Shown: piece after piece, positions 1 through 64,000 of the stretch | Position numbering within the stretch: position 1 is the stretch's first letter | How the letters are laid out: the number at the start of each line of letters is the position of its first letter | Source of the DNA: Ketogulonicigenium vulgare WSH-001 | GTDB taxonomy: Bacteria; Pseudomonadota; Alphaproteobacteria; Rhodobacterales; Rhodobacteraceae | Assembly (NCBI RefSeq): GCF_000223375.1 | Contig: NC_017384.1 | Span: forward strand, 1,182,097 to 1,246,096 | DNA length: 64,000 nucleotides | Direction: 5' to 3' | Program-made: the position numbers and the translations under genes | The notes under the pieces: generated by a model | Seen by the model: the letters and a program-made list of their open reading frames with translations, nothing else | The model's database searches: none | What the model was told of the DNA's origin: nothing

Positions 1-112
1 TACCCCTGCACGCCCTAGCGGCAGCGGGTCCAGATTTCACCTTAGCACCGGCTTTTGGCAGGCTCAAACCCTCGTCTTGCGATACGCAAATATTTGTCAG
101 ACTTTCGGCGGC
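1..112. other. Window edge, no gene seen
   Basis: I see no credible coding region, RNA gene or clear terminator here. It lies downstream of the minus-strand HNH gene and may hold the end of its transcription unit. Confidence 0.4.
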
Positions 113-712
113 TTACGCCTCCAACTCACTGTCCCAGTACAAATAATCCTGCCAGGTGACATGCAGCGCACGCGGCTTGAACCTGCGCCCGACGCCTTGC
201 AGCTCGGATGTCGTCGGCTCGCGCGCGGGGCGCATCAACTGCATGCCCGCTTGGCGCAAGCTGCGCGAACCCTTGTGCAGGTTGCACGATTGGCAGGCAG
301 CAACGACATTGGTCCAACTGGTTTTGCCGCCCCGCATCCGCGGCACGACATGGTCAAAGGTCAGATCCTTGGTCGCGCCGCAATATTGGCAGCAGAACCC
401 ATCGCGCAAAAAAAGATTAAAGCGCGTGAAGGCCACGCGCTTTCTGGGTTTTACATAATCTTTCAGCACGACGACCGATGGTATCCTGATCGACCTACTG
501 GGCGAATGGATGACCGTGTCATATTCGGCAACGATCGATATTCGCTCCATCACCGCCGCCTTCACAGCTTCCTGCCACGGCCACAGCGACAGCGGGTAAT
601 AGGACAGCGGCCTGTAATCGGCGTTCAGCACCAGCGCGGGATGGCGGCGCAGATCCGCCTCCTCACGCACGAAATGGGTGCGGAAATCATCGTGATGGGA
701 CAGATCCTGCAT
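113..712 (-). CDS. HNH endonuclease family protein
   Basis: A 199-residue protein with a C-terminal HNH fold. Visible are a zinc-type CxxC pair at about residues 108-111, a second CxxC at 140-143, and the DH of the active centre at 120-121, followed by an RGGK segment and an NLHKG segment, the usual order in HNH nucleases. The N-terminal 90 residues hold the conserved segment beginning LNADYRPLSYYPL, seen in a widespread alphaproteobacterial HNH family of unknown physiological role. The ATG at 712 was chosen because the family begins here; the same frame stays open far upstream but runs through the esterase gene and is not real. No restriction methylase, integrase or phage gene is adjacent, so it looks like a resident housekeeping protein. 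Nuclease activity is inferred. Confidence 0.88.
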   Translation of the reverse strand: MQDLSHHDDFRTHFVREEADLRRHPALVLNADYRPLSYYPLSLWPWQEAVKAAVMERISIVAEYDTVIHSPSRSIRIPSVVVLKDYVKPRKRVAFTRFNLFLRDGFCCQYCGATKDLTFDHVVPRMRGGKTSWTNVVAACQSCNLHKGSRSLRQAGMQLMRPAREPTTSELQGVGRRFKPRALHVTWQDYLYWDSELEA

Positions 713-828
713 AGGCCCTCCGGCGGCGCATCTGCGCCTGTCATCTGGATTGGGCCGCACCAGCTTTTGCGAAGCGGCCGCTTGCGACCACCATATGCGG
801 GAATTAACGCAGCGGAAAGGGGATTCGG

Positions 829-1497
829 TCAGGCGTAGCCCAACCGATCCCGCATGAACGCCAGCGCGACCTGCAACCCGTCTTGCGCAATCGTATGGCC
901 CGCGCCCTTTTGGATATGGGCAAAGATTTCTTTGAAACCGGCCTCTTGCATAACCTGCACGGCGGTCGGCATATTTTCGGGCGGCACCACATTGTCCTGA
1001 TCGCCGTGGATCAGCAGGGTCGCGGGATAGACTTCGGCTTCTTCGGCGAGAGTGGTCGGGCGCAGCATCCGGCCCGCAATGGCGACAACGCCCGCGATCG
1101 CTTCTTCGCGGCGCGGCGCAGCTTGCAGCGCCATCATCGCCCCTTGCGAGAAACCAAACAGCACGACCTGCTCGGGCAGCAGATCCTCGTCCACCATGAC
1201 GCCATCGATAAAGGCCTGCAGATCGGCCAGCGAATGGGTCACCGATTCCTCGACCTCCTCTTGGCTCGCGCCGTCGACCCAAGGGATCGGGAACCATTGG
1301 AACCCGCCGGGGCGACCGGCGCATTCCTCGGGCGCATCGGGGGAAATGAACAAGGTATCGGGCATATGATCGGCCAGCAGATTCGCAAGCGAGATCAGGT
1401 CTTCGCCATTCGCCCCAAAGCCATGCAGGAAAATCACCGCCGAGCGGGTCTCGCCACTGGCGGGTTCTTGGCGAAGGGCATTGAGGGCGCGTGTCAT
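829..1497 (-). CDS. Alpha/beta hydrolase, carboxylesterase/phospholipase family
   Basis: A 222-residue serine hydrolase of the small cytosolic carboxylesterase (YpfH/acyl-protein thioesterase) type. The oxyanion-hole segment FLHGFG is at residues 23-28. The nucleophile elbow GFSQG puts the catalytic Ser at 117. The acid is Asp168 (or Asp166) in HGDQD and the base is His201 in GAGHT, so the triad is complete. There is no signal peptide, so it should act in the cytoplasm. An AGGAG ribosome-binding site precedes the ATG at 1497. It sits 61 bases downstream of the alkA-like gene on the same strand, so co-transcription is plausible. The natural substrate cannot be read from the sequence. Confidence 0.9.
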   Translation of the reverse strand: MTRALNALRQEPASGETRSAVIFLHGFGANGEDLISLANLLADHMPDTLFISPDAPEECAGRPGGFQWFPIPWVDGASQEEVEESVTHSLADLQAFIDGVMVDEDLLPEQVVLFGFSQGAMMALQAAPRREEAIAGVVAIAGRMLRPTTLAEEAEVYPATLLIHGDQDNVVPPENMPTAVQVMQEAGFKEIFAHIQKGAGHTIAQDGLQVALAFMRDRLGYA

Positions 1498-1558
1498 GGG
1501 TCACTCCTGAAAATGTCGCGGCCAGCCTAGTCGCTGCCCCCCGATATGGCCAGAGTGA

Positions 1559-2182
1559 TCAGACGCCCGCGCGACCCTTCACCTCGCGATACCAACGCCA
1601 TAGCAGCGTCGAGGCGACCGAGCGCCAGGGTTGCCACGGCGCGGCCAGCGCACGGAATGCTTTTTCTGTAGGGCGGCTTTCCAGCCCGAACAGGTCGCGT
1701 GCGGCCTCTTGCAGCGCCAAATCGGCGGCAGGCAGCACATCGACACGCCCCAGCGAGAACATGGCGTAAATCTCGGCCGTCCAGCGCCCGATGCCCGAGA
1801 CGGCGACAAGCCGGTCAATCACTTCTGTGTCAGTCAGATGCGGCAGCGCCTCAAAATCAATCCCGCTGGCCGCCAGTGCCCGCGCGTATTTCACCTTGGG
1901 ACGGCTGAGTCCGACGGCGCGCATCTCGTCATCAGTTGCGGCAAGGATGCTTTGGGGCAGATGCAGCCCCGCCCCCTCGACCCGCGCCCAGATTGCACGC
2001 GCCGATGCGGTCGAGACCTGCTGGCTGACAATTGCGGATAAAAGCCGGGGAAAGCCCTCGACATCGCGCCGCAGCTCGAGCGGGCCGATGATCGTCAGGG
2101 CATGGGCAAAGCGCGGCTCGCGCTGCGCCAACCAGTCGCTGCCTTCCAGCAGCAAATCAACATCAAGAACCTGTTCCGCCAT
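1559..2182 (-). CDS. DNA-3-methyladenine glycosylase II (AlkA-type)
   Basis: A 207-residue helix-hairpin-helix glycosylase that removes alkylated bases to start base-excision repair. The hairpin motif VSGIGRWTA is at about residues 128-136 and the catalytic Asp is Asp154 in PAADLAL. It lacks the N-terminal domain of E. coli AlkA and has the length of the short alphaproteobacterial form. An ATG lies 21 bases upstream at 2203, but the start at 2182 (MAEQVLD) matches the family N terminus better. It lies 48 bases downstream of efp on the same strand. All catalytic features are intact. Confidence 0.92.
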   Translation of the reverse strand: MAEQVLDVDLLLEGSDWLAQREPRFAHALTIIGPLELRRDVEGFPRLLSAIVSQQVSTASARAIWARVEGAGLHLPQSILAATDDEMRAVGLSRPKVKYARALAASGIDFEALPHLTDTEVIDRLVAVSGIGRWTAEIYAMFSLGRVDVLPAADLALQEAARDLFGLESRPTEKAFRALAAPWQPWRSVASTLLWRWYREVKGRAGV

Positions 2183-2230
2183 GGGTGCAATATGGCACAT
2201 CACGGCGAAACAGAAAAGAACAAAAGAGGA

Positions 2231-2797
2231 TCAGTCTTTGGCGCGCTCGACGTAGGAATTGTCCTCGGTCAGGATCACGATGCGCGTGCCGGCGGAAATA
2301 TGCGGCGGCACCATCACGCGTAGACCGATATCGGTCATCGCGGGCTTGTAGGACGAGGATGCGGTCTGGCCTTTGACGACCGGCTCGGTCTCGGTGATCT
2401 CGACGGTGACGCGCTGCGGCAGCTCGATCGCGACGGCGGTGTCCTGATAGATCTTCAGGAAAACGCGCACGCCATCCTTCAAGAAGGGCTTTTGATCGCC
2501 GATCACGTCGCCATCGACGGTGATCTGCTCATAGCTGTTCGGCTCCATGAAATGGAAGCCTTCGCCGTCCTCATACAGGAAGTCGTATTCGACATCCTCG
2601 ACATGGGCGCGTTCCAGCGTCTCGGTGGTTTTCCAACGCTCCGAGACTTTCACACCATCCGAAATGCGGCGCATGTCGACCTGGGTGACGGGCGTGCCTT
2701 TGCCGGGGTGGAAGTTTTGCGCGGTCAGCACAGCGTAAAGCTTGCCGTCGATTTCCAGAACGTTGCCCTTGCGGACGCTAGAGGCGATGACTTTCAC
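2231..2797 (-). CDS. efp: Elongation factor P
   Basis: EF-P rescues ribosomes stalled at polyproline. The domain order is KOW-like, OB and C-terminal S1-like. The modified loop reads HPGKGTP with the acceptor lysine at residue 33, matching Lys34 of E. coli, which EpmA modifies by beta-lysylation. The epmA gene is divergently adjacent, supporting that modification. I chose the GTG at 2797 (188 residues, the normal family length) because an AAGGA lies 8 bases before it. An ATG at 2806 would add three residues but sits directly against the AAGGA. EF-P clients plausibly include the proline-rich-tailed protein at 51095-51391. No epmB or epmC is in the window. Confidence 0.96.
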
Positions 2798-2911
2798 GGG
2801 GTTCATCCTTGTGATCGGTTCCGCCGCGCCCTAGTTAGGCGGCAGCTTTGCCGTGCTGCTAGCGCGGTTTCACCTGAATTTCTAGCCCGCAATACCGGCC
2901 CGCAAGGCAGA

Positions 2912-3958
2912 ATGATGACAAATCCAGCCGATCACTGGTGGGCGCCCCACCGCCATGCCGAACGTCGCACCTTGTTGCTGGCGCGCAACCGCATCCAGCG
3001 CGCGCTGCGCGAGATGCTGGATGCGCAGGATTTTATCGAGGTTGACCCCGCAGGTCTGCAGGTGACGCCTTCGAACGAGGCGCATCTGCACGGCTTTGCC
3101 ACCACCGCCATCGGCAATGACGGCGCGCCGCGGCAGATGTATCTGCATACCTCGCCGGAATTTGCGATGAAAAAGCTGCTGGCGGCGGGCGAGGTGGCGA
3201 TCTACGCCTTTGCCCACGTCTGGCGCAACCGCGAGCGCGGCCGCCTGCACAGTCCCGAATTCACCATGCTGGAATGGTACCGCGCGGGCGCGGATTATAC
3301 CCAGTTGATGGATGACACCTGCGCCATGATCGCCCGCGCGGCCCAGATTACCGGCGCGGCGCAGCTTTATTATAATGACGTGGCTTGTGATCCATACGCC
3401 GCGCCCGAACGGCTGTCGGTTGCAGATGCCTTCCAGCGTTACGCCGGGATCGACCTGCTGCAAAGCATCCAACCCGATGGCAGCACCGATGCCGCCGCCC
3501 TTGCCCGCGCGCTGGATCAGGCGGGGATCAGCCATTGTGCTGACGACACATGGTCGGACATGCTGTCGCGCGTGCTGGTGGCACGGGTCGAGCCACATCT
3601 GGGCCATGGCCGCATCACCATCCTCGACCAATATCCCGCCGCCGAGGCTGCCCTCGCCCGCCGCCTGCCAGGTGATGCACGCCTCTCGGAACGGTTCGAG
3701 GTCTATACCTGCGGCGTCGAGCTGGCGAATGGCTTTGGCGAATTGACCGACGCGGACGAGCAGCGCCGCCGCTTTACAGCCGAGATGGATGAAAAAGAAC
3801 GCATCTATGCCGAGCGTTACCCGATCGACGAAAGCCTGCTGGCGGCCCTGCCCCTGATGCCCCCCACCGCCGGTATCGCGCTGGGCTTCGACCGGCTGGT
3901 CATGTTGGCCACAGGCGCGCCGCGCATCGATGATGTGATCTGGACGCCCGTCGAATAA
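2912..3958 (+). CDS. epmA: EF-P--(R)-beta-lysine ligase EpmA
   Basis: A 348-residue truncated class II lysyl-tRNA synthetase homologue (GenX/PoxA). It lacks the N-terminal anticodon-binding OB domain, so it is too short to be LysS. Motif 2 is visible as RNRERGRLHSPEFTMLEWY at about 105-123. Motif 3 is near the C terminus (GIALGFDRLVML). It activates lysine or beta-lysine with ATP and transfers it to EF-P. It is divergent from efp across about 115 bases. Two adjacent ATGs (2912 and 2915) follow an AAGG. The window contains no lysine 2,3-aminomutase (epmB), often a neighbour of epmA in related genomes. Confidence 0.95.
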   Translation: MMTNPADHWWAPHRHAERRTLLLARNRIQRALREMLDAQDFIEVDPAGLQVTPSNEAHLHGFATTAIGNDGAPRQMYLHTSPEFAMKKLLAAGEVAIYAFAHVWRNRERGRLHSPEFTMLEWYRAGADYTQLMDDTCAMIARAAQITGAAQLYYNDVACDPYAAPERLSVADAFQRYAGIDLLQSIQPDGSTDAAALARALDQAGISHCADDTWSDMLSRVLVARVEPHLGHGRITILDQYPAAEAALARRLPGDARLSERFEVYTCGVELANGFGELTDADEQRRRFTAEMDEKERIYAERYPIDESLLAALPLMPPTAGIALGFDRLVMLATGAPRIDDVIWTPVE

Positions 3959-3990
3959 AAAAACCCGCGCTGCGAAACAGCGCGGGTTAT
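3955..3990 (-). terminator. Intrinsic terminator of ndk, probably bidirectional
   Basis: A perfect 11-bp stem (AACCCGCGCTG at 3962-3972, partner 3978-3988) with loop CGAAA. On the minus strand it is followed by a run of T, so it ends ndk transcription. It also lies immediately after the epmA stop, so the same hairpin may serve both convergent genes. Confidence 0.85.
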
Positions 3991-4011
3991 TGTCTGCAAT
4001 CGGGCTAAAAA

Positions 4012-4434
4012 TTAGCCGACGATTTCGAGGCCTGCGAAGAAGAAAGCGATTTCTTCAGCAGCAGCTTCGGGGGCGTCCGAACCGTGGACCGAGTTCTCGC
4101 CAACCGATTCAGCGAATTCAGCGCGGATGGTGCCGGCTGCTGCGTCTTTGGGGTTGGTCGCGCCCATGATTTCGCGGTTGCGCACAACAGCGTTCTCGCC
4201 TTCCAGAACTTGGGCAATGATCGGGCCCGAAGCCATGAACTCGCACAGCTCGTCATAGAAGGGACGTGCAGCGTGCACGATGTAGAACTGGCCAGCTTGG
4301 GCTTTGGTCAGGTGAATACGCTTTTGCGCGACGATGCGCAGACCAGCTTCTTCGAACTTGGCATTGATTTTGCCAGTCAGGTTGCGGCGGGTTGCATCGG
4401 GCTTGATGATCGAGAAAGTGCGTTGAATAGCCAT
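4012..4434 (-). CDS. ndk: Nucleoside diphosphate kinase
   Basis: A 140-residue enzyme that passes the gamma phosphate of ATP to other (d)NDPs by a phosphohistidine ping-pong mechanism. The active-site motif NSVHGSD puts the catalytic His at 117. The N-terminal [11 protein letters not shown] and the NPKDA segment are also intact. Length is exactly that of the bacterial hexameric or tetrameric family. The ATG at 4434 was preferred over an in-frame GTG at 4440 because it gives the canonical N terminus. It is a single-gene unit: its promoter lies in the gap toward the ABC-F gene, and a strong terminator follows. Confidence 0.97.
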
Positions 4435-4587
4435 TTTCACATCTCTTCGGGCTTTGGGGAGGAAAGGCCCCGGGTTGCGATTGCGCGTGCCCTATCACGC
4501 GATTTATCGGCTGAAAAGCCACTTGCGGCAATTGACCCGCAAGCGCGCATGATGCAAACCCGCCGCTGTATCAAAGGGGCCGCACTT

Positions 4588-6441
4588 ATGTTGAAGATTT
4601 CTGACATTTCCTACTTCGTCGAAGGGCGTCCCCTGTTCGAAAGCACATCCGCAGTGATCCCGACCGGCCATAAAGTTGGTCTGGTCGGACGCAACGGCGC
4701 GGGCAAAACCACGCTGTTCAAGCTGATCAAGGGCGAGCTGACGCTGGATAGCGGTTTGATCGAGATCCCCAAAGGCGCCCGTATCGGCGGCGTCAGCCAA
4801 GAAGTGCCGGGCAATGAGGTATCCTTGCTGGATACGGTGATCGCCGCAGATACCGAACGCGCGGATCTGATGGCCGAATCCGAAACCGCCACCGATCCGC
4901 ACCGCATTGGCGAGATCCAGACCCGTCTTGCCGATATCGACGCTTGGTCGGCCGAGGCGCGGGCCAGCAACATTCTGCGCGGCCTTGGCTTTACCGATGA
5001 AGAACAGCGGATGCCCTGCTCGGCGTTTTCGGGCGGCTGGCGGATGCGCGTCGCGCTGGCGGGGGTGCTGTTCTCGGCCCCTGACCTTTTGCTGCTGGAT
5101 GAGCCGACCAACTACCTCGACCTCGAGGGGGCGCTCTGGCTCGAAGCCTATCTGGTGAAATATCCCCATACCGTGCTGATCGTCTCGCACGACCGCGAAT
5201 TGCTGAACCGCTCGGTCAACGGCATCCTGCATCTGGACGAGCGCAAGCTGACCTATTGGAGCGGCCCCTACGATCAATTCGTGCGTCAGCGCGCCGAGCA
5301 GCGCGCCGTGCAAACAGCCGCCGCCAAAAAGCAGGACGCCCGCCGCGCCCATTTGCAAAAATTCGTCGACCGTTTCCGCGCCAAGGCGTCTAAGGCCAAA
5401 CAGGCCCAAAGCCGCATCAAGCTGCTGGAGAAGATGGAGACGATCCGCTCGCCCGAGGAAGCCGCCGCCACAGTCTTCAGCTTTCCCGAACCCGAGGAGC
5501 TGTCGCCCCCGATCATCGCGACCGAGGGCGTTTCGGTCGGCTATGGCGATCACATCGTGCTGCGCAACCTGAACCTGCGCATCGACCAAGATGACCGCAT
5601 CGCGCTGCTGGGCCGCAATGGCGAGGGCAAGTCCACCCTGTCGAAACTGCTGTCCGACCGCCTGCCCGCGATTGGCGGCAAGATCGCCCGCTCGAATAAA
5701 CTGCGCATCGGTTTCTTTGCGCAGCATCAGGTGGATGAGCTGTTCATCGACGAGACACCGATCCAACACTTGCAGCGCGTCCGCCCTGGCGAGCACCAAT
5801 CCCGTCTGCGCGCGCGTTTGGCTGGCTTTGGCCTGATGGCCGATCAGGCCGAAACGCTGGTCGGCAAGCTGTCGGGCGGCCAAAAGGCACGTCTGTCGCT
5901 GTTGCTGGCGACGATTGACGCGCCGCATCTGCTGATCCTCGATGAGCCGACCAACCACCTTGATATCGAAAGCCGCGAGGCTTTGGTCGAGGCGCTGACC
6001 GCCTATTCCGGCGCTGTTATTCTGGTCAGCCACGACATGCACCTGCTGTCGATGGTCGCTGATAGGTTGTGGCTGGTCAAAGGTGGCGCGGTGCGCCCCT
6101 ATGACGAGGATCTGGACGCCTATCGTCGCCTGCTGCTGGAGGGCGAAAAGCCTGCCGCACCCAAGGCCGAGGCCCCCAAGGTCAAGAAAGCCACGCGCGA
6201 AGAGATCTCGGGTCTGCAAACCGAGCTGCGCAAATGCGAGGATCGTCTGACCAAGATCAATGACATGCGCGACAAGCTGGCCAAAAAGCTGGCTGACCCC
6301 GAACTTTACGAAGATGATCGCAAAGGCGACCTTGCTGTTTGGAATCGTAAATACGCCGAAGTCATGGACGCATTGGCCCGCGCCGAAGATTTGTGGATGG
6401 CCGCCAGTGAAAAGTTAGAGGCCGCACGCAGCCGCGCTTGA
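4588..6441 (+). CDS. ABC-F family ATP-binding protein
   Basis: A 617-residue soluble protein with two ABC cassettes in one chain and no membrane segments. Walker A motifs are GRNGAGKTT (about 34-42) and GRNGEGKST (about 342). The signatures are FSGGWRMR and LSGGQKARL. Walker B motifs are LLLDEPTNYLD and LILDEPTNHLD. An arginine- and lysine-rich linker joins the cassettes and a charged coiled coil forms the last 70 residues. ABC-F proteins bind the ribosomal E site and regulate translation; this one is of the Uup/YheS kind rather than a recognisable resistance protein. An AAAGGGG ribosome-binding site precedes the ATG. A hairpin terminator follows at 6467. Confidence 0.93.
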   Translation: MLKISDISYFVEGRPLFESTSAVIPTGHKVGLVGRNGAGKTTLFKLIKGELTLDSGLIEIPKGARIGGVSQEVPGNEVSLLDTVIAADTERADLMAESETATDPHRIGEIQTRLADIDAWSAEARASNILRGLGFTDEEQRMPCSAFSGGWRMRVALAGVLFSAPDLLLLDEPTNYLDLEGALWLEAYLVKYPHTVLIVSHDRELLNRSVNGILHLDERKLTYWSGPYDQFVRQRAEQRAVQTAAAKKQDARRAHLQKFVDRFRAKASKAKQAQSRIKLLEKMETIRSPEEAAATVFSFPEPEELSPPIIATEGVSVGYGDHIVLRNLNLRIDQDDRIALLGRNGEGKSTLSKLLSDRLPAIGGKIARSNKLRIGFFAQHQVDELFIDETPIQHLQRVRPGEHQSRLRARLAGFGLMADQAETLVGKLSGGQKARLSLLLATIDAPHLLILDEPTNHLDIESREALVEALTAYSGAVILVSHDMHLLSMVADRLWLVKGGAVRPYDEDLDAYRRLLLEGEKPAAPKAEAPKVKKATREEISGLQTELRKCEDRLTKINDMRDKLAKKLADPELYEDDRKGDLAVWNRKYAEVMDALARAEDLWMAASEKLEAARSRA

Positions 6442-6466
6442 TAACAGCGTGTTACTTTTGCATTTA

Positions 6467-6499
6467 CTGCGCAAAACGGGTCGTTTTGCGCAGATTTTC
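6467..6499 (+). terminator. Hairpin terminator after the ABC-F gene
   Basis: A perfect 11-bp inverted repeat (CTGCGCAAAAC, loop GGGTC) followed by ATTTTC. The stem is strong but the T tract is short, so termination may be partial. Confidence 0.6.
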
Positions 6500-6532
6500 A
6501 TTGCGCTATTCAAATTACACGTCACAGTTGTT

Positions 6533-6538
6533 TATAAT
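6533..6538 (+). promoter_or_regulatory. Possible -10 element upstream of the MHYT gene
   Basis: A perfect TATAAT lies in an AT-rich stretch of the 238-base gap before the signalling gene. No good -35 element stands 16-18 bases upstream (the best is CAAATT), so activator help would be needed if it is a promoter. Confidence 0.3.
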
Positions 6539-6679
6539 TTTTCGTAAATTCGATGGTTTTTCTTGTACAAAACTACGCTCTAGCATGAGCGGCGGCGCAA
6601 TGTTGCTTTAACTGGTAACAATTAATCAACCGCCTTCATGGTGAAGTCAGGCATTCAACACTGGATAGCGGTCGTCAGC

Positions 6680-9016
6680 ATGTTCTACGTACTTGAATGC
6701 ATCACCGGAATGCATGATCCGACAATGGTCGCTCTGGCATTGTCGATTTGGTCGATTGGCGGGGCAAGCCTGTTCTTGCTGATGCGCCGCGCACAGGAAA
6801 GCAACCAGCGGCGCCAGCGCCAATGGATTGCAATTGCCGCGATTAGCGCCGGTGTCGCCGTTTGGGGCACCCATTTCGTGGCCATGCTCGCCTATGATGG
6901 CGGGATGACCGTCACCTTTCAAATCCCATTGACGTTACTATCGATCGCTGTTGCGATTGTGCTGTTCTGGGTCGCGCTACAGGCGCATTTTTGGCTGAAA
7001 ATGCCGGGAAAATCGGTTGTTACCGGATCGCTGATCGCCTTTGCAATCGCGGGAATGCATTTCACCGGCATGGCTGCCATGCAGGTCGCGGCCCAAATCC
7101 ACTATAACTGGGGCCTTGTGATCGGCGGGCAGTTGACTGCTAGCGTCCTGGCGATCCTCGCCTTTGCGGCTTTTGACCGCATAGCTGGCCGCAGCGGTGT
7201 CGTCATGGCAATTGTCCTGTCGCTGCTGGCCGTGGGCGCGATGCATTTCACCGCAATGTCCGCGACCCAACTGGTGCCCGACCCGGCACGGCCAGCGGTC
7301 GAGGAAGGCGTCGGCCGCACGCTGATCGCGGCCATGACCGTATCGGCGTCCATCATGCTGGCGTTGATCGCGCTGGGAACCTCGTTTATTGACCGGTATC
7401 TCAATGACTTGCGCGGCTTGGCTGATGCCTCGCTGGATGGGATTGCGATCTTGCGCGATGGGCGCATTATCGACGCCAATGACCGCTTTTTGTTGCTGGT
7501 CGGCGCCGCGCGCGAGGCTGTTATGGGCCGCGACGTGACAAGCCTGCTGTCTGTGCAGGATGGCTCGCCGCTGGCAACTCTTTCAAAAGCGGCGACCGAG
7601 GGGCTGCTGCAACAGGCCGATGGCGAGAATCGCCCGGTCGAAATTGCGGCGCATGTGATCGAATATCGTGGCCGGGATTGTCAGGTTATATCTGTACGCG
7701 ATTTGACGCGGATCAAGGAAAGCCAGCGCCGCATTACACATCTGGCGAAACACGACTCGCTGACCAGCCTGCCGAACCGCGCGACCGCCATGCAGGCGAT
7801 GGCGCAGGCGATGGAGATTGCGGCGCTGAATGGCGAGCAAGTGGCCGTGCTGGCGCTGGATCTGGACCGGTTCAAAGCCGTGAACGACATCTTTGGCCAC
7901 CAAGAAGGTGACCGCGTGCTGTGTCAGGTCTCAGATTATCTGCGCGCCGCGGTGCGGGCCACCGATCTTGTTGCGCGCCTTGGCGGCGATGAATTCCTGA
8001 TCATCCAAACCGGGGCGATCCAACCCCAAGGTGCGGTCGCGCTGGCGGAACGGATCATCGCCATGTTCGCCCGCGACCAGACCGAGGCGAAAAAGTTGCG
8101 CACGGTCGGCACCAGTATTGGCATAGCCGTCTTTCCCGACGATGCAGCCGATCCGTCCAGCCTGCATCACGCCGCCGACCTTGCGCTTTATCGCGCAAAA
8201 GCTATCGGGCGCGGCAATATCTGCTCGTATGATGTTGATATGGATAATGAACAGCAGCAGCGTCGCGAGCTGGAACATGATCTTGGCCATGCGATTGCGC
8301 GCGGTGAATTCTGGCTGGCCTATCAGCCGCTGGTCAACGCCCGCACCCGCCAAACCACCGGATATGAGGCACTGCTGCGCTGGGACCACCCACGTCTGGG
8401 CGCCGTGCCACCCGATCGCTTTATTCCATTGGCCGAAGAAACCGGTGCCATTATCCCGATTGGGGAATGGGTCCTGACCGAGGCCTGCACTGAGGCTGCG
8501 GGCTGGCCGAACCAGCTGAGCATCGCGGTGAATGTCTCGGCCGTGCAATTCTGGATCCCCAGCCTTGTCGACACGGTGCGCAACGCGCTGCAGATCAGTG
8601 GCCTGCCCGCCCACCGGCTCGAGTTGGAGATCACCGAAAGCGTCGTCATGCGCGATAGCGAGAATGTCGTGCGCACCTTGGACGAATTGCGCGAAATTGG
8701 CGTCTCTATTGTTATGGATGATTTCGGCACGGGTTTCTCGTCCCTGTCCAATCTGAAAAGCTATGCCTTTGACAAGATCAAGATCGACCGCAGCTTTATC
8801 GCCACGATTGACAGCGATTCGTCGTCGCGGGCCATCATGCGGGCGATCGTGGGGCTTGGCCATTCGATGAACCTGCCCGTCGTCGCCGAAGGTGTCGAGA
8901 CCGAGGAACAATTGCAATTCGTCGCCTCCGAAGGCTGCGTCCAGGTGCAGGGCTATCTGTTCGGGCGCCCCGCCATTGCCCCTGCCTTTACGGATTTGCA
9001 GGTTTCCGCCGTTTAA
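6680..9016 (+). CDS. MHYT-PAS-GGDEF-EAL cyclic-di-GMP signalling protein
   Basis: About 778 residues. The N terminus carries a seven-helix MHYT sensor with the three signature segments GTHFVAML, AGMHFTGMAAM and GAMHFTAMSA, proposed to bind a metal and sense gas or redox state. A PAS-like segment follows, then a diguanylate cyclase domain with an intact GGDEF (about 435-439). Last is an EAL domain with intact YEALLRW (about 562) and the DDFGTG segment, so both synthesis and breakdown of cyclic-di-GMP look possible. I chose the ATG at 6680 because MHYT proteins begin MFxVLxC; an ATG at 6638 would add 14 residues. It is transcribed alone. Confidence 0.93.
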   Translation: MFYVLECITGMHDPTMVALALSIWSIGGASLFLLMRRAQESNQRRQRQWIAIAAISAGVAVWGTHFVAMLAYDGGMTVTFQIPLTLLSIAVAIVLFWVALQAHFWLKMPGKSVVTGSLIAFAIAGMHFTGMAAMQVAAQIHYNWGLVIGGQLTASVLAILAFAAFDRIAGRSGVVMAIVLSLLAVGAMHFTAMSATQLVPDPARPAVEEGVGRTLIAAMTVSASIMLALIALGTSFIDRYLNDLRGLADASLDGIAILRDGRIIDANDRFLLLVGAAREAVMGRDVTSLLSVQDGSPLATLSKAATEGLLQQADGENRPVEIAAHVIEYRGRDCQVISVRDLTRIKESQRRITHLAKHDSLTSLPNRATAMQAMAQAMEIAALNGEQVAVLALDLDRFKAVNDIFGHQEGDRVLCQVSDYLRAAVRATDLVARLGGDEFLIIQTGAIQPQGAVALAERIIAMFARDQTEAKKLRTVGTSIGIAVFPDDAADPSSLHHAADLALYRAKAIGRGNICSYDVDMDNEQQQRRELEHDLGHAIARGEFWLAYQPLVNARTRQTTGYEALLRWDHPRLGAVPPDRFIPLAEETGAIIPIGEWVLTEACTEAAGWPNQLSIAVNVSAVQFWIPSLVDTVRNALQISGLPAHRLELEITESVVMRDSENVVRTLDELREIGVSIVMDDFGTGFSSLSNLKSYAFDKIKIDRSFIATIDSDSSSRAIMRAIVGLGHSMNLPVVAEGVETEEQLQFVASEGCVQVQGYLFGRPAIAPAFTDLQVSAV

Positions 9017-9020
9017 CCCC

Positions 9021-9078
9021 ATGCACCATGGTGCATTTTACCAAAGCTGCGGTTAACCTCGCCCCAGCTTTGGTAAAA
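9021..9078. repeat. Palindrome followed by long inverted repeat
   Basis: A perfect 16-bp palindrome (ATGCACCATGGTGCAT, 9021-9036) directly abuts a perfect 14-bp inverted repeat (TTTTACCAAAGCTG at 9036-9049, partner 9065-9078). They lie between the signalling gene and marC. The second hairpin ends in A rather than T on the plus strand, so it is not an ordinary terminator. An operator pair or mRNA structure is possible. Confidence 0.7.
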
Positions 9079-9092
9079 CCGCGACGGTCATA

Positions 9093-9728
9093 ATGCTAAC
9101 AACAGCCGCCACGATCACCGCCTTCACCACGATTTTCGTGATGATCGATCCGCCCGGATTGGTGCCGCTTTTTCTGGCCCTGACCCATGGCATGACGCCG
9201 AAACAGCGCCGCACCGTGGCAATCCGCGCCTGTATCGTCAGCGCAGGGCTGATGATGTTCTTTCTGTTTCTGGGTCAGGCTGTGCTGGACTTTATCGGCA
9301 TCTCGATCCCGGCGTTTCGCATCGCGGGCGGCATCTTGTTGTTCATCACCGCGCTGGACATGCTGTTTGAACGCCGCCAAACCCGCCGCCGCACCAGTGC
9401 CGAGGATGCGCTGGACCCCGGCCACGATCCTTCGGTCTTTCCGCTTGGCATTCCGCTGATCGTCGGGCCGGGGCTGATCACAACGCTGATCCTGCTGGCA
9501 TCAACCGCCTCCGGCCCGCTTGGCCTTGCGACGGTGGTTGCGGTTGCGCTGATTAATATCGCCATCGTTTTTGTGACCTTCCTTGCGGCGCCGCGCATTG
9601 GTCGCTTTCTGGGCACGACCGGCCTCAGCGTGATGACCCGCCTCTTGGGCATGTTTCTGGCAGCGCTCGCGGTGCAATTCATCATCGACGGCATCATTTC
9701 CGCCGGCCTGACCGGAGCGGCAGGATGA
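9093..9728 (+). CDS. MarC family inner-membrane protein
   Basis: A 211-residue protein made almost entirely of about six hydrophobic helices, with the MarC/UPF0056 hallmark IDPPGLVPLFLALT near residues 18-31 and the GIPLIVGPGLITTLI segment in the middle. Members are integral inner-membrane proteins of unknown transport role; the old link to multiple antibiotic resistance has not held up for E. coli MarC. Its stop overlaps the ATG of the next gene by four bases (ATGA), so the two are translationally coupled. A pair of inverted repeats lies immediately upstream. Confidence 0.92.
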   Translation: MLTTAATITAFTTIFVMIDPPGLVPLFLALTHGMTPKQRRTVAIRACIVSAGLMMFFLFLGQAVLDFIGISIPAFRIAGGILLFITALDMLFERRQTRRRTSAEDALDPGHDPSVFPLGIPLIVGPGLITTLILLASTASGPLGLATVVAVALINIAIVFVTFLAAPRIGRFLGTTGLSVMTRLLGMFLAALAVQFIIDGIISAGLTGAAG

Positions 9729-10303
9729 CCGGCGATGATCTTGTTCGCCTGAGCGCGCTGTTGCTGATCGTTTTGGCGGTCGGCGGATCACTGTTCATGG
9801 GATCGCGCCAACGCCTTGGGCAATTGACGCAATATGCCGCGATCTGGGGGCTGATCTTTCTGGGCACGATTGCGGTCATCGGTCTTTGGCCGGTGATTTC
9901 CGCCACAGTCATACCGCGCCAAACCCAGCTAGAAGGCGGTGTGATATCCGTGCCTGCGGATAACAGCGGCCATTATCAGCTGGTGCTGCAAGTCAATGAT
10001 ACGCCTGTGAAATTCGTGGTCGACACTGGCGCGACCGATATGGTTCTCAGCGCCGATGATGCCCAGCGTGTCGGGATCGAGGTTGACCGCCTCGTCTATA
10101 CCGGGCGCGCGCAGACCGCGAATGGCACCGTGCGCCTTGCACCCGTGCGTTTAGATCGTGTGGTATTGGGCGATTTTATCCAGCGCAATCAATCGGCTGT
10201 CGTGAACGAGGGTGAGTTGAACCAATCCCTGCTGGGCATGGGCTATCTGCGCCATTTCCAACGGATCGAGATTGCGAACGGTCAGCTTTTGCTGACGCCC
10301 TGA
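9725..10303 (+). CDS. Membrane-anchored retropepsin-like aspartic protease
   Basis: A 192-residue protein with two N-terminal hydrophobic segments (about 8-27 and 36-58) and then a single-lobe aspartyl protease domain of the TIGR02281/clan AA kind. The catalytic motif VVDTGATDMVLS puts the Asp at 100. The later segment LLGMGYLRHF is the usual partner of the flap region. As a single lobe it must dimerise to form an active site. The topology suggests the protease domain faces the periplasm. Translation is coupled to marC. Its stop is one base from the stop of the convergent ABC permease, so no terminator separates them. The substrate is unknown. Confidence 0.88.
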   Translation: MTGDDLVRLSALLLIVLAVGGSLFMGSRQRLGQLTQYAAIWGLIFLGTIAVIGLWPVISATVIPRQTQLEGGVISVPADNSGHYQLVLQVNDTPVKFVVDTGATDMVLSADDAQRVGIEVDRLVYTGRAQTANGTVRLAPVRLDRVVLGDFIQRNQSAVVNEGELNQSLLGMGYLRHFQRIEIANGQLLLTP

Positions 10304-10304
10304 C

Positions 10305-11045
10305 CTACCAGCGGATCACCAAACGCTCGATCAAGGTGACGATCCCAACCAGCACCAGCGATGTCAGCGCCGAGATGAAAATCGCGGCCCACATCTGCGA
10401 CAGGTTCAGGAAGTTCGTCGCCAGCACAATCGTCGCGCCCAGACCCTTCGACGTGCCCATGAACTCTGACACGACCGAGCCGACCATGGCCGAGATGATC
10501 GATAGCTTTGCCCCCGCGAACAGATGGCCAAGGCTGCTGGGCAGGCGCAGGCGCAGGAAAATCTCGGTGCGGCTTGCCGACAGGGCGCGGAACAGGTCAT
10601 GCGCCTCGCGGTCAATCGCGCTCAGGCCCGCCATCGCATTGATCAACATCGGGAAAAATGCGGCGATGCTAGCGACGATTATATGCGGGATCGCGTTAAA
10701 GCCAAAAGCGACGATCAAGGCAGGCGAAATTGCGACCACCGGCGTCACATTCAGCAACAGCGCCACCGGAATGATCGCCATCCGCAAAAAGCCAAAATAG
10801 ACCATCAGCACCGACAATATCACCGCAGCGCCCGCGCCAAAGGCGAATCCGATCAAAGCATTCGACAGTGTCGCCCATAGGTTTACAGCGTAGAACAAGG
10901 GCCTGCGGGCGAATTCCGCCGTGATATCGCCAAACGGCGGCAGGATTGACCGCAGGTTCTGCGCCACCCACTCCCACCCCAGATAGAGCGCCCCAAAGAC
11001 CAGCAGAGGCGCGATAATGCGGTAGATCACGTCGCGGCTGATCAT
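10305..11045 (-). CDS. ABC transporter permease (NitT/TauT/THI-type)
   Basis: A 246-residue inner-membrane permease with about six helices and the BPD-type coupling loop in the region with sequence EAHDLFRALSASRTEIFLRLRLPSSL. It belongs with the SsuC/TauC/ThiX class, whose binding proteins have the NMT1/THI5 fold. Its ATG overlaps the TGA of the ATPase gene (ATGA), giving translational coupling. It is the last gene of the unit binding protein-ATPase-permease. The substrate cannot be read from the permease. Context suggests a small nitrogen-containing compound feeding the enzymes encoded at 13293-22370. Confidence 0.9.
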   Translation of the reverse strand: MISRDVIYRIIAPLLVFGALYLGWEWVAQNLRSILPPFGDITAEFARRPLFYAVNLWATLSNALIGFAFGAGAAVILSVLMVYFGFLRMAIIPVALLLNVTPVVAISPALIVAFGFNAIPHIIVASIAAFFPMLINAMAGLSAIDREAHDLFRALSASRTEIFLRLRLPSSLGHLFAGAKLSIISAMVGSVVSEFMGTSKGLGATIVLATNFLNLSQMWAAIFISALTSLVLVGIVTLIERLVIRW

Positions 11046-11863
11046 TCATCCGCCTCCCAACCTTGACGCAGGATATGCTGCACTTCGCGCACCTTGGCGG
11101 CGAATTCAGGGCTATCCAGCACCGCGCGCCCGCGCGGGCGCGGCAGGTCAATGTCGACCACCGCATGAACACGCCCCGGACGCGGGGTCATAACCACAAC
11201 TTTGTCCGATAGCAACACAGCCTCGAGCGCGGAATGTGTCACGAAAATGACGGTTTTACGCTTTCTTTCCCAGACATCCAGCAGCCGCAGGCGCACGGCA
11301 TCGCGGGTCAGCTCGTCCAGGGCGGAAAAGGGCTCGTCCATCAACATCAGCGGCGCGCCCTGCACAAAGCCGCGGGCGATCGCGGCGCGCTGGCGCATTC
11401 CGCCCGACAGTTGCGCGGGCCGCGCATCCGCAAAATCGGCAAGGCCAAGATCGGCCAGCACCTGATCGGCATCCTCGGGCAGACGTTTACGCACCCCCGC
11501 CAAATGATCTGCCGCACGGTTCACCATCTGCGACAATTTCACATTGGCGCGGATCGACAGCCATGGCAGCAGCGCCGCGCTTTGCGGCACCCAGGCAATA
11601 TTCTTGGCCCGCGTCGCCTGCTGCGGCGTCTCGCCGAACAGGCTGACATCGCCGCTGTCATGCGTCTCTAGCCCAGCCAGGATGCGCAAAAGCGTGGTCT
11701 TGCCGCAACCCGATGGCCCGAACAGGGTGACAAATGTCCCCTCGCTGAACGACAGATTCACATCCGACAACGCGCGCACGGTCTGATCCCCACGCGTATA
11801 GGTCTTGCTGAGGTTATGGATCGCGATTTTCTGGCCGCTGTCAGCGCTGACGCCGTCATGCAT
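11042..11863 (-). CDS. ABC transporter ATP-binding protein (NitT/TauT-type)
   Basis: A 273-residue nucleotide-binding subunit. Walker A GPSGCGKTT is at about 49-57. The Q-loop segment WVPQSAALLPWLS, signature LSGGMRQR (152-159), Walker B LMLMDEPFSALD (about 172-183) and the H-loop in FVTHSALEAV are all present, so it should be a competent ATPase. It is separated from the binding-protein gene by 90 bases that contain a stem-loop, and overlaps the permease start by four bases. Confidence 0.93.
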   Translation of the reverse strand: MHDGVSADSGQKIAIHNLSKTYTRGDQTVRALSDVNLSFSEGTFVTLFGPSGCGKTTLLRILAGLETHDSGDVSLFGETPQQATRAKNIAWVPQSAALLPWLSIRANVKLSQMVNRAADHLAGVRKRLPEDADQVLADLGLADFADARPAQLSGGMRQRAAIARGFVQGAPLMLMDEPFSALDELTRDAVRLRLLDVWERKRKTVIFVTHSALEAVLLSDKVVVMTPRPGRVHAVVDIDLPRPRGRAVLDSPEFAAKVREVQHILRQGWEADE

Positions 11864-11895
11864 GTGAGGGTCTTTCCAAAAAATACACTTGGCGC

Positions 11896-11922
11896 CGATC
11901 TGCCCATACCACGGGCAGATCG
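11896..11922 (-). promoter_or_regulatory. Intercistronic stem-loop between binding protein and ATPase genes
   Basis: A perfect 10-bp stem (CGATCTGCCC, loop ATACCAC, partner 11913-11922). On the minus strand a run of six T follows about ten bases later. Such hairpins after binding-protein genes usually stabilise the upstream mRNA and reduce expression of the ATPase and permease; partial termination is also possible. Confidence 0.6.
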
Positions 11923-11953
11923 TCTAACCATCAGCCTCTGTCAATGACCAGCT

Positions 11954-13027
11954 TTAGGGCGCGGGCCAGATCAGCGCGCCCGCGTCATCATAGATCGCAT
12001 CAATATAGGCGGTTGTCATGGCGCGGCTGATATCGGGCGCCGCGCGCACAATGCCAAAGCGTTGCAGCATATCCGCCTCGGGCTGCCATTGCGCGACGCT
12101 TTGCTGGCCGAAACCCCAACCGTCGGGCTGGCTTTCGGCGATGATCGCAGCCTCGGCGTTGAAACGAATACGCGACATATCAATGTCATAGCCAGCGGTC
12201 GATAATTCGGCCGCCCAAGCGAGGGCCTGATCAAGATGCGCCTGATCTTCGCGCATCCATTCATAGGCCTTGAATGAGGCGCGCAAGAAATCCTCGATCA
12301 CGGTCGGGTTGGCGGCGGCAAAGGTGGCGTTCGCGATCTGGGTGTTAAAGGTCGAATGGATGCCAAAGGCATCGGGATTCCATTCGGTCACCGCAAAACC
12401 CTGCCGCGCCAGATCATAGGGCTCGTTCGATTTATAGGCGGCAAGACCCTGCACCTGACTATTGGGCAGAATGATCGGATCATAGCCGACCGAAACCCAA
12501 TTGATATCCTCGGGGTTCACGCCATTGTCCTGAAACATGGCCGAGAATTGCGGCGGGATGGCGCCTTTGTAACCAACTGTTTTACCAGCGAAATCCGCAA
12601 GGCTTTCAATGCCGCTGTCGGCCATGGTCAACAGCTCGATCGCGCCGACATTGCCATAGGTCGCAATGCCGATGATATCGGCGCCGTTATCAATCCCCAA
12701 CATCGTATCCGAGGCACCACCCACGCCGCCCAACTGCGCGGTATTGGCCGAGATCAGTTGGATATTTGCACCGCCCGGCTGCATCGTCAGATCGATGCAC
12801 AGCGCCTCGAACAGGCCCAGTTTTTGCGCGGCCAGCACATCCAGAATACCATGCGAGGCCGCATAGCCAAAGGATGTCAGAAAGATCACTTCGCCCGGCG
12901 CTTGGTTCGCGGCGCAGCGGTCGGGGCTGATATCTTGGGCCGTCGCCGCCAACGGCAGCAGCCCTGCCCCAGCGAGTGTGATGGCAAGCACGCTGGTCTG
13001 CGGCAGCGAAAAGAGGGCGGGTTTCAT
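11954..13027 (-). CDS. ABC transporter substrate-binding protein, NMT1/THI5-like
   Basis: A 357-residue periplasmic protein with a Sec signal peptide (hydrophobic core about 12-26, likely cleavage after ATA near residue 30). The mature domain has the NMT1/THI5 fold used for pyrimidines, thiamine precursors, riboflavin, taurine and aromatic sulfonates. Visible markers are FLTSFGYAASHGILDVLAAQ near the N terminus, GGANIQLI and VGYKGAI. The ATG at 13027 follows a good AAGGGA; the frame is open further upstream but that part is not plausible protein. It heads the binding protein-ATPase-permease unit. The ligand is unknown; neighbouring enzymes make an amino-heterocycle or its glycoside a reasonable guess only. 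Confidence 0.88.
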   Translation of the reverse strand: MKPALFSLPQTSVLAITLAGAGLLPLAATAQDISPDRCAANQAPGEVIFLTSFGYAASHGILDVLAAQKLGLFEALCIDLTMQPGGANIQLISANTAQLGGVGGASDTMLGIDNGADIIGIATYGNVGAIELLTMADSGIESLADFAGKTVGYKGAIPPQFSAMFQDNGVNPEDINWVSVGYDPIILPNSQVQGLAAYKSNEPYDLARQGFAVTEWNPDAFGIHSTFNTQIANATFAAANPTVIEDFLRASFKAYEWMREDQAHLDQALAWAAELSTAGYDIDMSRIRFNAEAAIIAESQPDGWGFGQQSVAQWQPEADMLQRFGIVRAAPDISRAMTTAYIDAIYDDAGALIWPAP

Positions 13028-13232
13028 CTGGGGTCCCTTTGGGTGTGACGACAATAGTCCAACATGCCGTCCCGGCCTATGCACCTGCTGTGCGATCTGC
13101 CCGGAAGCGTCGGGAACAGGTTAACCCGCGCGCGCGGGCGCGGCAATAAAGTGATGAAAGCACAATGCGCTGCAGACCAAAATCAAACATATTCCGCCGC
13201 ATTCGAACATTACGGCGTGCGTTTTGCGCAGT

Positions 13233-13269
13233 AAAAACACAAAAGCCGGACATCATCCAATGCCCGGCT
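13233..13269 (-). terminator. Terminator after the BtpA-family gene
   Basis: Minus-strand stem AGCCGG/CCGGCT with a 14-base loop, followed by TTTTGTGTTTTT. It separates the SDR-BtpA unit from the promoter region of the ABC binding-protein gene. Confidence 0.65.
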
Positions 13270-13292
13270 GCGCAAGTGATGCTTTTTGCAGC

Positions 13293-14099
13293 TTAAATGC
13301 GCGTTGCTTTGACGATGGCCATAAAATCTTTCGCGCGCTGCGGATCAACGGCGTTCCAGGTGTGCCCCTCGACCTTCAGCGACGAGCCGACAATACAGCC
13401 ATCCGCAATGGCCAGCACATCTTTGACGGTAGCATGTTTTACGCCGGTATTGGCCATCACCGGCACGTCCGGCAGCGCCTTTTTCACACTCTCCAGATCC
13501 TGCATCTTTGCCGCCTCGCCCGTGATTGCGCCCGACACCAGCACCGCATCAGGGATCGACGAAAACACCGCTGAGCGTGCCCGATCGGCCAGCGGACGCC
13601 CGTCTAGCGAATGAGCGAATTCGGCGGAAACATTGTTCAGGATCACCAGATCCTTGCGGTCCAACCGGCGCGCATAGCGCATCGCGCGTCCCGCATTGGG
13701 CGTCCACGGCCCCATATCCGAGGCATAGGTGCCGGTGAAAATCTCGCGCACAAAGGACGCGCCGGTGGCGGCGGCCAGCGCAATCGTCGCATCAGGGTCC
13801 CACAGCACGTTGACACCAAATGGTTTTTTAATCTGATCGCGCAGGCGGCCAATGACAAAAGCCATCGCGGCGGTCGTTGCAACATCGACCTGCAGCTCAT
13901 AGGGACGGTCGTTTTCATTGCCGAACATCACCGCATCGACATCGGCATCCTGCAGCGCCGTCAGGTCTTGCAGCGCGGCCCGGTAAATCCCCTCGATCCC
14001 CGCATCCGCATCATAAAGCGGCGTTCCGGGCATGGGATTCAGGTGCACCATCGCGATGACCGGTTTGATCCCCGGAAACAACTGCGCGAATTTCGTCAT
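13293..14099 (-). CDS. BtpA/SgcQ family TIM-barrel protein
   Basis: A 268-residue protein of the BtpA family. Recognisable are IAMVHLNPMPGTP near the N terminus, GNENDRPY (about 59-66), GVNVLWDPDATIALAAATGA in the middle, and near the end PVMANTGVKHATV and GCIVGSSLK, a phosphate-binding pattern like that of TrpC-type barrels. BtpA was named for photosystem I assembly in cyanobacteria, which cannot apply here. Other members (SgcQ) sit in sugar or nucleoside catabolic clusters, which fits this locus. A GGAG lies 8 bases before the ATG. It is 39 bases downstream of the SDR gene. The reaction is unknown; phosphosugar chemistry is my inference. Confidence 0.88.
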   Translation of the reverse strand: MTKFAQLFPGIKPVIAMVHLNPMPGTPLYDADAGIEGIYRAALQDLTALQDADVDAVMFGNENDRPYELQVDVATTAAMAFVIGRLRDQIKKPFGVNVLWDPDATIALAAATGASFVREIFTGTYASDMGPWTPNAGRAMRYARRLDRKDLVILNNVSAEFAHSLDGRPLADRARSAVFSSIPDAVLVSGAITGEAAKMQDLESVKKALPDVPVMANTGVKHATVKDVLAIADGCIVGSSLKVEGHTWNAVDPQRAKDFMAIVKATRI

Positions 14100-14138
14100 T
14101 CATATTCTCCGTAAAAATCCCCTGTCATTGCGGGGGTA

Positions 14139-14939
14139 TCAAGTCATATAGACGCCGCCGGTGACGTTGATCGCCTGGCCGGTCATGAAACGCGCGGCGT
14201 CCGAACAAAGGAAAACCACCACACCGGCGACATCCTCGGGGGTTTCAATCCGGCCTAAAGGGGTCTGCGCAATGTAATCCGCCTGAACTTCGGCGGTGCT
14301 CATACCGCGCAGCTCGGCCTCCCAAACCAATTCGCGTTCCTGCATACCGGTGCGGACAAAGCCGGGGCAGACCGCATTGACGCGGATGCCCTTGGGCGCA
14401 AGCTCGCGCGCGAGGCCCTGCGTCCACCCCACCACCGCGAACTTGCTGGCCGAATAATGCGCCAGCAGCGGCGCACCGACCTTTGCCGCAAGCGAGGCGG
14501 TGTTGACGATCACGCCTTTGTTTTCACTGATGAAATGCCGGGTCGCGATCTGATTGGTCAGGAAGACGCCGCGCGCATTCACATCCATATTGAAATCCCA
14601 ATCCCGATCAGTCAGATCGACCGCCGGTCGCATGGTCGAGACGCCCGCATTGGCGATACAAATATCGATGCCGCCCATCAGCGCCAGCGCCGCATCAAAT
14701 GCGGATTGCACTGAATTCCTCTCGCGTACATCGATTTGCACCGCATGGTGCCCAGCGCCCAGCGCGGATGCCGCCTGCTCTGCCGCCGCGATGTTTAGAT
14801 CAGCGATCACAACGCGCACATTTTGGGCAGCGAGCGCCCGCGCGATGGCCCAGCCGATTCCCGTTGCAGCGCCCGTTATGAATGCAGATTTCCCTGCCAA
14901 TCCCGGATGTTGTTGTTCTGCCAGATCCTGCGCGCTCAT
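14139..14939 (-). CDS. Short-chain dehydrogenase/reductase (SDR)
   Basis: A 266-residue classical SDR. The NAD(P)-binding motif TGAATGIG is at 22-29, NAG at about 97-99, and the catalytic triad is Ser149, Tyr162 and Lys166 (YSASK). The C terminus TGQAINVTGG is typical of polyol or sugar dehydrogenases of the family, and an Asp at the end of strand 2 (VVIADLN) favours NAD over NADP. A GTG start at 14957 is possible. It is divergent from the FGGY kinase gene across about 140 bases and co-transcribed with the BtpA gene. An oxidation of a polyol or hydroxy intermediate in this locus would fit. Confidence 0.92.
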   Translation of the reverse strand: MSAQDLAEQQHPGLAGKSAFITGAATGIGWAIARALAAQNVRVVIADLNIAAAEQAASALGAGHHAVQIDVRERNSVQSAFDAALALMGGIDICIANAGVSTMRPAVDLTDRDWDFNMDVNARGVFLTNQIATRHFISENKGVIVNTASLAAKVGAPLLAHYSASKFAVVGWTQGLARELAPKGIRVNAVCPGFVRTGMQERELVWEAELRGMSTAEVQADYIAQTPLGRIETPEDVAGVVVFLCSDAARFMTGQAINVTGGVYMT

Positions 14940-15079
14940 CAATTCACCACTTTGCACCTACAGGCGATTGCAACCATGTTTCGGATGCAAGCTCAAGAAA
15001 AATGTTTGCAAATGTTCTATTGCGCGAATGATCTCGTTCTGATTTGCTTCAATATGAACAAACTGAACCACGAGCCGCC

Positions 15080-16558
15080 ATGCCTGTCTTTCTGGGTCTC
15101 GATATTGGGACGACATCGACCATCGGGATTTTGATCGATACGCAGGGTCATGTGCTGGCCAGCGCGGCGCTGCCCGTGACGCTTTACACCGATCATCCCG
15201 GCTGGGCCGAGGAAGACCCGCAGCAATGGTGGCGCAACACCTGCGCGCTGATCCCGCGCCTGCTGGCCGAGAGCGGCTGCCGGGCCGAGGAGATTGCAGG
15301 CATTGGCACAGGTGGCATGTTACCTGCGACGATTCTGCTGGACAGTGATGGCACCGTCCTTCGCCGCGCGATCCAGCAAAGCGATGGCCGCTGCGGCGCA
15401 GAGGTCGATGAGATGCGCGCCGCAATTGATGAGACCGCGTTTTTGCGAGCCGCGGGCAATGGCGTGAACCAGCAGTTGGTCGGCGCCAAGATCCGCTGGC
15501 TGACCAAACATGAACCCGATGTCATCGCCCGCGCGACCACCGTGATGGGATCGTATGATTACATCAACTTCTGCCTGACCGGTCAGCGCGTCATAGAACA
15601 GAATTGGGCGCTCGAGGCGGGCGTCATCAATGTCGCCACCGATCAGATCGACCCCGCGCAGGCGGAAATGACCGGCCTGCCCGCGCGCCTGCTGCCACGT
15701 CTTGTCGCGGCGACCGAGATTATTGGCCATGTCACGCCAGAGGCCGCCGCCGCGACCGGGCTTGTCGCGGGCACGCCGGTGATGGGCGGCGCGGCGGATA
15801 TGATCGCCTCTGCCCTTGGGGCCGGGGTGGTGGCCGATGGCGATGTGCTGCTGAAATTCGGGGGCGCTGTCGATATTCTAACCGCAACCGATCAGGCCCT
15901 GCCCGATGCGCGGCTGTTTCTGGATTATCACCTTGTGCCCGGCCTGTGGATGCCGAACGGCTGCATGTCGACGGGCGGCTCGGTGTTGAACTGGTTCGTC
16001 AACACCTTTGCGGGCGGCGTCGCGCCGGTGGATGGATCACGCCATAAAGCCTTGGACAGGATGGCGGCGGAGCGGCCAGCGGGTGCGATGGGACTGACAT
16101 TCCTGCCCTATCTGCTGGGGGAAAAGACGCCGCTGCATGATCCAGATGCAACTGGCGCGCTGGTTGGGCTGACGCTGTCGCATGACCTTGGCCATATCTG
16201 GCGCGCGCTGCTGGAATCCTATGCCTATGCGATCCGCCACCATATCGAGACTTTTACCGATATCGGATACCGTCCGCAGCGGTTCTTTGTGTCGGATGGC
16301 GGTGCAAACAGCGATATCTGGATGCAGATCACGGCGGATGTGCTGCAACAGCCGCTGCAACGCCTGACGGGCCATCCCGGCACCTGCCTTGGGGCTGCTT
16401 GGGTCGCGGCGGTCGGCACTGGCGCGGCAGATTGGGCGGGGATCTCCACCTTCACCACCGCCCAACCGCTGATTACGCCGCGCGCAGATAATAAAGCGGT
16501 CTATGATCAAGGATATGCCGCATTTCGCGCGCTTTATCGCAACCTGAGGGGGGTCTGA
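15080..16558 (+). CDS. FGGY-family carbohydrate kinase
   Basis: A 492-residue sugar or polyol kinase of the xylulokinase-like branch. The N-terminal phosphate loop LGLDIGTTSTIG (about 5-16), the second-domain segment GGAADMIASALGAG and the FGGY signature region FVSDGGANSDIWMQITADVL are intact. It phosphorylates an open-chain sugar or polyol with ATP in the cytoplasm; the exact substrate cannot be assigned. The frame is open for 36 bases upstream but the start at 15080 gives the normal N terminus. Its TGA overlaps the ATG of the amidohydrolase gene, starting a coupled three-gene unit (kinase, amidohydrolase, GGT-like). Confidence 0.92.
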   Translation: MPVFLGLDIGTTSTIGILIDTQGHVLASAALPVTLYTDHPGWAEEDPQQWWRNTCALIPRLLAESGCRAEEIAGIGTGGMLPATILLDSDGTVLRRAIQQSDGRCGAEVDEMRAAIDETAFLRAAGNGVNQQLVGAKIRWLTKHEPDVIARATTVMGSYDYINFCLTGQRVIEQNWALEAGVINVATDQIDPAQAEMTGLPARLLPRLVAATEIIGHVTPEAAAATGLVAGTPVMGGAADMIASALGAGVVADGDVLLKFGGAVDILTATDQALPDARLFLDYHLVPGLWMPNGCMSTGGSVLNWFVNTFAGGVAPVDGSRHKALDRMAAERPAGAMGLTFLPYLLGEKTPLHDPDATGALVGLTLSHDLGHIWRALLESYAYAIRHHIETFTDIGYRPQRFFVSDGGANSDIWMQITADVLQQPLQRLTGHPGTCLGAAWVAAVGTGAADWAGISTFTTAQPLITPRADNKAVYDQGYAAFRALYRNLRGV

Positions 16559-17781
16559 TGTCCTTTGTGATCGACAATATCCAAAATGGCGATCTGCCCT
16601 TTTCTTTGCATATCGAAAATGGCGTGATCGCGGCCATTGGCACAGATAGCGCGATGCCTGCGGACACCGAGCGCTATGACGCCGCCGGGGCGATGTATAC
16701 ACCCGGCTTTGTCGATGCGCATGTGCATCTGGACAAGGCCCTGATCCTCGACCGCTGCGTGATTTGCGAAGGCAACCTGCCCGAGGCCGTGCGCCTGACC
16801 GCCGCCGCCAAATCCGCCTTTACCGAGGATGACGTCTACGCCCGTGCCGAAAAAGTGCTGGAGATGGCCGTGCGCGCCGGCACCCAAAGTATGCGCAGTT
16901 TTGTCGAGGTTGACCCGCGCGCCGGTCTGCGCAGCTTTCACGCCCTCAAACGCCTGCAATCAGACTGGGCCGATATGATCGACCTGCAGCTTTGCGTCTT
17001 TGCCCAAGACGGGCTGACGCAGGAAATGGAGACCTATACATTGATGCGCGAGGCGATGGCCTTGGGCGGCGATGTCGTTGGCGGCTGCCCCTACACCGAC
17101 CCGGACCCCGTGGCGCATGTCAGCTTGATCTTTGATCTTGCGGCGGAATTTAATGCAGACGTCGATTTTCACATCGACTTCAACCTAGATCCCGCAGGCA
17201 CCATCCTGCCCGAGATCATCGCCCAGACCACGGCCCGTGACTGGCGCGGACGGGTGACAGTCGGCCATGCGACCAAATTTGCCGCGTTCACGCCAACGCG
17301 CCGCGCGGAACTGGCGCAGGCGATGGTTGAAGCGGGCATTGCGCTGGTGGTTCTGCCCAGCACGGACAGCTTTTTGAACGGTGATCGCACGGACCCGCTG
17401 CGCCCGCGCGGCATCGCACCCGCGGCCGATATTGCCAGCGAAGGCGTCATGGTCGCGCTGGCCAGCAATAATGTCCAAAATCCCTTTACGCCCTTTGGTG
17501 ATGCCAGTCTGATCCGCATGGGTGGCTATTACGCCAATCTCGACCAGCTTTCCTCGGATGCGCAGATGGAGCATGTGTTCCAGATGATCTGCGAGAACCC
17601 CGCCCATATCGTGCGGGGCGGCCCGGTCAGTCTTGCGGTGGGCGCGCCTGCCGATTTCATCCTGATCGCGGCACAAAGCCGGTCCGACACCATTCGCGCG
17701 AACAGGCCCGTTATGGGCATCGTCAAAGGCGGGCGCATCCGCCTATGGGCGCCGCAGCCCCCCCTGACCCGAGGCTTTTGA
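16558..17781 (+). CDS. Amidohydrolase, cytosine-deaminase-like, with altered active site
   Basis: A 407-residue amidohydrolase of the COG0402 type. The metal-binding HxH is His55/His57 (FVDAHVHLDKA); His205 (DFHIDF) and His237 (VGHATK) are also kept. Compared by eye with E. coli cytosine deaminase, the residue matching the proton-shuttle Glu217 is Phe208, and the metal-binding, water-activating Asp313 is Asn304 in SNNVQNPFTPFG. The fold and three or four ligands remain but the deaminase chemistry may not. It starts on the last base of the kinase stop and its own stop overlaps the next start. It may be a distinct hydrolase subfamily; the paralogue at 20169-21350 keeps the Asp. Confidence 0.85.
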   Translation: MSFVIDNIQNGDLPFSLHIENGVIAAIGTDSAMPADTERYDAAGAMYTPGFVDAHVHLDKALILDRCVICEGNLPEAVRLTAAAKSAFTEDDVYARAEKVLEMAVRAGTQSMRSFVEVDPRAGLRSFHALKRLQSDWADMIDLQLCVFAQDGLTQEMETYTLMREAMALGGDVVGGCPYTDPDPVAHVSLIFDLAAEFNADVDFHIDFNLDPAGTILPEIIAQTTARDWRGRVTVGHATKFAAFTPTRRAELAQAMVEAGIALVVLPSTDSFLNGDRTDPLRPRGIAPAADIASEGVMVALASNNVQNPFTPFGDASLIRMGGYYANLDQLSSDAQMEHVFQMICENPAHIVRGGPVSLAVGAPADFILIAAQSRSDTIRANRPVMGIVKGGRIRLWAPQPPLTRGF

Positions 17782-19241
17782 TGCAGACCTGTGCCGTCAG
17801 CCCCCACCCGATTGCCACGGCGATCGGCAATGATCTACTGGAACGCGGTGCATCTGCCGCCGAGGCTGCGGTTGCGATCGGGGCCTATCTGTCCGTCGCC
17901 ATGCCCCATTTTTGCGGCATTGGCGGCGATGCGGTTTGGCTGGTGTCGGACGGCGCGGGCCATGTGCAGGCGATCAACGGCATCGGGCAAGCCTTTGATT
18001 TCACGTCTGGCGTCACACAGATCTCGACACGCGGGCCGCAGTCGATCCTGACCACCGCGGCGGCCACCGCGACCTGGGATGCTGCTTTGCAAATCTTTGG
18101 CGTGACGCCCGACCTTGGGATGCTGCTTGGCCCGGCGCAGCAAGCGGCGCGCGATGGCATTCGGGTGACGCCCTCGCAGGATTTCTGGCGCGGGATGCGT
18201 GCGGATGAGATGCAGGACTGGCCCGGCTTTACGCCCTATGCCGGGGCAAAAGCGGGCGATCTGCTGCTGCAGCCCGATCTGGCCACCAGTCTGCAAGCGC
18301 TGATCGACCATGGCCTGTCCAGCTTTCACACTGGCCCCCTGTCACGCCGCATTCTGGATGATCTGCAAAGCCTGGGCGTCGCCGCCACCGCCGACGACCT
18401 TGCCACCACCCGCGCGGCGGTCGAGGCACCGCTATCACTGCCCTATCGCGGCGCCCAGCTTTATGCGCCGCCGCCGCCGACACAGGGCGTGACGACGCTG
18501 CAAATTATGGGGATCTTGGAGCGCCTGAAGACCCCAGCAACCTATCACCTGATGGTCGAAGCGGTAAAATGCGCCTTTCTTGATCGCCCCGCGCTGGATG
18601 ATCAGGCGCAGGTGGCGGATTGGCTGTCGGAGGCCCATCTGACGCGCCTTGCCGCCAACATCGACCCTGTGCGCGCCATGCCTTGGCCGCATGAATGGAA
18701 CAGCGCCGATACTGTCTATTTCGCCGCGCGCGACGCGCAGGGCGGTTGCGTATCCGCGCTGCAAAGCACCTATTTCGATTGGGGCAGCGGCTGCGTTTTG
18801 CCGCAAACGGGGATGATCTGGCACAATCGCGGCGCGGGATTCAGTTTGAACGCTGGCCCCAACCGCCTTGCTCCGCGCCGCCGCCCCTTCCACACGCTGA
18901 ACCCCGGCATCGCGACACGGGACGGCAAGCCGTGGCTGCTTTACGGCACCCAAGGGGCGGACGGGCAACCGCAAACGCTCGCAGTGATCCTGCAGGCCGC
19001 CATTGACCAAGGCCTGCCCCCCGCGGCCGCGCTATCGGTGCCGCGTTTTCTGCTGGGTCGGACATTCTCAGACGGGCGCGATACGCTGAAACTCGAGCCG
19101 ACAGGGCAAGAGGATGCGCTGGCCGCACTGGGGCATCAGATCAGCCCGATCCCGGCGCTTAGTCAATTGGCAGGTCAGGCCGGTATGATCCGGATCGAGG
19201 CGGCGGTCACCGGCGCGCATGACCCGCGCGGGCGGGTGTGA
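17781..19241 (+). CDS. Gamma-glutamyltransferase family Ntn hydrolase
   Basis: A 486-residue GGT-like protein with no signal peptide, so cytoplasmic, unlike periplasmic GGT. The expected self-cleavage and nucleophile Thr is Thr311 in SADTVYF. The second Thr and the His of the usual TTH motif are Val and Tyr here. Downstream segments GSGC..TGMIWHNRGAGFSL and PFHTLNPG are family hallmarks. Cytoplasmic members of similar size include the oxamate amidohydrolase HpxW of ureide breakdown, so an amide hydrolase role is likelier than glutathione turnover (inference). Coupled to the amidohydrolase by a TGATG overlap. Its stop abuts that of the convergent DeoR gene with no base between. Confidence 0.85.
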   Translation: MQTCAVSPHPIATAIGNDLLERGASAAEAAVAIGAYLSVAMPHFCGIGGDAVWLVSDGAGHVQAINGIGQAFDFTSGVTQISTRGPQSILTTAAATATWDAALQIFGVTPDLGMLLGPAQQAARDGIRVTPSQDFWRGMRADEMQDWPGFTPYAGAKAGDLLLQPDLATSLQALIDHGLSSFHTGPLSRRILDDLQSLGVAATADDLATTRAAVEAPLSLPYRGAQLYAPPPPTQGVTTLQIMGILERLKTPATYHLMVEAVKCAFLDRPALDDQAQVADWLSEAHLTRLAANIDPVRAMPWPHEWNSADTVYFAARDAQGGCVSALQSTYFDWGSGCVLPQTGMIWHNRGAGFSLNAGPNRLAPRRRPFHTLNPGIATRDGKPWLLYGTQGADGQPQTLAVILQAAIDQGLPPAAALSVPRFLLGRTFSDGRDTLKLEPTGQEDALAALGHQISPIPALSQLAGQAGMIRIEAAVTGAHDPRGRV

Positions 19242-20069
19242 TCAATCCGCCTGCCCGACGATCCGCACATCAACGCCGGCATCCGCCAGCGCCTCGGCCA
19301 GATCGGCAGGCGGCGCGGCATCGGTGATGAGAATGGTGATATCGCTCAGATCGCAAATCCGCGTCAGCGACATGCGCTGGAATTTCGACGCATCGCACAG
19401 CACGATCCGCACGGCGGATTGCGTCACATAGACACGCTTTAACTCGCTGTCCTCAATCGAATAATCGAACAGGCCTTCGGTTGTGACACCGGAAATGCCC
19501 AGCACCGCGACGTCAAAAAACAACTGCGAAAACTGCGCAACGGCGGTCGGGCCAGTGACCGACATTTCATCATTACGGACAAGGCCGCCGGGCAAATAGA
19601 CCTCGGCCTGCGCCTGTGACAACAGCTGCGCGACGCGCAGCGAATTGGTGAACATCCGTTTGCGCGGCGATTTGTCCATCATCTGCGCCACCAGATAGAC
19701 CGAGGTCCCCACATCCAGCGCAATCGTGCGGTATTGTGTCAAAATGCGCGCGGCCTCTTGCGCGATCAGCTCTTTCGCGCTGCGATTGCGGGCAAAACGG
19801 GCCTCATATTCAGGCTCGATATCGTCAAGAAGCGAGGATGGCGCGCGGGCGCTCGGCACGGCGCCGCCGTGCACACGCTCCAGATAGCCATCCGCCTCAA
19901 GCTCGGCCAGATCGCGGCGCACGGTCATGTCCGAGACGTTGAATTCCTTGGCCAAATCCACGACCGAGACCGAACCGCCCGCATAGAGCCGTTCCAGAAT
20001 CGCGGCAAGCCGGGCCTGTCCGGGCAGTTTTTGACGCTGAGGGTTTGCTTGCCAATCATCGGGCATCAT
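19242..20069 (-). CDS. DeoR/GlpR family transcriptional regulator
   Basis: A 275-residue regulator with an N-terminal DeoR winged helix (RLAAILERL through VSDMTVRRDLAELEADGYLERVHGGAV, about 20-70) and a C-terminal DeoRC sensor domain (ALDVGTSVYLVAQMM, NSLRVAQLL, GISGVTTEGLFDYSIED, VLCDASKF) that normally binds a phosphorylated sugar. That effector type fits the FGGY kinase in the same locus. Two ATGs (20069, 20066) are possible. Its gene lies downstream of the second amidohydrolase with 99 bases between, including an interrupted palindrome that may be its own operator. It probably controls some or all of the four units at 10305-22370. Confidence 0.93.
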   Translation of the reverse strand: MMPDDWQANPQRQKLPGQARLAAILERLYAGGSVSVVDLAKEFNVSDMTVRRDLAELEADGYLERVHGGAVPSARAPSSLLDDIEPEYEARFARNRSAKELIAQEAARILTQYRTIALDVGTSVYLVAQMMDKSPRKRMFTNSLRVAQLLSQAQAEVYLPGGLVRNDEMSVTGPTAVAQFSQLFFDVAVLGISGVTTEGLFDYSIEDSELKRVYVTQSAVRIVLCDASKFQRMSLTRICDLSDITILITDAAPPADLAEALADAGVDVRIVGQAD

Positions 20070-20109
20070 ACGGCGCGGCCTTTACTGCTGGGTGCGGCAA
20101 AACGACGTG

Positions 20110-20121
20110 CGAACACGTTCG
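20110..20121. promoter_or_regulatory. Possible DeoR operator
   Basis: CGAAC-AC-GTTCG, a 5-bp inverted repeat with 2-base centre, sits 40 bases upstream of the deoR-type gene. GAAC or GTTC half-sites also recur in the divergent region before the kinase gene (15013-15075), but no second full copy was found. Confidence 0.35.
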
Positions 20122-20168
20122 TTTTTGTATGATTTTACCCACCCTCAGCGCAAGCCCGACGTTGCGGA

Positions 20169-21350
20169 TCAGCCCTGTAATTCGCCGTCTATCGCAATCA
20201 CCCGCCCGGCTTTGATCACGACCCGCGCAGGCGCGCGATCTGCCACCGCCTCGGCCACAGATGCCGCGCGCGTCAGCACGATATTTCCCGCGTTTCCAAC
20301 AGCAAGCGCAGCATCCCCTCGCCCCATGACCGCCGCAGGCACCGCGCTCACCAGATCATAGGCCAGCGCCAGATCATCATCCGCGCGCATATCCTGACGG
20401 TCGCAAAGAATGCCTGCCCGCTCGACCAGATCGCCATTGCCGAAGGGCGACCACGCGTCGCGGATATTATCATTCGCCGCAAAAACCCGCACACCGGCGG
20501 CACGCAACGCTTTGATCGGCGGCATCGGCACCGGGCCAGGGGCCGAGGTCATGATCGACACCTCTGCGCGCGCCAGTACATCGGCGAGCTGTGCAAACCG
20601 CGCAGGCTCCAGCGCGCCAAGGCTAAAGGCATGACTGACGTTCACGCGGCCTTGCAGACCCAGCGCGAGGGTGCGCAAAGCGATCTGCTCTAGTTCGAAT
20701 GCGCCCAGTTCTGCCGCATCATGCAGGTGAATATCGACGCCGATACCGTATTTTTCGGCGATACCAAAAACCACGTCCAAATGGCCAGCAACGTCGCCAT
20801 CAATACCCGCAGGATCAAGGCCGCCGACCAGATCGACACCTGCCGCAATCGCCGCATCCATCAGTGCCGCCGTGCCCGGATCGCGCAGGATGCCCGACTG
20901 CGGAAAGGCAACAGTCTGGATGTCGACCAAATGACCGTGGCTTTCGCGCAAGGCCAGCACCTGTTCGACATTGGCAAGGCCCGCTTCGGTATCAATGTCG
21001 ATATGGCTACGCACGGCAACGGTGCCAAGACTGGCAAGCCGTTCCAGCAATTTCCCGCCCCGGACACGCACCGGCAGATCAATCGTGCGGCGCAGGTGTC
21101 GCTCGGCCGCGATGCGCTCGGCCACGCTGCTGCCGGGGATATGCGGGATAAACGGCAGCCCGATCAGTGTCTTATCCAAATGAATATGCGCATCGACCAG
21201 CGCGGGCAGTGCAAGGCGCCCGCCCGCGTCAAAGCGGGGCGTGCCCTCGGGCGCGGTGACATCCGCGCCCATCGCGGCGATTTTGCCGCCCGTGATCAAA
21301 ATGGCGCTGGCCGCTGGCAGGCGCAGATTATGGATGAACAGGTCGCTCAT
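20169..21350 (-). CDS. Amidohydrolase, cytosine-deaminase-like
   Basis: A 393-residue COG0402 amidohydrolase, paralogous to the protein at 16558-17781. Metal ligands are His55/His57 (LVDAHIHLDKT), His208 (DIHLHD) and His240 (NVSHAFS). Asp294 in ANDNIRDAWSPFGNGD matches the catalytic Asp of cytosine deaminase. The residue at the Glu217 position is Asp211, a conservative change. It should be an active hydrolase or deaminase of an amino-substituted cyclic compound; the exact substrate is unknown. Its ATG overlaps the stop of the frameshifted upstream gene (ATGA), so the frameshift may also lower its translation. Confidence 0.9.
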   Translation of the reverse strand: MSDLFIHNLRLPAASAILITGGKIAAMGADVTAPEGTPRFDAGGRLALPALVDAHIHLDKTLIGLPFIPHIPGSSVAERIAAERHLRRTIDLPVRVRGGKLLERLASLGTVAVRSHIDIDTEAGLANVEQVLALRESHGHLVDIQTVAFPQSGILRDPGTAALMDAAIAAGVDLVGGLDPAGIDGDVAGHLDVVFGIAEKYGIGVDIHLHDAAELGAFELEQIALRTLALGLQGRVNVSHAFSLGALEPARFAQLADVLARAEVSIMTSAPGPVPMPPIKALRAAGVRVFAANDNIRDAWSPFGNGDLVERAGILCDRQDMRADDDLALAYDLVSAVPAAVMGRGDAALAVGNAGNIVLTRAASVAEAVADRAPARVVIKAGRVIAIDGELQG

Positions 21351-22370
21351 GTGATCAACCCCACGCGACGGGCTGCGACCACCTGATACAGCGGATCGCC
21401 CCAGATCTGCTGTTCCTGATAGGCTGAAAAGGTCAGGCTGATGTCATGCTCGTCATCCGAAGCGCAAGCGGCTGCGAAAATCGCGGGCCAGTCAGGCGCG
21501 GGGGTCTGGCGCATCACCTCTAACGCCTCGGCTGTCGGCAAGGTCGGAAAGCCGATTTTGGGGATCAGCGATGCGATGATCGCCCAAAGCACCGGATAGA
21601 GTGGCATCGGATCATCCAGATGCGGCGCGATCGTGCGCAACCAGTGGAGGCCGGTGACCGCGTGCAGCGCTGAAAAATCCATCGTCTGCGCATAAAGCGC
21701 AAGGGCCGCAGCCGCCATTTGTCGCGGCGTATCGGGCACCATATCAAGGCTGCCAGCGAGGCTAGCAAAGCCCGGCAAGCCGCAAACCGCGCGGATATTG
21801 TGCCACAGCAGGTCAACCTCGACCTGATAGCTATCCGCGCCGGGCAGCGTGTATACACCCGTGATCACATCCAGCGGATCATGCGTACGGGCGGTCGCGC
21901 TGTGATCCAGCGGCACGTGCAGATAGGTCGCGGCCCAATAGCCCAGCGCGTGGCCTATCTCTGCCGTATTGCCGCCAATGACGCCGTAAGCCATGCGCAT
22001 CAGCGGGTGAATCGCACTGCCTGCCATGCCCTGCGCCATTTCGGGCAGGTACAGGCGGATCGCGCCGTCCGGCCCAAGACGCGCGGCCTCGGCGGTGAAA
22101 AAAATCGCGCAGGTCCGCCTCGCGCGCGCGATCGCCCAGCGCACCGCGCCAGGTGTCGGCGTTTAGCGTGCCTTGCGGCGGGGCCTGCGGGGGCACGTTT
22201 TTACTGGCGACATAGGCCGCATACCAATCGGCAATCCGCGCATTTGATGCCCCCATCTGGCGCATCGCCTCGAGCACCATCGGGGCGTGGTTTGCCAAAA
22301 GATATGGAAATTCAAAGGAATCCCTCTGCGCGCGGATAAAGGCGGGCCCATGGGGCAAAAGGGCGGTCAT
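21347..22370 (-). pseudogene. Questin oxidase-like (DUF4243) gene with a frameshift
   Basis: Two minus-strand frames together encode one questin-oxidase-like/DUF4243 protein of about 340 residues. The first part starts at the ATG at 22370 (MTALLPHGPAF, then LANHAPMVLEAMRQMG) and runs to LRDFF. The second resumes at TAEAARLGPDGAI and runs to 21347. The switch occurs at a run of seven A on the plus strand (22098-22104); six would restore one frame. Family members include Baeyer-Villiger-type oxygenases of fungal polyketide pathways, but bacterial roles are unknown. The rest of the frame is undamaged, so this is either a recent mutation, phase variation or a homopolymer sequencing error. It is first in the unit with amidohydrolase and DeoR. 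Confidence 0.8.
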
Positions 22371-22523
22371 GACGTCACCTCGGATCAAACGCGTCTATCG
22401 TTCAACTGTCGATGATCGCGCAGCGCAGCGAAAGCCTGTCGTCACGCAGTCCCGCCGCTAAATCAAGCACGGGGCGTTGCCGTTTCGTCATATCTGCCGC
22501 AGGCGCCGGTGCCGCCGCACCAA

Positions 22524-22551
22524 TTGACGCCGCAAGCGCAGGATGTATGGT
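22524..22551 (+). promoter_or_regulatory. Sigma-70-type promoter of the FMN riboswitch-ribE unit
   Basis: TTGACG, a 16-base spacer, then TATGGT. The predicted start lies about 7 bases downstream, immediately before the first base of the riboswitch, which supports the call. Confidence 0.65.
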
Positions 22552-22557
22552 GACCGT

Positions 22558-22698
22558 GTCTTCGGGGCGAGGTGCGACTCCTCACCGGCGGTAGATGCGG
22601 CGGAAACCCCGCATAAGTCCGCGAGCGCTTGCGCAAGCAAGGTCAGCAGATCTGGTCAGATGCCAGAACCGACGGTCATAGTCCGGATGAAAGAAGAC
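22558..22698 (+). ncRNA. FMN riboswitch (RFN element)
   Basis: The element is recognised by its closing P1 stem GTCTTC (22558-22563) with GAAGAC (22693-22698), the conserved start TTCGGGGCGAGGTG, the ACTCCTCACCGGCGGTA core, the variable GC-rich arm, and the 3' blocks ATGCCAGAACCGACGGTCAT and AGTCCGGATG. It binds FMN and normally lowers expression of the gene downstream. No strong T-tract terminator follows before ribE, so control is probably at translation initiation, through the region 22699-22774 and the AAGGAG at 22763-22768. Confidence 0.95.
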
Positions 22699-22774
22699 GG
22701 CTGCAACGCGCCTGCTGGCGTGCCATGGCCTATTCCCCTCGGAGCGCGCTTTAACGCCGATGAAGGAGCGTGCC

Positions 22775-22810
22775 ATGTTGAATACGTCCAAACGTCCGGG
22801 GGCATTTTAA
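22775..22810 (+). CDS. 11-codon leader ORF coupled to ribE
   Basis: An ATG with a strong ribosome-binding site (GAAGGAG, 6 bases away) opens a frame of 11 codons (MLNTSKRPGAF) whose TAA shares its last A with the ATG of ribE (TAATG). ribE itself has no separate good ribosome-binding site. The simplest reading is that ribosomes load at the leader and re-initiate on ribE, so that the riboswitch gates ribE by masking the leader site. The peptide itself probably has no function. Not verified by conservation. Confidence 0.55.
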   Translation: MLNTSKRPGAF

Positions 22811-23448
22811 TGTTTACCGGCATTGTCCAAAATACCGCCCCCGTTTTGCGCGCGACGCGCGGCAACGAGGTTCTGACATTCGCGCTGGGGATGACCCCGG
22901 CGATGATGGACGAGCTGAAAATCGGTGCGAGCGTGGCGATCGAAGGTGTCTGCCTGTCGGTCACCAGTATCGGTGCAGATTTCGCCACATTCGATGCGAT
23001 GCTGACCACGCTCGAGCGGACGAATCTGACCAAGATCGACGCGGGCATTGCGCTGAATGTCGAACGCTCGATGAAGCCTAATGACGAAAATGGCGGGCAT
23101 GTGGTTTCGGGTCACGTCTCAACCACTGCCGAGATTGTCGAGATCGAACTGGAGGGCCCCAAAGCCCGCATCAGTTTCCGCGTTGGACCCGAATGGGCCA
23201 AGTATATCTTTGTGCGCGGGTTTTTGGCGATCAACGGCTGCAGCCTGACCGTTGCGGATCAGATCGAGGATGGCGAGGATACGATCTTTACCGTTTATCT
23301 CATCCCCGAAACCATCCGCTCGACCACCTTTGCCGCCTACCGGCCCGGCGATCACCTGAATATCGAGGTCGAGCATCAGACCATGATCATGGTCGAGGTG
23401 ATGGAGCGCACTCTGACCCGCCTGCTGAAGGGCAAAGGGCTGGTCTAG
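22810..23448 (+). CDS. ribE: Riboflavin synthase (alpha subunit type)
   Basis: A 212-residue protein made of two lumazine-binding repeats (about 1-97 and 98-212). The N terminus MFTGIVQ, the segment ASVAIEGVCLSVT in repeat 1 and the matching FLAINGCSLTVAD in repeat 2, plus GGHVVSGHV and LIPETIRSTT, are all present. It dismutates two 6,7-dimethyl-8-ribityllumazine molecules into riboflavin and a pyrimidinedione. It is preceded by an FMN riboswitch and a coupled leader ORF. No ribD, ribBA or ribH is adjacent, so the pathway is split. Its stop overlaps the stop of the convergent holC by four bases. Confidence 0.93.
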   Translation: MFTGIVQNTAPVLRATRGNEVLTFALGMTPAMMDELKIGASVAIEGVCLSVTSIGADFATFDAMLTTLERTNLTKIDAGIALNVERSMKPNDENGGHVVSGHVSTTAEIVEIELEGPKARISFRVGPEWAKYIFVRGFLAINGCSLTVADQIEDGEDTIFTVYLIPETIRSTTFAAYRPGDHLNIEVEHQTMIMVEVMERTLTRLLKGKGLV

Positions 23449-23903
23449 GCGCGCTCGGCCTTTTTCACCCAGCGGCCGTCCTCTTGGGCGAAATAGCTGG
23501 CGGGGACGCCCTGCCCCGTCAGCGCTTTCCATTCGCCGCGCGCATGGTCCAGCGCCTGAGGGTCGTGGCCGTCGAAAATCAGCACAACGCGTTCAAGGCT
23601 GGCACATTCAGCCGGGGTGGCCGTCGCCATATCGACGCAGATCAGACAGTCGCCGTCCGGCAGGCCGTCGCCTGTGGTCAGCAGCACCGGCTGCAGCGCA
23701 TCATGCGGCCCGCCTGCAAGACCGTGCGGCAGAAAGCCGTCATCATCGCGCCGCCACAGATCCACATCCAGCGCTGCCATCCGCGCGGGATCGGTGCCGC
23801 GCAGGATCACCCGCCAGCCGCGTTCCAGCGACCGGTTCAGCAGCACTGGCAGCGTTGCCGCCACAGGCCCGTCAAACAATTGAAAGAACTGGATTTCGGC
23901 CAA
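23445..23903 (-). CDS. holC: DNA polymerase III subunit chi
   Basis: A 152-residue HolC homologue with the family start EIQFFQLF and the segment LLNRSLERGWRVILR. Chi links the clamp loader to single-strand binding protein. The start codon is TTG, one base after the pepA stop, so translation depends on ribosomes arriving from pepA. The pepA-holC order is common in alphaproteobacteria. The C-terminal KKAERA end is normal. Overlaps the ribE stop on the opposite strand. Confidence 0.88.
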   Translation of the reverse strand: MAEIQFFQLFDGPVAATLPVLLNRSLERGWRVILRGTDPARMAALDVDLWRRDDDGFLPHGLAGGPHDALQPVLLTTGDGLPDGDCLICVDMATATPAECASLERVVLIFDGHDPQALDHARGEWKALTGQGVPASYFAQEDGRWVKKAERA

Positions 23904-23904
23904 G

Positions 23905-25380
23905 TTAATGCGTCTCGAAATGGTCGTGGATCAGGCGATTGATCAGGCCAACGCCCCAGCCCGTCGCGCCTGCAGGCGCAAGGCGCGACTGCCCCTTTAG
24001 CGATGTGACGCCCGCAATATCAACATGCGCCCAAGCTGTCCCATCGGCAACAAAGCGTGACAAGAAGCGTGCGGCGATAATGGCACCGCCTTCAACGGCG
24101 CCTTTGTTCTTTACATCCGCCACCAGCGATTTGAGCGATTCATCAAAAGCGGGGCTCATCGGCATCGGCCAGATCCCTTCGGATTCGGCGCGCCCTGCGG
24201 CGGTCATCCAAGCGGTCAGCGTCTCGTCATTGCTGAACAGCCCCGCATATTCGCTGCCCAAAGCGGCGATGATATTGCCGGTCAGGGTCGCAAAATCGAT
24301 CATATGGGTCGGCTTGAACCGTTTTTGCGCATACCACATCACATCGGCCAGCAGCAGGCGCCCCTCGGCATCGGTCGAGATGATCTCGACCGTATCCCCC
24401 TTCATCGAGGCGAATACATCGCCAGGACGATAGGCGTTGCCGGCGGGCATGTTTTCCACAAGGCCGACGACCCCCACCACATTCGCGCGCGCGCGGCGCA
24501 GGGCCAGCGTGCGCATGACGCCGCAGACAAGGCCTGCGCCGCCCATATCCATGGTCATCCGCTCCATCCCGCCGGGATTCTTCAGGCTGATGCCGCCGGT
24601 GTCGAAAATGACCCCCTTGCCAATCAGCGCAAGGGGCGGCTGCTCGGTATCGGTGGCGCCCTCCCAATGCATGATGGCGACTTTGGTCGGGCTGGTGCTG
24701 CCCTGTCCAACGGCCAGCAACAGGTTCATGCCAAGATCGCGCAGCGCGTCCTCGTCCAGAATTTCGATCTTCAGGCCGATATCGGCCATATCGGCGATCC
24801 GCTTGGCGAATTCGGTGGTGGTCAGGATGTTTGCAGGCTCGTTCACCAGATCGCGGGTAAAGAACACGCCCTCTGCCAGCGCGGCAAGGGGCGCGGCGGC
24901 GCGGGCGACAACCTCGGGGTGGCGCAGATAGAACACGACCTGGCCGCGCGGCGCGGGCGTTTTGGATTTGTGATCGCTGAACGCATAGGAACGCAGCGCC
25001 AGCGCATGGGCGACTTCCTCGACGCGGGTATGATGACCGGCAAAGATCGACAGACCGCCGGGGCCGGCATGGGCGGCCAAAGCGGCCCCAGCGGCACGCG
25101 CCTCGTCCACGCTGGGACGGGTCGGCAGGCTGACAACCAAAAGCTGCGTCGCGGTGATCCCGACAGGAAAGCCCAGCGTCAAAACGCCGCCCGGCCGCGC
25201 CGACAGCCAGGCTTCGCTTTCCAACAGCCGGGTCAGCGATTTGCGCATCGCCACATCCAGCTTGCGCAACTGCTGGTCCAACTTGCCCGCCGGATCGACA
25301 ATCAGCGCCAGATTCTGGCCCAGATTGGCCAATTCGATATTGGACGAATCACGAAAGTCGATCGGCAATGGCGTGGTCAT
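23905..25380 (-). CDS. pepA: Leucyl aminopeptidase (M17, PepA)
   Basis: A 491-residue M17 aminopeptidase that removes N-terminal residues, especially Leu, from peptides in the cytoplasm, using two metal ions. The signature NTDAEGRL appears as STDAEGRLLLADVMWYA. The metal-binding lysine segment LIGKGVIFDTGGISLKNP and the second metal segment GMERMTMDMGGA are intact. The ATG at 25380 has an AAGGAAAGG upstream. It is divergent from lptF and co-transcribed with holC. Confidence 0.95.
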   Translation of the reverse strand: MTTPLPIDFRDSSNIELANLGQNLALIVDPAGKLDQQLRKLDVAMRKSLTRLLESEAWLSARPGGVLTLGFPVGITATQLLVVSLPTRPSVDEARAAGAALAAHAGPGGLSIFAGHHTRVEEVAHALALRSYAFSDHKSKTPAPRGQVVFYLRHPEVVARAAAPLAALAEGVFFTRDLVNEPANILTTTEFAKRIADMADIGLKIEILDEDALRDLGMNLLLAVGQGSTSPTKVAIMHWEGATDTEQPPLALIGKGVIFDTGGISLKNPGGMERMTMDMGGAGLVCGVMRTLALRRARANVVGVVGLVENMPAGNAYRPGDVFASMKGDTVEIISTDAEGRLLLADVMWYAQKRFKPTHMIDFATLTGNIIAALGSEYAGLFSNDETLTAWMTAAGRAESEGIWPMPMSPAFDESLKSLVADVKNKGAVEGGAIIAARFLSRFVADGTAWAHVDIAGVTSLKGQSRLAPAGATGWGVGLINRLIHDHFETH

Positions 25381-25517
25381 CTGGGGCCTTTCCTTCGCTC
25401 GGCAGCATCTTATCGCCACAGAGGTATCGCCTTGGGCCGATAAAAACCAGATATCAGTTCAATCGCCCCCGCCGATCCGCTATCTCTGCTTCAAGGATTG
25501 CGAACAGGAGAAGGCCA

Positions 25518-26657
25518 TTGGGACGTTTCGACAGATATCTTCTGTCGCAGCTAATGACGCTGTTCGGCTTTTTCTCGTTGGTGCTGATCATGGTCTATTG
25601 GGTCAATCGCGCGGTCGCGCTGTTTGACCAGTTGATCTCGGACGGTCAGGGCATGTGGGTATTCGTGGAATTCACCGCACTGTCGCTGCCTGCGATCATC
25701 AAATTGGTGCTGCCCCTTTCTGCCTTTGTCGCAAGCGTTTACGTCGCAAATCGCCTCAGCGGCGAATCAGAATTGGTCGTGGTGCAATCGACCGGATTTT
25801 CACCCGCGCGCGTGATGCGGGCCGTTATGGTCTTTGGCTTGATCGCGGTCGTCATGGTCCAGATACTGGCGCATGTGCTGGTGCCACTCTCGAACCAGCG
25901 CCTGAATATCCGCCAGGCCGAAGTGACCCAGACCGCCACCGCCCGTATCCTGCGCGCGGGCGAGTTCATGACCCCGATCGCGGGTGTAACTTTATATATC
26001 CGCAGCATCACGCCCGAGGGCGAGCTGCAGGATGTCTTCCTGTCAGATAGCCGCGCCAGCCTTGCCGATACGATTTATACCGCGTCCCGCGCCTATATCG
26101 TGCGCACCGAACGCGCGCCGCAACTGGTGATGGTGGATGGCAGCATACAGAACCTGTCGCATCAAACCGAACGGATGAGCTTCACCACCTTTTCGGATTT
26201 CGCCTATGATCTCAGCTCGATCCTGCCCAGTGTTGATCCGGCGGCCCTCAGCCTGCGCAATGCGACAACGCTGCAATTGCTGCTGGCACGGGACGAGATG
26301 ACCCTGCTGTTTGGCGCCGATAACATCCGCACCGAAATCCATGATCGTCTGAGCGAGCCTTTGCTGGGCCTGATCGGGCCGCTTTTGGGCTTTGCAACAC
26401 TGTTGATCGGCGGATTTAGTCGTTTTGGCCTCTCGCGGCAGATCGCAGCGGCGGTGGGACTGGTCATTTTGGTGAAAATGATTGAATCGACAGCGACAGG
26501 CGCGATCCGCCGTGATGCTGGCCTATGGTGGACGCTATATCTGCCGGCCGTCTTCGGCCTTGGTATAACGGGACTGCTGTTGTTTTTGGCCGCAAGACCC
26601 CTGCTGTCACGGCGCATCAGCGCGCTGCTGACCTTTTGGCGGGGACGACCGGCATGA
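25518..26657 (+). CDS. lptF: LPS export permease LptF
   Basis: A 379-residue YjgP/YjgQ permease, one half of the LptB2FG transporter that extracts lipopolysaccharide from the inner membrane. Three helices at the N terminus, a periplasmic jelly-roll domain (about 95-270) and three C-terminal helices fit the family. The start is a TTG at 25518 behind AGGAGAAGG, giving the family N terminus xGRFDRYLLSQL; the longer open frame upstream overlaps the pepA promoter region and is unlikely. Its stop overlaps the lptG start (ATGA). The gene is first in a block of six envelope and maintenance genes. Confidence 0.94.
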   Translation: MGRFDRYLLSQLMTLFGFFSLVLIMVYWVNRAVALFDQLISDGQGMWVFVEFTALSLPAIIKLVLPLSAFVASVYVANRLSGESELVVVQSTGFSPARVMRAVMVFGLIAVVMVQILAHVLVPLSNQRLNIRQAEVTQTATARILRAGEFMTPIAGVTLYIRSITPEGELQDVFLSDSRASLADTIYTASRAYIVRTERAPQLVMVDGSIQNLSHQTERMSFTTFSDFAYDLSSILPSVDPAALSLRNATTLQLLLARDEMTLLFGADNIRTEIHDRLSEPLLGLIGPLLGFATLLIGGFSRFGLSRQIAAAVGLVILVKMIESTATGAIRRDAGLWWTLYLPAVFGLGITGLLLFLAARPLLSRRISALLTFWRGRPA

Positions 26658-27745
26658 TCCTGCACCGCTATTTTGCCCTGCGCTATTTCAAGGCTTTCTT
26701 AGGGACCGCCGCTGGCTTTTTCCTGATGCTGGTGATGATCGAATTGATCGAGCAATTGCGCCGCTTTGGCGGTCAAAGCGATTTCCCCGGCATCCTTGCA
26801 CTGACCTTGCTGAATGTACCGGCAACGCTGTATCAAGTGCTGCCGCTGATCGTCATCATCTCGGCGCTGGTACTGTTTTTGGGGTTGGCGCGGTCGTCCG
26901 AAATGGTGGTAACCCGGGCGGCGGGACGCTCGGCTCTGATCGCGTTGATCGCGCCCGTGCTGATCGTCATGCTGATGGGTCTGCTGGCCGTGATGGCGTT
27001 CAACCCGATCGTCGCCTCGACCAGTCGCGAATATGACAATCGCATCGCGACGATTACCGGCAGCAGCCGCATTTTGCAGATTGGTGGCGATGCGATCTGG
27101 CTGCGCCAAGGCGATGAGGATGGCCAAAGCGTGATCCGTGCCGCCGCCTCGGACCCTGATGGCACAACGCTGCGCGGCGTCACAATGCTCTCTTATACCA
27201 ACGACGGCATTCCGGCGCGGCGCATTGATGCGGCTGCGGCCACCCTTTCTGGCGATCACTGGCAGATGCAAAATGCAAAGGTCTGGCCCCTGAACACCGG
27301 CCAAAACCCCGAAGCCAGCGCCACCATCCACGCGACCCTTGCGGTGCCCTCGAACCTCAGCCCGGATGAAATCCGCAACAGTTTCGGCAACCCCGCCAGC
27401 ATTTCGGTATGGGAGCTGCCCGCCTTTATCAAACGGATGGAGGATGCGGGCTTCACCGCTCAGCGGCAGATCGTGCATTTGCAATCAGAGCTTGCACTGC
27501 CCGCCTTTCTGGTTGCGATGATGCTGATCGCCGCCGTCTTTACGCTGCGCCACCAGCGCGGCGGACGTACCGGCATGATGGTGCTTTTTGCTGTTCTGAT
27601 CAGCTTTTCGCTGTATTTCATTCGCAATCTCGCGCAGATCCTGGGTGAGAACGGCCAGTTGACGCCACTGCTGGCCGCTTGGGTGACGCCTTTGGCTGCA
27701 ATTGCTCTGGGGGTTGGACTATTGCTGCATCTGGAGGACGGCTGA
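26654..27745 (+). CDS. lptG: LPS export permease LptG
   Basis: A 363-residue partner of LptF with the same arrangement: helices near residues 12-33, 50-75 and 95-118, a periplasmic domain, and three C-terminal helices. The N terminus MILHRYFALRYFKAF is typical. LptFG form the membrane part of the LPS extractor and contact LptC. The start overlaps the lptF stop by four bases, so the two subunits are translationally coupled. lptB, lptC and lptA are not in the window. Confidence 0.94.
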   Translation: MILHRYFALRYFKAFLGTAAGFFLMLVMIELIEQLRRFGGQSDFPGILALTLLNVPATLYQVLPLIVIISALVLFLGLARSSEMVVTRAAGRSALIALIAPVLIVMLMGLLAVMAFNPIVASTSREYDNRIATITGSSRILQIGGDAIWLRQGDEDGQSVIRAAASDPDGTTLRGVTMLSYTNDGIPARRIDAAAATLSGDHWQMQNAKVWPLNTGQNPEASATIHATLAVPSNLSPDEIRNSFGNPASISVWELPAFIKRMEDAGFTAQRQIVHLQSELALPAFLVAMMLIAAVFTLRHQRGGRTGMMVLFAVLISFSLYFIRNLAQILGENGQLTPLLAAWVTPLAAIALGVGLLLHLEDG

Positions 27746-27748
27746 ACT

Positions 27749-29884
27749 ATGGCGCGGAAATTGAACCCGCCACGCGGATTTCTTGCAGCCGCAACGCTTG
27801 CGGTCTGCACCGCCGTTGGTGGCGCGCAGGCGCAAGATGTGCCGACGCTGTTGGCTGATAGCATCCGTGTGGACGATGCTGGCCGCCTGATCGCCGAAGG
27901 CCATGTGCAAGTCTTTTACGACGGCACGGCGCTATCCGCCGCGACCGTGATCTATGATCGCGAGAACGAGCAGCTTTCACTGACCGGCCCGATCCTGATC
28001 CAGCAGCCCGACGGCACTGCGATCACGGCCGAGGCGGGGCAGCTGGACCAGCGCCTGCGCGCGGGCCTGCTGGAAGGCGCGCGCATGGTGCTGAACCAGC
28101 AATTGCAACTGGCCGCCAGCGAAATTGAACAAAACGGCCAGGGCATCACTCAGCTGACGCGCGTTGCGGCAACCTCGTGCCAGGTCTGCGGCGATAGCAC
28201 GCCTTTGTGGCAGATCCGCGCGGGTCGTGTTGTCCATGATGATGTGGCGCAGCAGATCTGGTTCGAAAACGCCACCTTTTTGATCAAGGGCGTGCCGCTT
28301 GCATGGCTACCCGTCTTGCGCGTGCCCGCCGCGGATGTGACCCGTGCCCAAGGGCTGCTGGCCCCGCGGACATGGTCAACCTCCGAGATGGGGTTTGGCA
28401 TTATGCTGCCCTATTACATCCCTATCGGCACATCGCGCGACCTGACGCTGACGCCCTATTTTGCCGCGCGCGGCACCGCAATGCTGGGCCAATATCGCCA
28501 AGCGCTGACCTTTGGCGATATCAATGTGAATGCGATGGTCGGCAGCGACCAGTTGATCGAAGGCACCACCCGCCATTACATTGACGCAACCGGCAACTTC
28601 CGCCTTAGCGAGAATACAACGCTGTATTTCCGCTGGCAGGATGTATCGGACAGCGCCGTGATGAGCCATTACGGCTATTCCTATACCGACCGGCTGCAAT
28701 CGGGGGTCGAGATCAGCCGGATCGAAGAAGACACAAAATCGAATTTCGGCTTTTGGGGCTATCGCAGCTTGCGCGACAGCGAAACCAATGACGCGCTGCC
28801 CCCCTATGTGGCCTTTGCCCGCTGGGAGCATGATACCACACCCAGTGTCATCGGTGGCAACCTGACCTATGGCATTGATTATCGCGGCCTATGGCGCACG
28901 GGCGATTACACCGGGCAGCTGGGGCGCGATGTGAACCGTCTTTATGTCTTTGGTGAATGGAACAAGACACTGACCTTGGACGGCGGGGCGCGGTTGCGGT
29001 TTGATGCGGCCAATACGGTGCTGGCCTATGGGATCAATGATGACCCGACCTATGACGACATCCTGCTGCGTATGCAGCCTGCTATTGCGGCGACATTGTC
29101 TTGGCCGTTGATCCGCGCGGATAACGCTGGCCGCACGCAGTATCTAGAGCCGATCATCTCGGTCGGCTGGTCGGAAGGTTACGGCCCGGCCGCCCCGAAC
29201 GAAGATTCGCTGATCGCTGAAATGGACAGCGCCAATATCTTTGCCCTCAGCCGGCTACCCGGCGATGACGCAGTCGAACCCGGTGCCCGGCTGGGCTATG
29301 GTCTGCGCTATGCGATGTTCGATCCCAGCGGCTGGTCCGGTGCGCTGACCATCGGCCAGATCCTGCGGCAAGAAGAAGCCGATGGCCTTGCCCCGACCAG
29401 CGGCATGACCGACAAATCCAATGATATCTTGCTCGAGGCGGAACTGGTGCTGCCGGGCGGCCTTAGCATGGATGCGCGCACCTTGCTGGAGGACGATCTG
29501 TCGGGCTTTGGCAAATCCGAGATGCGGGTGAATTGGAACCGCGATACCCTTGGACTTTCAGCAGGTTACATCCATCTTCCCGCCGACCTGACCGAAGCGC
29601 GCGAGACGACAATTTCCGAGCTGACCTTTGATAGCAGCCTGAAACTGGATGATACTTGGTCGCTGGCCTCTAGCATCCGCTATGATATCGCCGCCGCCGA
29701 TATGATGCGCGTCGGCTTTGATATCGGCTGGCAAAATGAATGCGTGATGGTAGACCTTTCGGTCGAGCGTCGCTACACATCGACATTGTATCTCGAGCCC
29801 TCGACCTCGGTCGGCCTTTCTGTCAGTTTGGCCGGCTTTTCGGTAGGCGGGACACGCAGGGCCAGCACGGCTTGCGGAATATGA
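27749..29884 (+). CDS. lptD: LPS assembly protein LptD
   Basis: A 711-residue outer-membrane protein that inserts LPS into the outer leaflet with LptE. A signal peptide ends near GGAQAQD (about 29). The OstA-like N-terminal domain (about 30-130) contains ADSIRVDD and EGHVQVFYDG. The cysteine pair TSCQVC (about 142-147) and a final Cys near the C terminus (TACGI) resemble the disulfide cysteines of the family. The remainder is beta-barrel, rich in alternating strands. A good GGAGGA precedes the ATG at 27749, three bases after lptG. LptE is not seen here, as in many alphaproteobacteria. Confidence 0.94.
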   Translation: MARKLNPPRGFLAAATLAVCTAVGGAQAQDVPTLLADSIRVDDAGRLIAEGHVQVFYDGTALSAATVIYDRENEQLSLTGPILIQQPDGTAITAEAGQLDQRLRAGLLEGARMVLNQQLQLAASEIEQNGQGITQLTRVAATSCQVCGDSTPLWQIRAGRVVHDDVAQQIWFENATFLIKGVPLAWLPVLRVPAADVTRAQGLLAPRTWSTSEMGFGIMLPYYIPIGTSRDLTLTPYFAARGTAMLGQYRQALTFGDINVNAMVGSDQLIEGTTRHYIDATGNFRLSENTTLYFRWQDVSDSAVMSHYGYSYTDRLQSGVEISRIEEDTKSNFGFWGYRSLRDSETNDALPPYVAFARWEHDTTPSVIGGNLTYGIDYRGLWRTGDYTGQLGRDVNRLYVFGEWNKTLTLDGGARLRFDAANTVLAYGINDDPTYDDILLRMQPAIAATLSWPLIRADNAGRTQYLEPIISVGWSEGYGPAAPNEDSLIAEMDSANIFALSRLPGDDAVEPGARLGYGLRYAMFDPSGWSGALTIGQILRQEEADGLAPTSGMTDKSNDILLEAELVLPGGLSMDARTLLEDDLSGFGKSEMRVNWNRDTLGLSAGYIHLPADLTEARETTISELTFDSSLKLDDTWSLASSIRYDIAAADMMRVGFDIGWQNECVMVDLSVERRYTSTLYLEPSTSVGLSVSLAGFSVGGTRRASTACGI

Positions 29885-29907
29885 GCGAACCCGGCAGGAG
29901 AAGGCCA

Positions 29908-31131
29908 ATGATGCAAATGCCCGGCACATCTTTCAACGTGACAGCGAAAAACTGGCTGCGCGCGGCGCTGCTTGGCGCCTGCACCCTGGCGCTGCTGCCG
30001 CATGGCACCGCGGCACAGGGGCTGTTCTCGTCCGCAGTTACCGTGAATGATCGCGCCATCACCCAATATGAGGTGAACCAGCGCGCGCTGCTGTTGCAGT
30101 TCTTTAACACGCCGGGCGATGCGCAGCAAAATGCCCGCGAAAGCCTGATCGACGATGCGCTGCGCCAAGAGGAACTGGCCCGCTACACGATTGCGCTGAC
30201 GGACGAGCAATATGACATGGCCTTGGCGGAATTTGCGGGCCGCGCCAATCTCACGCCTGCGCAATTGCTGGCGAATATGGGGCAGCTCGGCATCGATGGG
30301 GCAGCGCTGCGCGACTATCTGCGCGTCAGTGTGCTGTGGCGCGATTATGTGCGTGCCCGCTTTAACAGTACGATCACCGTGACCGAGGCCGATATCGACG
30401 CGTATATCGCCCGCGCCGCCACCGCATCGCAAGGAATGGAGATCCTGCTGTCCGAGCTGATCATGCCGCTGGTGCCCGGGCAAGAGCAGCAGATCCAACA
30501 GCTTGCACAGCAATTCTCGCAACTGACCAGCACGGCGGCCTTTTCGGACGCTGCGCGTGAATATTCGGTGACCAACAGCCGCGCCAACGGTGGCCAGATG
30601 GATTGGGTGCCGCTGGCCAACTTCCCGCCGGGGCTGCAAAATGTGCTGTCGGCGATGTCGCCGGGCCAGGTCACCGCGCCGCTGGGGATCGAAGGCGGCG
30701 TCGCCTTGCTGCAAGTGCGCGGCCTGCGCGAGGGGCGTATTGCGAACGCCTCGGTTGCCTCGGTCGAATATGCTGTGATGCAGGTGCCCTCGGTCGCTGC
30801 GGCAGAGCGGATCTTGCCGACCGTCGCGACCTGCGATGATCTCTACACCCATAATCTGCAAAATGCCGATGTCACCCTGACCCGCCAAAGCGTCGCGCCG
30901 GCGCAGGTGCCGGCCGAGGTTGCGCCCGTCATCAGCACGATGAACCCCGGCAATATCATTGCAACGCCCACCGCAAATGGCGCGACGATCACCATGCTTT
31001 GCGCCCGCAATATCACGCCGCCCCAAGGGCTGACGCGCGAGCTGGCCAGCAATCTGGTGCGCGGCGAGCGTCTGGAAAGCCGCGGCGACCGTATCATCGC
31101 CGAGCTGCGCGCGAATGCGGTGATCCGTTAA
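29908..31131 (+). CDS. surA: SurA-like periplasmic peptidyl-prolyl isomerase
   Basis: A 407-residue chaperone for outer-membrane proteins. The signal peptide spans about residues 17-39 (ending near GTAAQG). The SurA N-terminal domain (VTVNDRAITQYEVNQRALLL) follows, then a parvulin domain (ILLSELIM through GGQMDWVPLANFPPGL and GVALLQVRGLREGR, about 177-275). The second C-terminal parvulin repeat looks degenerate. The ATG at 29908 has GGAGAAGG upstream; an ATG at 29881 overlaps the lptD stop but has no site. Its location after lptD suits its role in LptD folding. Confidence 0.92.
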   Translation: MMQMPGTSFNVTAKNWLRAALLGACTLALLPHGTAAQGLFSSAVTVNDRAITQYEVNQRALLLQFFNTPGDAQQNARESLIDDALRQEELARYTIALTDEQYDMALAEFAGRANLTPAQLLANMGQLGIDGAALRDYLRVSVLWRDYVRARFNSTITVTEADIDAYIARAATASQGMEILLSELIMPLVPGQEQQIQQLAQQFSQLTSTAAFSDAAREYSVTNSRANGGQMDWVPLANFPPGLQNVLSAMSPGQVTAPLGIEGGVALLQVRGLREGRIANASVASVEYAVMQVPSVAAAERILPTVATCDDLYTHNLQNADVTLTRQSVAPAQVPAEVAPVISTMNPGNIIATPTANGATITMLCARNITPPQGLTRELASNLVRGERLESRGDRIIAELRANAVIR

Positions 31132-31133
31132 CC

Positions 31134-32093
31134 ATGACGATCGCCATCACCTGCGGCGAGCCTGCCGGCATCGGCCCCGAAATTGCCGTCAAAGCCTGGG
31201 CCGCGCTGCGGGATAAGATGCGGATGGTGTGGATCGGTGATCCGCGCCATCTGCCGATTGGCACGTCCTATACGGTGATTGATGATCCGCGCGGGTCGCT
31301 GCCTGCGGATAGCCTGCCCGTGCTGGCGCAAGATTACGGCCCCGCGCCGACGCCGGGCATTGCTGATCCGCGTTTGGCGGCTGGCGTCATTCACGCCATT
31401 GAAACCGGCGCTGCGCTGGCAATGGCCGGCCAGATCGACGGCATCTGCACCGCCCCCATCCACAAGGCCGCGCTGGTTCATGGCGCGGGTTTTGCCTATC
31501 CGGGCCATACCGAATTTCTAGCGGCGCTTGGCGGCGTAGATCGCGTGGTGATGATGCTGGCCTGCGATGCGCTGCGTGTCGTGCCGGTTACCATCCATAT
31601 CGCGGTCGCCGATGTGCCTGCACGCCTGACGCCAGATCTGCTGGCCGAGACTTTGCGCCTGACCCATGCGGGCCTACAGCGCGACTTTGGCCTGAATGCG
31701 CCGCGCATCGCCGTGGCCGGTCTTAACCCCCATGCGGGCGAGGACGGGCTGATGGGGCGCGAGGAGATCACCTTGATCCGCCCCGTGCTGGATCAGTTGC
31801 GCGCCGAGGGGCTGGATCTGATCGGCCCCTTGCCCGCCGATACAATGTTCCACGCGGGCGCGCGCCAGCATTACGATGTCGCGGTCTGCATGTATCACGA
31901 TCAGGCGCTGATCCCGATCAAAACATTGGATTTTGCAGGCGGCGTGAATGTCACGCTGGGCCTGCCGTTTATCCGCACCTCGCCCGACCATGGCACGGCC
32001 TTTGATATTGCGGGCAAGGGAATCGCTGATCCCGCCTCGATGATTGCAGCGTTGCGGATGGCGGGACAGATGGCTGCGGCCCGAAAGGTTTAA
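31134..32093 (+). CDS. pdxA: 4-hydroxythreonine-4-phosphate dehydrogenase
   Basis: A 319-residue enzyme of pyridoxal phosphate synthesis that oxidises 4-phosphooxy-threonine with NAD. Metal and substrate motifs are visible: [13 protein letters not shown] at the N terminus, GHTEFLA (about 125), [12 protein letters not shown] and [13 protein letters not shown]. The start lies three bases after the surA stop, continuing the lptF operon. surA-pdxA-rsmA is a conserved order. Confidence 0.96.
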
Positions 32094-32094
32094 T

Positions 32095-32940
32095 ATGGCT
32101 GCGATTGATAACCTGCCCCCCCTGCGCGAGGTGATCGCCACGCATGGGCTGTCCGCCAAAAAGGCGCTGGGGCAGAATTTTCTGCTGGATCTGAACCTGA
32201 CCGCCAAGATCGCGCGTCAGGCCGGTGATCTGTCAGGCTCGGATGTGCTGGAAATCGGCCCCGGCCCCGGCGGGCTGACCCGCGGCCTGCTGGCCGAGGG
32301 CGCGCGCCGCGTGCTGTCGATTGAAAAGGACGAGCGCTGCATCCCCGCGCTGGAGGAAATCGCCGACGCTTATCCGGGCCGTTTCAGCTATATTCAGGGC
32401 GACGCGCTGCAGGTCGACCCGCTGGCGCATCTGACGCCGCCCATTCGCGTCGCCGCCAACCTGCCCTATAATATCGGCACCGAGCTGCTGATCCGCTGGC
32501 TGACGCCGCCCCAATGGCCGCCGTTTTGGCAAAGCCTGACGCTGATGTTCCAGCGCGAAGTGGCCGAGCGGATCACCGCAAAGCCCGGCAGCAACCATTA
32601 CGGCCGCCTTGCGATCCTGTCGCAATGGCGCGCCGATGCACGGATCGTGCTGGATCTGCCGCCGCAGGCCTTTACCCCGCCGCCCAAGGTCTCGTCCGCC
32701 GTGGTGCATCTGACCGCGCTGCCCGCGCCGCGTTTCCCCGCCGATCTGAAAGTGCTGGAGCGCGTCACCGCCGCCGCCTTTGGTCAGCGCCGCAAGATGC
32801 TGCGCGCCTCGCTGCGCGGCCTCGCGCCCGATATCGAGGATATCCTGACCTCGGTTGATATCAAACCAACAGAACGGGCCGAGCAGATCGATCTGGAACA
32901 TTTCTGCGCCCTTGCGCGGGCGATCGCCGCGCAGACATAG
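32095..32940 (+). CDS. rsmA: 16S rRNA dimethyladenosine transferase RsmA (KsgA)
   Basis: A 281-residue methyltransferase that dimethylates A1518 and A1519 of 16S rRNA. Motifs: [11 protein letters not shown], the SAM-binding [14 protein letters not shown] (about 64-77) and the catalytic NLPYNIGT (about 122). The start follows the pdxA stop by one base. The last codons and stop (32926-32940) form the first copy of an exact 14-bp tandem duplication. Confidence 0.96.
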
Positions 32941-32953
32941 CCGCGCAGACATA
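32926..32953 (+). repeat. 14-bp exact tandem duplication across the rsmA stop
   Basis: GCCGCGCAGACATA occurs twice head to tail. The first copy encodes the last residues and part of the TAG of rsmA; the second lies just outside the gene. It looks like a replication-slippage duplication. Confidence 0.85.
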
Positions 32954-32967
32954 AAAGACCTCGGCAT

Positions 32968-32999
32968 AAAAGAACCGGCCCAAGGGCCGGTTCTTTTTA
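32968..32999. terminator. Bidirectional terminator between rsmA and the DUF4167 gene
   Basis: Stem AGAACCGGCC...GGCCGGTTCT with a tight CAAG loop, flanked by AAAA and TTTTT, so it can work for both convergent genes. Confidence 0.85.
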
Positions 33000-33626
33000 T
33001 TCTGCAGTTTCTGAGGCTGGCGCGTCTTCTGCCTTGCGCGGACGGCGCGGGGCACGTGGCTTTGCCTCGCCGTCATTGTTGCGCGGCGGGCGCGGGCGGC
33101 GGCGCGGGGCGGCAGGCTCGGCCGCCTCTTCGCTGACTGCGGCAACAGGCTCTTGGGTCACGGGCGCGACATAGGGCTCTGCCTCGGGTTGCGCCTCGTT
33201 GGCGTTTGTCATGGCGATTTCATCATCACCCAGATCGACAATCGCAAATTCTGCAGGCTCGCCTGCCTCTTGCGGGGCGTCGCCACCCTGACGCTGCCGC
33301 GAGGCACGCTCGCGGTCACGCTCGGCCTGACGGTCGCGGTTGGCCTGTTCAGCCTCCTCGCGGGCCCGATCAACCTCGCGCTGCGCCTCGGCCAGCATAC
33401 GTGTGTAATGCTCGGCATGTTGCGCAAAGTTTTCAGCATTCACCCGGTCGCCCGACAATTGGGCATCGCGGTGAAGTTGGTTGTATTTTTCGATAATCTG
33501 CTGCGGCGTTCCGCGCACTTTTCCGTCCGGGCCCGAGCTATCGAACACACGGTTGATGATATTGCCACCAAAGGGACGGTTATTGCGATTCTTATTCCCG
33601 CGCGAGCGTGATTTAGAAGATCTCAT
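32997..33626 (-). CDS. DUF4167 domain-containing protein
   Basis: A 209-residue alphaproteobacterial protein. The conserved part is the first 95 residues: a basic start (MRSSKSRSRGNKNRNNRPFGG), NIINRVFDSSGPDGKVRGT, and YNQLHRDAQLSGDRVNAENFAQHAEHY. After that come a charged coiled coil (about 85-125, rich in R, E, Q) and a low-complexity tail of P, R, A and E with RRPRPPRNN. The basic N terminus and tail suggest RNA or ribosome association, which is only inference. The terminator overlaps its last codons. Confidence 0.9.
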   Translation of the reverse strand: MRSSKSRSRGNKNRNNRPFGGNIINRVFDSSGPDGKVRGTPQQIIEKYNQLHRDAQLSGDRVNAENFAQHAEHYTRMLAEAQREVDRAREEAEQANRDRQAERDRERASRQRQGGDAPQEAGEPAEFAIVDLGDDEIAMTNANEAQPEAEPYVAPVTQEPVAAVSEEAAEPAAPRRRPRPPRNNDGEAKPRAPRRPRKAEDAPASETAE

Positions 33627-33835
33627 AGGGCTTTAATCCAGCCTATTGATTGCTAATTGCAAATGCACCCCGCCCGACCCCAGATCACCAGATTGAGGCG
33701 ACCATATGAAAGATCCGTTAAAGCGGGCGTTTGGCGTGGGAAGTCGTTTCTGCTTTCCTCGACGCTGGGTGCTAGGTAAGGCTATTATGCCGTGATAGCA
33801 AGCAAAAACGACGTGAAAACTTCGATTTTCCGCAT

Positions 33836-34666
33836 CTATTGCGAAAAGACGAGGCAACGGTCACGGCCATCCAGATCGTGATGCAACTGGGCGGAGGTAA
33901 AGCCCGCCGCATCACCGATGGCACGGATCGCATCGGCCTGTGTCGGGCCGAATTCAACGATCACGCGGCCGGCGTCGGACAACAGGCGCGGCGCATCCGC
34001 CAAAATGGCGCGATAGGCCGCCAGCCCGTCACCGCCGTCCGTCAGCGCCATCGCAGGCTCCCAACCGGTGACCTCGGGCGACAGGCCCGCCATTTCATCC
34101 AGCGCGATATAAGGCGGGTTCGAAACGATCAGATCAAAGCGCCCAGTTGCCGCCATGCCCCAATCGGACAGGCTAAATTCAGCGCGCGTATCCAGCCCCA
34201 GCGCCACCGCATTGCGCTGTGCAACATCCAATGCCGCGGGCGATAGATCAACGCCCTGCCCCACCGCCTGCTGATTTTCTGCAAGCAAAGTCAGCAGGAT
34301 ACAGCCCGTTCCTGTCCCAATATCTAAAACACGGGTAAAAGGTTGCGCCAAAGCGGCGGCGATCAGAACCTCGGTCTCGGGGCGCGGATCGAGCGTGTCA
34401 GGCGTGACCAGAAAATTGCGACCATAGAACATGCGCTGGCCAATGATCTGCGCCACCGGCTGGCGTTTAGCGCGCTGTGCGATGGCGGCGTGAAAGGCGT
34501 CCGCCTGCGCCGCATTCACCACATCAGGCAGCACCAGCGTCAGACGGTCTGGTGCGACCCCCAAAGCATGGGCCAGCAGCAGACGCGCATCGCGGGCCGC
34601 GCCATCGACGCCCGCCGCATTCAACGCGGCAATCGCCTCGCGGATCAGCGCATTGCCGGTGATCAC
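33836..34666 (-). CDS. prmC: Peptide chain release factor N5-glutamine methyltransferase
   Basis: A 276-residue enzyme that methylates the Gln of the GGQ motif in release factors. N-terminal helical domain (1-80), then a class I methyltransferase domain: [15 protein letters not shown] (about 114-128) and the substrate-binding NPPY at 183-186. It overlaps the end of prfA by four bases, and its substrate is the product of that gene. Confidence 0.96.
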
Positions 34667-35721
34667 AATTCAGCCATTTCCGCCAGCAGCGTTGCCTGCG
34701 CATCGGCAACCAGCGCATCGACGATCTCATCCAGATCGCCCTGCAGGATCTGATCCAGCCGGTACAGCGTCATATTGATGCGGTGATCGGTCATGCGCCC
34801 CTGCGGGAAATTATAGGTGCGGATGCGCTCACTGCGGTCGCCCGATCCGACCTGTGCTTTGCGATCGGCCGAGCGCGCGCCATCGACGCGGCTGCGTTCC
34901 ATATCGTACAGGCGGGCACGCAGCACATCCATCGCCAACTCGCGGTTGCGATGCTGCGATTTTTGCGAGCTGGTAACGATAATGCCGGTCGGCAAGTGGG
35001 TGATCCGCACGGCGGAATCGGTGGTATTCACATGCTGGCCACCCGCGCCCGATGCGCGCATCGTGTCGATACGGATATCGCCGGGGTTGATCTCGATATC
35101 CACGGCCTCGGCCTCGGGCAGGACGGCGACCGTCGCGGCAGAGGTATGAATGCGCCCGCCGCTTTCGGTCTCGGGCACGCGCTGCACGCGGTGCACACCG
35201 GATTCGTATTTCATACGGGCGAAGACGCCCTCGCCCTCGATCCGGACGACGACTTCTTTGATGCCGCCCAGCTCGGTTTCGGCCTCTTCGATAATCTCGA
35301 ACCGCCAGCCCTTGCTTTCGGAATAGCGCTGATACATGCGCAGCAGGTCGGCGGCGAACAGGGATGCCTCATCCCCGCCGGTGCCCGGACGGATTTCCAG
35401 CATCGCGGGGCGACCGTCTGCGGCATCGCGCGGCAACAGCGCCTTTTGCATCTCGATCTCGGCTTCGGCAAAGGCGGTGCGCAGACGCGGCAGCTCTTCC
35501 TCGGCAAAGGCCCGCATATCGGGATCGGCCAGCCATTCCTCGGCACTGGCAAGGTCCGCCTCCAGCGCTTGGTAACGCGCGAGCGTGTCGACCACGGGCT
35601 TTAGCTCGGAATATTCGCGGCCAAGGGCGGCGATTTCCGCGCCCGACAGGCCGGATTGCATCTTGGCCTCCAGAAACTGGAAGCGATCGGTCAGTTGAGC
35701 GAGTTTTTCAGCGGGTATCAT
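34663..35721 (-). CDS. prfA: Peptide chain release factor 1
   Basis: A 352-residue RF1 that recognises UAA and UAG. The peptidyl-hydrolysis motif GGQ is at 227-229 ([15 protein letters not shown]). The stop-codon tripeptide region reads [14 protein letters not shown], that is PxT rather than the SPF of RF2, so this is RF1. Length and N-terminal coiled coil are normal. It is translationally coupled with prmC downstream. Confidence 0.97.
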
Positions 35722-35834
35722 GGCGCTTCAATGCCCGCAGGCAACGGGCGGGTCAAGCGGGCGCGCGCCCCGCGCGCACTTGACGCGCCCGCCCCGCACC
35801 GTCACATCTGTGCCGTAAGGCCAAGGGAGCAGCC

Positions 35835-36704
35835 ATGATTTACGATTCCGCCCAAAGCTGGCGCGATGCGCCGCAAAAGCGCGTGCTGTTTTTCGGCATG
35901 TCCGGCCTTGGAAAAACCCATGTCAGCCAGATCCTGCGCGATCAGGGCGACTGGTTTCACTATTCCATCGATTACCGCATTGGCACGCGATATCTGGGCG
36001 AGGACATCGCCGATAACGCTAAACGCGAGGCGATGAAGAACCCCTATTTGCGCGAATTGTTGATGAGCGATTCGATCTATATCGCATCGAACATCACCTT
36101 TGCGAACCTAAAGCCCGTCTCGATGTGGCTAGGCAAACCCGGTGACGTGGCCGAGGGCGGTCTGCCGTTTCCCGAATACCAGCGCCGCCAAGACCTGTTC
36201 CGCCGCGCCGAGGAAGCCGCCCTGCTGGATACCACCAGCTTTATCGAACGGGCGGAAAGCATCTATGGCTATCCGCATTTCATCTGCGACACCGGCGGGT
36301 CGATTTGCGAATGGGTCGATCCCGAAAACCCTGACGACCCCATCCTGAAAGCGCTGTCTGCCAGCACGCTGATGATCTGGATCAAAGGGACCGAGGATCA
36401 TACTGCTGAACTCATCCGCCGCTTTGATCGCGCGCCAAAACCAATGGCTTATCAACCGGCGTTCCTGGCGCGGGCCTGGGCGGATTACCTGGTCGAGAAG
36501 GATCTTGCGGCGGATAAGGTGAACCCCGACGATTTCATCCGCTGGACCTATGCCAAGGCGCTGGCGCATCGCCAGCCGCTTTATGCGGCGATGGCGCGTC
36601 ATTGGGGCGTGACGGTGACGGCGCAGCAGATCGCAGATGTGCGCAGCGCCGCCGATTTCGATGATCTGATCGCTGCGACCTTGGACGGGCGAATGCGGGG
36701 CTGA
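35835..36704 (+). CDS. P-loop ATPase of unknown function
   Basis: A 289-residue soluble protein with a Walker A motif [10 protein letters not shown] (about 20-29) and no transmembrane segment. After the P-loop come [12 protein letters not shown] and [11 protein letters not shown], then a segment that may hold Walker B-like hydrophobic strand and acid ([15 protein letters not shown], about 149-163). Later segments include [21 protein letters not shown]. The layout resembles small P-loop kinases, but I cannot name a family or substrate. A GGGAG stands 8 bases before the ATG. It precedes metA by 103 bases on the same strand. Confidence 0.8.
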
Positions 36705-36807
36705 ACACCAGTCTGTGCGGGGGCCTGTGCAGCAGCGCACACCGCTGCCCCTTGCCGCCGTTCCCCCATCGGCTTACATCAGCCGCCACTCCATAAGGTC
36801 CAAAGAT

Positions 36808-37734
36808 ATGCCCATTAAACTGCCAGAAAACCTGCCCGCATACGACGTTCTTTCGCGCGAAGGCGTGATGGTAATGTCGGATGACCGCGCAGGCCGGCAG
36901 GATATCCGCCCCTTGCGCATCGGCCTGCTGAACCTGATGCCGAAAAAGATCCAGACCGAAAACCAGTTCGCCCGGCTAATCGGCGCGACGCCTTTGCAGA
37001 TCGAGCTATCGCTGATCCGTATGAGCGAGCATCAGACCAAGAACACCGCCGCCGAGCATATGGAAGAATTTTACCGTCCCTTTTCCGATATCGAGGCGAG
37101 CGGCGAGAAGTTTGACGGGCTGATCATCACCGGCGCGCCGATCGAACATCTGCCCTATGAGGATGTGACCTATTGGGAGGAACTGCGCCGCGTGTTCGAC
37201 TGGACGCGTGACAATGTCTATTCGACCTTTGGCGTCTGCTGGGGCGCGATGGCGATGGCCTATCATTTCCACGGCGTGCAAAAGCATGATCTGCCGCATA
37301 AGGCGTTCGGTTGTTTCGCGCATCCGGTGGCGCGCTCGGCCTCGCATATCCTGCGCGGGCTGTCGGACGAGGTCTATGTGCCCGTCTCGCGCTGGACAGA
37401 GCTGCGCGAGGATGAGATCCGCGCCGCCGAGGGGCTCGACGTGCTGATCTCCTCGCCCGAGACCGGGCCCTGCCTGCTCGAGGAAGCGGCGCAGCGTCGG
37501 CTGTATGTGTTCAACCATTTCGAATACGACAATGACACGCTGAAACAGGAATATGATCGCGACGTGGCCAATGGCACGCCGATCAATGTGCCGCAGAATT
37601 ACTATCCGCAGAACGACCCGGCGCAGGTGCCGAAAAACCTGTGGCGCGGCGCGGCCCATCTGATCTATGGCAACTGGATCAATGACATCTATCAGGGCAC
37701 GCCCTATAATCTGGCGGAACTGACGCGGCCTTAA
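36808..37734 (+). CDS. metA: Homoserine O-acyltransferase MetA, predicted acetyl type
   Basis: A 308-residue enzyme of the first methionine-specific step. Catalytic Cys144 (FGVCWGAM), His237 and Glu239 (FNHFEYDN) are present. The acyl-CoA specificity position, Gly111 in the succinyl-specific E. coli enzyme (GAPLG), is Glu113 here (GAPIE), the residue reported for acetyl-CoA-using members, so the product is probably O-acetylhomoserine. The ATG at 36808 is followed by the family start [11 protein letters not shown]. No clear methionine riboswitch precedes it. Confidence 0.94.
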
Positions 37735-37746
37735 AGGGGGGGCAGT

Positions 37747-38325
37747 GTGGCGAAAAGCGGCTATCACCACGGCAACCTACGGCCAGCGCTGCTGAATGCG
37801 GCGCTGGCGCTGATCGAGGAAAAGGGCCCAACCGGCTTTACCCTCTCCGAGGCCGCCCGTCAGGCGGGTGTCACCCCCGCCGCCATCTATCGCCATTTTG
37901 CAGGCCGCGATGACCTGCTGATCGCCGCCGCCATTCAGGGCCACCAGATTTTGGCGCAGAACATGGCCGCGATCATTGTCGAGGACGCCGCCCCTGACGT
38001 GATCCTGCGCGCCGCTGGGCGGGTCTTTCTGGATTTCGCTCGCAGCCATCCGGGCCATTACATCGCCATGTTTGAAAGCGGCCTGCATCCGGGGGTGAAT
38101 GCTGATCTCGACAGCGCGGGCGCCGGCACCCAAGCGGTGATGACCCGCGCCACCCAGCGCCTGCTGGAGGGTAGCGATATCGATGGCAAGATGGTGACCG
38201 CCCATATGCTGGCGCTGTGCCACGGCATGGTCGAGCTGTTTGCCCGCGGCCCAAAGGGCGCAGCCAACACCGAAAAGATGCTGGACAGCGCCCTGCAGAT
38301 CTATCTGCGCGGGATCAGGGCCTAA
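37747..38325 (+). CDS. TetR family transcriptional regulator
   Basis: A 192-residue regulator. The DNA-binding domain is at the N terminus (ALLNAALALIEEKG then FTLSEAARQAGVTPAAIYRHFAGRDDLL, about 13-58). A helical C-terminal domain with a TetR_C33-like look (LDFARSHPGHYIAMFESG) follows. GTG start behind a G-rich ribosome-binding site, 12 bases after metA. It ends on top of the convergent polyamine-type ATPase gene (four-base overlap), so it might regulate that importer, but there is no shared promoter to support it. Confidence 0.9.
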   Translation: MAKSGYHHGNLRPALLNAALALIEEKGPTGFTLSEAARQAGVTPAAIYRHFAGRDDLLIAAAIQGHQILAQNMAAIIVEDAAPDVILRAAGRVFLDFARSHPGHYIAMFESGLHPGVNADLDSAGAGTQAVMTRATQRLLEGSDIDGKMVTAHMLALCHGMVELFARGPKGAANTEKMLDSALQIYLRGIRA

Positions 38326-39413
38326 TCCTTCAGCACCACCAGCGAGCGTTCGTCCCACGCCACACGGGTTTTCTCGCCCACGTTCAGCACAGGGCGGCTG
38401 ATCAGGTTCTTCATCGAGATGGTCAGCGGTTTTTCAACGCCCGCGATACGCACGTCGTAATAGGTCATATCGCCGTAATAGACGACCTCGTCGACGGTGC
38501 CTTCGACGATGCGGCGGTCGGTCTGTTCGCCCTCATACAAGATCGCCAGCGTCTCGGGCCGGATGCCGATGGTGGTCTGGCCGATCTCGGCGCCGCCGGG
38601 CGCCTGTTCGCGCGCAACGGTGCTAAGGCCAAGACCCGTGACATCCACCTGCACGGCGGTATCTGTCACTTCCAACACCTTGGCATCAAAGAAGTTCATC
38701 TTACCGATGAACGAGGCCACGCGCTTGCTGATCGGGCGGCGATACAGCGTTTCCGGATCTGCCAACTGCCCGATATTACCCTCGAACATGACGGCGATGC
38801 GATCGGACATGACCAGCGCCTCTTCTTGGTCGTGGGTGACCAGAATAAAGGTGATGCCAACCTGACGCTGCAGCTTGATCAGCTCGACCTGCATATGCTC
38901 GCGCATGTTCTTGTCCAGCGCCGATAGCGGCTCATCGAGCAGCAGCACTTTCGGCTTCAGGATCAGCGCCCGCGCCAGCGCCACGCGTTGCCGCTGACCG
39001 CCCGATAGCGCATTGGCGGCGCGTTTGCCGAAACCGGCAAGGCCGACCATCTGCAACGCCTCGGCCACAGCGGCGGCCTTCTCGGTCTTGCTGCGGGGGT
39101 CTTTGCGCAGGCCAAAGGCGACGTTTTCCTCAACCGACAGATGCGGAAAGATCGCATAGGACTGGAACACCATATTCGTCGGGCGTTCATTGGCGGGGAC
39201 GTTGCGCATGTCCTTGCCGTCGATCAGCATGACGCCATCGCCGATCTGTTCGAACCCGGCAATGGTGCGCAGCAAGGTGGTCTTGCCACAGCCCGACGGC
39301 CCCAGCAGCGAAAAGAATTCGCCCTTGCCGATATTGAGGTCAATGCCGCGCAGGGCGTGGTAATCACCATACCATTTGTGAATGCCGCGCAGGGTAATCA
39401 ATTCTTCTTTCAC
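38322..39413 (-). CDS. ABC transporter ATP-binding protein, PotA-like
   Basis: A 363-residue ATPase of the spermidine/putrescine importer class. Walker A GPSGCGKTT (about 38-46), signature LSGGQRQRVALARAL, Walker B VLLLDEPLSALD, H-loop LVTHDQEEAL, and a C-terminal TOBE domain (about 270-355). The start is a GTG at 39413 with GGAGG upstream, overlapping the stop of the permease gene (GTGA). It is last in a permease-permease-ATPase unit. PotA-like ATPases also serve iron and other small cations, so the substrate is uncertain. Confidence 0.92.
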   Translation of the reverse strand: MKEELITLRGIHKWYGDYHALRGIDLNIGKGEFFSLLGPSGCGKTTLLRTIAGFEQIGDGVMLIDGKDMRNVPANERPTNMVFQSYAIFPHLSVEENVAFGLRKDPRSKTEKAAAVAEALQMVGLAGFGKRAANALSGGQRQRVALARALILKPKVLLLDEPLSALDKNMREHMQVELIKLQRQVGITFILVTHDQEEALVMSDRIAVMFEGNIGQLADPETLYRRPISKRVASFIGKMNFFDAKVLEVTDTAVQVDVTGLGLSTVAREQAPGGAEIGQTTIGIRPETLAILYEGEQTDRRIVEGTVDEVVYYGDMTYYDVRIAGVEKPLTISMKNLISRPVLNVGEKTRVAWDERSLVVLKD

Positions 39414-40219
39414 AGGAAGCCTCCGGTGTTCTTAACCCCTGCCCGCGCAAGACCGCGGCGACGGAAAAATTCAGCAATAACAAGCAACAGGATCGACAGC
39501 GCCACCAAAATCGTGCCCAGCGGCATCACCACCGGCAATTGGTTGATATTGCGCGTCAGACCCCAGATATAGACCGGCATCGTCGGGCTAGAGCCTGTCA
39601 GGAAGGATGCGATAATATATTCGTCCAGGCTGATCGTGAACGAAATCAGCAGCGAAGAGACGATCCCCGGCGTGATCAGCGGCAGCGTCACACGCACAAA
39701 GGCCGACCATTCTGTCTCGCCCAGATCCAGCGCAGCCTCTTCCAGCGCGGGATCGATGTTCGAAAACGCGCCGTTCAGGATTGCCATGGTAAAGGGCATG
39801 GTGATCAGCGTATGCGCCGCGATCAAAATCCATGCGTTCAGCGTCAGCCCCAACAGTTGCACCGCGATCACCAGCAGCGCCACGGCCATGATAATCTCGG
39901 GCATGACCAGCGGCGCCATGATCAACCCCATGATCCCGGCCTTGAAGGGAAAGCGGTAAAGCGTGCCGGCGCGCGCGGCCGCCATGCCAAGGATCGTCGC
40001 GAAAATCGCGCTCATCATCGCGACGAACAGCGAATTCTTGACCGCCTCGATCAATACGCGATTGCCCCACAGGGATTCGAACCAGCGGGTCGAAAACCCT
40101 TGCAGCGGAAAGGCAATGATCGTGCCAGAGTTAAAGGCGAACACCGGCAGCAGCGCGATCGGCGCGTAAAGAAAGATTAGGTAAAGGACGGCATAGCCGC
40201 GCAGGCCCCAGGATTTCAT
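39410..40219 (-). CDS. ABC transporter permease, PotC-like
   Basis: A 269-residue inner-membrane permease with about six helices and the coupling motif EAALDLGETEWSAFVRVTLPLI. The N terminus LRGYAVLYLIFLYAPIALLPVFAFN and the following SGTIIAFPLQGFSTRWF segment are typical of PotC. ATG at 40219 overlaps the stop of the upstream permease gene by four bases. Confidence 0.93.
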   Translation of the reverse strand: MKSWGLRGYAVLYLIFLYAPIALLPVFAFNSGTIIAFPLQGFSTRWFESLWGNRVLIEAVKNSLFVAMMSAIFATILGMAAARAGTLYRFPFKAGIMGLIMAPLVMPEIIMAVALLVIAVQLLGLTLNAWILIAAHTLITMPFTMAILNGAFSNIDPALEEAALDLGETEWSAFVRVTLPLITPGIVSSLLISFTISLDEYIIASFLTGSSPTMPVYIWGLTRNINQLPVVMPLGTILVALSILLLVIAEFFRRRGLARAGVKNTGGFL

Positions 40220-41091
40220 TGTCGCCCTCCCAGCCAGCGACTGCACAGCAGCACAAAGATCAGACTCACAACCCCCACCGAGACCATCGAGATCACCGCA
40301 AGCGCCGCCCCCAAGGTCGGCTTGTTGATCCCAAGGAACATGCTTTGGATCATATTGGCCATCAGCTTGCCCCCCGGCCCGCCCAGCAGTTCGGGCGTGA
40401 CGAAATCGCCGACGGTCGGGATAAAGACGATCAGCACCGAGGCCACGATCCCTGTCATAGACAGCGGCAGTGTCACGCGGATGAAGGTCATGAATTTATT
40501 CTCGCCGAGGTCAAGCGACGCCTCGAGGAACGAGCGGTCGATCTTTTCCAGCGCAACGAAGATCGGCAGGATCGCAAACGGCGCATAGGAATGGGCCAGC
40601 GTGATCACCACCGCCCCCATATTATAGTTGATCGCCTGCAACGGCTCGTCGATGACGCCGACCCACATCAGGGCCGAGTTGATGACACCGTTATAGCCAA
40701 GGATCACTTTCCACAGCACGACGCGGATCAGATAGGATGTCCAGAACGGGATGGTAATCAGCAGCAGCCACAGGGCTTTGCGGCTGGGGTCCACCTTGAA
40801 CGAGACGAAATAGGCAATTGGATAGGCCAGCAGCACCGTGACCAATGTCACCAGGCCCGACACCAGCAGCGAACGCCCGAGCAGCAAACGGTACAGCGGA
40901 TGACCGACCGCCTCTTGATAATTCGCAAGGGTAAAGGTCGTGTCTAGCGTAAAGCCCTGACGGCTCCAAAAGCTGAGCAGCACGACAGCGCCCAGCGGGA
41001 TCGCCAGCATGACCAGCGCGAATAGAAAGGGCGGTGAAACAAGCAGCAGCCCTTTGCGGGCGCCCGGATCACTTAGCATACCTGTTGCCAT
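40216..41091 (-). CDS. ABC transporter permease, PotB-like
   Basis: A 291-residue permease with about six helices and the coupling motif EASLDLGENKFMTFIRVTLPL. It heads the unit and pairs with the PotC-like permease. A later in-frame ATG (41079, MLSDPGARKG) is another possible start. The binding protein that such importers need is not encoded before it: the gene upstream is rpsI, behind its own terminator. Confidence 0.92.
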   Translation of the reverse strand: MATGMLSDPGARKGLLLVSPPFLFALVMLAIPLGAVVLLSFWSRQGFTLDTTFTLANYQEAVGHPLYRLLLGRSLLVSGLVTLVTVLLAYPIAYFVSFKVDPSRKALWLLLITIPFWTSYLIRVVLWKVILGYNGVINSALMWVGVIDEPLQAINYNMGAVVITLAHSYAPFAILPIFVALEKIDRSFLEASLDLGENKFMTFIRVTLPLSMTGIVASVLIVFIPTVGDFVTPELLGGPGGKLMANMIQSMFLGINKPTLGAALAVISMVSVGVVSLIFVLLCSRWLGGRQ

Positions 41092-41201
41092 CGTCTCAGC
41101 TTTTCCCTTGCCGTGCCAGTCTCATGCCGTGTCAGTCCCATGGTTGGCCATTGATCAGCGCCTTGGCAACTGATTTTCGGCCCCGCTTACTTATGGGAGC
41201 G

Positions 41202-41235
41202 AAAAATGCAAAAGGGCGCGCCAAAAGGCACGCCC
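41202..41235 (-). terminator. Terminator of the rplM-rpsI operon
   Basis: Minus-strand stem GGGCGTGCC/GGCGCGCCC with a TTTT loop and one mismatch, followed by TTTT and then TTTTT. It separates the ribosomal operon from the polyamine-type importer. Confidence 0.75.
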
Positions 41236-41260
41236 CAATGGTGCGGCAAAAGCCGAAAAA

Positions 41261-41749
41261 TTAGCGCTTCGAGAACTGGAAGCTACGACGGGCTTTCGCC
41301 TTACCGTATTTCTTACGCTCGACGACGCGGCTGTCGCGGGTCAGGAAGCCAGCGGCTTTCAGCGCGGGACGCAGGCTGGGGTCGAACAGTTGCAGCGCCT
41401 TCGAGATGCCGTGCTTGACAGCACCGGCTTGGCCCGAAAGACCACCGCCAACAACGGTTGCGACAACGTCGAACTGGTCGACAACGCCGGCCACTTGGAA
41501 CGGCTGACGCAGGATCATTTGCAGCACGGGGCGTGCGAAATAAACCGGCAGCTCGCGACCGTTGACGGTCACTTTGCCCGAACCGGGTTTGATCCAAACG
41601 CGAGCGACAGCGTCTTTACGCTTGCCGGTTGCATAGGAACGGCCCAGCGCGTCGCGAACGGGTTCGCGGGGGGCAGCGACGGCGACGACAGTTGCAGCTT
41701 CACCAGCAGCAACGGCCAGCTGATCCAGCGATTTGATCTGATCGGCCAT
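41261..41749 (-). CDS. rpsI: 30S ribosomal protein S9
   Basis: A 162-residue S9 with the family blocks [37 protein letters not shown] and the C-terminal tail [17 protein letters not shown] that reaches the P-site tRNA. The first 30 residues are an extension relative to E. coli S9, usual in alphaproteobacteria. Two bases after rplM. Confidence 0.98.
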
Positions 41750-41751
41750 GA

Positions 41752-42213
41752 TTACGCGGTCCTCGTGTTCTTTTTGTTCCACGAAGCGACGTCCAGAACC
41801 TCGGGGTTCTGTGCTTCATGGGTGTGGGCGGTGCCCGCAAAAACGCGCAGGTGGGTCAGCTGAACGCGGCTCAGGCGGTTGCCCGGCAGCATGCGCTTGA
41901 CAGCCTGCATGATGACGCGCTCGGGGTATTTACCCTCGAGGATCTCGCCCGTGGTGCGCGACTTGATGCCGCCCGGGTGGCCGGTGTGCCAGTAGTTGGG
42001 CTTTTCGCGCTTGTCGCCGGTCACCTGCACTTTTTCAGCGTTGATGACGATGACATTGTCACCCATGTCCATGTGGGGGGTGAACGACGGCTTGTGCTTG
42101 CCGCGCAGACGCATGGCGATAATCGAGGCAAGACGGCCCAGAACAACGCCTTCAGCGTCGATCACGACCCACTTTTTCTCGATATCCGCCGGAGTAGCGG
42201 TAAAGGTTTTCAT
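41752..42213 (-). CDS. rplM: 50S ribosomal protein L13
   Basis: A 153-residue L13, including [45 protein letters not shown] split across the N-terminal half, and [15 protein letters not shown] near the end. First gene of the rplM-rpsI operon, with a strong promoter at 42268-42295 and a leader of about 48 bases. Confidence 0.98.
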
Positions 42214-42267
42214 TGTCTTATCCAGAATACGTGGACGCCCTGCGGCGCCCCTGATTGGTATGCGTGG

Positions 42268-42295
42268 CTTATAGGCGGATTTCCGGGGCCGTCAA
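42268..42295 (-). promoter_or_regulatory. Promoter of rplM-rpsI
   Basis: Minus-strand TTGACG, 16-base spacer, TATAAG; close to the sigma-70 consensus and suitably placed for the ribosomal genes. Confidence 0.75.
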
Positions 42296-42297
42296 GG

Positions 42298-42331
42298 CAC
42301 CGATATTTAATAAAATCGTTAAATATCAGTG
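42298..42331. repeat. AT-rich inverted repeat next to the rplM -35 element
   Basis: CACCGATATTTAA and TTAAATATCAGTG form 13-bp arms with one mismatch and an 8-base centre, ending two bases upstream of the -35 hexamer. It also lies 30 bases past the stop of the carboxypeptidase gene. No T tract follows on the minus strand. It may be a regulator site, UP-like element or weak terminator. Confidence 0.65.
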
Positions 42332-42360
42332 CTTTATAAAAACGGTATTATTTTACCCCA

Positions 42361-43830
42361 TTAAATCCCGTAAAGCGCGCCGAATTTTTGCTGCAAGTAG
42401 GCCAGCAGCGGCGCTTCCGTTGGGGCAAAGCCAGCCGCGCGGGTGATCAGATCGGCAGGCGCATAAAGGCCGCCATGCTGCTGCACCTTGCCGCGCAGCC
42501 AGTCCAGCGCAGGCGCAGGATTGCCCGCCGCCAGCGCATCATCCAGATCCGGCAGATCGGCGCGCAAAGCCTGATGCAGGCAGCCCGCATAGATATTGCC
42601 CAGCGCATAGGTCGGGAAATAACCGAACAGACCTGCGGGCCAATGCACATCCTGCAACACGCCCATCACCGGATTTGGCACCGTCAGGCCGAAATCGGCG
42701 GCGAAACGTGTGTTCCATGCCTCTTCCAGATCGGCAACAGCCAGATCACCGGCGATCAGCGCGCGCTCGAGGTCAAAGCGCATCATGATATGCAGATTGT
42801 AATGCACCTCATCCGCCTCAGTGCGGATAAAGCCGGGTGCGACGCGGTTCACGGCGCGGGCGAAAGTGCCCGCATCGCTGATGCCGAAATCGCCGAACAT
42901 GTCCCGCATCTGGCCAAACAGCCAACCGGCAAAGGCAGGGCTGCGCGCCAGTTGGTTTTCATAGATCCGGCTTTGGCTTTCATGCACGCCCATCGAAACA
43001 CCCTCGCCCAGCGGCGTCAGGGCAAAATCGGCGCGGATGTTCTGCTCGTATGTCGCGTGGCCGACCTCGTGAATGGTCGAATAGAAACAGTTGAACGGAT
43101 CGGCGGCATCGGTGCGGGTGGTGATCCGCACATCCGCGCCCGAACCGGACGAGAACGGATGCACCGCCTTGTCGATCCGCCCGCGCGACAGGTCATAGCC
43201 AAAGGCCAGCGCCAACTCCTGCGACAGGGCCATCTGCTGCGCCTCATCGAAATGGCCGTTCAAATGCGGCGCAGGCGGTTTTTCCGCGATGGCGGCGCGC
43301 AGGTCCACCAGACCGGGGCGCAGAGCGCTGAAAATCGCGGTCAGGCGCGCGGCGCTCATACCCGGCTCATAGCCGTCCAGCAGCGCGTCATAGGCATCGC
43401 CGCCATCGGCCAGCGCCTGTGCCTGCGCGACTTGCAGCGCAACGACCTGCTGCAGCGTCGGCAGGAAGCCTGCCAGATCGCCAGCCTTGCGCGCCGCGAT
43501 CCAGCGGTGCTGCGAGATCGCATTGACGCGGGCCGCCTCGGCCGCAAGCTCGGCGGGAATGCGGCTCGAGCGGTCAAAGCCGCGCTGCGCCCGCGCCACC
43601 ATGGCGCGTTGCACATCATCCACGGGGTTCGCGCCCGCCAGCAGATCGGCAAAGGCGGGCGCGGTGCGGCGGGCGTGGATCACTTCCTCCAGCGCGGCGA
43701 TTTCCTCGGCGCGCTGATCGGCGGCGCCCTCGGGCATCACCGTTTCCTGATCCCAGCCAAGGCGGCCAGCCACCTGCCCCAGCGCCTCGGTCGTGCGAAG
43801 ATAGGTCAGTAACGCATCATAAGACATCAT
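42361..43830 (-). CDS. Carboxypeptidase Taq (M32) metallopeptidase
   Basis: A 489-residue M32 carboxypeptidase. The zinc motif HEVGH is at 254-258 (His254, Glu255, His258), with the later Glu in MGVHESQSR as third ligand. The segments GYDLSRGRIDKAVHPF and DVRITTR are family hallmarks. It removes C-terminal residues from peptides in the cytoplasm. The ATG at 43830 overlaps the ctaA stop, so the two genes are coupled though functionally unrelated. Confidence 0.95.
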   Translation of the reverse strand: MMSYDALLTYLRTTEALGQVAGRLGWDQETVMPEGAADQRAEEIAALEEVIHARRTAPAFADLLAGANPVDDVQRAMVARAQRGFDRSSRIPAELAAEAARVNAISQHRWIAARKAGDLAGFLPTLQQVVALQVAQAQALADGGDAYDALLDGYEPGMSAARLTAIFSALRPGLVDLRAAIAEKPPAPHLNGHFDEAQQMALSQELALAFGYDLSRGRIDKAVHPFSSGSGADVRITTRTDAADPFNCFYSTIHEVGHATYEQNIRADFALTPLGEGVSMGVHESQSRIYENQLARSPAFAGWLFGQMRDMFGDFGISDAGTFARAVNRVAPGFIRTEADEVHYNLHIMMRFDLERALIAGDLAVADLEEAWNTRFAADFGLTVPNPVMGVLQDVHWPAGLFGYFPTYALGNIYAGCLHQALRADLPDLDDALAAGNPAPALDWLRGKVQQHGGLYAPADLITRAAGFAPTEAPLLAYLQQKFGALYGI

Positions 43831-44966
43831 CAGCCCCGCAGTTTATCGGCATAGGGGAACCGCGCCAGATAACGCAGGTAGATCACCGCCATCCACAGCG
43901 CGACCGCGCCGAATTGGTGCGTGATCGCCAATTCCAAGGGCGAGGCATGCAGCACGGTCACAATGCCCAGCGCCATCTGCACCACCATCAGCGCCAGCAC
44001 GACATTGCTGGCAAAGCGCGTCCGTTGATGCGGCGAGCGGCGCGTGCGCCACCATGTATACACGCCGAACAGGAACAGCAAATAGGCGGTGCCACGGTGC
44101 ATGAACTGCACAGTGCCTTCGTTTTCAAAGAAATTCCGCCAGCTCGGCACCAGCGAGAACGGCTCGGGCGGGAAGAAACTATCGCCCATCAGCGGCCATG
44201 TCGGAAAGGACCGACCCGCGTCGATGCCCGCGACTAGCGCGCCCAGCAGGATCTGCGCAATGGTCAGGCCCATCATCACATTCGCCAGGGTGAATAGCGA
44301 GCGCTCTTGCGCGCGGCCCGCAACCCGCAGGTCAGCGCCGGTGCGATCCAGCAGCAGGAAGAACCACCACATGACGCCCAAGGTAATAAAGGCAAGGCCA
44401 AGATGTGTCGCCAGACGGTAAGAGGCCACAGCAACCATACCGTCCTGCAGACCCGAATGCACCATCCACCAGCCGACAGCGCCCTGAATACCGATCAGCA
44501 CACCAATGCTGAACAGACGGCCCGTCCATGCGGGCGGGATACGTTTGGTGGCCCAAAAACCGATGAAACCAATCGCCCAGAACAGCCCAAGGAAACGCCC
44601 CAACTGGCGGTGACCCCATTCCCACCAAAAGATGAATTTGAATTCATCGACGGTCATATTGGCGTTCAGTAGATGGAACTGCGGGATTTGCTGATATTTT
44701 TCGAACTCGGCCAGCCATGCGGCCTGCGTCAGAGGCGGCAGCGCGCCGGTCAGCGGACGCCATTCGGTGATCGACAGGCCAGAATCCGTCAAACGGGTCA
44801 GGCCGCCGATGACAACCATCGCCATCACCATAAAGAACATCACCGCCAGCCAGATGCGGATCGCACCGCGGGCCGGACGGCGGCCGCCGTCGATCCCGCC
44901 GGGCTTGGGGGTGGACTTTGTCTCGGTCGAGACCTCTTCGAAGAGCTTGCGGGGGGTGGTCGCCAT
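43830..44966 (-). CDS. ctaA: Heme A synthase (COX15/CtaA)
   Basis: A 378-residue inner-membrane enzyme with eight helices that oxidises the methyl group of heme O to form heme A for aa3-type cytochrome oxidase. The heme-ligand histidines are in WGHRQLGRF, ATHLGLAF, FMHRGTAY and ITHQFGAVAL, the four-His pattern of the family. The first 45 residues are a hydrophilic extension before helix 1. It lies 14 bases after the TrmJ-like gene. Its presence implies an aa3-type oxidase elsewhere. Confidence 0.95.
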   Translation of the reverse strand: MATTPRKLFEEVSTETKSTPKPGGIDGGRRPARGAIRIWLAVMFFMVMAMVVIGGLTRLTDSGLSITEWRPLTGALPPLTQAAWLAEFEKYQQIPQFHLLNANMTVDEFKFIFWWEWGHRQLGRFLGLFWAIGFIGFWATKRIPPAWTGRLFSIGVLIGIQGAVGWWMVHSGLQDGMVAVASYRLATHLGLAFITLGVMWWFFLLLDRTGADLRVAGRAQERSLFTLANVMMGLTIAQILLGALVAGIDAGRSFPTWPLMGDSFFPPEPFSLVPSWRNFFENEGTVQFMHRGTAYLLFLFGVYTWWRTRRSPHQRTRFASNVVLALMVVQMALGIVTVLHASPLELAITHQFGAVALWMAVIYLRYLARFPYADKLRG

Positions 44967-44980
44967 CGTTTCCTCCAGCT

Positions 44981-45718
44981 TTAACCGCGATTGCGCAGCA
45001 ATTGGCGCAAGATACCATGCAGCGTCGCCGTATCGGCGCGCGTCAGGGGCATCCTGCTCCACAGATTACGCAGGTTCAGTTTCATACTTTGGGCTTTATG
45101 TTCGGGAAAGAAAAAGCCTGCCTCGTCAAGGCGCTCTTCGAAATGGGTGGCCAGCGCCTCGATATCGGCGTTATTGGCCCATTCCGCCCCGGCCATCTCG
45201 ATCCGCTCGTCCACCACGGCATCTGCGGCGCGGCGCCATTCATAGGCGGTCAGCAGCACGCATTGCGCAAGGTTCAGCGAGGGGAATTCAGGGTTCACCG
45301 GCACCGTGATGATCACATTCGCGCGGGCGATATCGTCGTTTTCCATCCCGGCGCGCTCCGGCCCGAACATGATCGCGACCTTTTCGCCGCGGGCGATGCG
45401 CGCATGGGCATCGCGCAGCGCGGCTTCGGGCGACATGACGGGCTTGGTCAGGCCGCGCGGGCGGGCGGTGGTCGCATAGACAAAGGTGCAATCGGCAATC
45501 GCCTCGGCGGTGGTCGCATAAAGCTGCGCCTCGTCCAGCAGGCGTCCCGCGCCCGAGGCCATGGCCACCGCCTTTTCATTGGGCCAGCCGTCGCGCGGGG
45601 CAATGACCCGCATCCGGTCGAGGCCAAAGTTCCACATCGCCCGCGCTGCGGCGCCGATGTTTTCCCCCATCTGGGGCTGGATCAGGACAAAGGCGGGCTG
45701 GGGCGTTGCAGTTGGCAT
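44981..45718 (-). CDS. TrmH/SpoU-type RNA methyltransferase, TrmJ-like
   Basis: A 245-residue SPOUT methyltransferase. The N-terminal PAFVLIQPQMGENIGAAARAM (motif 1), MFGPERAGMENDDI (motif 2) and PEFPSLNLAQCVLLTAYEW (motif 3) form the trefoil-knot site for SAM. The C-terminal 80 residues match the TrmJ extension, so it probably 2'-O-methylates position 32 of some tRNAs. The ATG at 45718 is preceded by an exact 12-bp tandem duplication that includes its ribosome-binding site. Confidence 0.93.
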   Translation of the reverse strand: MPTATPQPAFVLIQPQMGENIGAAARAMWNFGLDRMRVIAPRDGWPNEKAVAMASGAGRLLDEAQLYATTAEAIADCTFVYATTARPRGLTKPVMSPEAALRDAHARIARGEKVAIMFGPERAGMENDDIARANVIITVPVNPEFPSLNLAQCVLLTAYEWRRAADAVVDERIEMAGAEWANNADIEALATHFEERLDEAGFFFPEHKAQSMKLNLRNLWSRMPLTRADTATLHGILRQLLRNRG

Positions 45719-45723
45719 GGATC

Positions 45724-45747
45724 TTCCAAGGCTGGTTCCAAGGCTGG
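45724..45747. repeat. 12-bp exact tandem duplication in the TrmJ-gene leader
   Basis: TTCCAAGGCTGG occurs twice head to tail, ending 5 bases before the ATG on the minus strand. Each copy carries a GGAA that could act as ribosome-binding site. Confidence 0.85.
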
Positions 45748-45867
45748 TTATCGCGGATGCCCTTAGCCCCCCCGCCCCCACAAGACAAGCAGACAACATG
45801 TTGCGGCACTGGCCTCGCGCCCGTTTGCAGGCTATAGCAGGACGCAACTTTTGTTGATGAGAACGCC

Positions 45868-46506
45868 ATGACCGACACCACGACGGCAGCCGACGACCTG
45901 CCCCAGATCTATCTGATCTCGCCCCCGACCTTTGATCTGGATGTCTTTCCCGATCTGATGGCGCGCTGCCTTGATGCGGTCGAGACATCCTGCGTGCGTC
46001 TTTCGCTGGCGACCCGTGACGAGGATGTGATCCAACGCGCCGCCGACAGCCTGCGCCAAATCACCCATGATCGCGACATCGCATTGGTGATCGAGAACCA
46101 CGCCCTGCTGGTCGAGCGTCTGGGCCTTGATGGTGTGCATCTGACGGACGGCTCGCGCTCGGTCCATAAAATGCGCCGCGATCTGGGCGAAGACGCGATT
46201 GTCGGCACCTATTGCGGCACCTCGCGCCATGACGGCATGACCGCTGGCGATATGGGCGCGGATTACGTCAGCTTTGGCCCCGTCGGGCAAAGCCTGCTGG
46301 GCACCGGCGAGCGCGCGACGCTGGATCTGTTCCAGTGGTGGAGCGAGATGATCGAAGTGCCCGCCGTGACCGAAGGGGGTCTGGACGAAGAATTGATCCG
46401 CCAGCTTGCGCCCTATAGCGATTTCTTTGGCTTTGGCGAGGAAATCTGGGCGACCGAAGATCCTGTCGCGACCTATCAGCGTCTGGTCGCCGCCACGCGC
46501 GGCTAA
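45868..46506 (+). CDS. ThiE/TenI-like TIM-barrel protein
   Basis: A 212-residue protein of the thiamine phosphate synthase superfamily (IYLISPPTF, ALVIENHALLVERLGLDGVHL, VGTYCGTSRHD). The diphosphate-binding loop, usually GPxFPTxTK in ThiE, is here GPVGQSLLGTGE, and the loop after DGVHL also deviates. No other thi gene is nearby. It may therefore not make thiamine phosphate. It is divergent from the TrmJ-like gene and overlaps the RatA-like gene by four bases at the end. Confidence 0.82.
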   Translation: MTDTTTAADDLPQIYLISPPTFDLDVFPDLMARCLDAVETSCVRLSLATRDEDVIQRAADSLRQITHDRDIALVIENHALLVERLGLDGVHLTDGSRSVHKMRRDLGEDAIVGTYCGTSRHDGMTAGDMGADYVSFGPVGQSLLGTGERATLDLFQWWSEMIEVPAVTEGGLDEELIRQLAPYSDFFGFGEEIWATEDPVATYQRLVAATRG

Positions 46507-46958
46507 GTTTTAGCCGTGCCGTAGAGATCTGCGGCACGGCGTTCAAACGCCTGCACGATCTGCCGCATCGCCTCGTGGAAAAACAGGCCCGCCGCGCTTT
46601 GCAGCAGCTTGTTGCGAAAGGCGAAATCGACGTCAAAGCTGACTTCGCAACCGCTATCGGTGTCACGAAACTGCCAACGGCTTTCCATATGGCTGAACGG
46701 CCCGTCGATATAGCTGGTGTCGATCCTCAGCTGATCCGGATACAGCAACACGCGGCTGCCGAACTTTTCGCGGAACAGTTTGAACGAGACGATCAGATCC
46801 GCCAGCATTTCCTGATGGTCGCCGCGATCCGTGACCGAGCGCACCCGCGCACCTGCGACCCAAGGCAGAAACTGGGCATAGCCCGTCACATCCGCCACCA
46901 GATCGTAAACCTGTTGGCCCGAATAGGGCAATTGGCGGGTCTCGTGATGGGTGGTCAT
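46503..46958 (-). CDS. RatA/Coq10-type START domain protein
   Basis: A 151-residue SRPBCC/polyketide-cyclase-type protein. Typical markers are the start RQLPYSGQQVYDLVADVTGYAQFLPWVAGARV and the C-terminal half LLQSAAGLFFHEAMRQIVQAFERRA. Relatives are yeast Coq10, which carries ubiquinone to the respiratory chain, and E. coli RatA, described as a ribosome-association toxin. No RatB gene is adjacent, so the ubiquinone role is more likely in this organism (inference). Confidence 0.9.
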   Translation of the reverse strand: MTTHHETRQLPYSGQQVYDLVADVTGYAQFLPWVAGARVRSVTDRGDHQEMLADLIVSFKLFREKFGSRVLLYPDQLRIDTSYIDGPFSHMESRWQFRDTDSGCEVSFDVDFAFRNKLLQSAAGLFFHEAMRQIVQAFERRAADLYGTAKT

Positions 46959-47107
46959 GACGGCAGGCTCGAAATTGGCTGATTTTCAATCGGTCTGCGG
47001 GAAAGCGGGACGAGTTGCAACCCCTGCGGCCTTGCCTCTCTTGCCAAACCACCCCTTGGGGCGCAATAAGCCCGCGAAAACGACGCAAGCGCCAAAAGGA
47101 ACGCCAT

Positions 47108-47671
47108 ATGACCGCGCCCAAGCCCTATGTCATTGATCAGATGATCTCGGCCAAGGCGATTGCCGCCCGTATCGAGGAACTGGCCCGTATCATCGGCGCC
47201 GAATTTGCCGATACGGATAAGCTGGTGGTCGTGGGCCTGTTGCGCGGGTCCTTTGTCTTTATCGCGGATCTGGTGCGCGAAATTGACCTGCCGATCGAGG
47301 TCGATTTCATTGAGGCATCCTCCTACGGCGACGCGATGGAAAGCTCGCGCGAGGTGCGCATTCTCAAGGACTTGCGCGGCAAGATCGAGGGGCGCGATGT
47401 GCTGTTGGTCGAGGATATCGTCGATACCGGCCACACGCTGCATTACGTCACCCGCATCCTGAACGAGCGCAAACCCCGCCGCCTGCGCACCATCGCGCTG
47501 CTGGATAAGCCCTCGCGCCGCGAGGCAGACTTTGCGGCCGATTGGATCGGGTTTTCGATCCCTGACGAATTTGTCGTCGGTTACGGGATTGATTTCGCGC
47601 AGCGCAATCGTAACCTGCCCTATATCGGTAAAGTCCGCTTTACGGACCAGACTTCGGGCGAGGACGCATGA
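47108..47671 (+). CDS. hpt: Hypoxanthine phosphoribosyltransferase
   Basis: A 187-residue purine salvage enzyme that makes IMP or GMP from hypoxanthine or guanine and PRPP. The PRPP-binding motif [14 protein letters not shown] (about 98-111) and the [11 protein letters not shown] and KPSRRE segments are intact. The ATG at 47108 gives the normal family N terminus. The stop overlaps the start of a small membrane-protein gene by four bases. Confidence 0.95.
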
Positions 47672-47844
47672 ACCCTATCCACTGGCTGATGCGCATGAAG
47701 CGCTGGCAGCAAAATCCGCCCAGCGCAAAGCAAGTGCGATTCGTCGGCATCGTCGTCGCGATCTGCTTTGCGATTGCGCTGGTCAGTTGGTATTTTGGCG
47801 CGGATTTCCGGCCGCAGAGCATGCGCCTGCCGCCGATCCGCTAA
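47668..47844 (+). CDS. Small single-pass membrane protein, 58 residues
   Basis: A short gene starting on an ATG that overlaps the hpt stop (ATGA). The product starts [13 protein letters not shown], is basic for about 22 residues, has one hydrophobic helix ([20 protein letters not shown], about 23-42), and ends with a short outward tail ([12 protein letters not shown]). No motif suggests a function. Its coupling with hpt and typical codon use support a real gene. Its TAA is directly followed by the stop of the convergent DUF6456 gene. Confidence 0.7.
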
Positions 47845-48918
47845 TCAGCCGACTTTGGGCGCATATTGCCCGAAACTGTTGTGATAATGCGTGGACAGGC
47901 GTTCCAGCGCGATCTTCAGCACCACCTTGCCTGACCTTGCCGCCCAGCCATTGCGGCGCTCGATCTGCTCAAGCCCTTCCAGATGACAGCAGCAGGCCAG
48001 CGCCACCTCGCCAAGGCCGGGACCCATGGCCTGCAGCGCGCCGATCAGGCGGCGGCGGGCGTCGATAATGGCAATCGGCCCATCGCCGACAGAGCCGCGC
48101 ACATCAATCGCTCCGGTCAGAAAACGCGACCAATCCTGCGCGCCGGATGCGGCCATATTGGCCAGTTCGAAATCTTCACGCAATCTCTCACCTATGCTTA
48201 CCAATTCTTTGGAAAGATAGGGCTTTCCGTCACCATCCCGACGCCTTCCCAGGGCAAGCAATGGGCTAAGGCCCATGGTGCTGCGAAAGTGGCTCAGGCG
48301 CGGCTCACCCTCGTCCAGCGCGGGCAGCGGGGCGCGGCCCGCCTCTTTCACATCGCGCAGATGCGCCTTGCCGGTCGCCGAGATGCGATAGCGTGCAATG
48401 CGGGCATTCGGTGTCTCGCAGGTAATCCAATTGCGCAGCACCAGCCGTTCGGCGACAGCGCGACCGACAACCGCAACGCGGGCGGTGTCGCGCACCAGAA
48501 TGCCCTTTTCCATATCGACCGCCAGCGCCAGCGTCACGCCTGCCTCGGCCATGCGGTTCAAAATGCGCATCGCCTCGGCATCGTGAAAACTATCCTCGGC
48601 GCGTTTGGCGCGGGTCTCGGTGGGCTTTGCCTGCAACTTGCGGGTCAGGCTGCCATCCGCGACGCGCTGCGGGTCGCGTGACAACGCGCGCAGGGCGGTA
48701 TCGACCAAGGGGTCGTCCCGCTCCATCTCAAGCTTGCGGATCTGGCGCAGAATGGTCGAGGGGTGCACCTGCACATCGCGGGCAATCTCGCGGATCGGTT
48801 TGCCGTCTTCGGTATGGGCCAGATAGTGACGCGCGGCGGCGGGCAGCCATTTCGGCCAGTTGCTGTCGTCATCCACATGGACGGCCTGCGCACCTTGGTG
48901 CTGATCGTTACTGCCCAT
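47845..48918 (-). CDS. DUF6456 helix-turn-helix protein
   Basis: A roughly 357-residue protein found in Rhodobacterales. The N-terminal third has a DNA-binding helix-turn-helix of resolvase or MarR-like look (DGKPIREIARDVQVHPSTILRQIRKLE, about 38-64). The middle includes an apparent second winged-helix part (MRILNRMAEAGVTLAL through ARYRISATGKAHL). The C-terminal DUF6456 domain covers about 210-345. Starts at 48957 (ATG, AAGG upstream) and 48918 (ATG, AAAGGG upstream) are both reasonable. A 48-bp palindromic region lies immediately upstream and may be its own operator. Confidence 0.85.
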   Translation of the reverse strand: MGSNDQHQGAQAVHVDDDSNWPKWLPAAARHYLAHTEDGKPIREIARDVQVHPSTILRQIRKLEMERDDPLVDTALRALSRDPQRVADGSLTRKLQAKPTETRAKRAEDSFHDAEAMRILNRMAEAGVTLALAVDMEKGILVRDTARVAVVGRAVAERLVLRNWITCETPNARIARYRISATGKAHLRDVKEAGRAPLPALDEGEPRLSHFRSTMGLSPLLALGRRRDGDGKPYLSKELVSIGERLREDFELANMAASGAQDWSRFLTGAIDVRGSVGDGPIAIIDARRRLIGALQAMGPGLGEVALACCCHLEGLEQIERRNGWAARSGKVVLKIALERLSTHYHNSFGQYAPKVG

Positions 48919-48964
48919 CGCGAAACCCTTTCGTCCGGCGTTGCGAAACCTGTTCATTGCAGGC

Positions 48965-49012
48965 CTTGCACACAACCAATAGGCGAAACCCTTACCTATT
49001 GGTTAATGCAAG
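48965..49012. repeat. Long two-part palindrome between DUF6456 and DUF6477 genes
   Basis: Outer arms CTTGCA (48965-48970) and TGCAAG (49007-49012), inner arms AACCAATAGG (48974-48983) and CCTATTGGTT (48995-49004), all perfect, around an 11-base centre. Inner arm centres are 21 bp apart, two helical turns, as for a dimeric DNA-binding protein. A further CCTATTGGT occurs at 49180-49188 inside the DUF6477 gene. Confidence 0.75.
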
Positions 49013-49141
49013 ACACAGGTTCACATAATTATTTCAAATTTCTAAACGGGCGTTTCGCAATCGGACGTTGCGCGGTGCGTTGCCGCAACGGCCCCTGCGC
49101 CGTGGCAATCTGGCCTCATCGCATCTTTGCCCGGAGCCGCC

Positions 49142-49465
49142 ATGACCCACCCTGCCCTGACTGACCTGCGCCGCCCGCGCCTATTGGTAAACGCCGCCCG
49201 ATTCGCCCTAGAGGACTACAACCGCACGGTCATGCTACCGCGGCTGTTGCATCTGCTGCGCCTGCCCGCGCCCGGCCACGCGCTGGAGGCGCTGATCGAG
49301 ACCGAGGCCGAGGTCAACGCCACCCGCCTGACCGGCAGCGCCACCTATTCCATCCCCGAACATATCGCGCTGCTGGCCGCGCTGCTGGCCGAGGCCCATA
49401 TCTGCGACGCTACGGCCCGCATAACGGCGCAAAACCCCCTTGAAAGGCCCGCTGATGCAGCCTAA
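49142..49465 (+). CDS. DUF6477 family protein
   Basis: A 107-residue soluble helical protein of the Rhodobacterales DUF6477 family, with the conserved start LTDLRRPRLLVNAARFALEDYNR and an acidic middle (ALEALIETEAEVNATRL). No membrane segment or catalytic motif is seen. It is divergent from the DUF6456 gene and ten bases upstream of guaA. Function is unknown. Confidence 0.85.
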   Translation: MTHPALTDLRRPRLLVNAARFALEDYNRTVMLPRLLHLLRLPAPGHALEALIETEAEVNATRLTGSATYSIPEHIALLAALLAEAHICDATARITAQNPLERPADAA

Positions 49466-49474
49466 AGCCTGCCC

Positions 49475-51031
49475 ATGACACATCATGATCGCCTCCTCAT
49501 CATCGACTTTGGCAGCCAGGTGACGCAGCTGATCGCGCGCCGCCTGCGCGAGCTGAATGTCTACTGCGAAATTCATCCCTATCAGAATGTCACCGACGCT
49601 TTTCTGCGGGATTTCGCCCCCAAAGCCGTGATCCTGTCGGGCGGCCCCGATAGCGTGACGCGCGAGGGCAGCCCCCGCGCCCCCGAAGCCCTGTGGGACT
49701 TTGGTGTTCCCGTCCTTGGCATCTGTTATGGTCAGCAGACCATGATGACCCAACTGGGCGGCAAGGTGGAACGCGGTCACGGCACGGCAGAATTCGGCCG
49801 CGCCTTTGTGACGCCCGCCGCCGATGCGCTGAACATTCTGGACGGCTGGTTCGCCGCTGGCAATGAACAGGTCTGGATGAGCCACGGCGACCATGTCTCG
49901 GCCATCGCGCCGGGGTTCAAGGTTTACGGCACCTCGCCGAATGCGCCTTTCGCGATCACTGCCGATACCGAGCGCAACTTCTTTGCCGTACAGTTCCACC
50001 CCGAGGTGCACCACACCCCCAAGGGCGCGAAGCTGTATGAGAATTTCATCCGTCTGGCCGGTTTCACTGGCGACTGGACGATGGCTGGCTACCGCGAGCA
50101 AGCGATCCAGCAGATCCGCGATCAGGTTGGCGACAAGCAAGTCATCTGCGCCCTGTCGGGCGGCGTTGACAGCTCGGTCACCGCGATCTTGATCAACGAG
50201 GCGATTGGCGATCAGCTGACCTGCGTCTTTGTGGACCATGGCTTGCTGCGCAAGGACGAAGCGATCGAAGTGACGCGGATGTTCCGCGAAAACTACAATC
50301 TGAACCTGATTGCAGCGGACGAAAGCGAGATGTTCCTGGGCGCGCTGGAAGGCGTGACCGACCCGGAAGTCAAGCGTAAGACCATCGGCAAGCTGTTCAT
50401 CGACGTCTTTGACAAATACGCCAAAGAGATCGACGGCGCCGAATTCCTGGCGCAAGGCACGCTGTATCCGGATGTGATCGAATCGGTCAGCTTCTCGGGC
50501 GGACCTTCGGTGACGATCAAATCGCACCACAATGTGGGCGGTCTGCCCGAAAAGATGGGCCTGAAACTGGTCGAGCCACTGCGCGAGCTGTTCAAGGACG
50601 AAGTGCGCGCCTTGGGCCGCGAGCTGGGCCTGCCCGAGCAGTTCATCCGTCGCCACCCCTTCCCCGGCCCCGGCCTTGCGATTCGCTGCCCCGGTGAAGT
50701 GACCCGCGAAAAGCTGGACATTCTGCGCAACGCCGATGCCGTCTATATCGACCAGATCCGCAAGCACGGTCTGTATGACGAGATCTGGCAAGCCTTTGTC
50801 GCGATCCTGCCCGTGCGCACCGTCGGCGTGATGGGCGATGGCCGCACCTATGACTTTGCCTGCGCCCTGCGCGCGGTGACTTCGGTCGATGGGATGACGG
50901 CGGATTACTACCCCTATACCCATGAATTCCTTGGTGAAACCGCAACACGGATCATCAATGAAGTGCCGGGCATCAACCGCGTGACCTATGATATCACGTC
51001 AAAGCCGCCCGGCACGATCGAGTGGGAATAA
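49475..51031 (+). CDS. guaA: GMP synthase (glutamine-hydrolysing)
   Basis: A 518-residue enzyme converting XMP to GMP. The class I glutamine amidotransferase domain comes first (nucleophile Cys in GICYGQQ, about 86; His and Glu in FHPEVHH). Next is the ATP-pyrophosphatase domain with the P-loop [11 protein letters not shown] (about 227-237), then the C-terminal dimerisation domain ending in KPPGTIEWE. All active-site residues are visible. A strong terminator follows. Confidence 0.98.
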
Positions 51032-51043
51032 CCCTTTGACATA

Positions 51044-51080
51044 AAAAGGCCGCGCAACAGATCGTTGCGCGGCCTTTTCC
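51044..51080. terminator. Terminator of guaA, usable in both directions
   Basis: A perfect 15-bp stem (AAAAGGCCGCGCAAC) with loop AGATC, ending in TTTT on the plus strand and AAAA before it, so it can also end the convergent proline-rich protein gene. Confidence 0.88.
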
Positions 51081-51094
51081 TTTGTCATGCCCGC

Positions 51095-51391
51095 TTATGG
51101 TGTTGCGGGTGTTGTCGGCGCAGGTGTGGGCGCCGGCGTAGGTGTGGGTGTCGGCGCGGGCACGGGTTCCGGCGCGGGTGTCGGCGTCGGCTCGGGCATG
51201 GGCGCAGGCGTCGCTTCAGGCGCAGGTGTGACGGCCGCCGGCGGCTCTGCCGGCGTGGTGTCAGTTGGGCCACTGGGCATAAAGATCGAATAGAGCAGCG
51301 CCAGAACGATGGCGATTGCGGCGACGATCAGAATGATAGATCCCCAGCCTGCATTGCGCGGCGGCGGGGGGTTCTGCATGGGATCGGTCAT
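51095..51391 (-). CDS. Small membrane protein with proline-alanine-threonine repeat tail
   Basis: A 98-residue protein: a short N-terminal cytoplasmic segment (MTDPMQNPPPPRNAGWG), one membrane helix (about 18-38), and a 58-residue outward tail of P, A, T and E built on PAP/PTP dipeptide repeats. GGAGG precedes the ATG. The tail would be extended and unfolded, like the proline-rich spacers of TonB-like proteins, but no TonB domain follows. Its many prolines make it a likely client of EF-P. The opposite strand shows a glycine-valine frame, which is a shadow. Confidence 0.72.
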   Translation of the reverse strand: MTDPMQNPPPPRNAGWGSIILIVAAIAIVLALLYSIFMPSGPTDTTPAEPPAAVTPAPEATPAPMPEPTPTPAPEPVPAPTPTPTPAPTPAPTTPATP

Positions 51392-51424
51392 CTTAAACCT
51401 CCGTCATTACAGTAAAGTAGCGCC

Positions 51425-51453
51425 AGTCTTGACCCCCGCCCCGCGCCTGTCAA
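51425..51453 (-). promoter_or_regulatory. Possible promoter of the proline-rich protein gene
   Basis: Minus-strand TTGACA (perfect -35), 17-base spacer, AAGACT (weak -10). Confidence 0.35.
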
Positions 51454-51558
51454 TCGAACGATTGTGAGCGGGGTTGAACCGGCAAACTTCCGTCTGCCCT
51501 TTCAACCACGCCCTTCCCCCGTTAAGGAGGGGCCAGCCCTGTCATATAGGAGGCCAAG

Positions 51559-52770
51559 ATGACTTTCTGGATCGTCGCGCTGGTTTTGGTGCTGATCATC
51601 GCCCTTGGGATGATTGCGCCGCTGTTGCGCCGTTTGCCCGTCGATGCGGAAACTGAACAGGCCTCGGAAGATATAACGATCTATCGCCAGCAATTGTCCG
51701 AGATTGACCGTGACCTGGCGCGCGGCACCTTGCTGCCCGAGGAGGCCGAGCGCGCCCGCACGGAAATCTCGCGGCGCATCCTGACCGCTGACGGCACCCG
51801 CCGCGGCCCAACCGGCACCGCGCCCCGCGCCGCCAGCATCGCGATTGCGGCTGTCACTGCGGTTGTCCTGTTTGGCGGCACCGCCGCGCTTTACATGGTA
51901 CTTGGCCAACCAGGTCGCGCCGATCTGCCGTTTGAGAACCGCCTGAGCGATGCCGAGGAAACCCGCGCCACCTTGCCCGCGCAAGCGAGCCTCGAGGCTG
52001 ACACCCCCGCCTTTACCGCGCCTGCCGATGCCCCCGCGAATTATGCCGCGCTGCAACAAAGCCTGCGCGAGGCGGCCGAGGCGAACCCGACCTCGATCGA
52101 GAACTGGCAGATTCTGGCGCTGTTCAACTATCGTCTGGGGGATTACGCCGGTGCCGTCAGCGCGCTGCAGCAGATCATCGCGGTCAAAGGCGAGACTGCC
52201 GAGACCGACGACCGCCTTGCCCTGATCGAGGCGATGGTATCGGCCGCGAATGGCCGTATTTCCGCCGAGGCGCGCGATCTGATCGCTGATACGCTGGCGC
52301 GCGATCCTGCGGCCCCCGGCGCGGTGTTCTACCAAGGTCTGGTCGATGCCGATGTCGGCCGCCCCGATCTGACCTTTGCCGCATGGCGCGATTACATTGA
52401 AAACTCGCCCCAAAGCAGCATGTTCACCACGCAGATGCATGACCAGTTGACGCTGATCGCCGAACTGGCGGGCATCCGCTATACCCCGCCAGCGCTGCTG
52501 AATGCGACCGCCGAACAGATCATGGCGATGTCGCCCGCTGAACAGCGCGTGGCGATCCAGAACATGGTGGATCAGCTGGGCCAGCGTCTGGCGGATACCG
52601 GTGGCTCGGCGGGCGAATGGGCGCAAATGGTGCGCGCCCTGCGCACCCTCGGCGAGCATCAACGCGCCGCGCTGATCGTGGCCGAAGCCCGCACCACCTT
52701 TGCCGCCGACCCCGAAGCGCTGGCCTTGGTCGAGGAGGCCGGTACCGCGCCGGTCACGCCGCTACCGTGA
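51559..52770 (+). CDS. ccmI: Cytochrome c biogenesis protein CcmI
   Basis: A 403-residue membrane protein that presents apocytochrome c for heme attachment. Helix 1 is at 3-21, a leucine-zipper-like cytoplasmic loop ([20 protein letters not shown], family hallmark) follows, helix 2 is at about 93-114, and the periplasmic part has TPR repeats ([20 protein letters not shown] onward). AGGAGG precedes the ATG. Its TGA overlaps the GTG of ruvX. Other ccm genes are not nearby. Confidence 0.94.
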
Positions 52771-53237
52771 TCTGCGAAAGCGTCGAGGATTTCGCCGCAG
52801 CCCTGCCGCCTATGCGCGCGGTCTGCGGGTTGGATCTGGGCACTGTGACGATTGGTGTTGCCGTGTCCGATCTGATGCTGTCGGTCGCCAGCCCGCTGGA
52901 GACGATCAAGCGTAAGAAATTCTCGCTTGATGCCGAGGCATTGCTGAAAATCATCGCCGCGCGCAATATCGCCGGGATTGTGCTGGGCCTGCCGCTGAAT
53001 ATGGACGGGTCCGAGGGGCCGCGCGCCCAATCCACCCGCGCCTTTGCCCGCAACCTGTCGCGCCTGACCGATCTGCCCATCGTCTATTGGGATGAACGTC
53101 TGTCGACCGTCGCCGCCGAACGCGCCTTGCTCGAGGCGGATACATCGCGCAAACGCCGCGACGAGGTGATCGACCATGTCGCGGCGGGCTTTATTCTACA
53201 AGGCGTGCTGGACCGTCTGCGGCACCTACGCCGCTAG
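52767..53237 (+). CDS. ruvX: Putative Holliday junction resolvase RuvX (YqgF)
   Basis: A 156-residue RNase H-like nuclease. Catalytic residues are Asp23 ([15 protein letters not shown]), Glu110 (WDERLST) and the C-terminal Asp of [10 protein letters not shown] (about 132-136). YqgF is also reported to act in 16S rRNA 5' end maturation. GTG start overlapping the ccmI stop (GTGA). Convergent with dusA, overlapping its last 12 bases. Confidence 0.93.
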
Positions 53238-54215
53238 CTGGTCCATCGCCGCGAGGGCCTTTTCCACCGTATGCAGCCCCGCGCCGTCGCGGTTCGCTTC
53301 CTCTGACAGAATACGCCGCCATTGACGCGCGCCCGGGCGGCCCGCAAAGGCACCCAGCATGTGGCGGGTGATCTGATGCAACCGGCCGCCTGCGCGCAGG
53401 TGATCCTCGATCACGGGGAACATGGCATGGACGGCTTCTTCGGCGCTGATCGCGTGCCCCTCGCCCCAGATCAGCGGATCGGCTTGGCCCAGGATGTCAG
53501 CGGGCTCGTGATAGGCCGCGCGGCCGATCATCACGCCATCAAGGCCGCGATCCAACAGCGCCTGCGCCTCGGCCAGCGATTTCACACCGCCATTCAGGCT
53601 GATGTGCAAATCGGGAAAGGCCGCTTTCATCGCAAAGACCAGATCGTAATCCAGCGGCGGGATATCGCGATTTTCCTTGGGCGACAGGCCTTGCAGCCAG
53701 GCCTTGCGCGCATGGATGATGACGCGCCGCACGCCTGAGGCGGCGACCTTTTCAAGGAACGCGGGCAGGATGTCGGACGGTTCTTGGTCATCCACGCCAA
53801 TGCGACATTTCAGCGTCACTTCGACCGGGCTCGCCGCGATCATCTCGGACAGGATTTCGGCGACCAGATCAGGCTGACGCATCAGCACCGCACCAAAGGC
53901 GCCCGATTGCACGCGGTCCGAGGGGCAGCCGCAGTTCAGGTTGATCTCGTCATAATTCCAATCCGCCGCGATCCGCACCGCCTCGCGCAGTTGTGCGGGA
54001 TCGGCACCGCCCAGTTGCAGCGCGACGGGATGTTCGGCATCGCGATAGCCCAACAGCCGCGCGCGCGGGCCATGGATCACGGCGGGGGCGGTCACCATCT
54101 CTGTATACAGCAGCGCATTGCGGCTGAACTGCCGGTGAAAGATCCGGCAATTGCTATCGGTCCAGTCGATCATCGGCGCGACGGAGAGCCGCGCCGCTTT
54201 GTTCAAATCAGTCAT
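53226..54215 (-). CDS. dusA: tRNA-dihydrouridine synthase A
   Basis: A 329-residue flavin-dependent reductase for uridines in the tRNA D-loop. Markers: [11 protein letters not shown], catalytic Cys97 in [12 protein letters not shown], the FMN-phosphate segment SLNGGVKS and [12 protein letters not shown]. DusA type is supported by the close match of the ending region ([20 protein letters not shown]). The ATG at 54215 lies inside the last codons of the RND permease gene, so it is the last gene of that unit or has an internal promoter. Confidence 0.94.
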
Positions 54216-57200
54216 GCGCCTGTCCTGTTGCCTCGCTGTGGCCATGGTCGGGTGCGCTTGGGAAGAAGCGGCGCACGCGTTTGCCAAATGTGTCGATAAA
54301 GGTCAACACAACAGGCACCACAACCAGCGTCAGGATGGTCGAAGAGATCAGCCCCCCGATCACCGCATGGGCCATCGGCGCGTTGGTGCCCGAGCCGCCA
54401 TGCAGGTTCAGCGCCATCGGCAACATGCCGAAAATCATCGCCAGCGTCGTCATGATGATCGGGCGGAAACGGGTAAAGCCGGCTTCGATCAGGGAATCAT
54501 ACAGGTTCATTCCGCCGCGCACATGCTGGTTGGCATTGTCCACCAATAGAATCGCGTTCTTTACCACCAGACCCATCAGCATGATGAAACCGATCGCCGA
54601 ATAGATGTTCAGCGTCGATCCACCGACCAGCAGCCCAACCACCACCCCGATCAGCGACAGCGGCAGGGCCATCATGATCGCAAAGGGCTGTGTCAGGCTG
54701 CCGAACTGCGAGGCCAGTACCAGATAGATCGCGATCACGGCCAGCAGCAGCGCCTGCGCGGCCGAGCCTGCGGCCTCGCCCAGATCCTCGGCCTCGCCGC
54801 CCATTCCGGCGCGATAACCGGGGGGCAGATCCAGCGCATCAATCGCGGATTGGGTCGCGGCCATGGCCGTGGTGAAGTCGACGCCTTCGATATTGGCCTC
54901 GACCAGAACGGTGCGCATCTGGTTGTATCGGTTGATCTCGGACGCGCCGACGGATTGTACGATATCGGCGACCTGTGCCAGTTGGATCAGCGTGCCATCG
55001 CTGCCAACGCCAACCGGCAGCTTGCCCAGCTCTGCCGCATCGGAGCGGATCTCGCTGGGCAGGCGGATATAGACGGTAAAGCTGTTATCGGCATCATCCG
55101 TCCAATCGCCGACATCAGTGCCCGCCATCATCGGCTGCAGCATGTTGCCGATACTGCCCAAGGACAGCCCCAGATCACTGGCTGCATCGCGGTTGATCCG
55201 CACGCCCAGCACGGGCTGTGCCACCGACATGCTAGAGGTCACATCGGCAAGGCCGGTGATGCCCCGCAGTCGGCCAACCAGATCATCGCTCAGCTCGCCC
55301 AGAACGTTGAGCGATTCGCCCTGCACCCGGATCTGGATCGGCGCCGAGGTCATGCCCATTCCACCTGCGGCAGCAACTTTGACCTCGACCCCCGGCAGCG
55401 CAGTCAGCGCCTGACGAACGGGGATGGTGATCTCGGTCGGGGTGATCGTCCGCTCGAGGCTGGGGACCATTGCGACAGTGATGGTGGCGGTCGTGGTGCC
55501 ATCAACCGACGATCCCGACGCGACCGTTGCATAGGTGCGGATCACCTCTGGAAAGGTGTTCAGGATATCGGTCGCTTGCTGCACCTTAAGCGCGGTGTAA
55601 TCCAGCGACGAGCCTGCGGGCGTCTCCAAGGTGACGGTAAACTCGCTGCTGTCACCGGCGGGCGCGAATTCCCCGCCCACACGCGGGATCAGCGCAAAAG
55701 CCCCGACCAAGGCCAACAGTGCAATGAACAGCGTCGTGAACCGGTGCCGCAGCGACCAGCGCAGCACACGCCGATAGCCATGGGACAGATGCTCGAAAAA
55801 TACGTCGAAATGGTTGATCAGCTTCCAGATCGGCCCTTTTTTCGCCGTCTTATCCGCCGCCGGGTCATACCAGATCGAGGAGAGCATCGGGTCAAGCGTG
55901 AACGCGACGAACATCGAGATCGACACAGCCACCGCAACCGTGACGCCAAATTGCAAGAAGAACCGGCCCATGATGCCTTCCATAAAGGCAACAGGCAGGA
56001 ACACGGCAACAATGGACAAAGTGGTGGCCAACACGGCAAGGCCGATCTCGTTGGTACCATCCAGCGCCGCCTGCACGTGGGTTTTGCCCATATGCAGGTG
56101 GCGCATGATGTTTTCACGCACCACGATCGCATCGTCGATCAGCAGGCCCACCGCCAGCGACAGCGCCATCAGCGTCATCACGTTCAGGGTAAAGCCCAGC
56201 ATCAGCAGCACGGTCATCGTGCCGATCAGCGAGATCGGCAGCGTCAGCCCGGTAATCACTGTCGAGCGCCATGAATTCAGGAACAGGAACACGATCAGCG
56301 TCGCAAGCGCCGCCCCTTCGATGATCATGTTCAAAACGGTGTGATAGCTTTCCTCGACCGCGGTCGAGCCATCGACCACCACGTCGATCTGGACGCCCTC
56401 CGGCAGTTGGCCATTGGTCAGTTCGGCAACGGCGTGGCGAATATCTTCGGCAACGCCGACCGTATTCGCCCCTTGTTGTTTGACCACATCAATAGCCAGC
56501 GCAGATTGACCGTTCAGCATCGCCAGCGATGTCACCTGCGCAGTGCCAAGTTCGATATGCGCCACATCGCCCAGATGCACGGGCTGGCCGCCCCGGCGCG
56601 CAACGATGATCTGTGCGAAATCGTCCTGGTTCTCGATCCGGCCCTCGATCTGCACTGATTGCACTTCGATCCCATCGTCGAATTCACCTGCCGAAATATC
56701 AACGTTTTCGGCGCCGACAGCCTGAATAATCTCGCTGGCGGTGACGCCAAAGGCATTCATGCGGTCGGGATCGAGCAAGATGTTCACCTGACGATCCAAG
56801 CCCCCCACGACCGAGGCGCTACCGACGCCCGAAATCATCGACAGGCGCGGCACGATGACATCGTCGGCCAATTGGGTCAGATCCTCGCTCGCCATGGAAT
56901 CCGAGCTGATCGCAAGCGAAATCAACGGCATAGCCGCCGGGTCAAACCGCAAGATCACCGGATCATTGGCCGCATCGGGGAAGCTTGCGGCGATTTGGTT
57001 TAGCTTTTCGCGCACGTCCTGGACAGCATCGGCGCTGTTCACCTCGAGGTCGAATTGCATGATGACCATCGCGCGCGAGGGCTGCGCGATGGACTGGATC
57101 GTATCAATCCCCGAGATGGTATTCACCGTCTCCTCAATGGGCTTGATAATATCCGTCTCGACCGCCTCGGGGGATGCGCCTTGATAGGTCACAACGGCGG

Positions 57201-57336
57201 CGACAACGGGAAAGTCGATGTCGGGGAATTGCTCGACCGCGAGGCGGTTGAACGAGAAAATCCCCAGCACCATGATCCCGACCATCACCATCGCTGCGAA
57301 AACGGGTTGGCTTACGCTGACACGGGTCAGAAACAT
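54208..57336 (-). CDS. RND efflux pump permease (HAE1/AcrB type)
   Basis: A 1042-residue proton-driven inner-membrane exporter with the twelve-helix RND plan and two large periplasmic loops. The proton-relay Asp pair is in GLLIDDAIVVREN (about 405). The N terminus FLTRVSVSQPVFAAMVMVGIMVLG and the repeat-related segment QPFAIMMALPLSLIGVVVGLL are typical. The partner membrane-fusion gene ends two bases before it. No outer-membrane factor (TolC) gene is in the window. Substrates are unknown. Confidence 0.94.
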   Translation of the reverse strand: MFLTRVSVSQPVFAAMVMVGIMVLGIFSFNRLAVEQFPDIDFPVVAAVVTYQGASPEAVETDIIKPIEETVNTISGIDTIQSIAQPSRAMVIMQFDLEVNSADAVQDVREKLNQIAASFPDAANDPVILRFDPAAMPLISLAISSDSMASEDLTQLADDVIVPRLSMISGVGSASVVGGLDRQVNILLDPDRMNAFGVTASEIIQAVGAENVDISAGEFDDGIEVQSVQIEGRIENQDDFAQIIVARRGGQPVHLGDVAHIELGTAQVTSLAMLNGQSALAIDVVKQQGANTVGVAEDIRHAVAELTNGQLPEGVQIDVVVDGSTAVEESYHTVLNMIIEGAALATLIVFLFLNSWRSTVITGLTLPISLIGTMTVLLMLGFTLNVMTLMALSLAVGLLIDDAIVVRENIMRHLHMGKTHVQAALDGTNEIGLAVLATTLSIVAVFLPVAFMEGIMGRFFLQFGVTVAVAVSISMFVAFTLDPMLSSIWYDPAADKTAKKGPIWKLINHFDVFFEHLSHGYRRVLRWSLRHRFTTLFIALLALVGAFALIPRVGGEFAPAGDSSEFTVTLETPAGSSLDYTALKVQQATDILNTFPEVIRTYATVASGSSVDGTTTATITVAMVPSLERTITPTEITIPVRQALTALPGVEVKVAAAGGMGMTSAPIQIRVQGESLNVLGELSDDLVGRLRGITGLADVTSSMSVAQPVLGVRINRDAASDLGLSLGSIGNMLQPMMAGTDVGDWTDDADNSFTVYIRLPSEIRSDAAELGKLPVGVGSDGTLIQLAQVADIVQSVGASEINRYNQMRTVLVEANIEGVDFTTAMAATQSAIDALDLPPGYRAGMGGEAEDLGEAAGSAAQALLLAVIAIYLVLASQFGSLTQPFAIMMALPLSLIGVVVGLLVGGSTLNIYSAIGFIMLMGLVVKNAILLVDNANQHVRGGMNLYDSLIEAGFTRFRPIIMTTLAMIFGMLPMALNLHGGSGTNAPMAHAVIGGLISSTILTLVVVPVVLTFIDTFGKRVRRFFPSAPDHGHSEATGQAHD

Positions 57337-57338
57337 GA

Positions 57339-58631
57339 TCAGCCCTCGGCTATGGTGACAAGGTCACCGACCGCGAGGTTCGACAATGGCAGCGTAATCA
57401 CGCGATCACCTGCCGCCAAACCTTCGGTCACTTGCACAAGTTCGCCTGCCCAGCGCGGGCCGGTGGTGATGTCGCGCCGCTCGACCGTGTCATTGACCAC
57501 GACCAATACGAAAGAGGTGCCGCTGTCGGTGCGGATCGCCGCGGCGGGAATGGCGATGGCGTCCGGTGCCTCTTGGGTCACGACCTGACCGATCCCGAAC
57601 ATACCGCCGCGCAATGTGCCGTCGGTGTTGTCGATCATAATGCTGACGGGAATGGTGCGGCTGCCGGTGGTGGCGACGGGGCTGATCCGTTCAACCTCGC
57701 CCTCGAACGTGCGGCCGGTGATACCATCGACGGTCACTGCAACCTGCTGATCAGGGGCCAGCTCGACGCTATCAACCACCGCCGCATTGGCCAGCATCTC
57801 CATCCGCGACATGTCGACCAAGGTCAGCAAGGGCGTTCCGACCGAGACGAAGGCGCCCGGCTCGGCCTCGCGCGTGGCGACGATGCCGTCAAAGGGCGCG
57901 GTCAGCGTCGCCTTGGACAGGTTCAATTCGGCCGAACGGATCTGGTCTTGCATCGCGGACAGGCTGGCGCGCGTCGCCTCGACATTGGTGCGCGATTCGT
58001 CCAGCGCCGAGCTGGTCGATGCGCCCCGCCCCACCAATTCCGTCACGCGCGCGAGCTGCGACTCGGCCAGACCCAGTTGAACGCGGGTCGCCTCGGCGTT
58101 GGAGCGGGCAAGGTTCAACTGAAGGGTCAGCGCCTCGACATTGACCTGCACCAACACATCGCCCGCGCGCACGCGGTCGCCGACGCGGACAGCGACGCTT
58201 TCCACGACACCGCTGGCCTCGGCAGAAAAAGTCACGCTGCTGACCGGGTTCAGCGCGCCGGTGACGCGCACCTGACGTTGCAGCAAACGCGGCGCAACCA
58301 CGGTGCTTTCGGCGCTGTTGATCAGCTTGCGCGGCACCTCGGGCGCGGGCGGCGGATTCGCGGCGGCCTCGGCTGCAACACGCTGCGCTTCCATCTGTTG
58401 GTTAATGACATAGGCACCAATGCCAATCACCGCGACCCCCAGCAGCACCCACGGCAGGATGCGACGCTTTGGCTTCTTGCCTTCGCGCAGACGGCGCGCG
58501 TTCTCGGCCTCGCGGCGCGACATGGCCCATTCCGGTTTTGCCGTATCAGGCACCGCTTTCCCGTCTGAAACCACAGGCGTTGCTGCAGCTTTCGGCGTTT
58601 CGAGCGATTCGTTGCCTTCGGAGTGAGCCAT
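57339..58631 (-). CDS. RND efflux membrane fusion protein
   Basis: A 430-residue periplasmic adaptor. It begins with a 55-residue cytoplasmic, charged, basic segment (RREAENARRLREGKKPKRR), then one membrane helix (about 57-75). The barrel-sandwich halves follow (SGVVESVAVRVGDRVRAGDVL and APFDGIVATREAEPGAFVSVG), separated by a helical hairpin rich in A, R and E, then the beta-barrel and membrane-proximal domain. The long N-terminal tail is unusual for this family. GAGGT precedes the ATG at 58631. Co-transcribed with the permease. Confidence 0.92.
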   Translation of the reverse strand: MAHSEGNESLETPKAAATPVVSDGKAVPDTAKPEWAMSRREAENARRLREGKKPKRRILPWVLLGVAVIGIGAYVINQQMEAQRVAAEAAANPPPAPEVPRKLINSAESTVVAPRLLQRQVRVTGALNPVSSVTFSAEASGVVESVAVRVGDRVRAGDVLVQVNVEALTLQLNLARSNAEATRVQLGLAESQLARVTELVGRGASTSSALDESRTNVEATRASLSAMQDQIRSAELNLSKATLTAPFDGIVATREAEPGAFVSVGTPLLTLVDMSRMEMLANAAVVDSVELAPDQQVAVTVDGITGRTFEGEVERISPVATTGSRTIPVSIMIDNTDGTLRGGMFGIGQVVTQEAPDAIAIPAAAIRTDSGTSFVLVVVNDTVERRDITTGPRWAGELVQVTEGLAAGDRVITLPLSNLAVGDLVTIAEG

Positions 58632-58973
58632 AAGTGACCTCATTCAATGTGCGGATGCGCTTTGGTGCCAATCGATAATGACGCAGGCCCCTTAGTTAAA
58701 GGGGAAGCTGGGTAAAAATGCGATGTCTTACCAATCTTAACATATGTTTCGTGCAACAAATCAGGGCTTTGATACCAAAAGCGCGCAAAAATTTTTACCT
58801 CCTGCAAAAAATATGTGCCCAATTCGTGCATGACAGTTGAGTCAACACCCCCAGATATGCAATTTTGTCTTACCCGACCAACCCGTACGTCATGGCCTGT
58901 AATTGTTTTGAACAGCCAAAGTCCTGCTGCCGGGAACGGGGAGGAAGATACACACCAAGATCGGAGACTTATT
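58632..58973. other. Divergent regulatory region, RND pump versus dipeptide importer
   Basis: This 342-base gap is the longest without a gene. It holds a CCCCTT/AAGGGG stem (58688-58704), an AAAAATTTTT block (58787-58796) and the palindrome GTTGA-G-TCAAC (58836-58846). It is AT-rich toward the middle. I could not fit a convincing -35/-10 pair. Promoters for both divergent units should be here. Confidence 0.55.
58836..58846. promoter_or_regulatory. Possible operator palindrome
   Basis: GTTGAGTCAAC, 5-bp perfect arms around a central G, about 128 bases upstream of the importer binding-protein gene. Confidence 0.3.
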
Positions 58974-60554
58974 ATGTCAAAGACCTTTCTGCGCATCACG
59001 GCCGCACTGCTGGCCAGCACAATGCTGGTCACTGGCGCATCGGCAGAAACAGTCCGCTGGGCACGCTCCAGCGATGCCCTGACCCTCGACCCCCATTCGC
59101 AAAACCAGGGCGTCACGCACAACTTTGCGCATCACATCTATGAAACGCTGGTGAACCGCGAAGTCGATGGCTCGCTGTCGCCGCGTCTGGCGACCGAATG
59201 GGCCACGAAAGAGGGCGAGCCGAACGTATGGGTCTTTACCCTGCGCGAAGGCGTGACCTTCCACAACGGCAACCCGTTCACCGCCGAAGACGTCGTCTTC
59301 TCGCTGGACCGCGCCCGTTCGGAAAAGTCGAACATGCGCCAGCTGCATGCTGACGTGGCCAGCGTCGTCGCTGTCGACGATCTGACCGTCGAAGTGCATA
59401 TGAATGGCCCCTCGCCGCTGTACCCGAACAACCTGACCAACACCTTTATCATGGATAAGGAATGGTCCGAAGAAAACAACGTCACCGAAGTGCAGGATTA
59501 CGCTGCCGGCGAGGACAATTATGCCGTGCGTAACACCAACGGCACCGGCCCCTATATCCTGGCCGAGCGCGAGCCTGACGTGCGTTCGCGCCTGACCGTA
59601 TTCGAAGGCCACTGGGCGGATGCGCCCGCTGTGACCGAGATCGTCTTCCTGCCCATCACCGAGAACGCAACCCGCATCGCAGCGCTGCTGTCGGGCGAAG
59701 TTGACTTTGTCCAAGACGTCCCCGTGCAGGATATCGAGCGTCTGCAGTCGACTGACGGCATCACCGTCACCACCGGCGCAGAAAACCGCAGCATCTATTT
59801 CGCCTATCGTATGGATGATGCACCGCTGCGGTCGTCGAATGTCACCGATGTGAACCCGTTCCAGAACCCGCTGGTGCGCGAAGCGATCCACCTCGCCGTT
59901 GACCGCGATGCGATCCAACGCGTTGTGATGCGTGGCCAATCGGTGCCGACCGGTATCGTCGTGCCGCCCTTCGTAAACGGCTGGACCGAAGAACTGGACG
60001 CCTATCCCGCAACGGACGTCGCCCGCGCGCGTGAGCTGATGGCCGAGGCTGGCTATCCCGATGGCTTCACCGTCACGCTGGACACGCCGAACAACCGCTA
60101 TGTCAATGACGAAGCGATTTCGCAGGCGCTGGTGAACTTCCTGGGGCAGATCGGCATCCAAGTGACGCTGGCCTCGCGCCCCGTTGCGCAGCACTCGCCG
60201 CTGATCACCGCGAACGAGACCGACTTCTATATGCTGGGCTGGGGTGTACCGACCTTTGACTCGGCCTATAACTTCAACGACCTGATCCACTCGAAAGAGG
60301 GTTCGTACGGCGCCTATAACGGCGGCCTCTATTCGAACCCCGAAGTGGATGCGATGATCGAATCGCTGGGCACGGAAGTCGACCTTGATGTGCGTAACGC
60401 AACCATCGCCGCGATCTGGGAGATCATCCAGGCCGAGCGTATGGTCCTGCCGATCCACAATCAGGTTCTGGCCTATGCCACGCGCGGCAATCTGGAAGTT
60501 GCGGTTCACCCGGAAAACCAGCCGCTGCTGAACACTGTTACGATTTCGGACTGA
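58974..60554 (+). CDS. ABC transporter substrate-binding protein, dipeptide type (SBP_bac_5)
   Basis: A 526-residue periplasmic protein with a signal peptide (hydrophobic core about 7-20, cleavage near GASAE). Family 5 markers are HIYETLVNREVDG, EPNVWVFTLREGVTFHNGNPFTAEDVVFSL split by ordinary sequence, and NPLVREAIHLAVDRDAI. GGAGA precedes the ATG at 58974. First gene of a five-component importer for peptides, nickel, glutathione or similar. The ligand is not determinable here. Confidence 0.93.
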   Translation: MSKTFLRITAALLASTMLVTGASAETVRWARSSDALTLDPHSQNQGVTHNFAHHIYETLVNREVDGSLSPRLATEWATKEGEPNVWVFTLREGVTFHNGNPFTAEDVVFSLDRARSEKSNMRQLHADVASVVAVDDLTVEVHMNGPSPLYPNNLTNTFIMDKEWSEENNVTEVQDYAAGEDNYAVRNTNGTGPYILAEREPDVRSRLTVFEGHWADAPAVTEIVFLPITENATRIAALLSGEVDFVQDVPVQDIERLQSTDGITVTTGAENRSIYFAYRMDDAPLRSSNVTDVNPFQNPLVREAIHLAVDRDAIQRVVMRGQSVPTGIVVPPFVNGWTEELDAYPATDVARARELMAEAGYPDGFTVTLDTPNNRYVNDEAISQALVNFLGQIGIQVTLASRPVAQHSPLITANETDFYMLGWGVPTFDSAYNFNDLIHSKEGSYGAYNGGLYSNPEVDAMIESLGTEVDLDVRNATIAAIWEIIQAERMVLPIHNQVLAYATRGNLEVAVHPENQPLLNTVTISD

Positions 60555-60570
60555 TCGGAACGAAACCGCT

Positions 60571-60596
60571 GGGCCTGCCTGTGATCAGGTGGGCCC
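60571..60596 (+). promoter_or_regulatory. Intercistronic stem-loop after the importer binding-protein gene
   Basis: GGGCC-TG-CCTG, loop TGAT, CAGG-TG-GGCCC, with a symmetric internal loop. No T tract. Probably stabilises the abundant binding-protein message relative to the permease genes. Confidence 0.55.
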
Positions 60597-60651
60597 AAAC
60601 GGCCTGCCGGCGAAAGCTGCGCGGGCTCTTTGATCAAGAAAGTTACACCAC

Positions 60652-61635
60652 ATGCTGGTATTCATTCTGCGCCGCCTTGCGCAGTCGGTGGTGGTCATGC
60701 TGGCGGTTGCGCTTATTGCGTTTCTTATCTTCCGCTATGTCGGTGACCCCATTGCGTCCATGGTCGGACAGGACACACGTCTTGAAGACATGGAACGTAT
60801 GCGCCAAGAGCTTGGCCTCAATGACCCGTTCTATGTCCAGTTCTGGACATTCATTACCAATGCCGTCCAAGGCAATTTCGGTATTTCCTATCGCCTGCAA
60901 CTGCCCGTCACACAGCTGATCTTTGACCGCCTGCCCGCCACGTTGGAACTGGCGCTGGTTTCGGTGATCCTGGCGCTGTTTATCGGCGTCGGCCTTGGCA
61001 TTTTCACCGCTTTGCGGCGTAAATCCTTTGGCGCGGGGCTGATCATGTCGCTGTCGCTGGTGGGGGTGTCGCTGCCGACCTTCCTGATCGGTATCGGGCT
61101 GATCTATATCTTTGCGGTTGAATTGCAGTGGCTGCCATCCTTTGGACGCGGCGAAACAGTGCAGATCGCCCCATGGTGGCGCAGCGGTTTCTTTACCCAA
61201 TCGGGCCTGAGGTCGCTGATCCTGCCTGCGATCACGCTGTCGCTGTTCCAGATGACGCTGATCATGCGGCTGGTGCGATCAGAAATGCTAGAGGTGCTGC
61301 GCCAAGATTACATCCGTTTCGCCCGCGCCCGCGGCCTGCCCGAACGCGCGATCAACTTTCGCCATGCGCTGAAAAACACGCTGGTGCCCGTGATCACGAT
61401 CACCGGTCTGCAACTGGGCTCGATCATCGCCTTTGCCGTCGTGACCGAGACCGTGTTCCAATGGCCGGGTGTCGGCTCGCTGTTCATCAATTCGGTGCAG
61501 GTTGTCGATGTGCCGGTGATGGCCGCCTATCTGATGTTCATCGCGCTGGTCTTCGTCATGATCAACCTTGTTGTTGATATCCTTTACTATCTTGTCGATC
61601 CGCGCCTGCGTATCGGCGCGCGTGCGGGGGCCTGA
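60652..61635 (+). CDS. ABC transporter permease, DppB-like
   Basis: A 327-residue permease with six helices. The N terminus LVFILRRLAQSVVVMLAVALIAFLIF and the coupling motif with ARARGLPERAINFRHALKN are typical of DppB/OppB. It lies 97 bases after the binding-protein gene, across a stem-loop, and one base before the next permease gene. Confidence 0.94.
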   Translation: MLVFILRRLAQSVVVMLAVALIAFLIFRYVGDPIASMVGQDTRLEDMERMRQELGLNDPFYVQFWTFITNAVQGNFGISYRLQLPVTQLIFDRLPATLELALVSVILALFIGVGLGIFTALRRKSFGAGLIMSLSLVGVSLPTFLIGIGLIYIFAVELQWLPSFGRGETVQIAPWWRSGFFTQSGLRSLILPAITLSLFQMTLIMRLVRSEMLEVLRQDYIRFARARGLPERAINFRHALKNTLVPVITITGLQLGSIIAFAVVTETVFQWPGVGSLFINSVQVVDVPVMAAYLMFIALVFVMINLVVDILYYLVDPRLRIGARAGA

Positions 61636-61636
61636 T

Positions 61637-62575
61637 ATGAGCGACACCCAATCCCAAAACCCAACCCGCCTGCAGCGGATCTTTAACAGCGATATCTGGT
61701 GGTCGTTTCGTTCGTCCCCCGTCGTCATCGTTGCGGCAATTGTTGCCTTTGCGCTGATCGGTATGGCGGTGTTCGCGCCGCTGATCTCGCCCTATACGCC
61801 GTTCATTCCGCAGTCGAACAATCTGATGGATGGCTTTACCCCCCCGGGCGGCGACAGCTTTTCCGGCAATACCTATCTGCTGGGGACGGATGATCAGGGC
61901 CGCGATATGCTGTCGACGATCTTCTATGGCTCGCGCGTGTCGCTGTTTGTCGGCTTTATGGCGACCGGCCTTGCGATGCTGATCGGCATCTCGCTGGGGC
62001 TGATCGCGGGCTATCGCGGCGGTCTGGTGGATACGATCATCATGCGTATCGCTGACGTGCAACTGTCGTTTCCGGCCATTCTGATCGCGCTGCTGATCTT
62101 TGGCGTCGCACAAGGCATCCTGCCTGCGAACCAACGCAATGCGATGGCCGTCTGGGTGCTGATCCTTGCGATCGGTCTGTCAAACTGGGCGCAATTCGCG
62201 CGGACGGTGCGCGGCTCGACCATGGTGGAGAGCCAAAAGGACTATGTGAACGCGGCACGCCTGCTGGGACGCAATCCGATTGCGATCATCCTGCGCCATG
62301 TGCTGCCGAACGTGATGGGCCCCGTGCTGGTTATCGGCACCATCAGCCTTGCGCTGGCGATTATCGAGGAAGCGACCCTGTCCTTCCTGGGCGTCGGTGT
62401 GCCGCCAACCCAGCCCAGCCTTGGCACATTGATCCGTATCGGCCAACGCTTCTTGTTCTCGGGCGAATGGTGGATCCTTGCCTTCCCCGCTCTCACACTG
62501 ATCCTGCTGGCGCTGTCGGTTAACCTGCTTGGTGACTGGCTGCGTGACGCCCTGAACCCGAGGCTGCGTAAATGA
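61637..62575 (+). CDS. ABC transporter permease, DppC-like
   Basis: A 312-residue permease with the extra N-terminal helix and the OppC-type N-terminal domain. The segments YLLGTDDQGRDMLSTIFYGSR and the coupling motif in AARLLGRNPIAIILRHVLPN are typical. The ATG at 61637 is one base after the DppB-like stop. Its stop overlaps the start of the fused ATPase (ATGA). Confidence 0.94.
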   Translation: MSDTQSQNPTRLQRIFNSDIWWSFRSSPVVIVAAIVAFALIGMAVFAPLISPYTPFIPQSNNLMDGFTPPGGDSFSGNTYLLGTDDQGRDMLSTIFYGSRVSLFVGFMATGLAMLIGISLGLIAGYRGGLVDTIIMRIADVQLSFPAILIALLIFGVAQGILPANQRNAMAVWVLILAIGLSNWAQFARTVRGSTMVESQKDYVNAARLLGRNPIAIILRHVLPNVMGPVLVIGTISLALAIIEEATLSFLGVGVPPTQPSLGTLIRIGQRFLFSGEWWILAFPALTLILLALSVNLLGDWLRDALNPRLRK

Positions 62576-64000
62576 CCCCTCCTGTTCTGAAGGTTGATAA
62601 CCTTGTCGTTGACTTCCCGCTGCGCCGTGGCACGTCCCATGTGCTGCGGGGGGTCAGTTTCGAAATCGCGGCGGGCGAAGTGCTGGGCGTTGTCGGCGAA
62701 TCCGGGGCTGGTAAATCCATGACCGGTTCCGCCGTCATCAAACTGATCGAGCCTCCGGGCCAGATCACCAGTGGCGAAGTCTATCTGACCGGTCAGCGCA
62801 TCGACCAGCTGCCCGAGGAAGAGATGGCCAAGCTGCGCGGCAAGCGCATCGGCCTTGTCACCCAAGACCCGCTGACCTCGCTGAACCCGCTGTTCACCAT
62901 TGGCGACCAGCTGATCGAGACGATCCGCCAGCATATGGATCTGTCGGTCGATAAGGCGCGCGAGCGGGCGGTCAGCCTTTTGTCCGAGGCTGGCATCCCC
63001 GATGCCGCCAGCCGCATTGACGCCTATCCGCACCAGTTTTCGGGCGGAATGCGCCAGCGTGTGGTGATTGCCCTTGCCATCGCGGCCGAGCCGGAGCTGG
63101 TCATCGCGGACGAGCCGACCTCGGCCCTTGATGTGTCGGTGCAAAAGCAGATCATTCAGGTGCTGAAGGATCTATGTGCGCGGCGCGGCACGGCCATCAT
63201 GCTGATCACGCATGATATGGGCGTGATCGCCCAGATCGCCGACCGCGTGATGGTGATGAACCTTGGCCAAGTGGTTGAAACCGGCCCTGTCGGTCAGATC
63301 ATCCGCAATCCGCAGGCGGATTACACCAAAAAGCTGATCGCCTCGATCCCGACGATCAGCCGCGGTGCTGTTGCCGCTGCGGCTGAAATCGCTGCCCCCC
63401 GCCCCGACACCCATGTCGCGGTCGAGGATCTGGTTTGTGATTTCAACGCAGGCGGCGGCGTCATCGCGCGGCTGTTTGGCAAGGGCGCGACGACGTTCCG
63501 TGCCGTGGACAAGGTCAGCTTTAGCATCCCGCGCGGCAAGACCTATGGCCTTGTGGGCGAATCCGGCTCGGGTAAATCCACCTGCGCGCGGATGATCGCG
63601 GGGCTGATCCGTCCGACCGCTGGCCGTGTGCTGGTGGGCGGTCAAGATGTCTGGGCCGACCGCGAGGGGGCCGAACAGCGCCGTCGCAACGTGCAGATGA
63701 TCTTCCAAGATCCCTATGCCAGCCTGAACCCACGCTGGCGGGTCAAGGATATCATTGCAGAACCACTGCGCGCCCTTGGCCTGTCCAAAGGTGGGTCCGA
63801 GATGACCGACCGCGTGGCAGAGCTTTTGCGTGAGGTGCGCCTTGATCCGGCGGTGATGGACAAGTTCCCGCATGAATTCTCGGGCGGGCAACGCCAGCGC
63901 ATCGCCATCGCACGCGCCCTATCGAGCCAACCGGCCTTCATCGTCTGCGACGAGCCGACATCCGCGCTGGACGTCTCGGTACAGGCGCAGGTGCTGGATC
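62572..64000 (+). CDS. Dipeptide-type ABC transporter ATPase, two fused cassettes (partial)
   Basis: Open to the window end: 476 codons are visible. Two ABC domains of DppD and DppF type lie in one chain. The first has Walker A VGESGAGKS (41-49), signature FSGGMRQR and Walker B VIADEPTSALD. The second begins near 280 and has Walker A VGESGSGKST (328-337), signature FSGGQRQR and CDEPTSALD. The C-terminal part of the second cassette is cut off. An ATGA overlap with the permease shows coupling. Both cassettes keep all motifs seen so far. Confidence 0.93.
   Translation, partial: MTPPVLKVDNLVVDFPLRRGTSHVLRGVSFEIAAGEVLGVVGESGAGKSMTGSAVIKLIEPPGQITSGEVYLTGQRIDQLPEEEMAKLRGKRIGLVTQDPLTSLNPLFTIGDQLIETIRQHMDLSVDKARERAVSLLSEAGIPDAASRIDAYPHQFSGGMRQRVVIALAIAAEPELVIADEPTSALDVSVQKQIIQVLKDLCARRGTAIMLITHDMGVIAQIADRVMVMNLGQVVETGPVGQIIRNPQADYTKKLIASIPTISRGAVAAAAEIAAPRPDTHVAVEDLVCDFNAGGGVIARLFGKGATTFRAVDKVSFSIPRGKTYGLVGESGSGKSTCARMIAGLIRPTAGRVLVGGQDVWADREGAEQRRRNVQMIFQDPYASLNPRWRVKDIIAEPLRALGLSKGGSEMTDRVAELLREVRLDPAVMDKFPHEFSGGQRQRIAIARALSSQPAFIVCDEPTSALDVSVQAQVLD

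Follow-up and report, generated by a model that had tools for sequence, protein, structure and literature searches.

What do the eleven genes at positions 10305–22370 of a 64,000-nucleotide stretch of the Ketogulonicigenium vulgare WSH-001 chromosome (the window) degrade? A first-pass annotation had described tightly packed, overlapping units encoding an NMT1/THI5-type importer, a BtpA/SgcQ barrel, a short-chain dehydrogenase (SDR), an FGGY kinase, two amidohydrolases, a GGT-like Ntn hydrolase, a questin-oxidase-like gene and a DeoR regulator, and all of these families were confirmed at this location (Table 1). Overlaps span 4 bases between the permease and ATPase genes, 1 base between fggy and ah1, and 4 bases between ah2 and the questin gene; the ggt reading frame as listed overlaps ah1 by 37 bases, and a start at the second ATG, at 17781, would shorten this to 1 base. 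The same gene order occurs in a second Ketogulonicigenium species (the congener), with 72–90% protein identity, so the arrangement is not due to chance.

Table 1. Genes of the locus, in window coordinates, with supporting profile scores and relatives.
Feature	Position	Strand	Remarks
ABC transporter permease	10305–11045	-	PF00528, 82.9 bits; 38% to Maritalea permease near flavin-degradation-type genes
ABC transporter ATPase	11042–11863	-	PF00005, 112.2 bits; 45% to Maritalea ATPase
NMT1/THI5 substrate-binding protein	11954–13084	-	PF09084, 90.8 bits; start probably near 13048 or downstream
BtpA/SgcQ family protein	13293–14099	-	phosphate-binding-type TIM barrel by model
SDR, proposed ribitol or ribityl dehydrogenase	14139–14957	-	PF13561, 207.8 bits
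FGGY kinase, proposed ketopentose kinase	15044–16558	+	FGGY_N 189.4, FGGY_C 109.6 bits; start may be ATG 15080
ah1, amidohydrolase, cytosine-deaminase (COG0402) type	16558–17781	+	50% to AH1 of ACO-34A, 63% to Neorhizobium
GGT-like Ntn hydrolase	17745–19241	+	PF01019, 299.9 bits (cut-off 27); start may be 17781
DeoR-family regulator	19242–20069	-	PF00455 131.5, PF08220 63.1 bits; 46% to DeoR of ACO-34A
ah2, amidohydrolase, PRK05985 type	20169–21350	-	NF004636, 488.4 bits (cut-off 408)
Questin oxidase-like gene, frameshifted at 22098–22104	21347–22370	-	two frames; seven-T run; PF14027 in C-terminal part

Individually, the proteins resolve to families more readily than to reactions. BtpA scored 249.4 bits against the BtpA/SgcQ family model TIGR00259 (cut-off 153.4) and 165.7 against the photosystem I BtpA equivalog (cut-off 400, not reached). 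Its predicted model resembles phosphate-binding barrels; the 50 rows listed span no more than two Z units and mix many reactions, and no activity was assigned from the fold. To our knowledge, BtpA/SgcQ proteins have no assigned activity. The best PDB match for the SDR is 3ak4, an entry titled quinuclidinone reductase (E 2.7e-108), and for the FGGY kinase 3ifr (E 2.1e-158), the kinase falling under the xylulokinase cut-off (TIGR01312, 323.8 against 380.25); the SDR and the kinase are 71% and 61% identical to their counterparts in the plasmid cluster of Rhizobium ACO-34A. The ah1 product lies under all three NCBI cytosine-deaminase cut-offs (205.6 against 403, 180.8 against 438, and 150 against 483) and carries Asn-Asn in one conserved motif, as do all eight other AH1 rows with the motif aligned. 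The ah2 product, above the PRK05985 amidohydrolase cut-off, has as its best PDB match 6nbo, named N-isopropylammelide isopropylaminohydrolase, and is 63% identical to AH2 of a Rhizobium cluster, L134. The GGT-like protein belongs to PF01019, scores under the NCBI gamma-glutamyltransferase cut-off (TIGR00066, 224.7 against 357.85), and is 49% identical to the GGT of ACO-34A and 64% to that of Rhizobium sp. SSA_523. As an anchor for comparing neighbourhoods, GGT alone was uninformative, with a GGT-like match in 135 of 149 family genomes: twelve loci at its best matches (eleven in other genomes, one a plasmid paralogue in the same genome) gave ATPase and some SDR matches at E 1e-5 but none to btpA, fggy, ah1, ah2, deoR or questin, and no such cluster surrounds a GGT at 54% on a Paracoccus plasmid. 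A search for a conserved DeoR operator returned one 9-mer shared between two intergenic stretches, from which nothing is claimed.

The questin gene had been listed as one gene. The family assignment stands, its C-terminal part matching PF14027 (42.2 against 27 bits), but the gene is broken: the N-terminal and C-terminal portions are encoded in two different frames, which part at a run of seven T on the minus strand. The congener's questin gene is a single open frame of 341 amino acids, accompanied by genes for a flavoprotein and an HAD phosphatase, neither of which has a match in the window's locus. The K. vulgare copy is thus an incomplete, partly broken version of a cluster found in fuller form on Rhizobium plasmids, and may not work, because of the broken questin gene and the missing flavoprotein and HAD genes. 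These same losses favour the view that the K. vulgare locus is a relic that no longer functions or takes part in ring degradation, a view compatible with any reading of the complete cluster. Against it, all ten remaining genes have open reading frames, the genome keeps two flavoprotein relatives (43% and 39%) outside the locus, and a break at a seven-T run, seen in the single K. vulgare strain compared, could be a sequencing error; a complete loss of function is considered unlikely, though not strongly so. The locus may nonetheless be partly inactive in this industrial vitamin C bacterium.

The fuller version was found in seven Rhizobium plasmid clusters, hand-picked from match lists, several as two matches close together, and hence not a random sample. 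All seven combine the SDR, FGGY kinase, BtpA, GGT, AH1, questin oxidase, a flavoprotein and a CUT1 sugar importer; AH2 and DeoR were aligned in six, the seventh having annotated, unaligned counterparts. Several genes are split over frames in two loci (L141 and L170). Compared by neighbourhood, as the first-pass annotation suggested, the set recurs in these seven picked clusters and in the congener. Four clusters also carry biuret/allophanate-type genes (isochorismatase-type and AtzF), represented by L138, whose AtzF exceeds its NCBI cut-off and whose two isochorismatase-type proteins fall under that of BiuH (276 and 103.9 against 370); none of these three L138 proteins has a match in the window at E 1e-8. 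The other three have an 8-oxoguanine-deaminase-type gene between AH2 and AH1 (622.6 against a cut-off of 532 in L134), which points to an amino-substituted ring. The cluster also occurs on a plasmid of an Agave root isolate as well as in Ketogulonicigenium, and vicine-type glucosides, considered because of legume hosts, were accordingly dropped as substrates.

Very probably, the cluster is catabolic and assembled from modules: a sugar module (SDR, FGGY kinase, BtpA and DeoR) is separable from a ring module (the amidohydrolases, GGT-like hydrolase and oxidases). Among the 80 best BtpA loci, viewed over at most 10 kb each side, an FGGY gene lies near BtpA in 71, and an FGGY of at least 50% identity in 16, of which 14 also have an SDR (at least 60%) and 15 a DeoR (at least 40%); ah1, ah2, ggt and questin matches are found in none of the 80 at E 1e-8. 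As the stand-alone sugar module keeps BtpA, this protein need not touch the heterocycle. The ring genes also travel separately. The window's ah1-ggt pair is 44–50% identical to that of the full clusters, and 63% and 61–64% identical to its closest relatives in Neorhizobium and Rhizobium sp. SSA_523 (L129, L130), where no BtpA, FGGY or SDR match lies within 12 kb; with no sugar module nearby, this pair must serve something else or need none. Questin oxidase and flavoprotein occur without the sugar module on two Rhizobium plasmids (L139, L140), and a Salipiger locus (L133) has the sugar module near AtzF- and isochorismatase-type genes, without GGT, AH1, AH2 or questin oxidase. The set proposed in the first-pass annotation does co-occur, then, but is not a fixed unit.

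Such separability favours an alternative in which the locus is a nutrient island, with the sugar module serving free ribitol or another pentitol, the remainder serving one or more unrelated nitrogen compounds, and the two joined only by habitat use. Other observations run counter to this. The genes for the importer, two isochorismatase-type amidases, allophanate hydrolase, AH2, GGT and AH1 follow closely on one strand in ACO-34A, and across the seven clusters the modules are interleaved in differing orders. Midpoint-rooted trees of sugar-module genes, covering six of the seven full clusters (L141 was left out, and L132 is absent from the SDR tree), place the window and congener BtpA with nine stand-alone modules (98/98), apart from the six Rhizobium clusters, which fall in a separate clade (100/100), with the window likewise split from the Rhizobium clusters in the SDR (100/98) and FGGY (96/99) trees. 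Because the window's sugar module groups with stand-alone modules and not with the Rhizobium clusters, the modules appear to have been joined or swapped more than once, and such repetition is a hint that the two are functionally linked. Their history is complicated, since the SDR and FGGY trees, but not the BtpA tree, group six stand-alone modules of Brucella/Rhizobiales type with the Rhizobium clusters; Ketogulonicigenium does not form one group in the SDR tree. On balance the nutrient island is somewhat unlikely, and whether the cluster handles one conjugated substrate rather than separate nutrients stands at about an even chance.

The identity of the sugar part is best addressed by the importers. 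The ACO-34A binding protein matches PDB 5iai over 403 residues (E 1.9e-208; its own CUT1 binding-protein model is poor, at pLDDT 64), an entry that contains ribitol (PMC8468352), which may be a screening ligand. A ribitol-type pentitol is rather likely to be the sugar part. The window's locus has no match to the CUT1 binding protein, its importer being of NMT1 type. NMT1 proteins bind various ligands, and the sole PDB match here is 3ix1, an N-formyl-aminopyrimidine binding protein (E 3.3e-10). The nearest plasmid relative of this protein (33%) is in Maritalea, on a single plasmid that encodes relatives of each of the three window importer proteins (33–45% identity) with the gene order retained. 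Next in that neighbourhood come genes for an NtaA-type FMN monooxygenase, a ribokinase, a flavin reductase and a riboflavin kinase, which makes it look like the Rca riboflavin cluster.

Taken from sequence comparison, the explanation that fits best, offered tentatively and at somewhat less than an even chance, is that the locus represents what remains in K. vulgare of a cluster that would degrade an N-linked ribitol-type heterocycle, most likely flavin- or lumazine-like, although that class taken by itself is rather doubtful. The substrate, every enzyme activity and the order of steps we infer as follows. An ABC importer would bring in the conjugate, relying in Rhizobium on a ribitol-type binding protein and in Ketogulonicigenium on one of NMT1 type; the flavoprotein and questin oxidase-like enzyme would oxidise the ring, and the amidohydrolases and GGT-like hydrolase would strip its nitrogen, helped in rhizobia by biuret/allophanate-type amidases or the 8-oxoguanine-deaminase-type enzyme. 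The SDR would turn the ribityl or ribitol part into a ketose, the FGGY kinase would phosphorylate it, and BtpA, as a phosphate-binding-type barrel, could isomerise, epimerise or cleave the phosphate to feed the pentose phosphate pathway, with DeoR sensing the phosphosugar. The clusters showed no gene for cleaving a benzene ring, so complete mineralisation of riboflavin itself would not be expected, and a lumazine fits better. Breakdown of an oxidised purine nucleoside, for example 8-oxoguanosine, with the base deaminated and opened and the sugar phosphorylated, would account for the deaminase-type gene in three clusters and the biuret/allophanate-type amidases in the remaining four. It is nevertheless improbable: the annotated clusters viewed list neither a nucleosidase nor a ribokinase, ribose is a poorer fit for an FGGY kinase with an SDR than a polyol or ketose, ribitol is present in the importer relative (PMC8468352), and the best long matches to the deaminase in K. 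vulgare and the congener are only 27–29% identical.

The ribityl heterocycle reading retains the first-pass idea that a nitrogen ring linked to a sugar or polyol is imported, with phosphorylation of the sugar part and opening of the ring; what is added is that the polyol is probably ribitol, that the set is separable into modules, and that the window copy is incomplete. If a conjugate is indeed the substrate, rhizobia and their relatives would use vitamin-B2-type compounds by a route for which no description was found, which would be relevant to signalling by flavins and lumichrome around roots. The first-pass annotation could not match the combination to a described pathway, and no matching pathway was found among the open-licence PMC papers listed. 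That the complete cluster is the first gene set to degrade the ring of N-ribityl lumazine, 5-amino-6-ribitylaminouracil or a flavin, with the ribityl tail harvested by oxidation, FGGY phosphorylation and a BtpA step, is a bolder and unlikely proposition; were it true, BtpA would be a new phosphosugar enzyme, and the cluster would be a counterpart, at the level of genes, to the old RF-type route of Pseudomonas, where attack on the ring precedes loss of the tail and which PMC12746152 describes as lacking purified enzymes. More generally, the position of BtpA beside FGGY kinases and, in Rhizobium, a ribitol-type importer gives a short list of candidate substrates.

Three known systems invite comparison. 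The Rca and Lum riboflavin clusters, for ribityl removal and lumichrome degradation respectively, for which PMC12746152 names RcaE and five genes, are alike in a presumed ribityl heterocycle and several hydrolases, and the window importer resembles that of the Rca-like Maritalea neighbourhood. They differ in that the published route uses other enzymes (PMC12746152), and NtaA-type monooxygenase, P450, Rieske and xanthine-oxidase families are absent from the ten window proteins scanned. In cyanuric acid and biuret degradation (AtzC, BiuH, AtzF), the likeness lies in ah2, closest in the PDB to AtzC-type enzymes, and in the isochorismatase-type and AtzF genes of the four Rhizobium clusters; the differences are the sub-threshold L138 isochorismatase-type proteins, with none in the window, and the added sugar module. 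Ribitol utilisation, with an SDR and an FGGY D-ribulokinase of RbtK type, differs by the extra BtpA and ring-degrading genes of the cluster and by the NMT1-type importer of the window, and is alike in its SDR, FGGY kinase and regulator and, for the Rhizobium relatives, in a polyol-type ABC importer, with ribitol present in its PDB relative (PMC8468352).

The eleven genes described by the first-pass annotation are present at the locus, as judged by family and profile matches, in a genome of 3.28 Mb in three contigs, and the set recurs outside K. vulgare. A 6-kb piece of contig C3 (267,986 bp) aligns over 67% of its length with K. vulgare plasmids, at identities of up to 100%, which identifies the source as that species. 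All seven Rhizobium plasmid clusters hand-picked from plasmid-collection match lists (L128, L132, L134, L136, L138, L141 and L170) carry FGGY kinase, BtpA, SDR, GGT-like hydrolase, first amidohydrolase (AH1), questin oxidase, flavoprotein and CUT1 sugar importer genes; the second amidohydrolase (AH2) and DeoR align in six, and the seventh has counterparts by annotation. In Rhizobium ACO-34A (L138), relatives of all eight non-importer window genes lie within ~22 kb, at 43–71% identity. The questin gene is itself rare, being found at E 1e-20 in 3 of 385 alphaproteobacterial genomes, K. vulgare included. Four of the seven clusters add two isochorismatase-type amidases and an AtzF-type gene, and the other three an 8-oxoguanine-deaminase-type gene; the AtzF of L138 and the deaminase of L134 score above NCBI cut-offs, and the two isochorismatase-type proteins of L138 below that for BiuH. 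No description of this gene set was found in open-licence PMC literature, among the matches listed.

The second Ketogulonicigenium species (the congener) shares the gene order of the window locus, with protein identities of 72–90%. It has an extra HAD-type gene between FGGY and ah1 (43% identical to the Rhizobium HAD), where the window has a one-base FGGY/ah1 overlap, and an intact questin gene (341 aa) directly adjoined by a flavoprotein gene (50% to that of Rhizobium). In the window, a run of seven T marks the point where the questin gene breaks into two frames, and a search of all 64 kb at E 1e-8 gave no match to HAD or flavoprotein; on gene content, the window's copy is thus a reduced form of the cluster. 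Flavoprotein relatives (43% and 39%) occur elsewhere in the K. vulgare genome. By ORF reading, one of the two loci L165 and L166 adjoins a creatininase-type gene and a spermidine-type ABC importer, and the other lies near hydantoinase-A/B-type genes.

Coordinates of features in the window and at related loci
Feature	Source	Coordinates
Window	K. vulgare WSH-001	C1:1182097-1246096
ah1	window	16558-17781
Riboflavin synthase RibE, divergent, adjoining the cluster	window	22804-23448
Further flavoprotein relative	K. vulgare	L165:7299-9701
Further flavoprotein relative	K. vulgare	L166:7463-8914
PdxH/PhzG-like gene between flavoprotein and ribE	congener (G149)	L146:4214-5056
codA-ggt pair, closest to window ah1-ggt; no sugar module	Neorhizobium plasmid	L129:11980-16022
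GGT-like paralogue (~50%), outside any such cluster	K. vulgare plasmid contig	L032:9088-10593
BtpA beside PIG-L deacetylase, Gfo/Idh/MocA oxidoreductase and sugar phosphate isomerase	Sinorhizobium	L169:10001-10822

A scan of species genomes returned 414 BtpA relatives, the best 80 of which were examined with flanks of up to 10 kb per side. An FGGY match was found beside 71 of the 80, with six of the nine others spanning less than 12 kb of examined DNA. FGGY reached at least 50% identity at 16 of the 80, accompanied by SDR in 14 and DeoR in 15, and a search of these flanks at E 1e-8 found ah1, ah2, ggt and questin relatives in none of the 80. This argues that SDR, FGGY, BtpA and DeoR are, by their neighbourhoods, a unit on its own, usually accompanied by a CUT1 importer. 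A different setting for BtpA is seen in the Sinorhizobium L169 stretch, where no FGGY is annotated.

Incomplete sets occur as well. AH1-GGT pairs without sugar genes occur in Neorhizobium, where the neighbours are a Dabb-domain gene, a 2-hydroxyacid dehydrogenase and an amino-acid ABC importer, and in Rhizobium sp. SSA_523. In Salipiger, the sugar module is accompanied by AtzF- and isochorismatase-type genes, and GGT, amidohydrolase and questin genes are absent. Two Rhizobium plasmids (L139 and L140) combine flavoprotein, questin oxidase and creatininase-type genes with no BtpA match; this sister cluster also holds a CocE/NonD hydrolase and an amidohydrolase, and the sugar module is absent.

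Trees built with six of the seven full Rhizobium clusters separate the window's BtpA, SDR and FGGY from theirs. For BtpA, a clade of the six Rhizobium clusters and Salipiger (100/100) stands apart from the group that window and congener form with nine stand-alone modules (98/98). The window is likewise split from the Rhizobium clusters in the SDR (100/98) and FGGY (96/99) trees, in both of which six stand-alone modules of Brucella/Rhizobiales type sort with the Rhizobium clusters; support is weak (91/56) for the fork that joins the window to nine stand-alone FGGY sequences. Window ah2 is 63% identical to that of L134 and 43% to that of L138, and the nearest relatives of ah1 and ggt are the Neorhizobium and SSA_523 pair (61–64%). 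These splits, and nearest relatives that differ from gene to gene, indicate that the locus was assembled from pieces, or that pieces were swapped. Such recurrent joining would make more sense for modules that work together, which is not proof that they do.

In the ACO-34A cluster, the CUT1 binding protein has a match at E 1.9e-208 to PDB entry 5iai, which is also the best match of the binding protein of a stand-alone module, L131 (E 3e-35). PMC8468352 places ribitol in the 5IAI structure (1.6 Å). Together with SDR and FGGY, this suggests that ribitol would be oxidised to ribulose and then phosphorylated. Against PDB sequences, the sole match to BtpA at E up to 1 was tryptophan synthase alpha (E 0.13). 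Structure comparison places its predicted model (pLDDT 87) among phosphate-binding barrels such as MJ1099, GGGPS, ThiE, HisF, KDPG aldolase and TrpF, and its substrate is probably a phosphorylated sugar.

For the ring module, the nearest PDB relatives of ah2 are N-isopropylammelide aminohydrolases, which strip an alkylamino group off a dioxo ring; by analogy, 6-ribitylaminouracil could be a substrate for an ah2-type enzyme. A conserved motif of ah1 contains Asn-Asn, as in all eight other AH1 sequences with the motif aligned, at what we take to be the place of the catalytic Asp pair of cytosine deaminase, and ah1 and its orthologues may have an activity different from deamination. The window importer is not of ribitol type, having instead an NMT1 binding protein for which 394 genomes of the family and 385 of the class yielded no relative outside the genus at E 1e-25. 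Among 21 matching plasmid records, only that of Maritalea covers at least 80% of the protein; there the three importer genes recur in unchanged order, followed by an NtaA-type FMN monooxygenase, ribokinase, flavin reductase and riboflavin kinase, a set that presumably resembles the published ribityl-removing riboflavin catabolic cluster (Rca). By this likeness the Ketogulonicigenium importer is possibly flavin-type. That one enzyme set should be paired with a ribitol-type importer in Rhizobium, but a possibly flavin-type one in Ketogulonicigenium, would be explained by an N-ribityl heterocycle, which has both parts, as the predicted substrate. The broad interpretation first proposed, of a sugar- or polyol-linked nitrogen heterocycle imported, phosphorylated on its sugar part and opened or stripped at its ring, is in part supported and made sharper, its substrate still being a prediction.

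Between the window's questin gene and ribE, the gap is too small for the PdxH/PhzG-like gene of the congener. At E 1e-20, RibE is the genome's sole match. Its identity to the RibE proteins of 29 family genomes is 34–42%, against medians of 55–76% for those proteins themselves; given this divergence, a source outside the family is possible.
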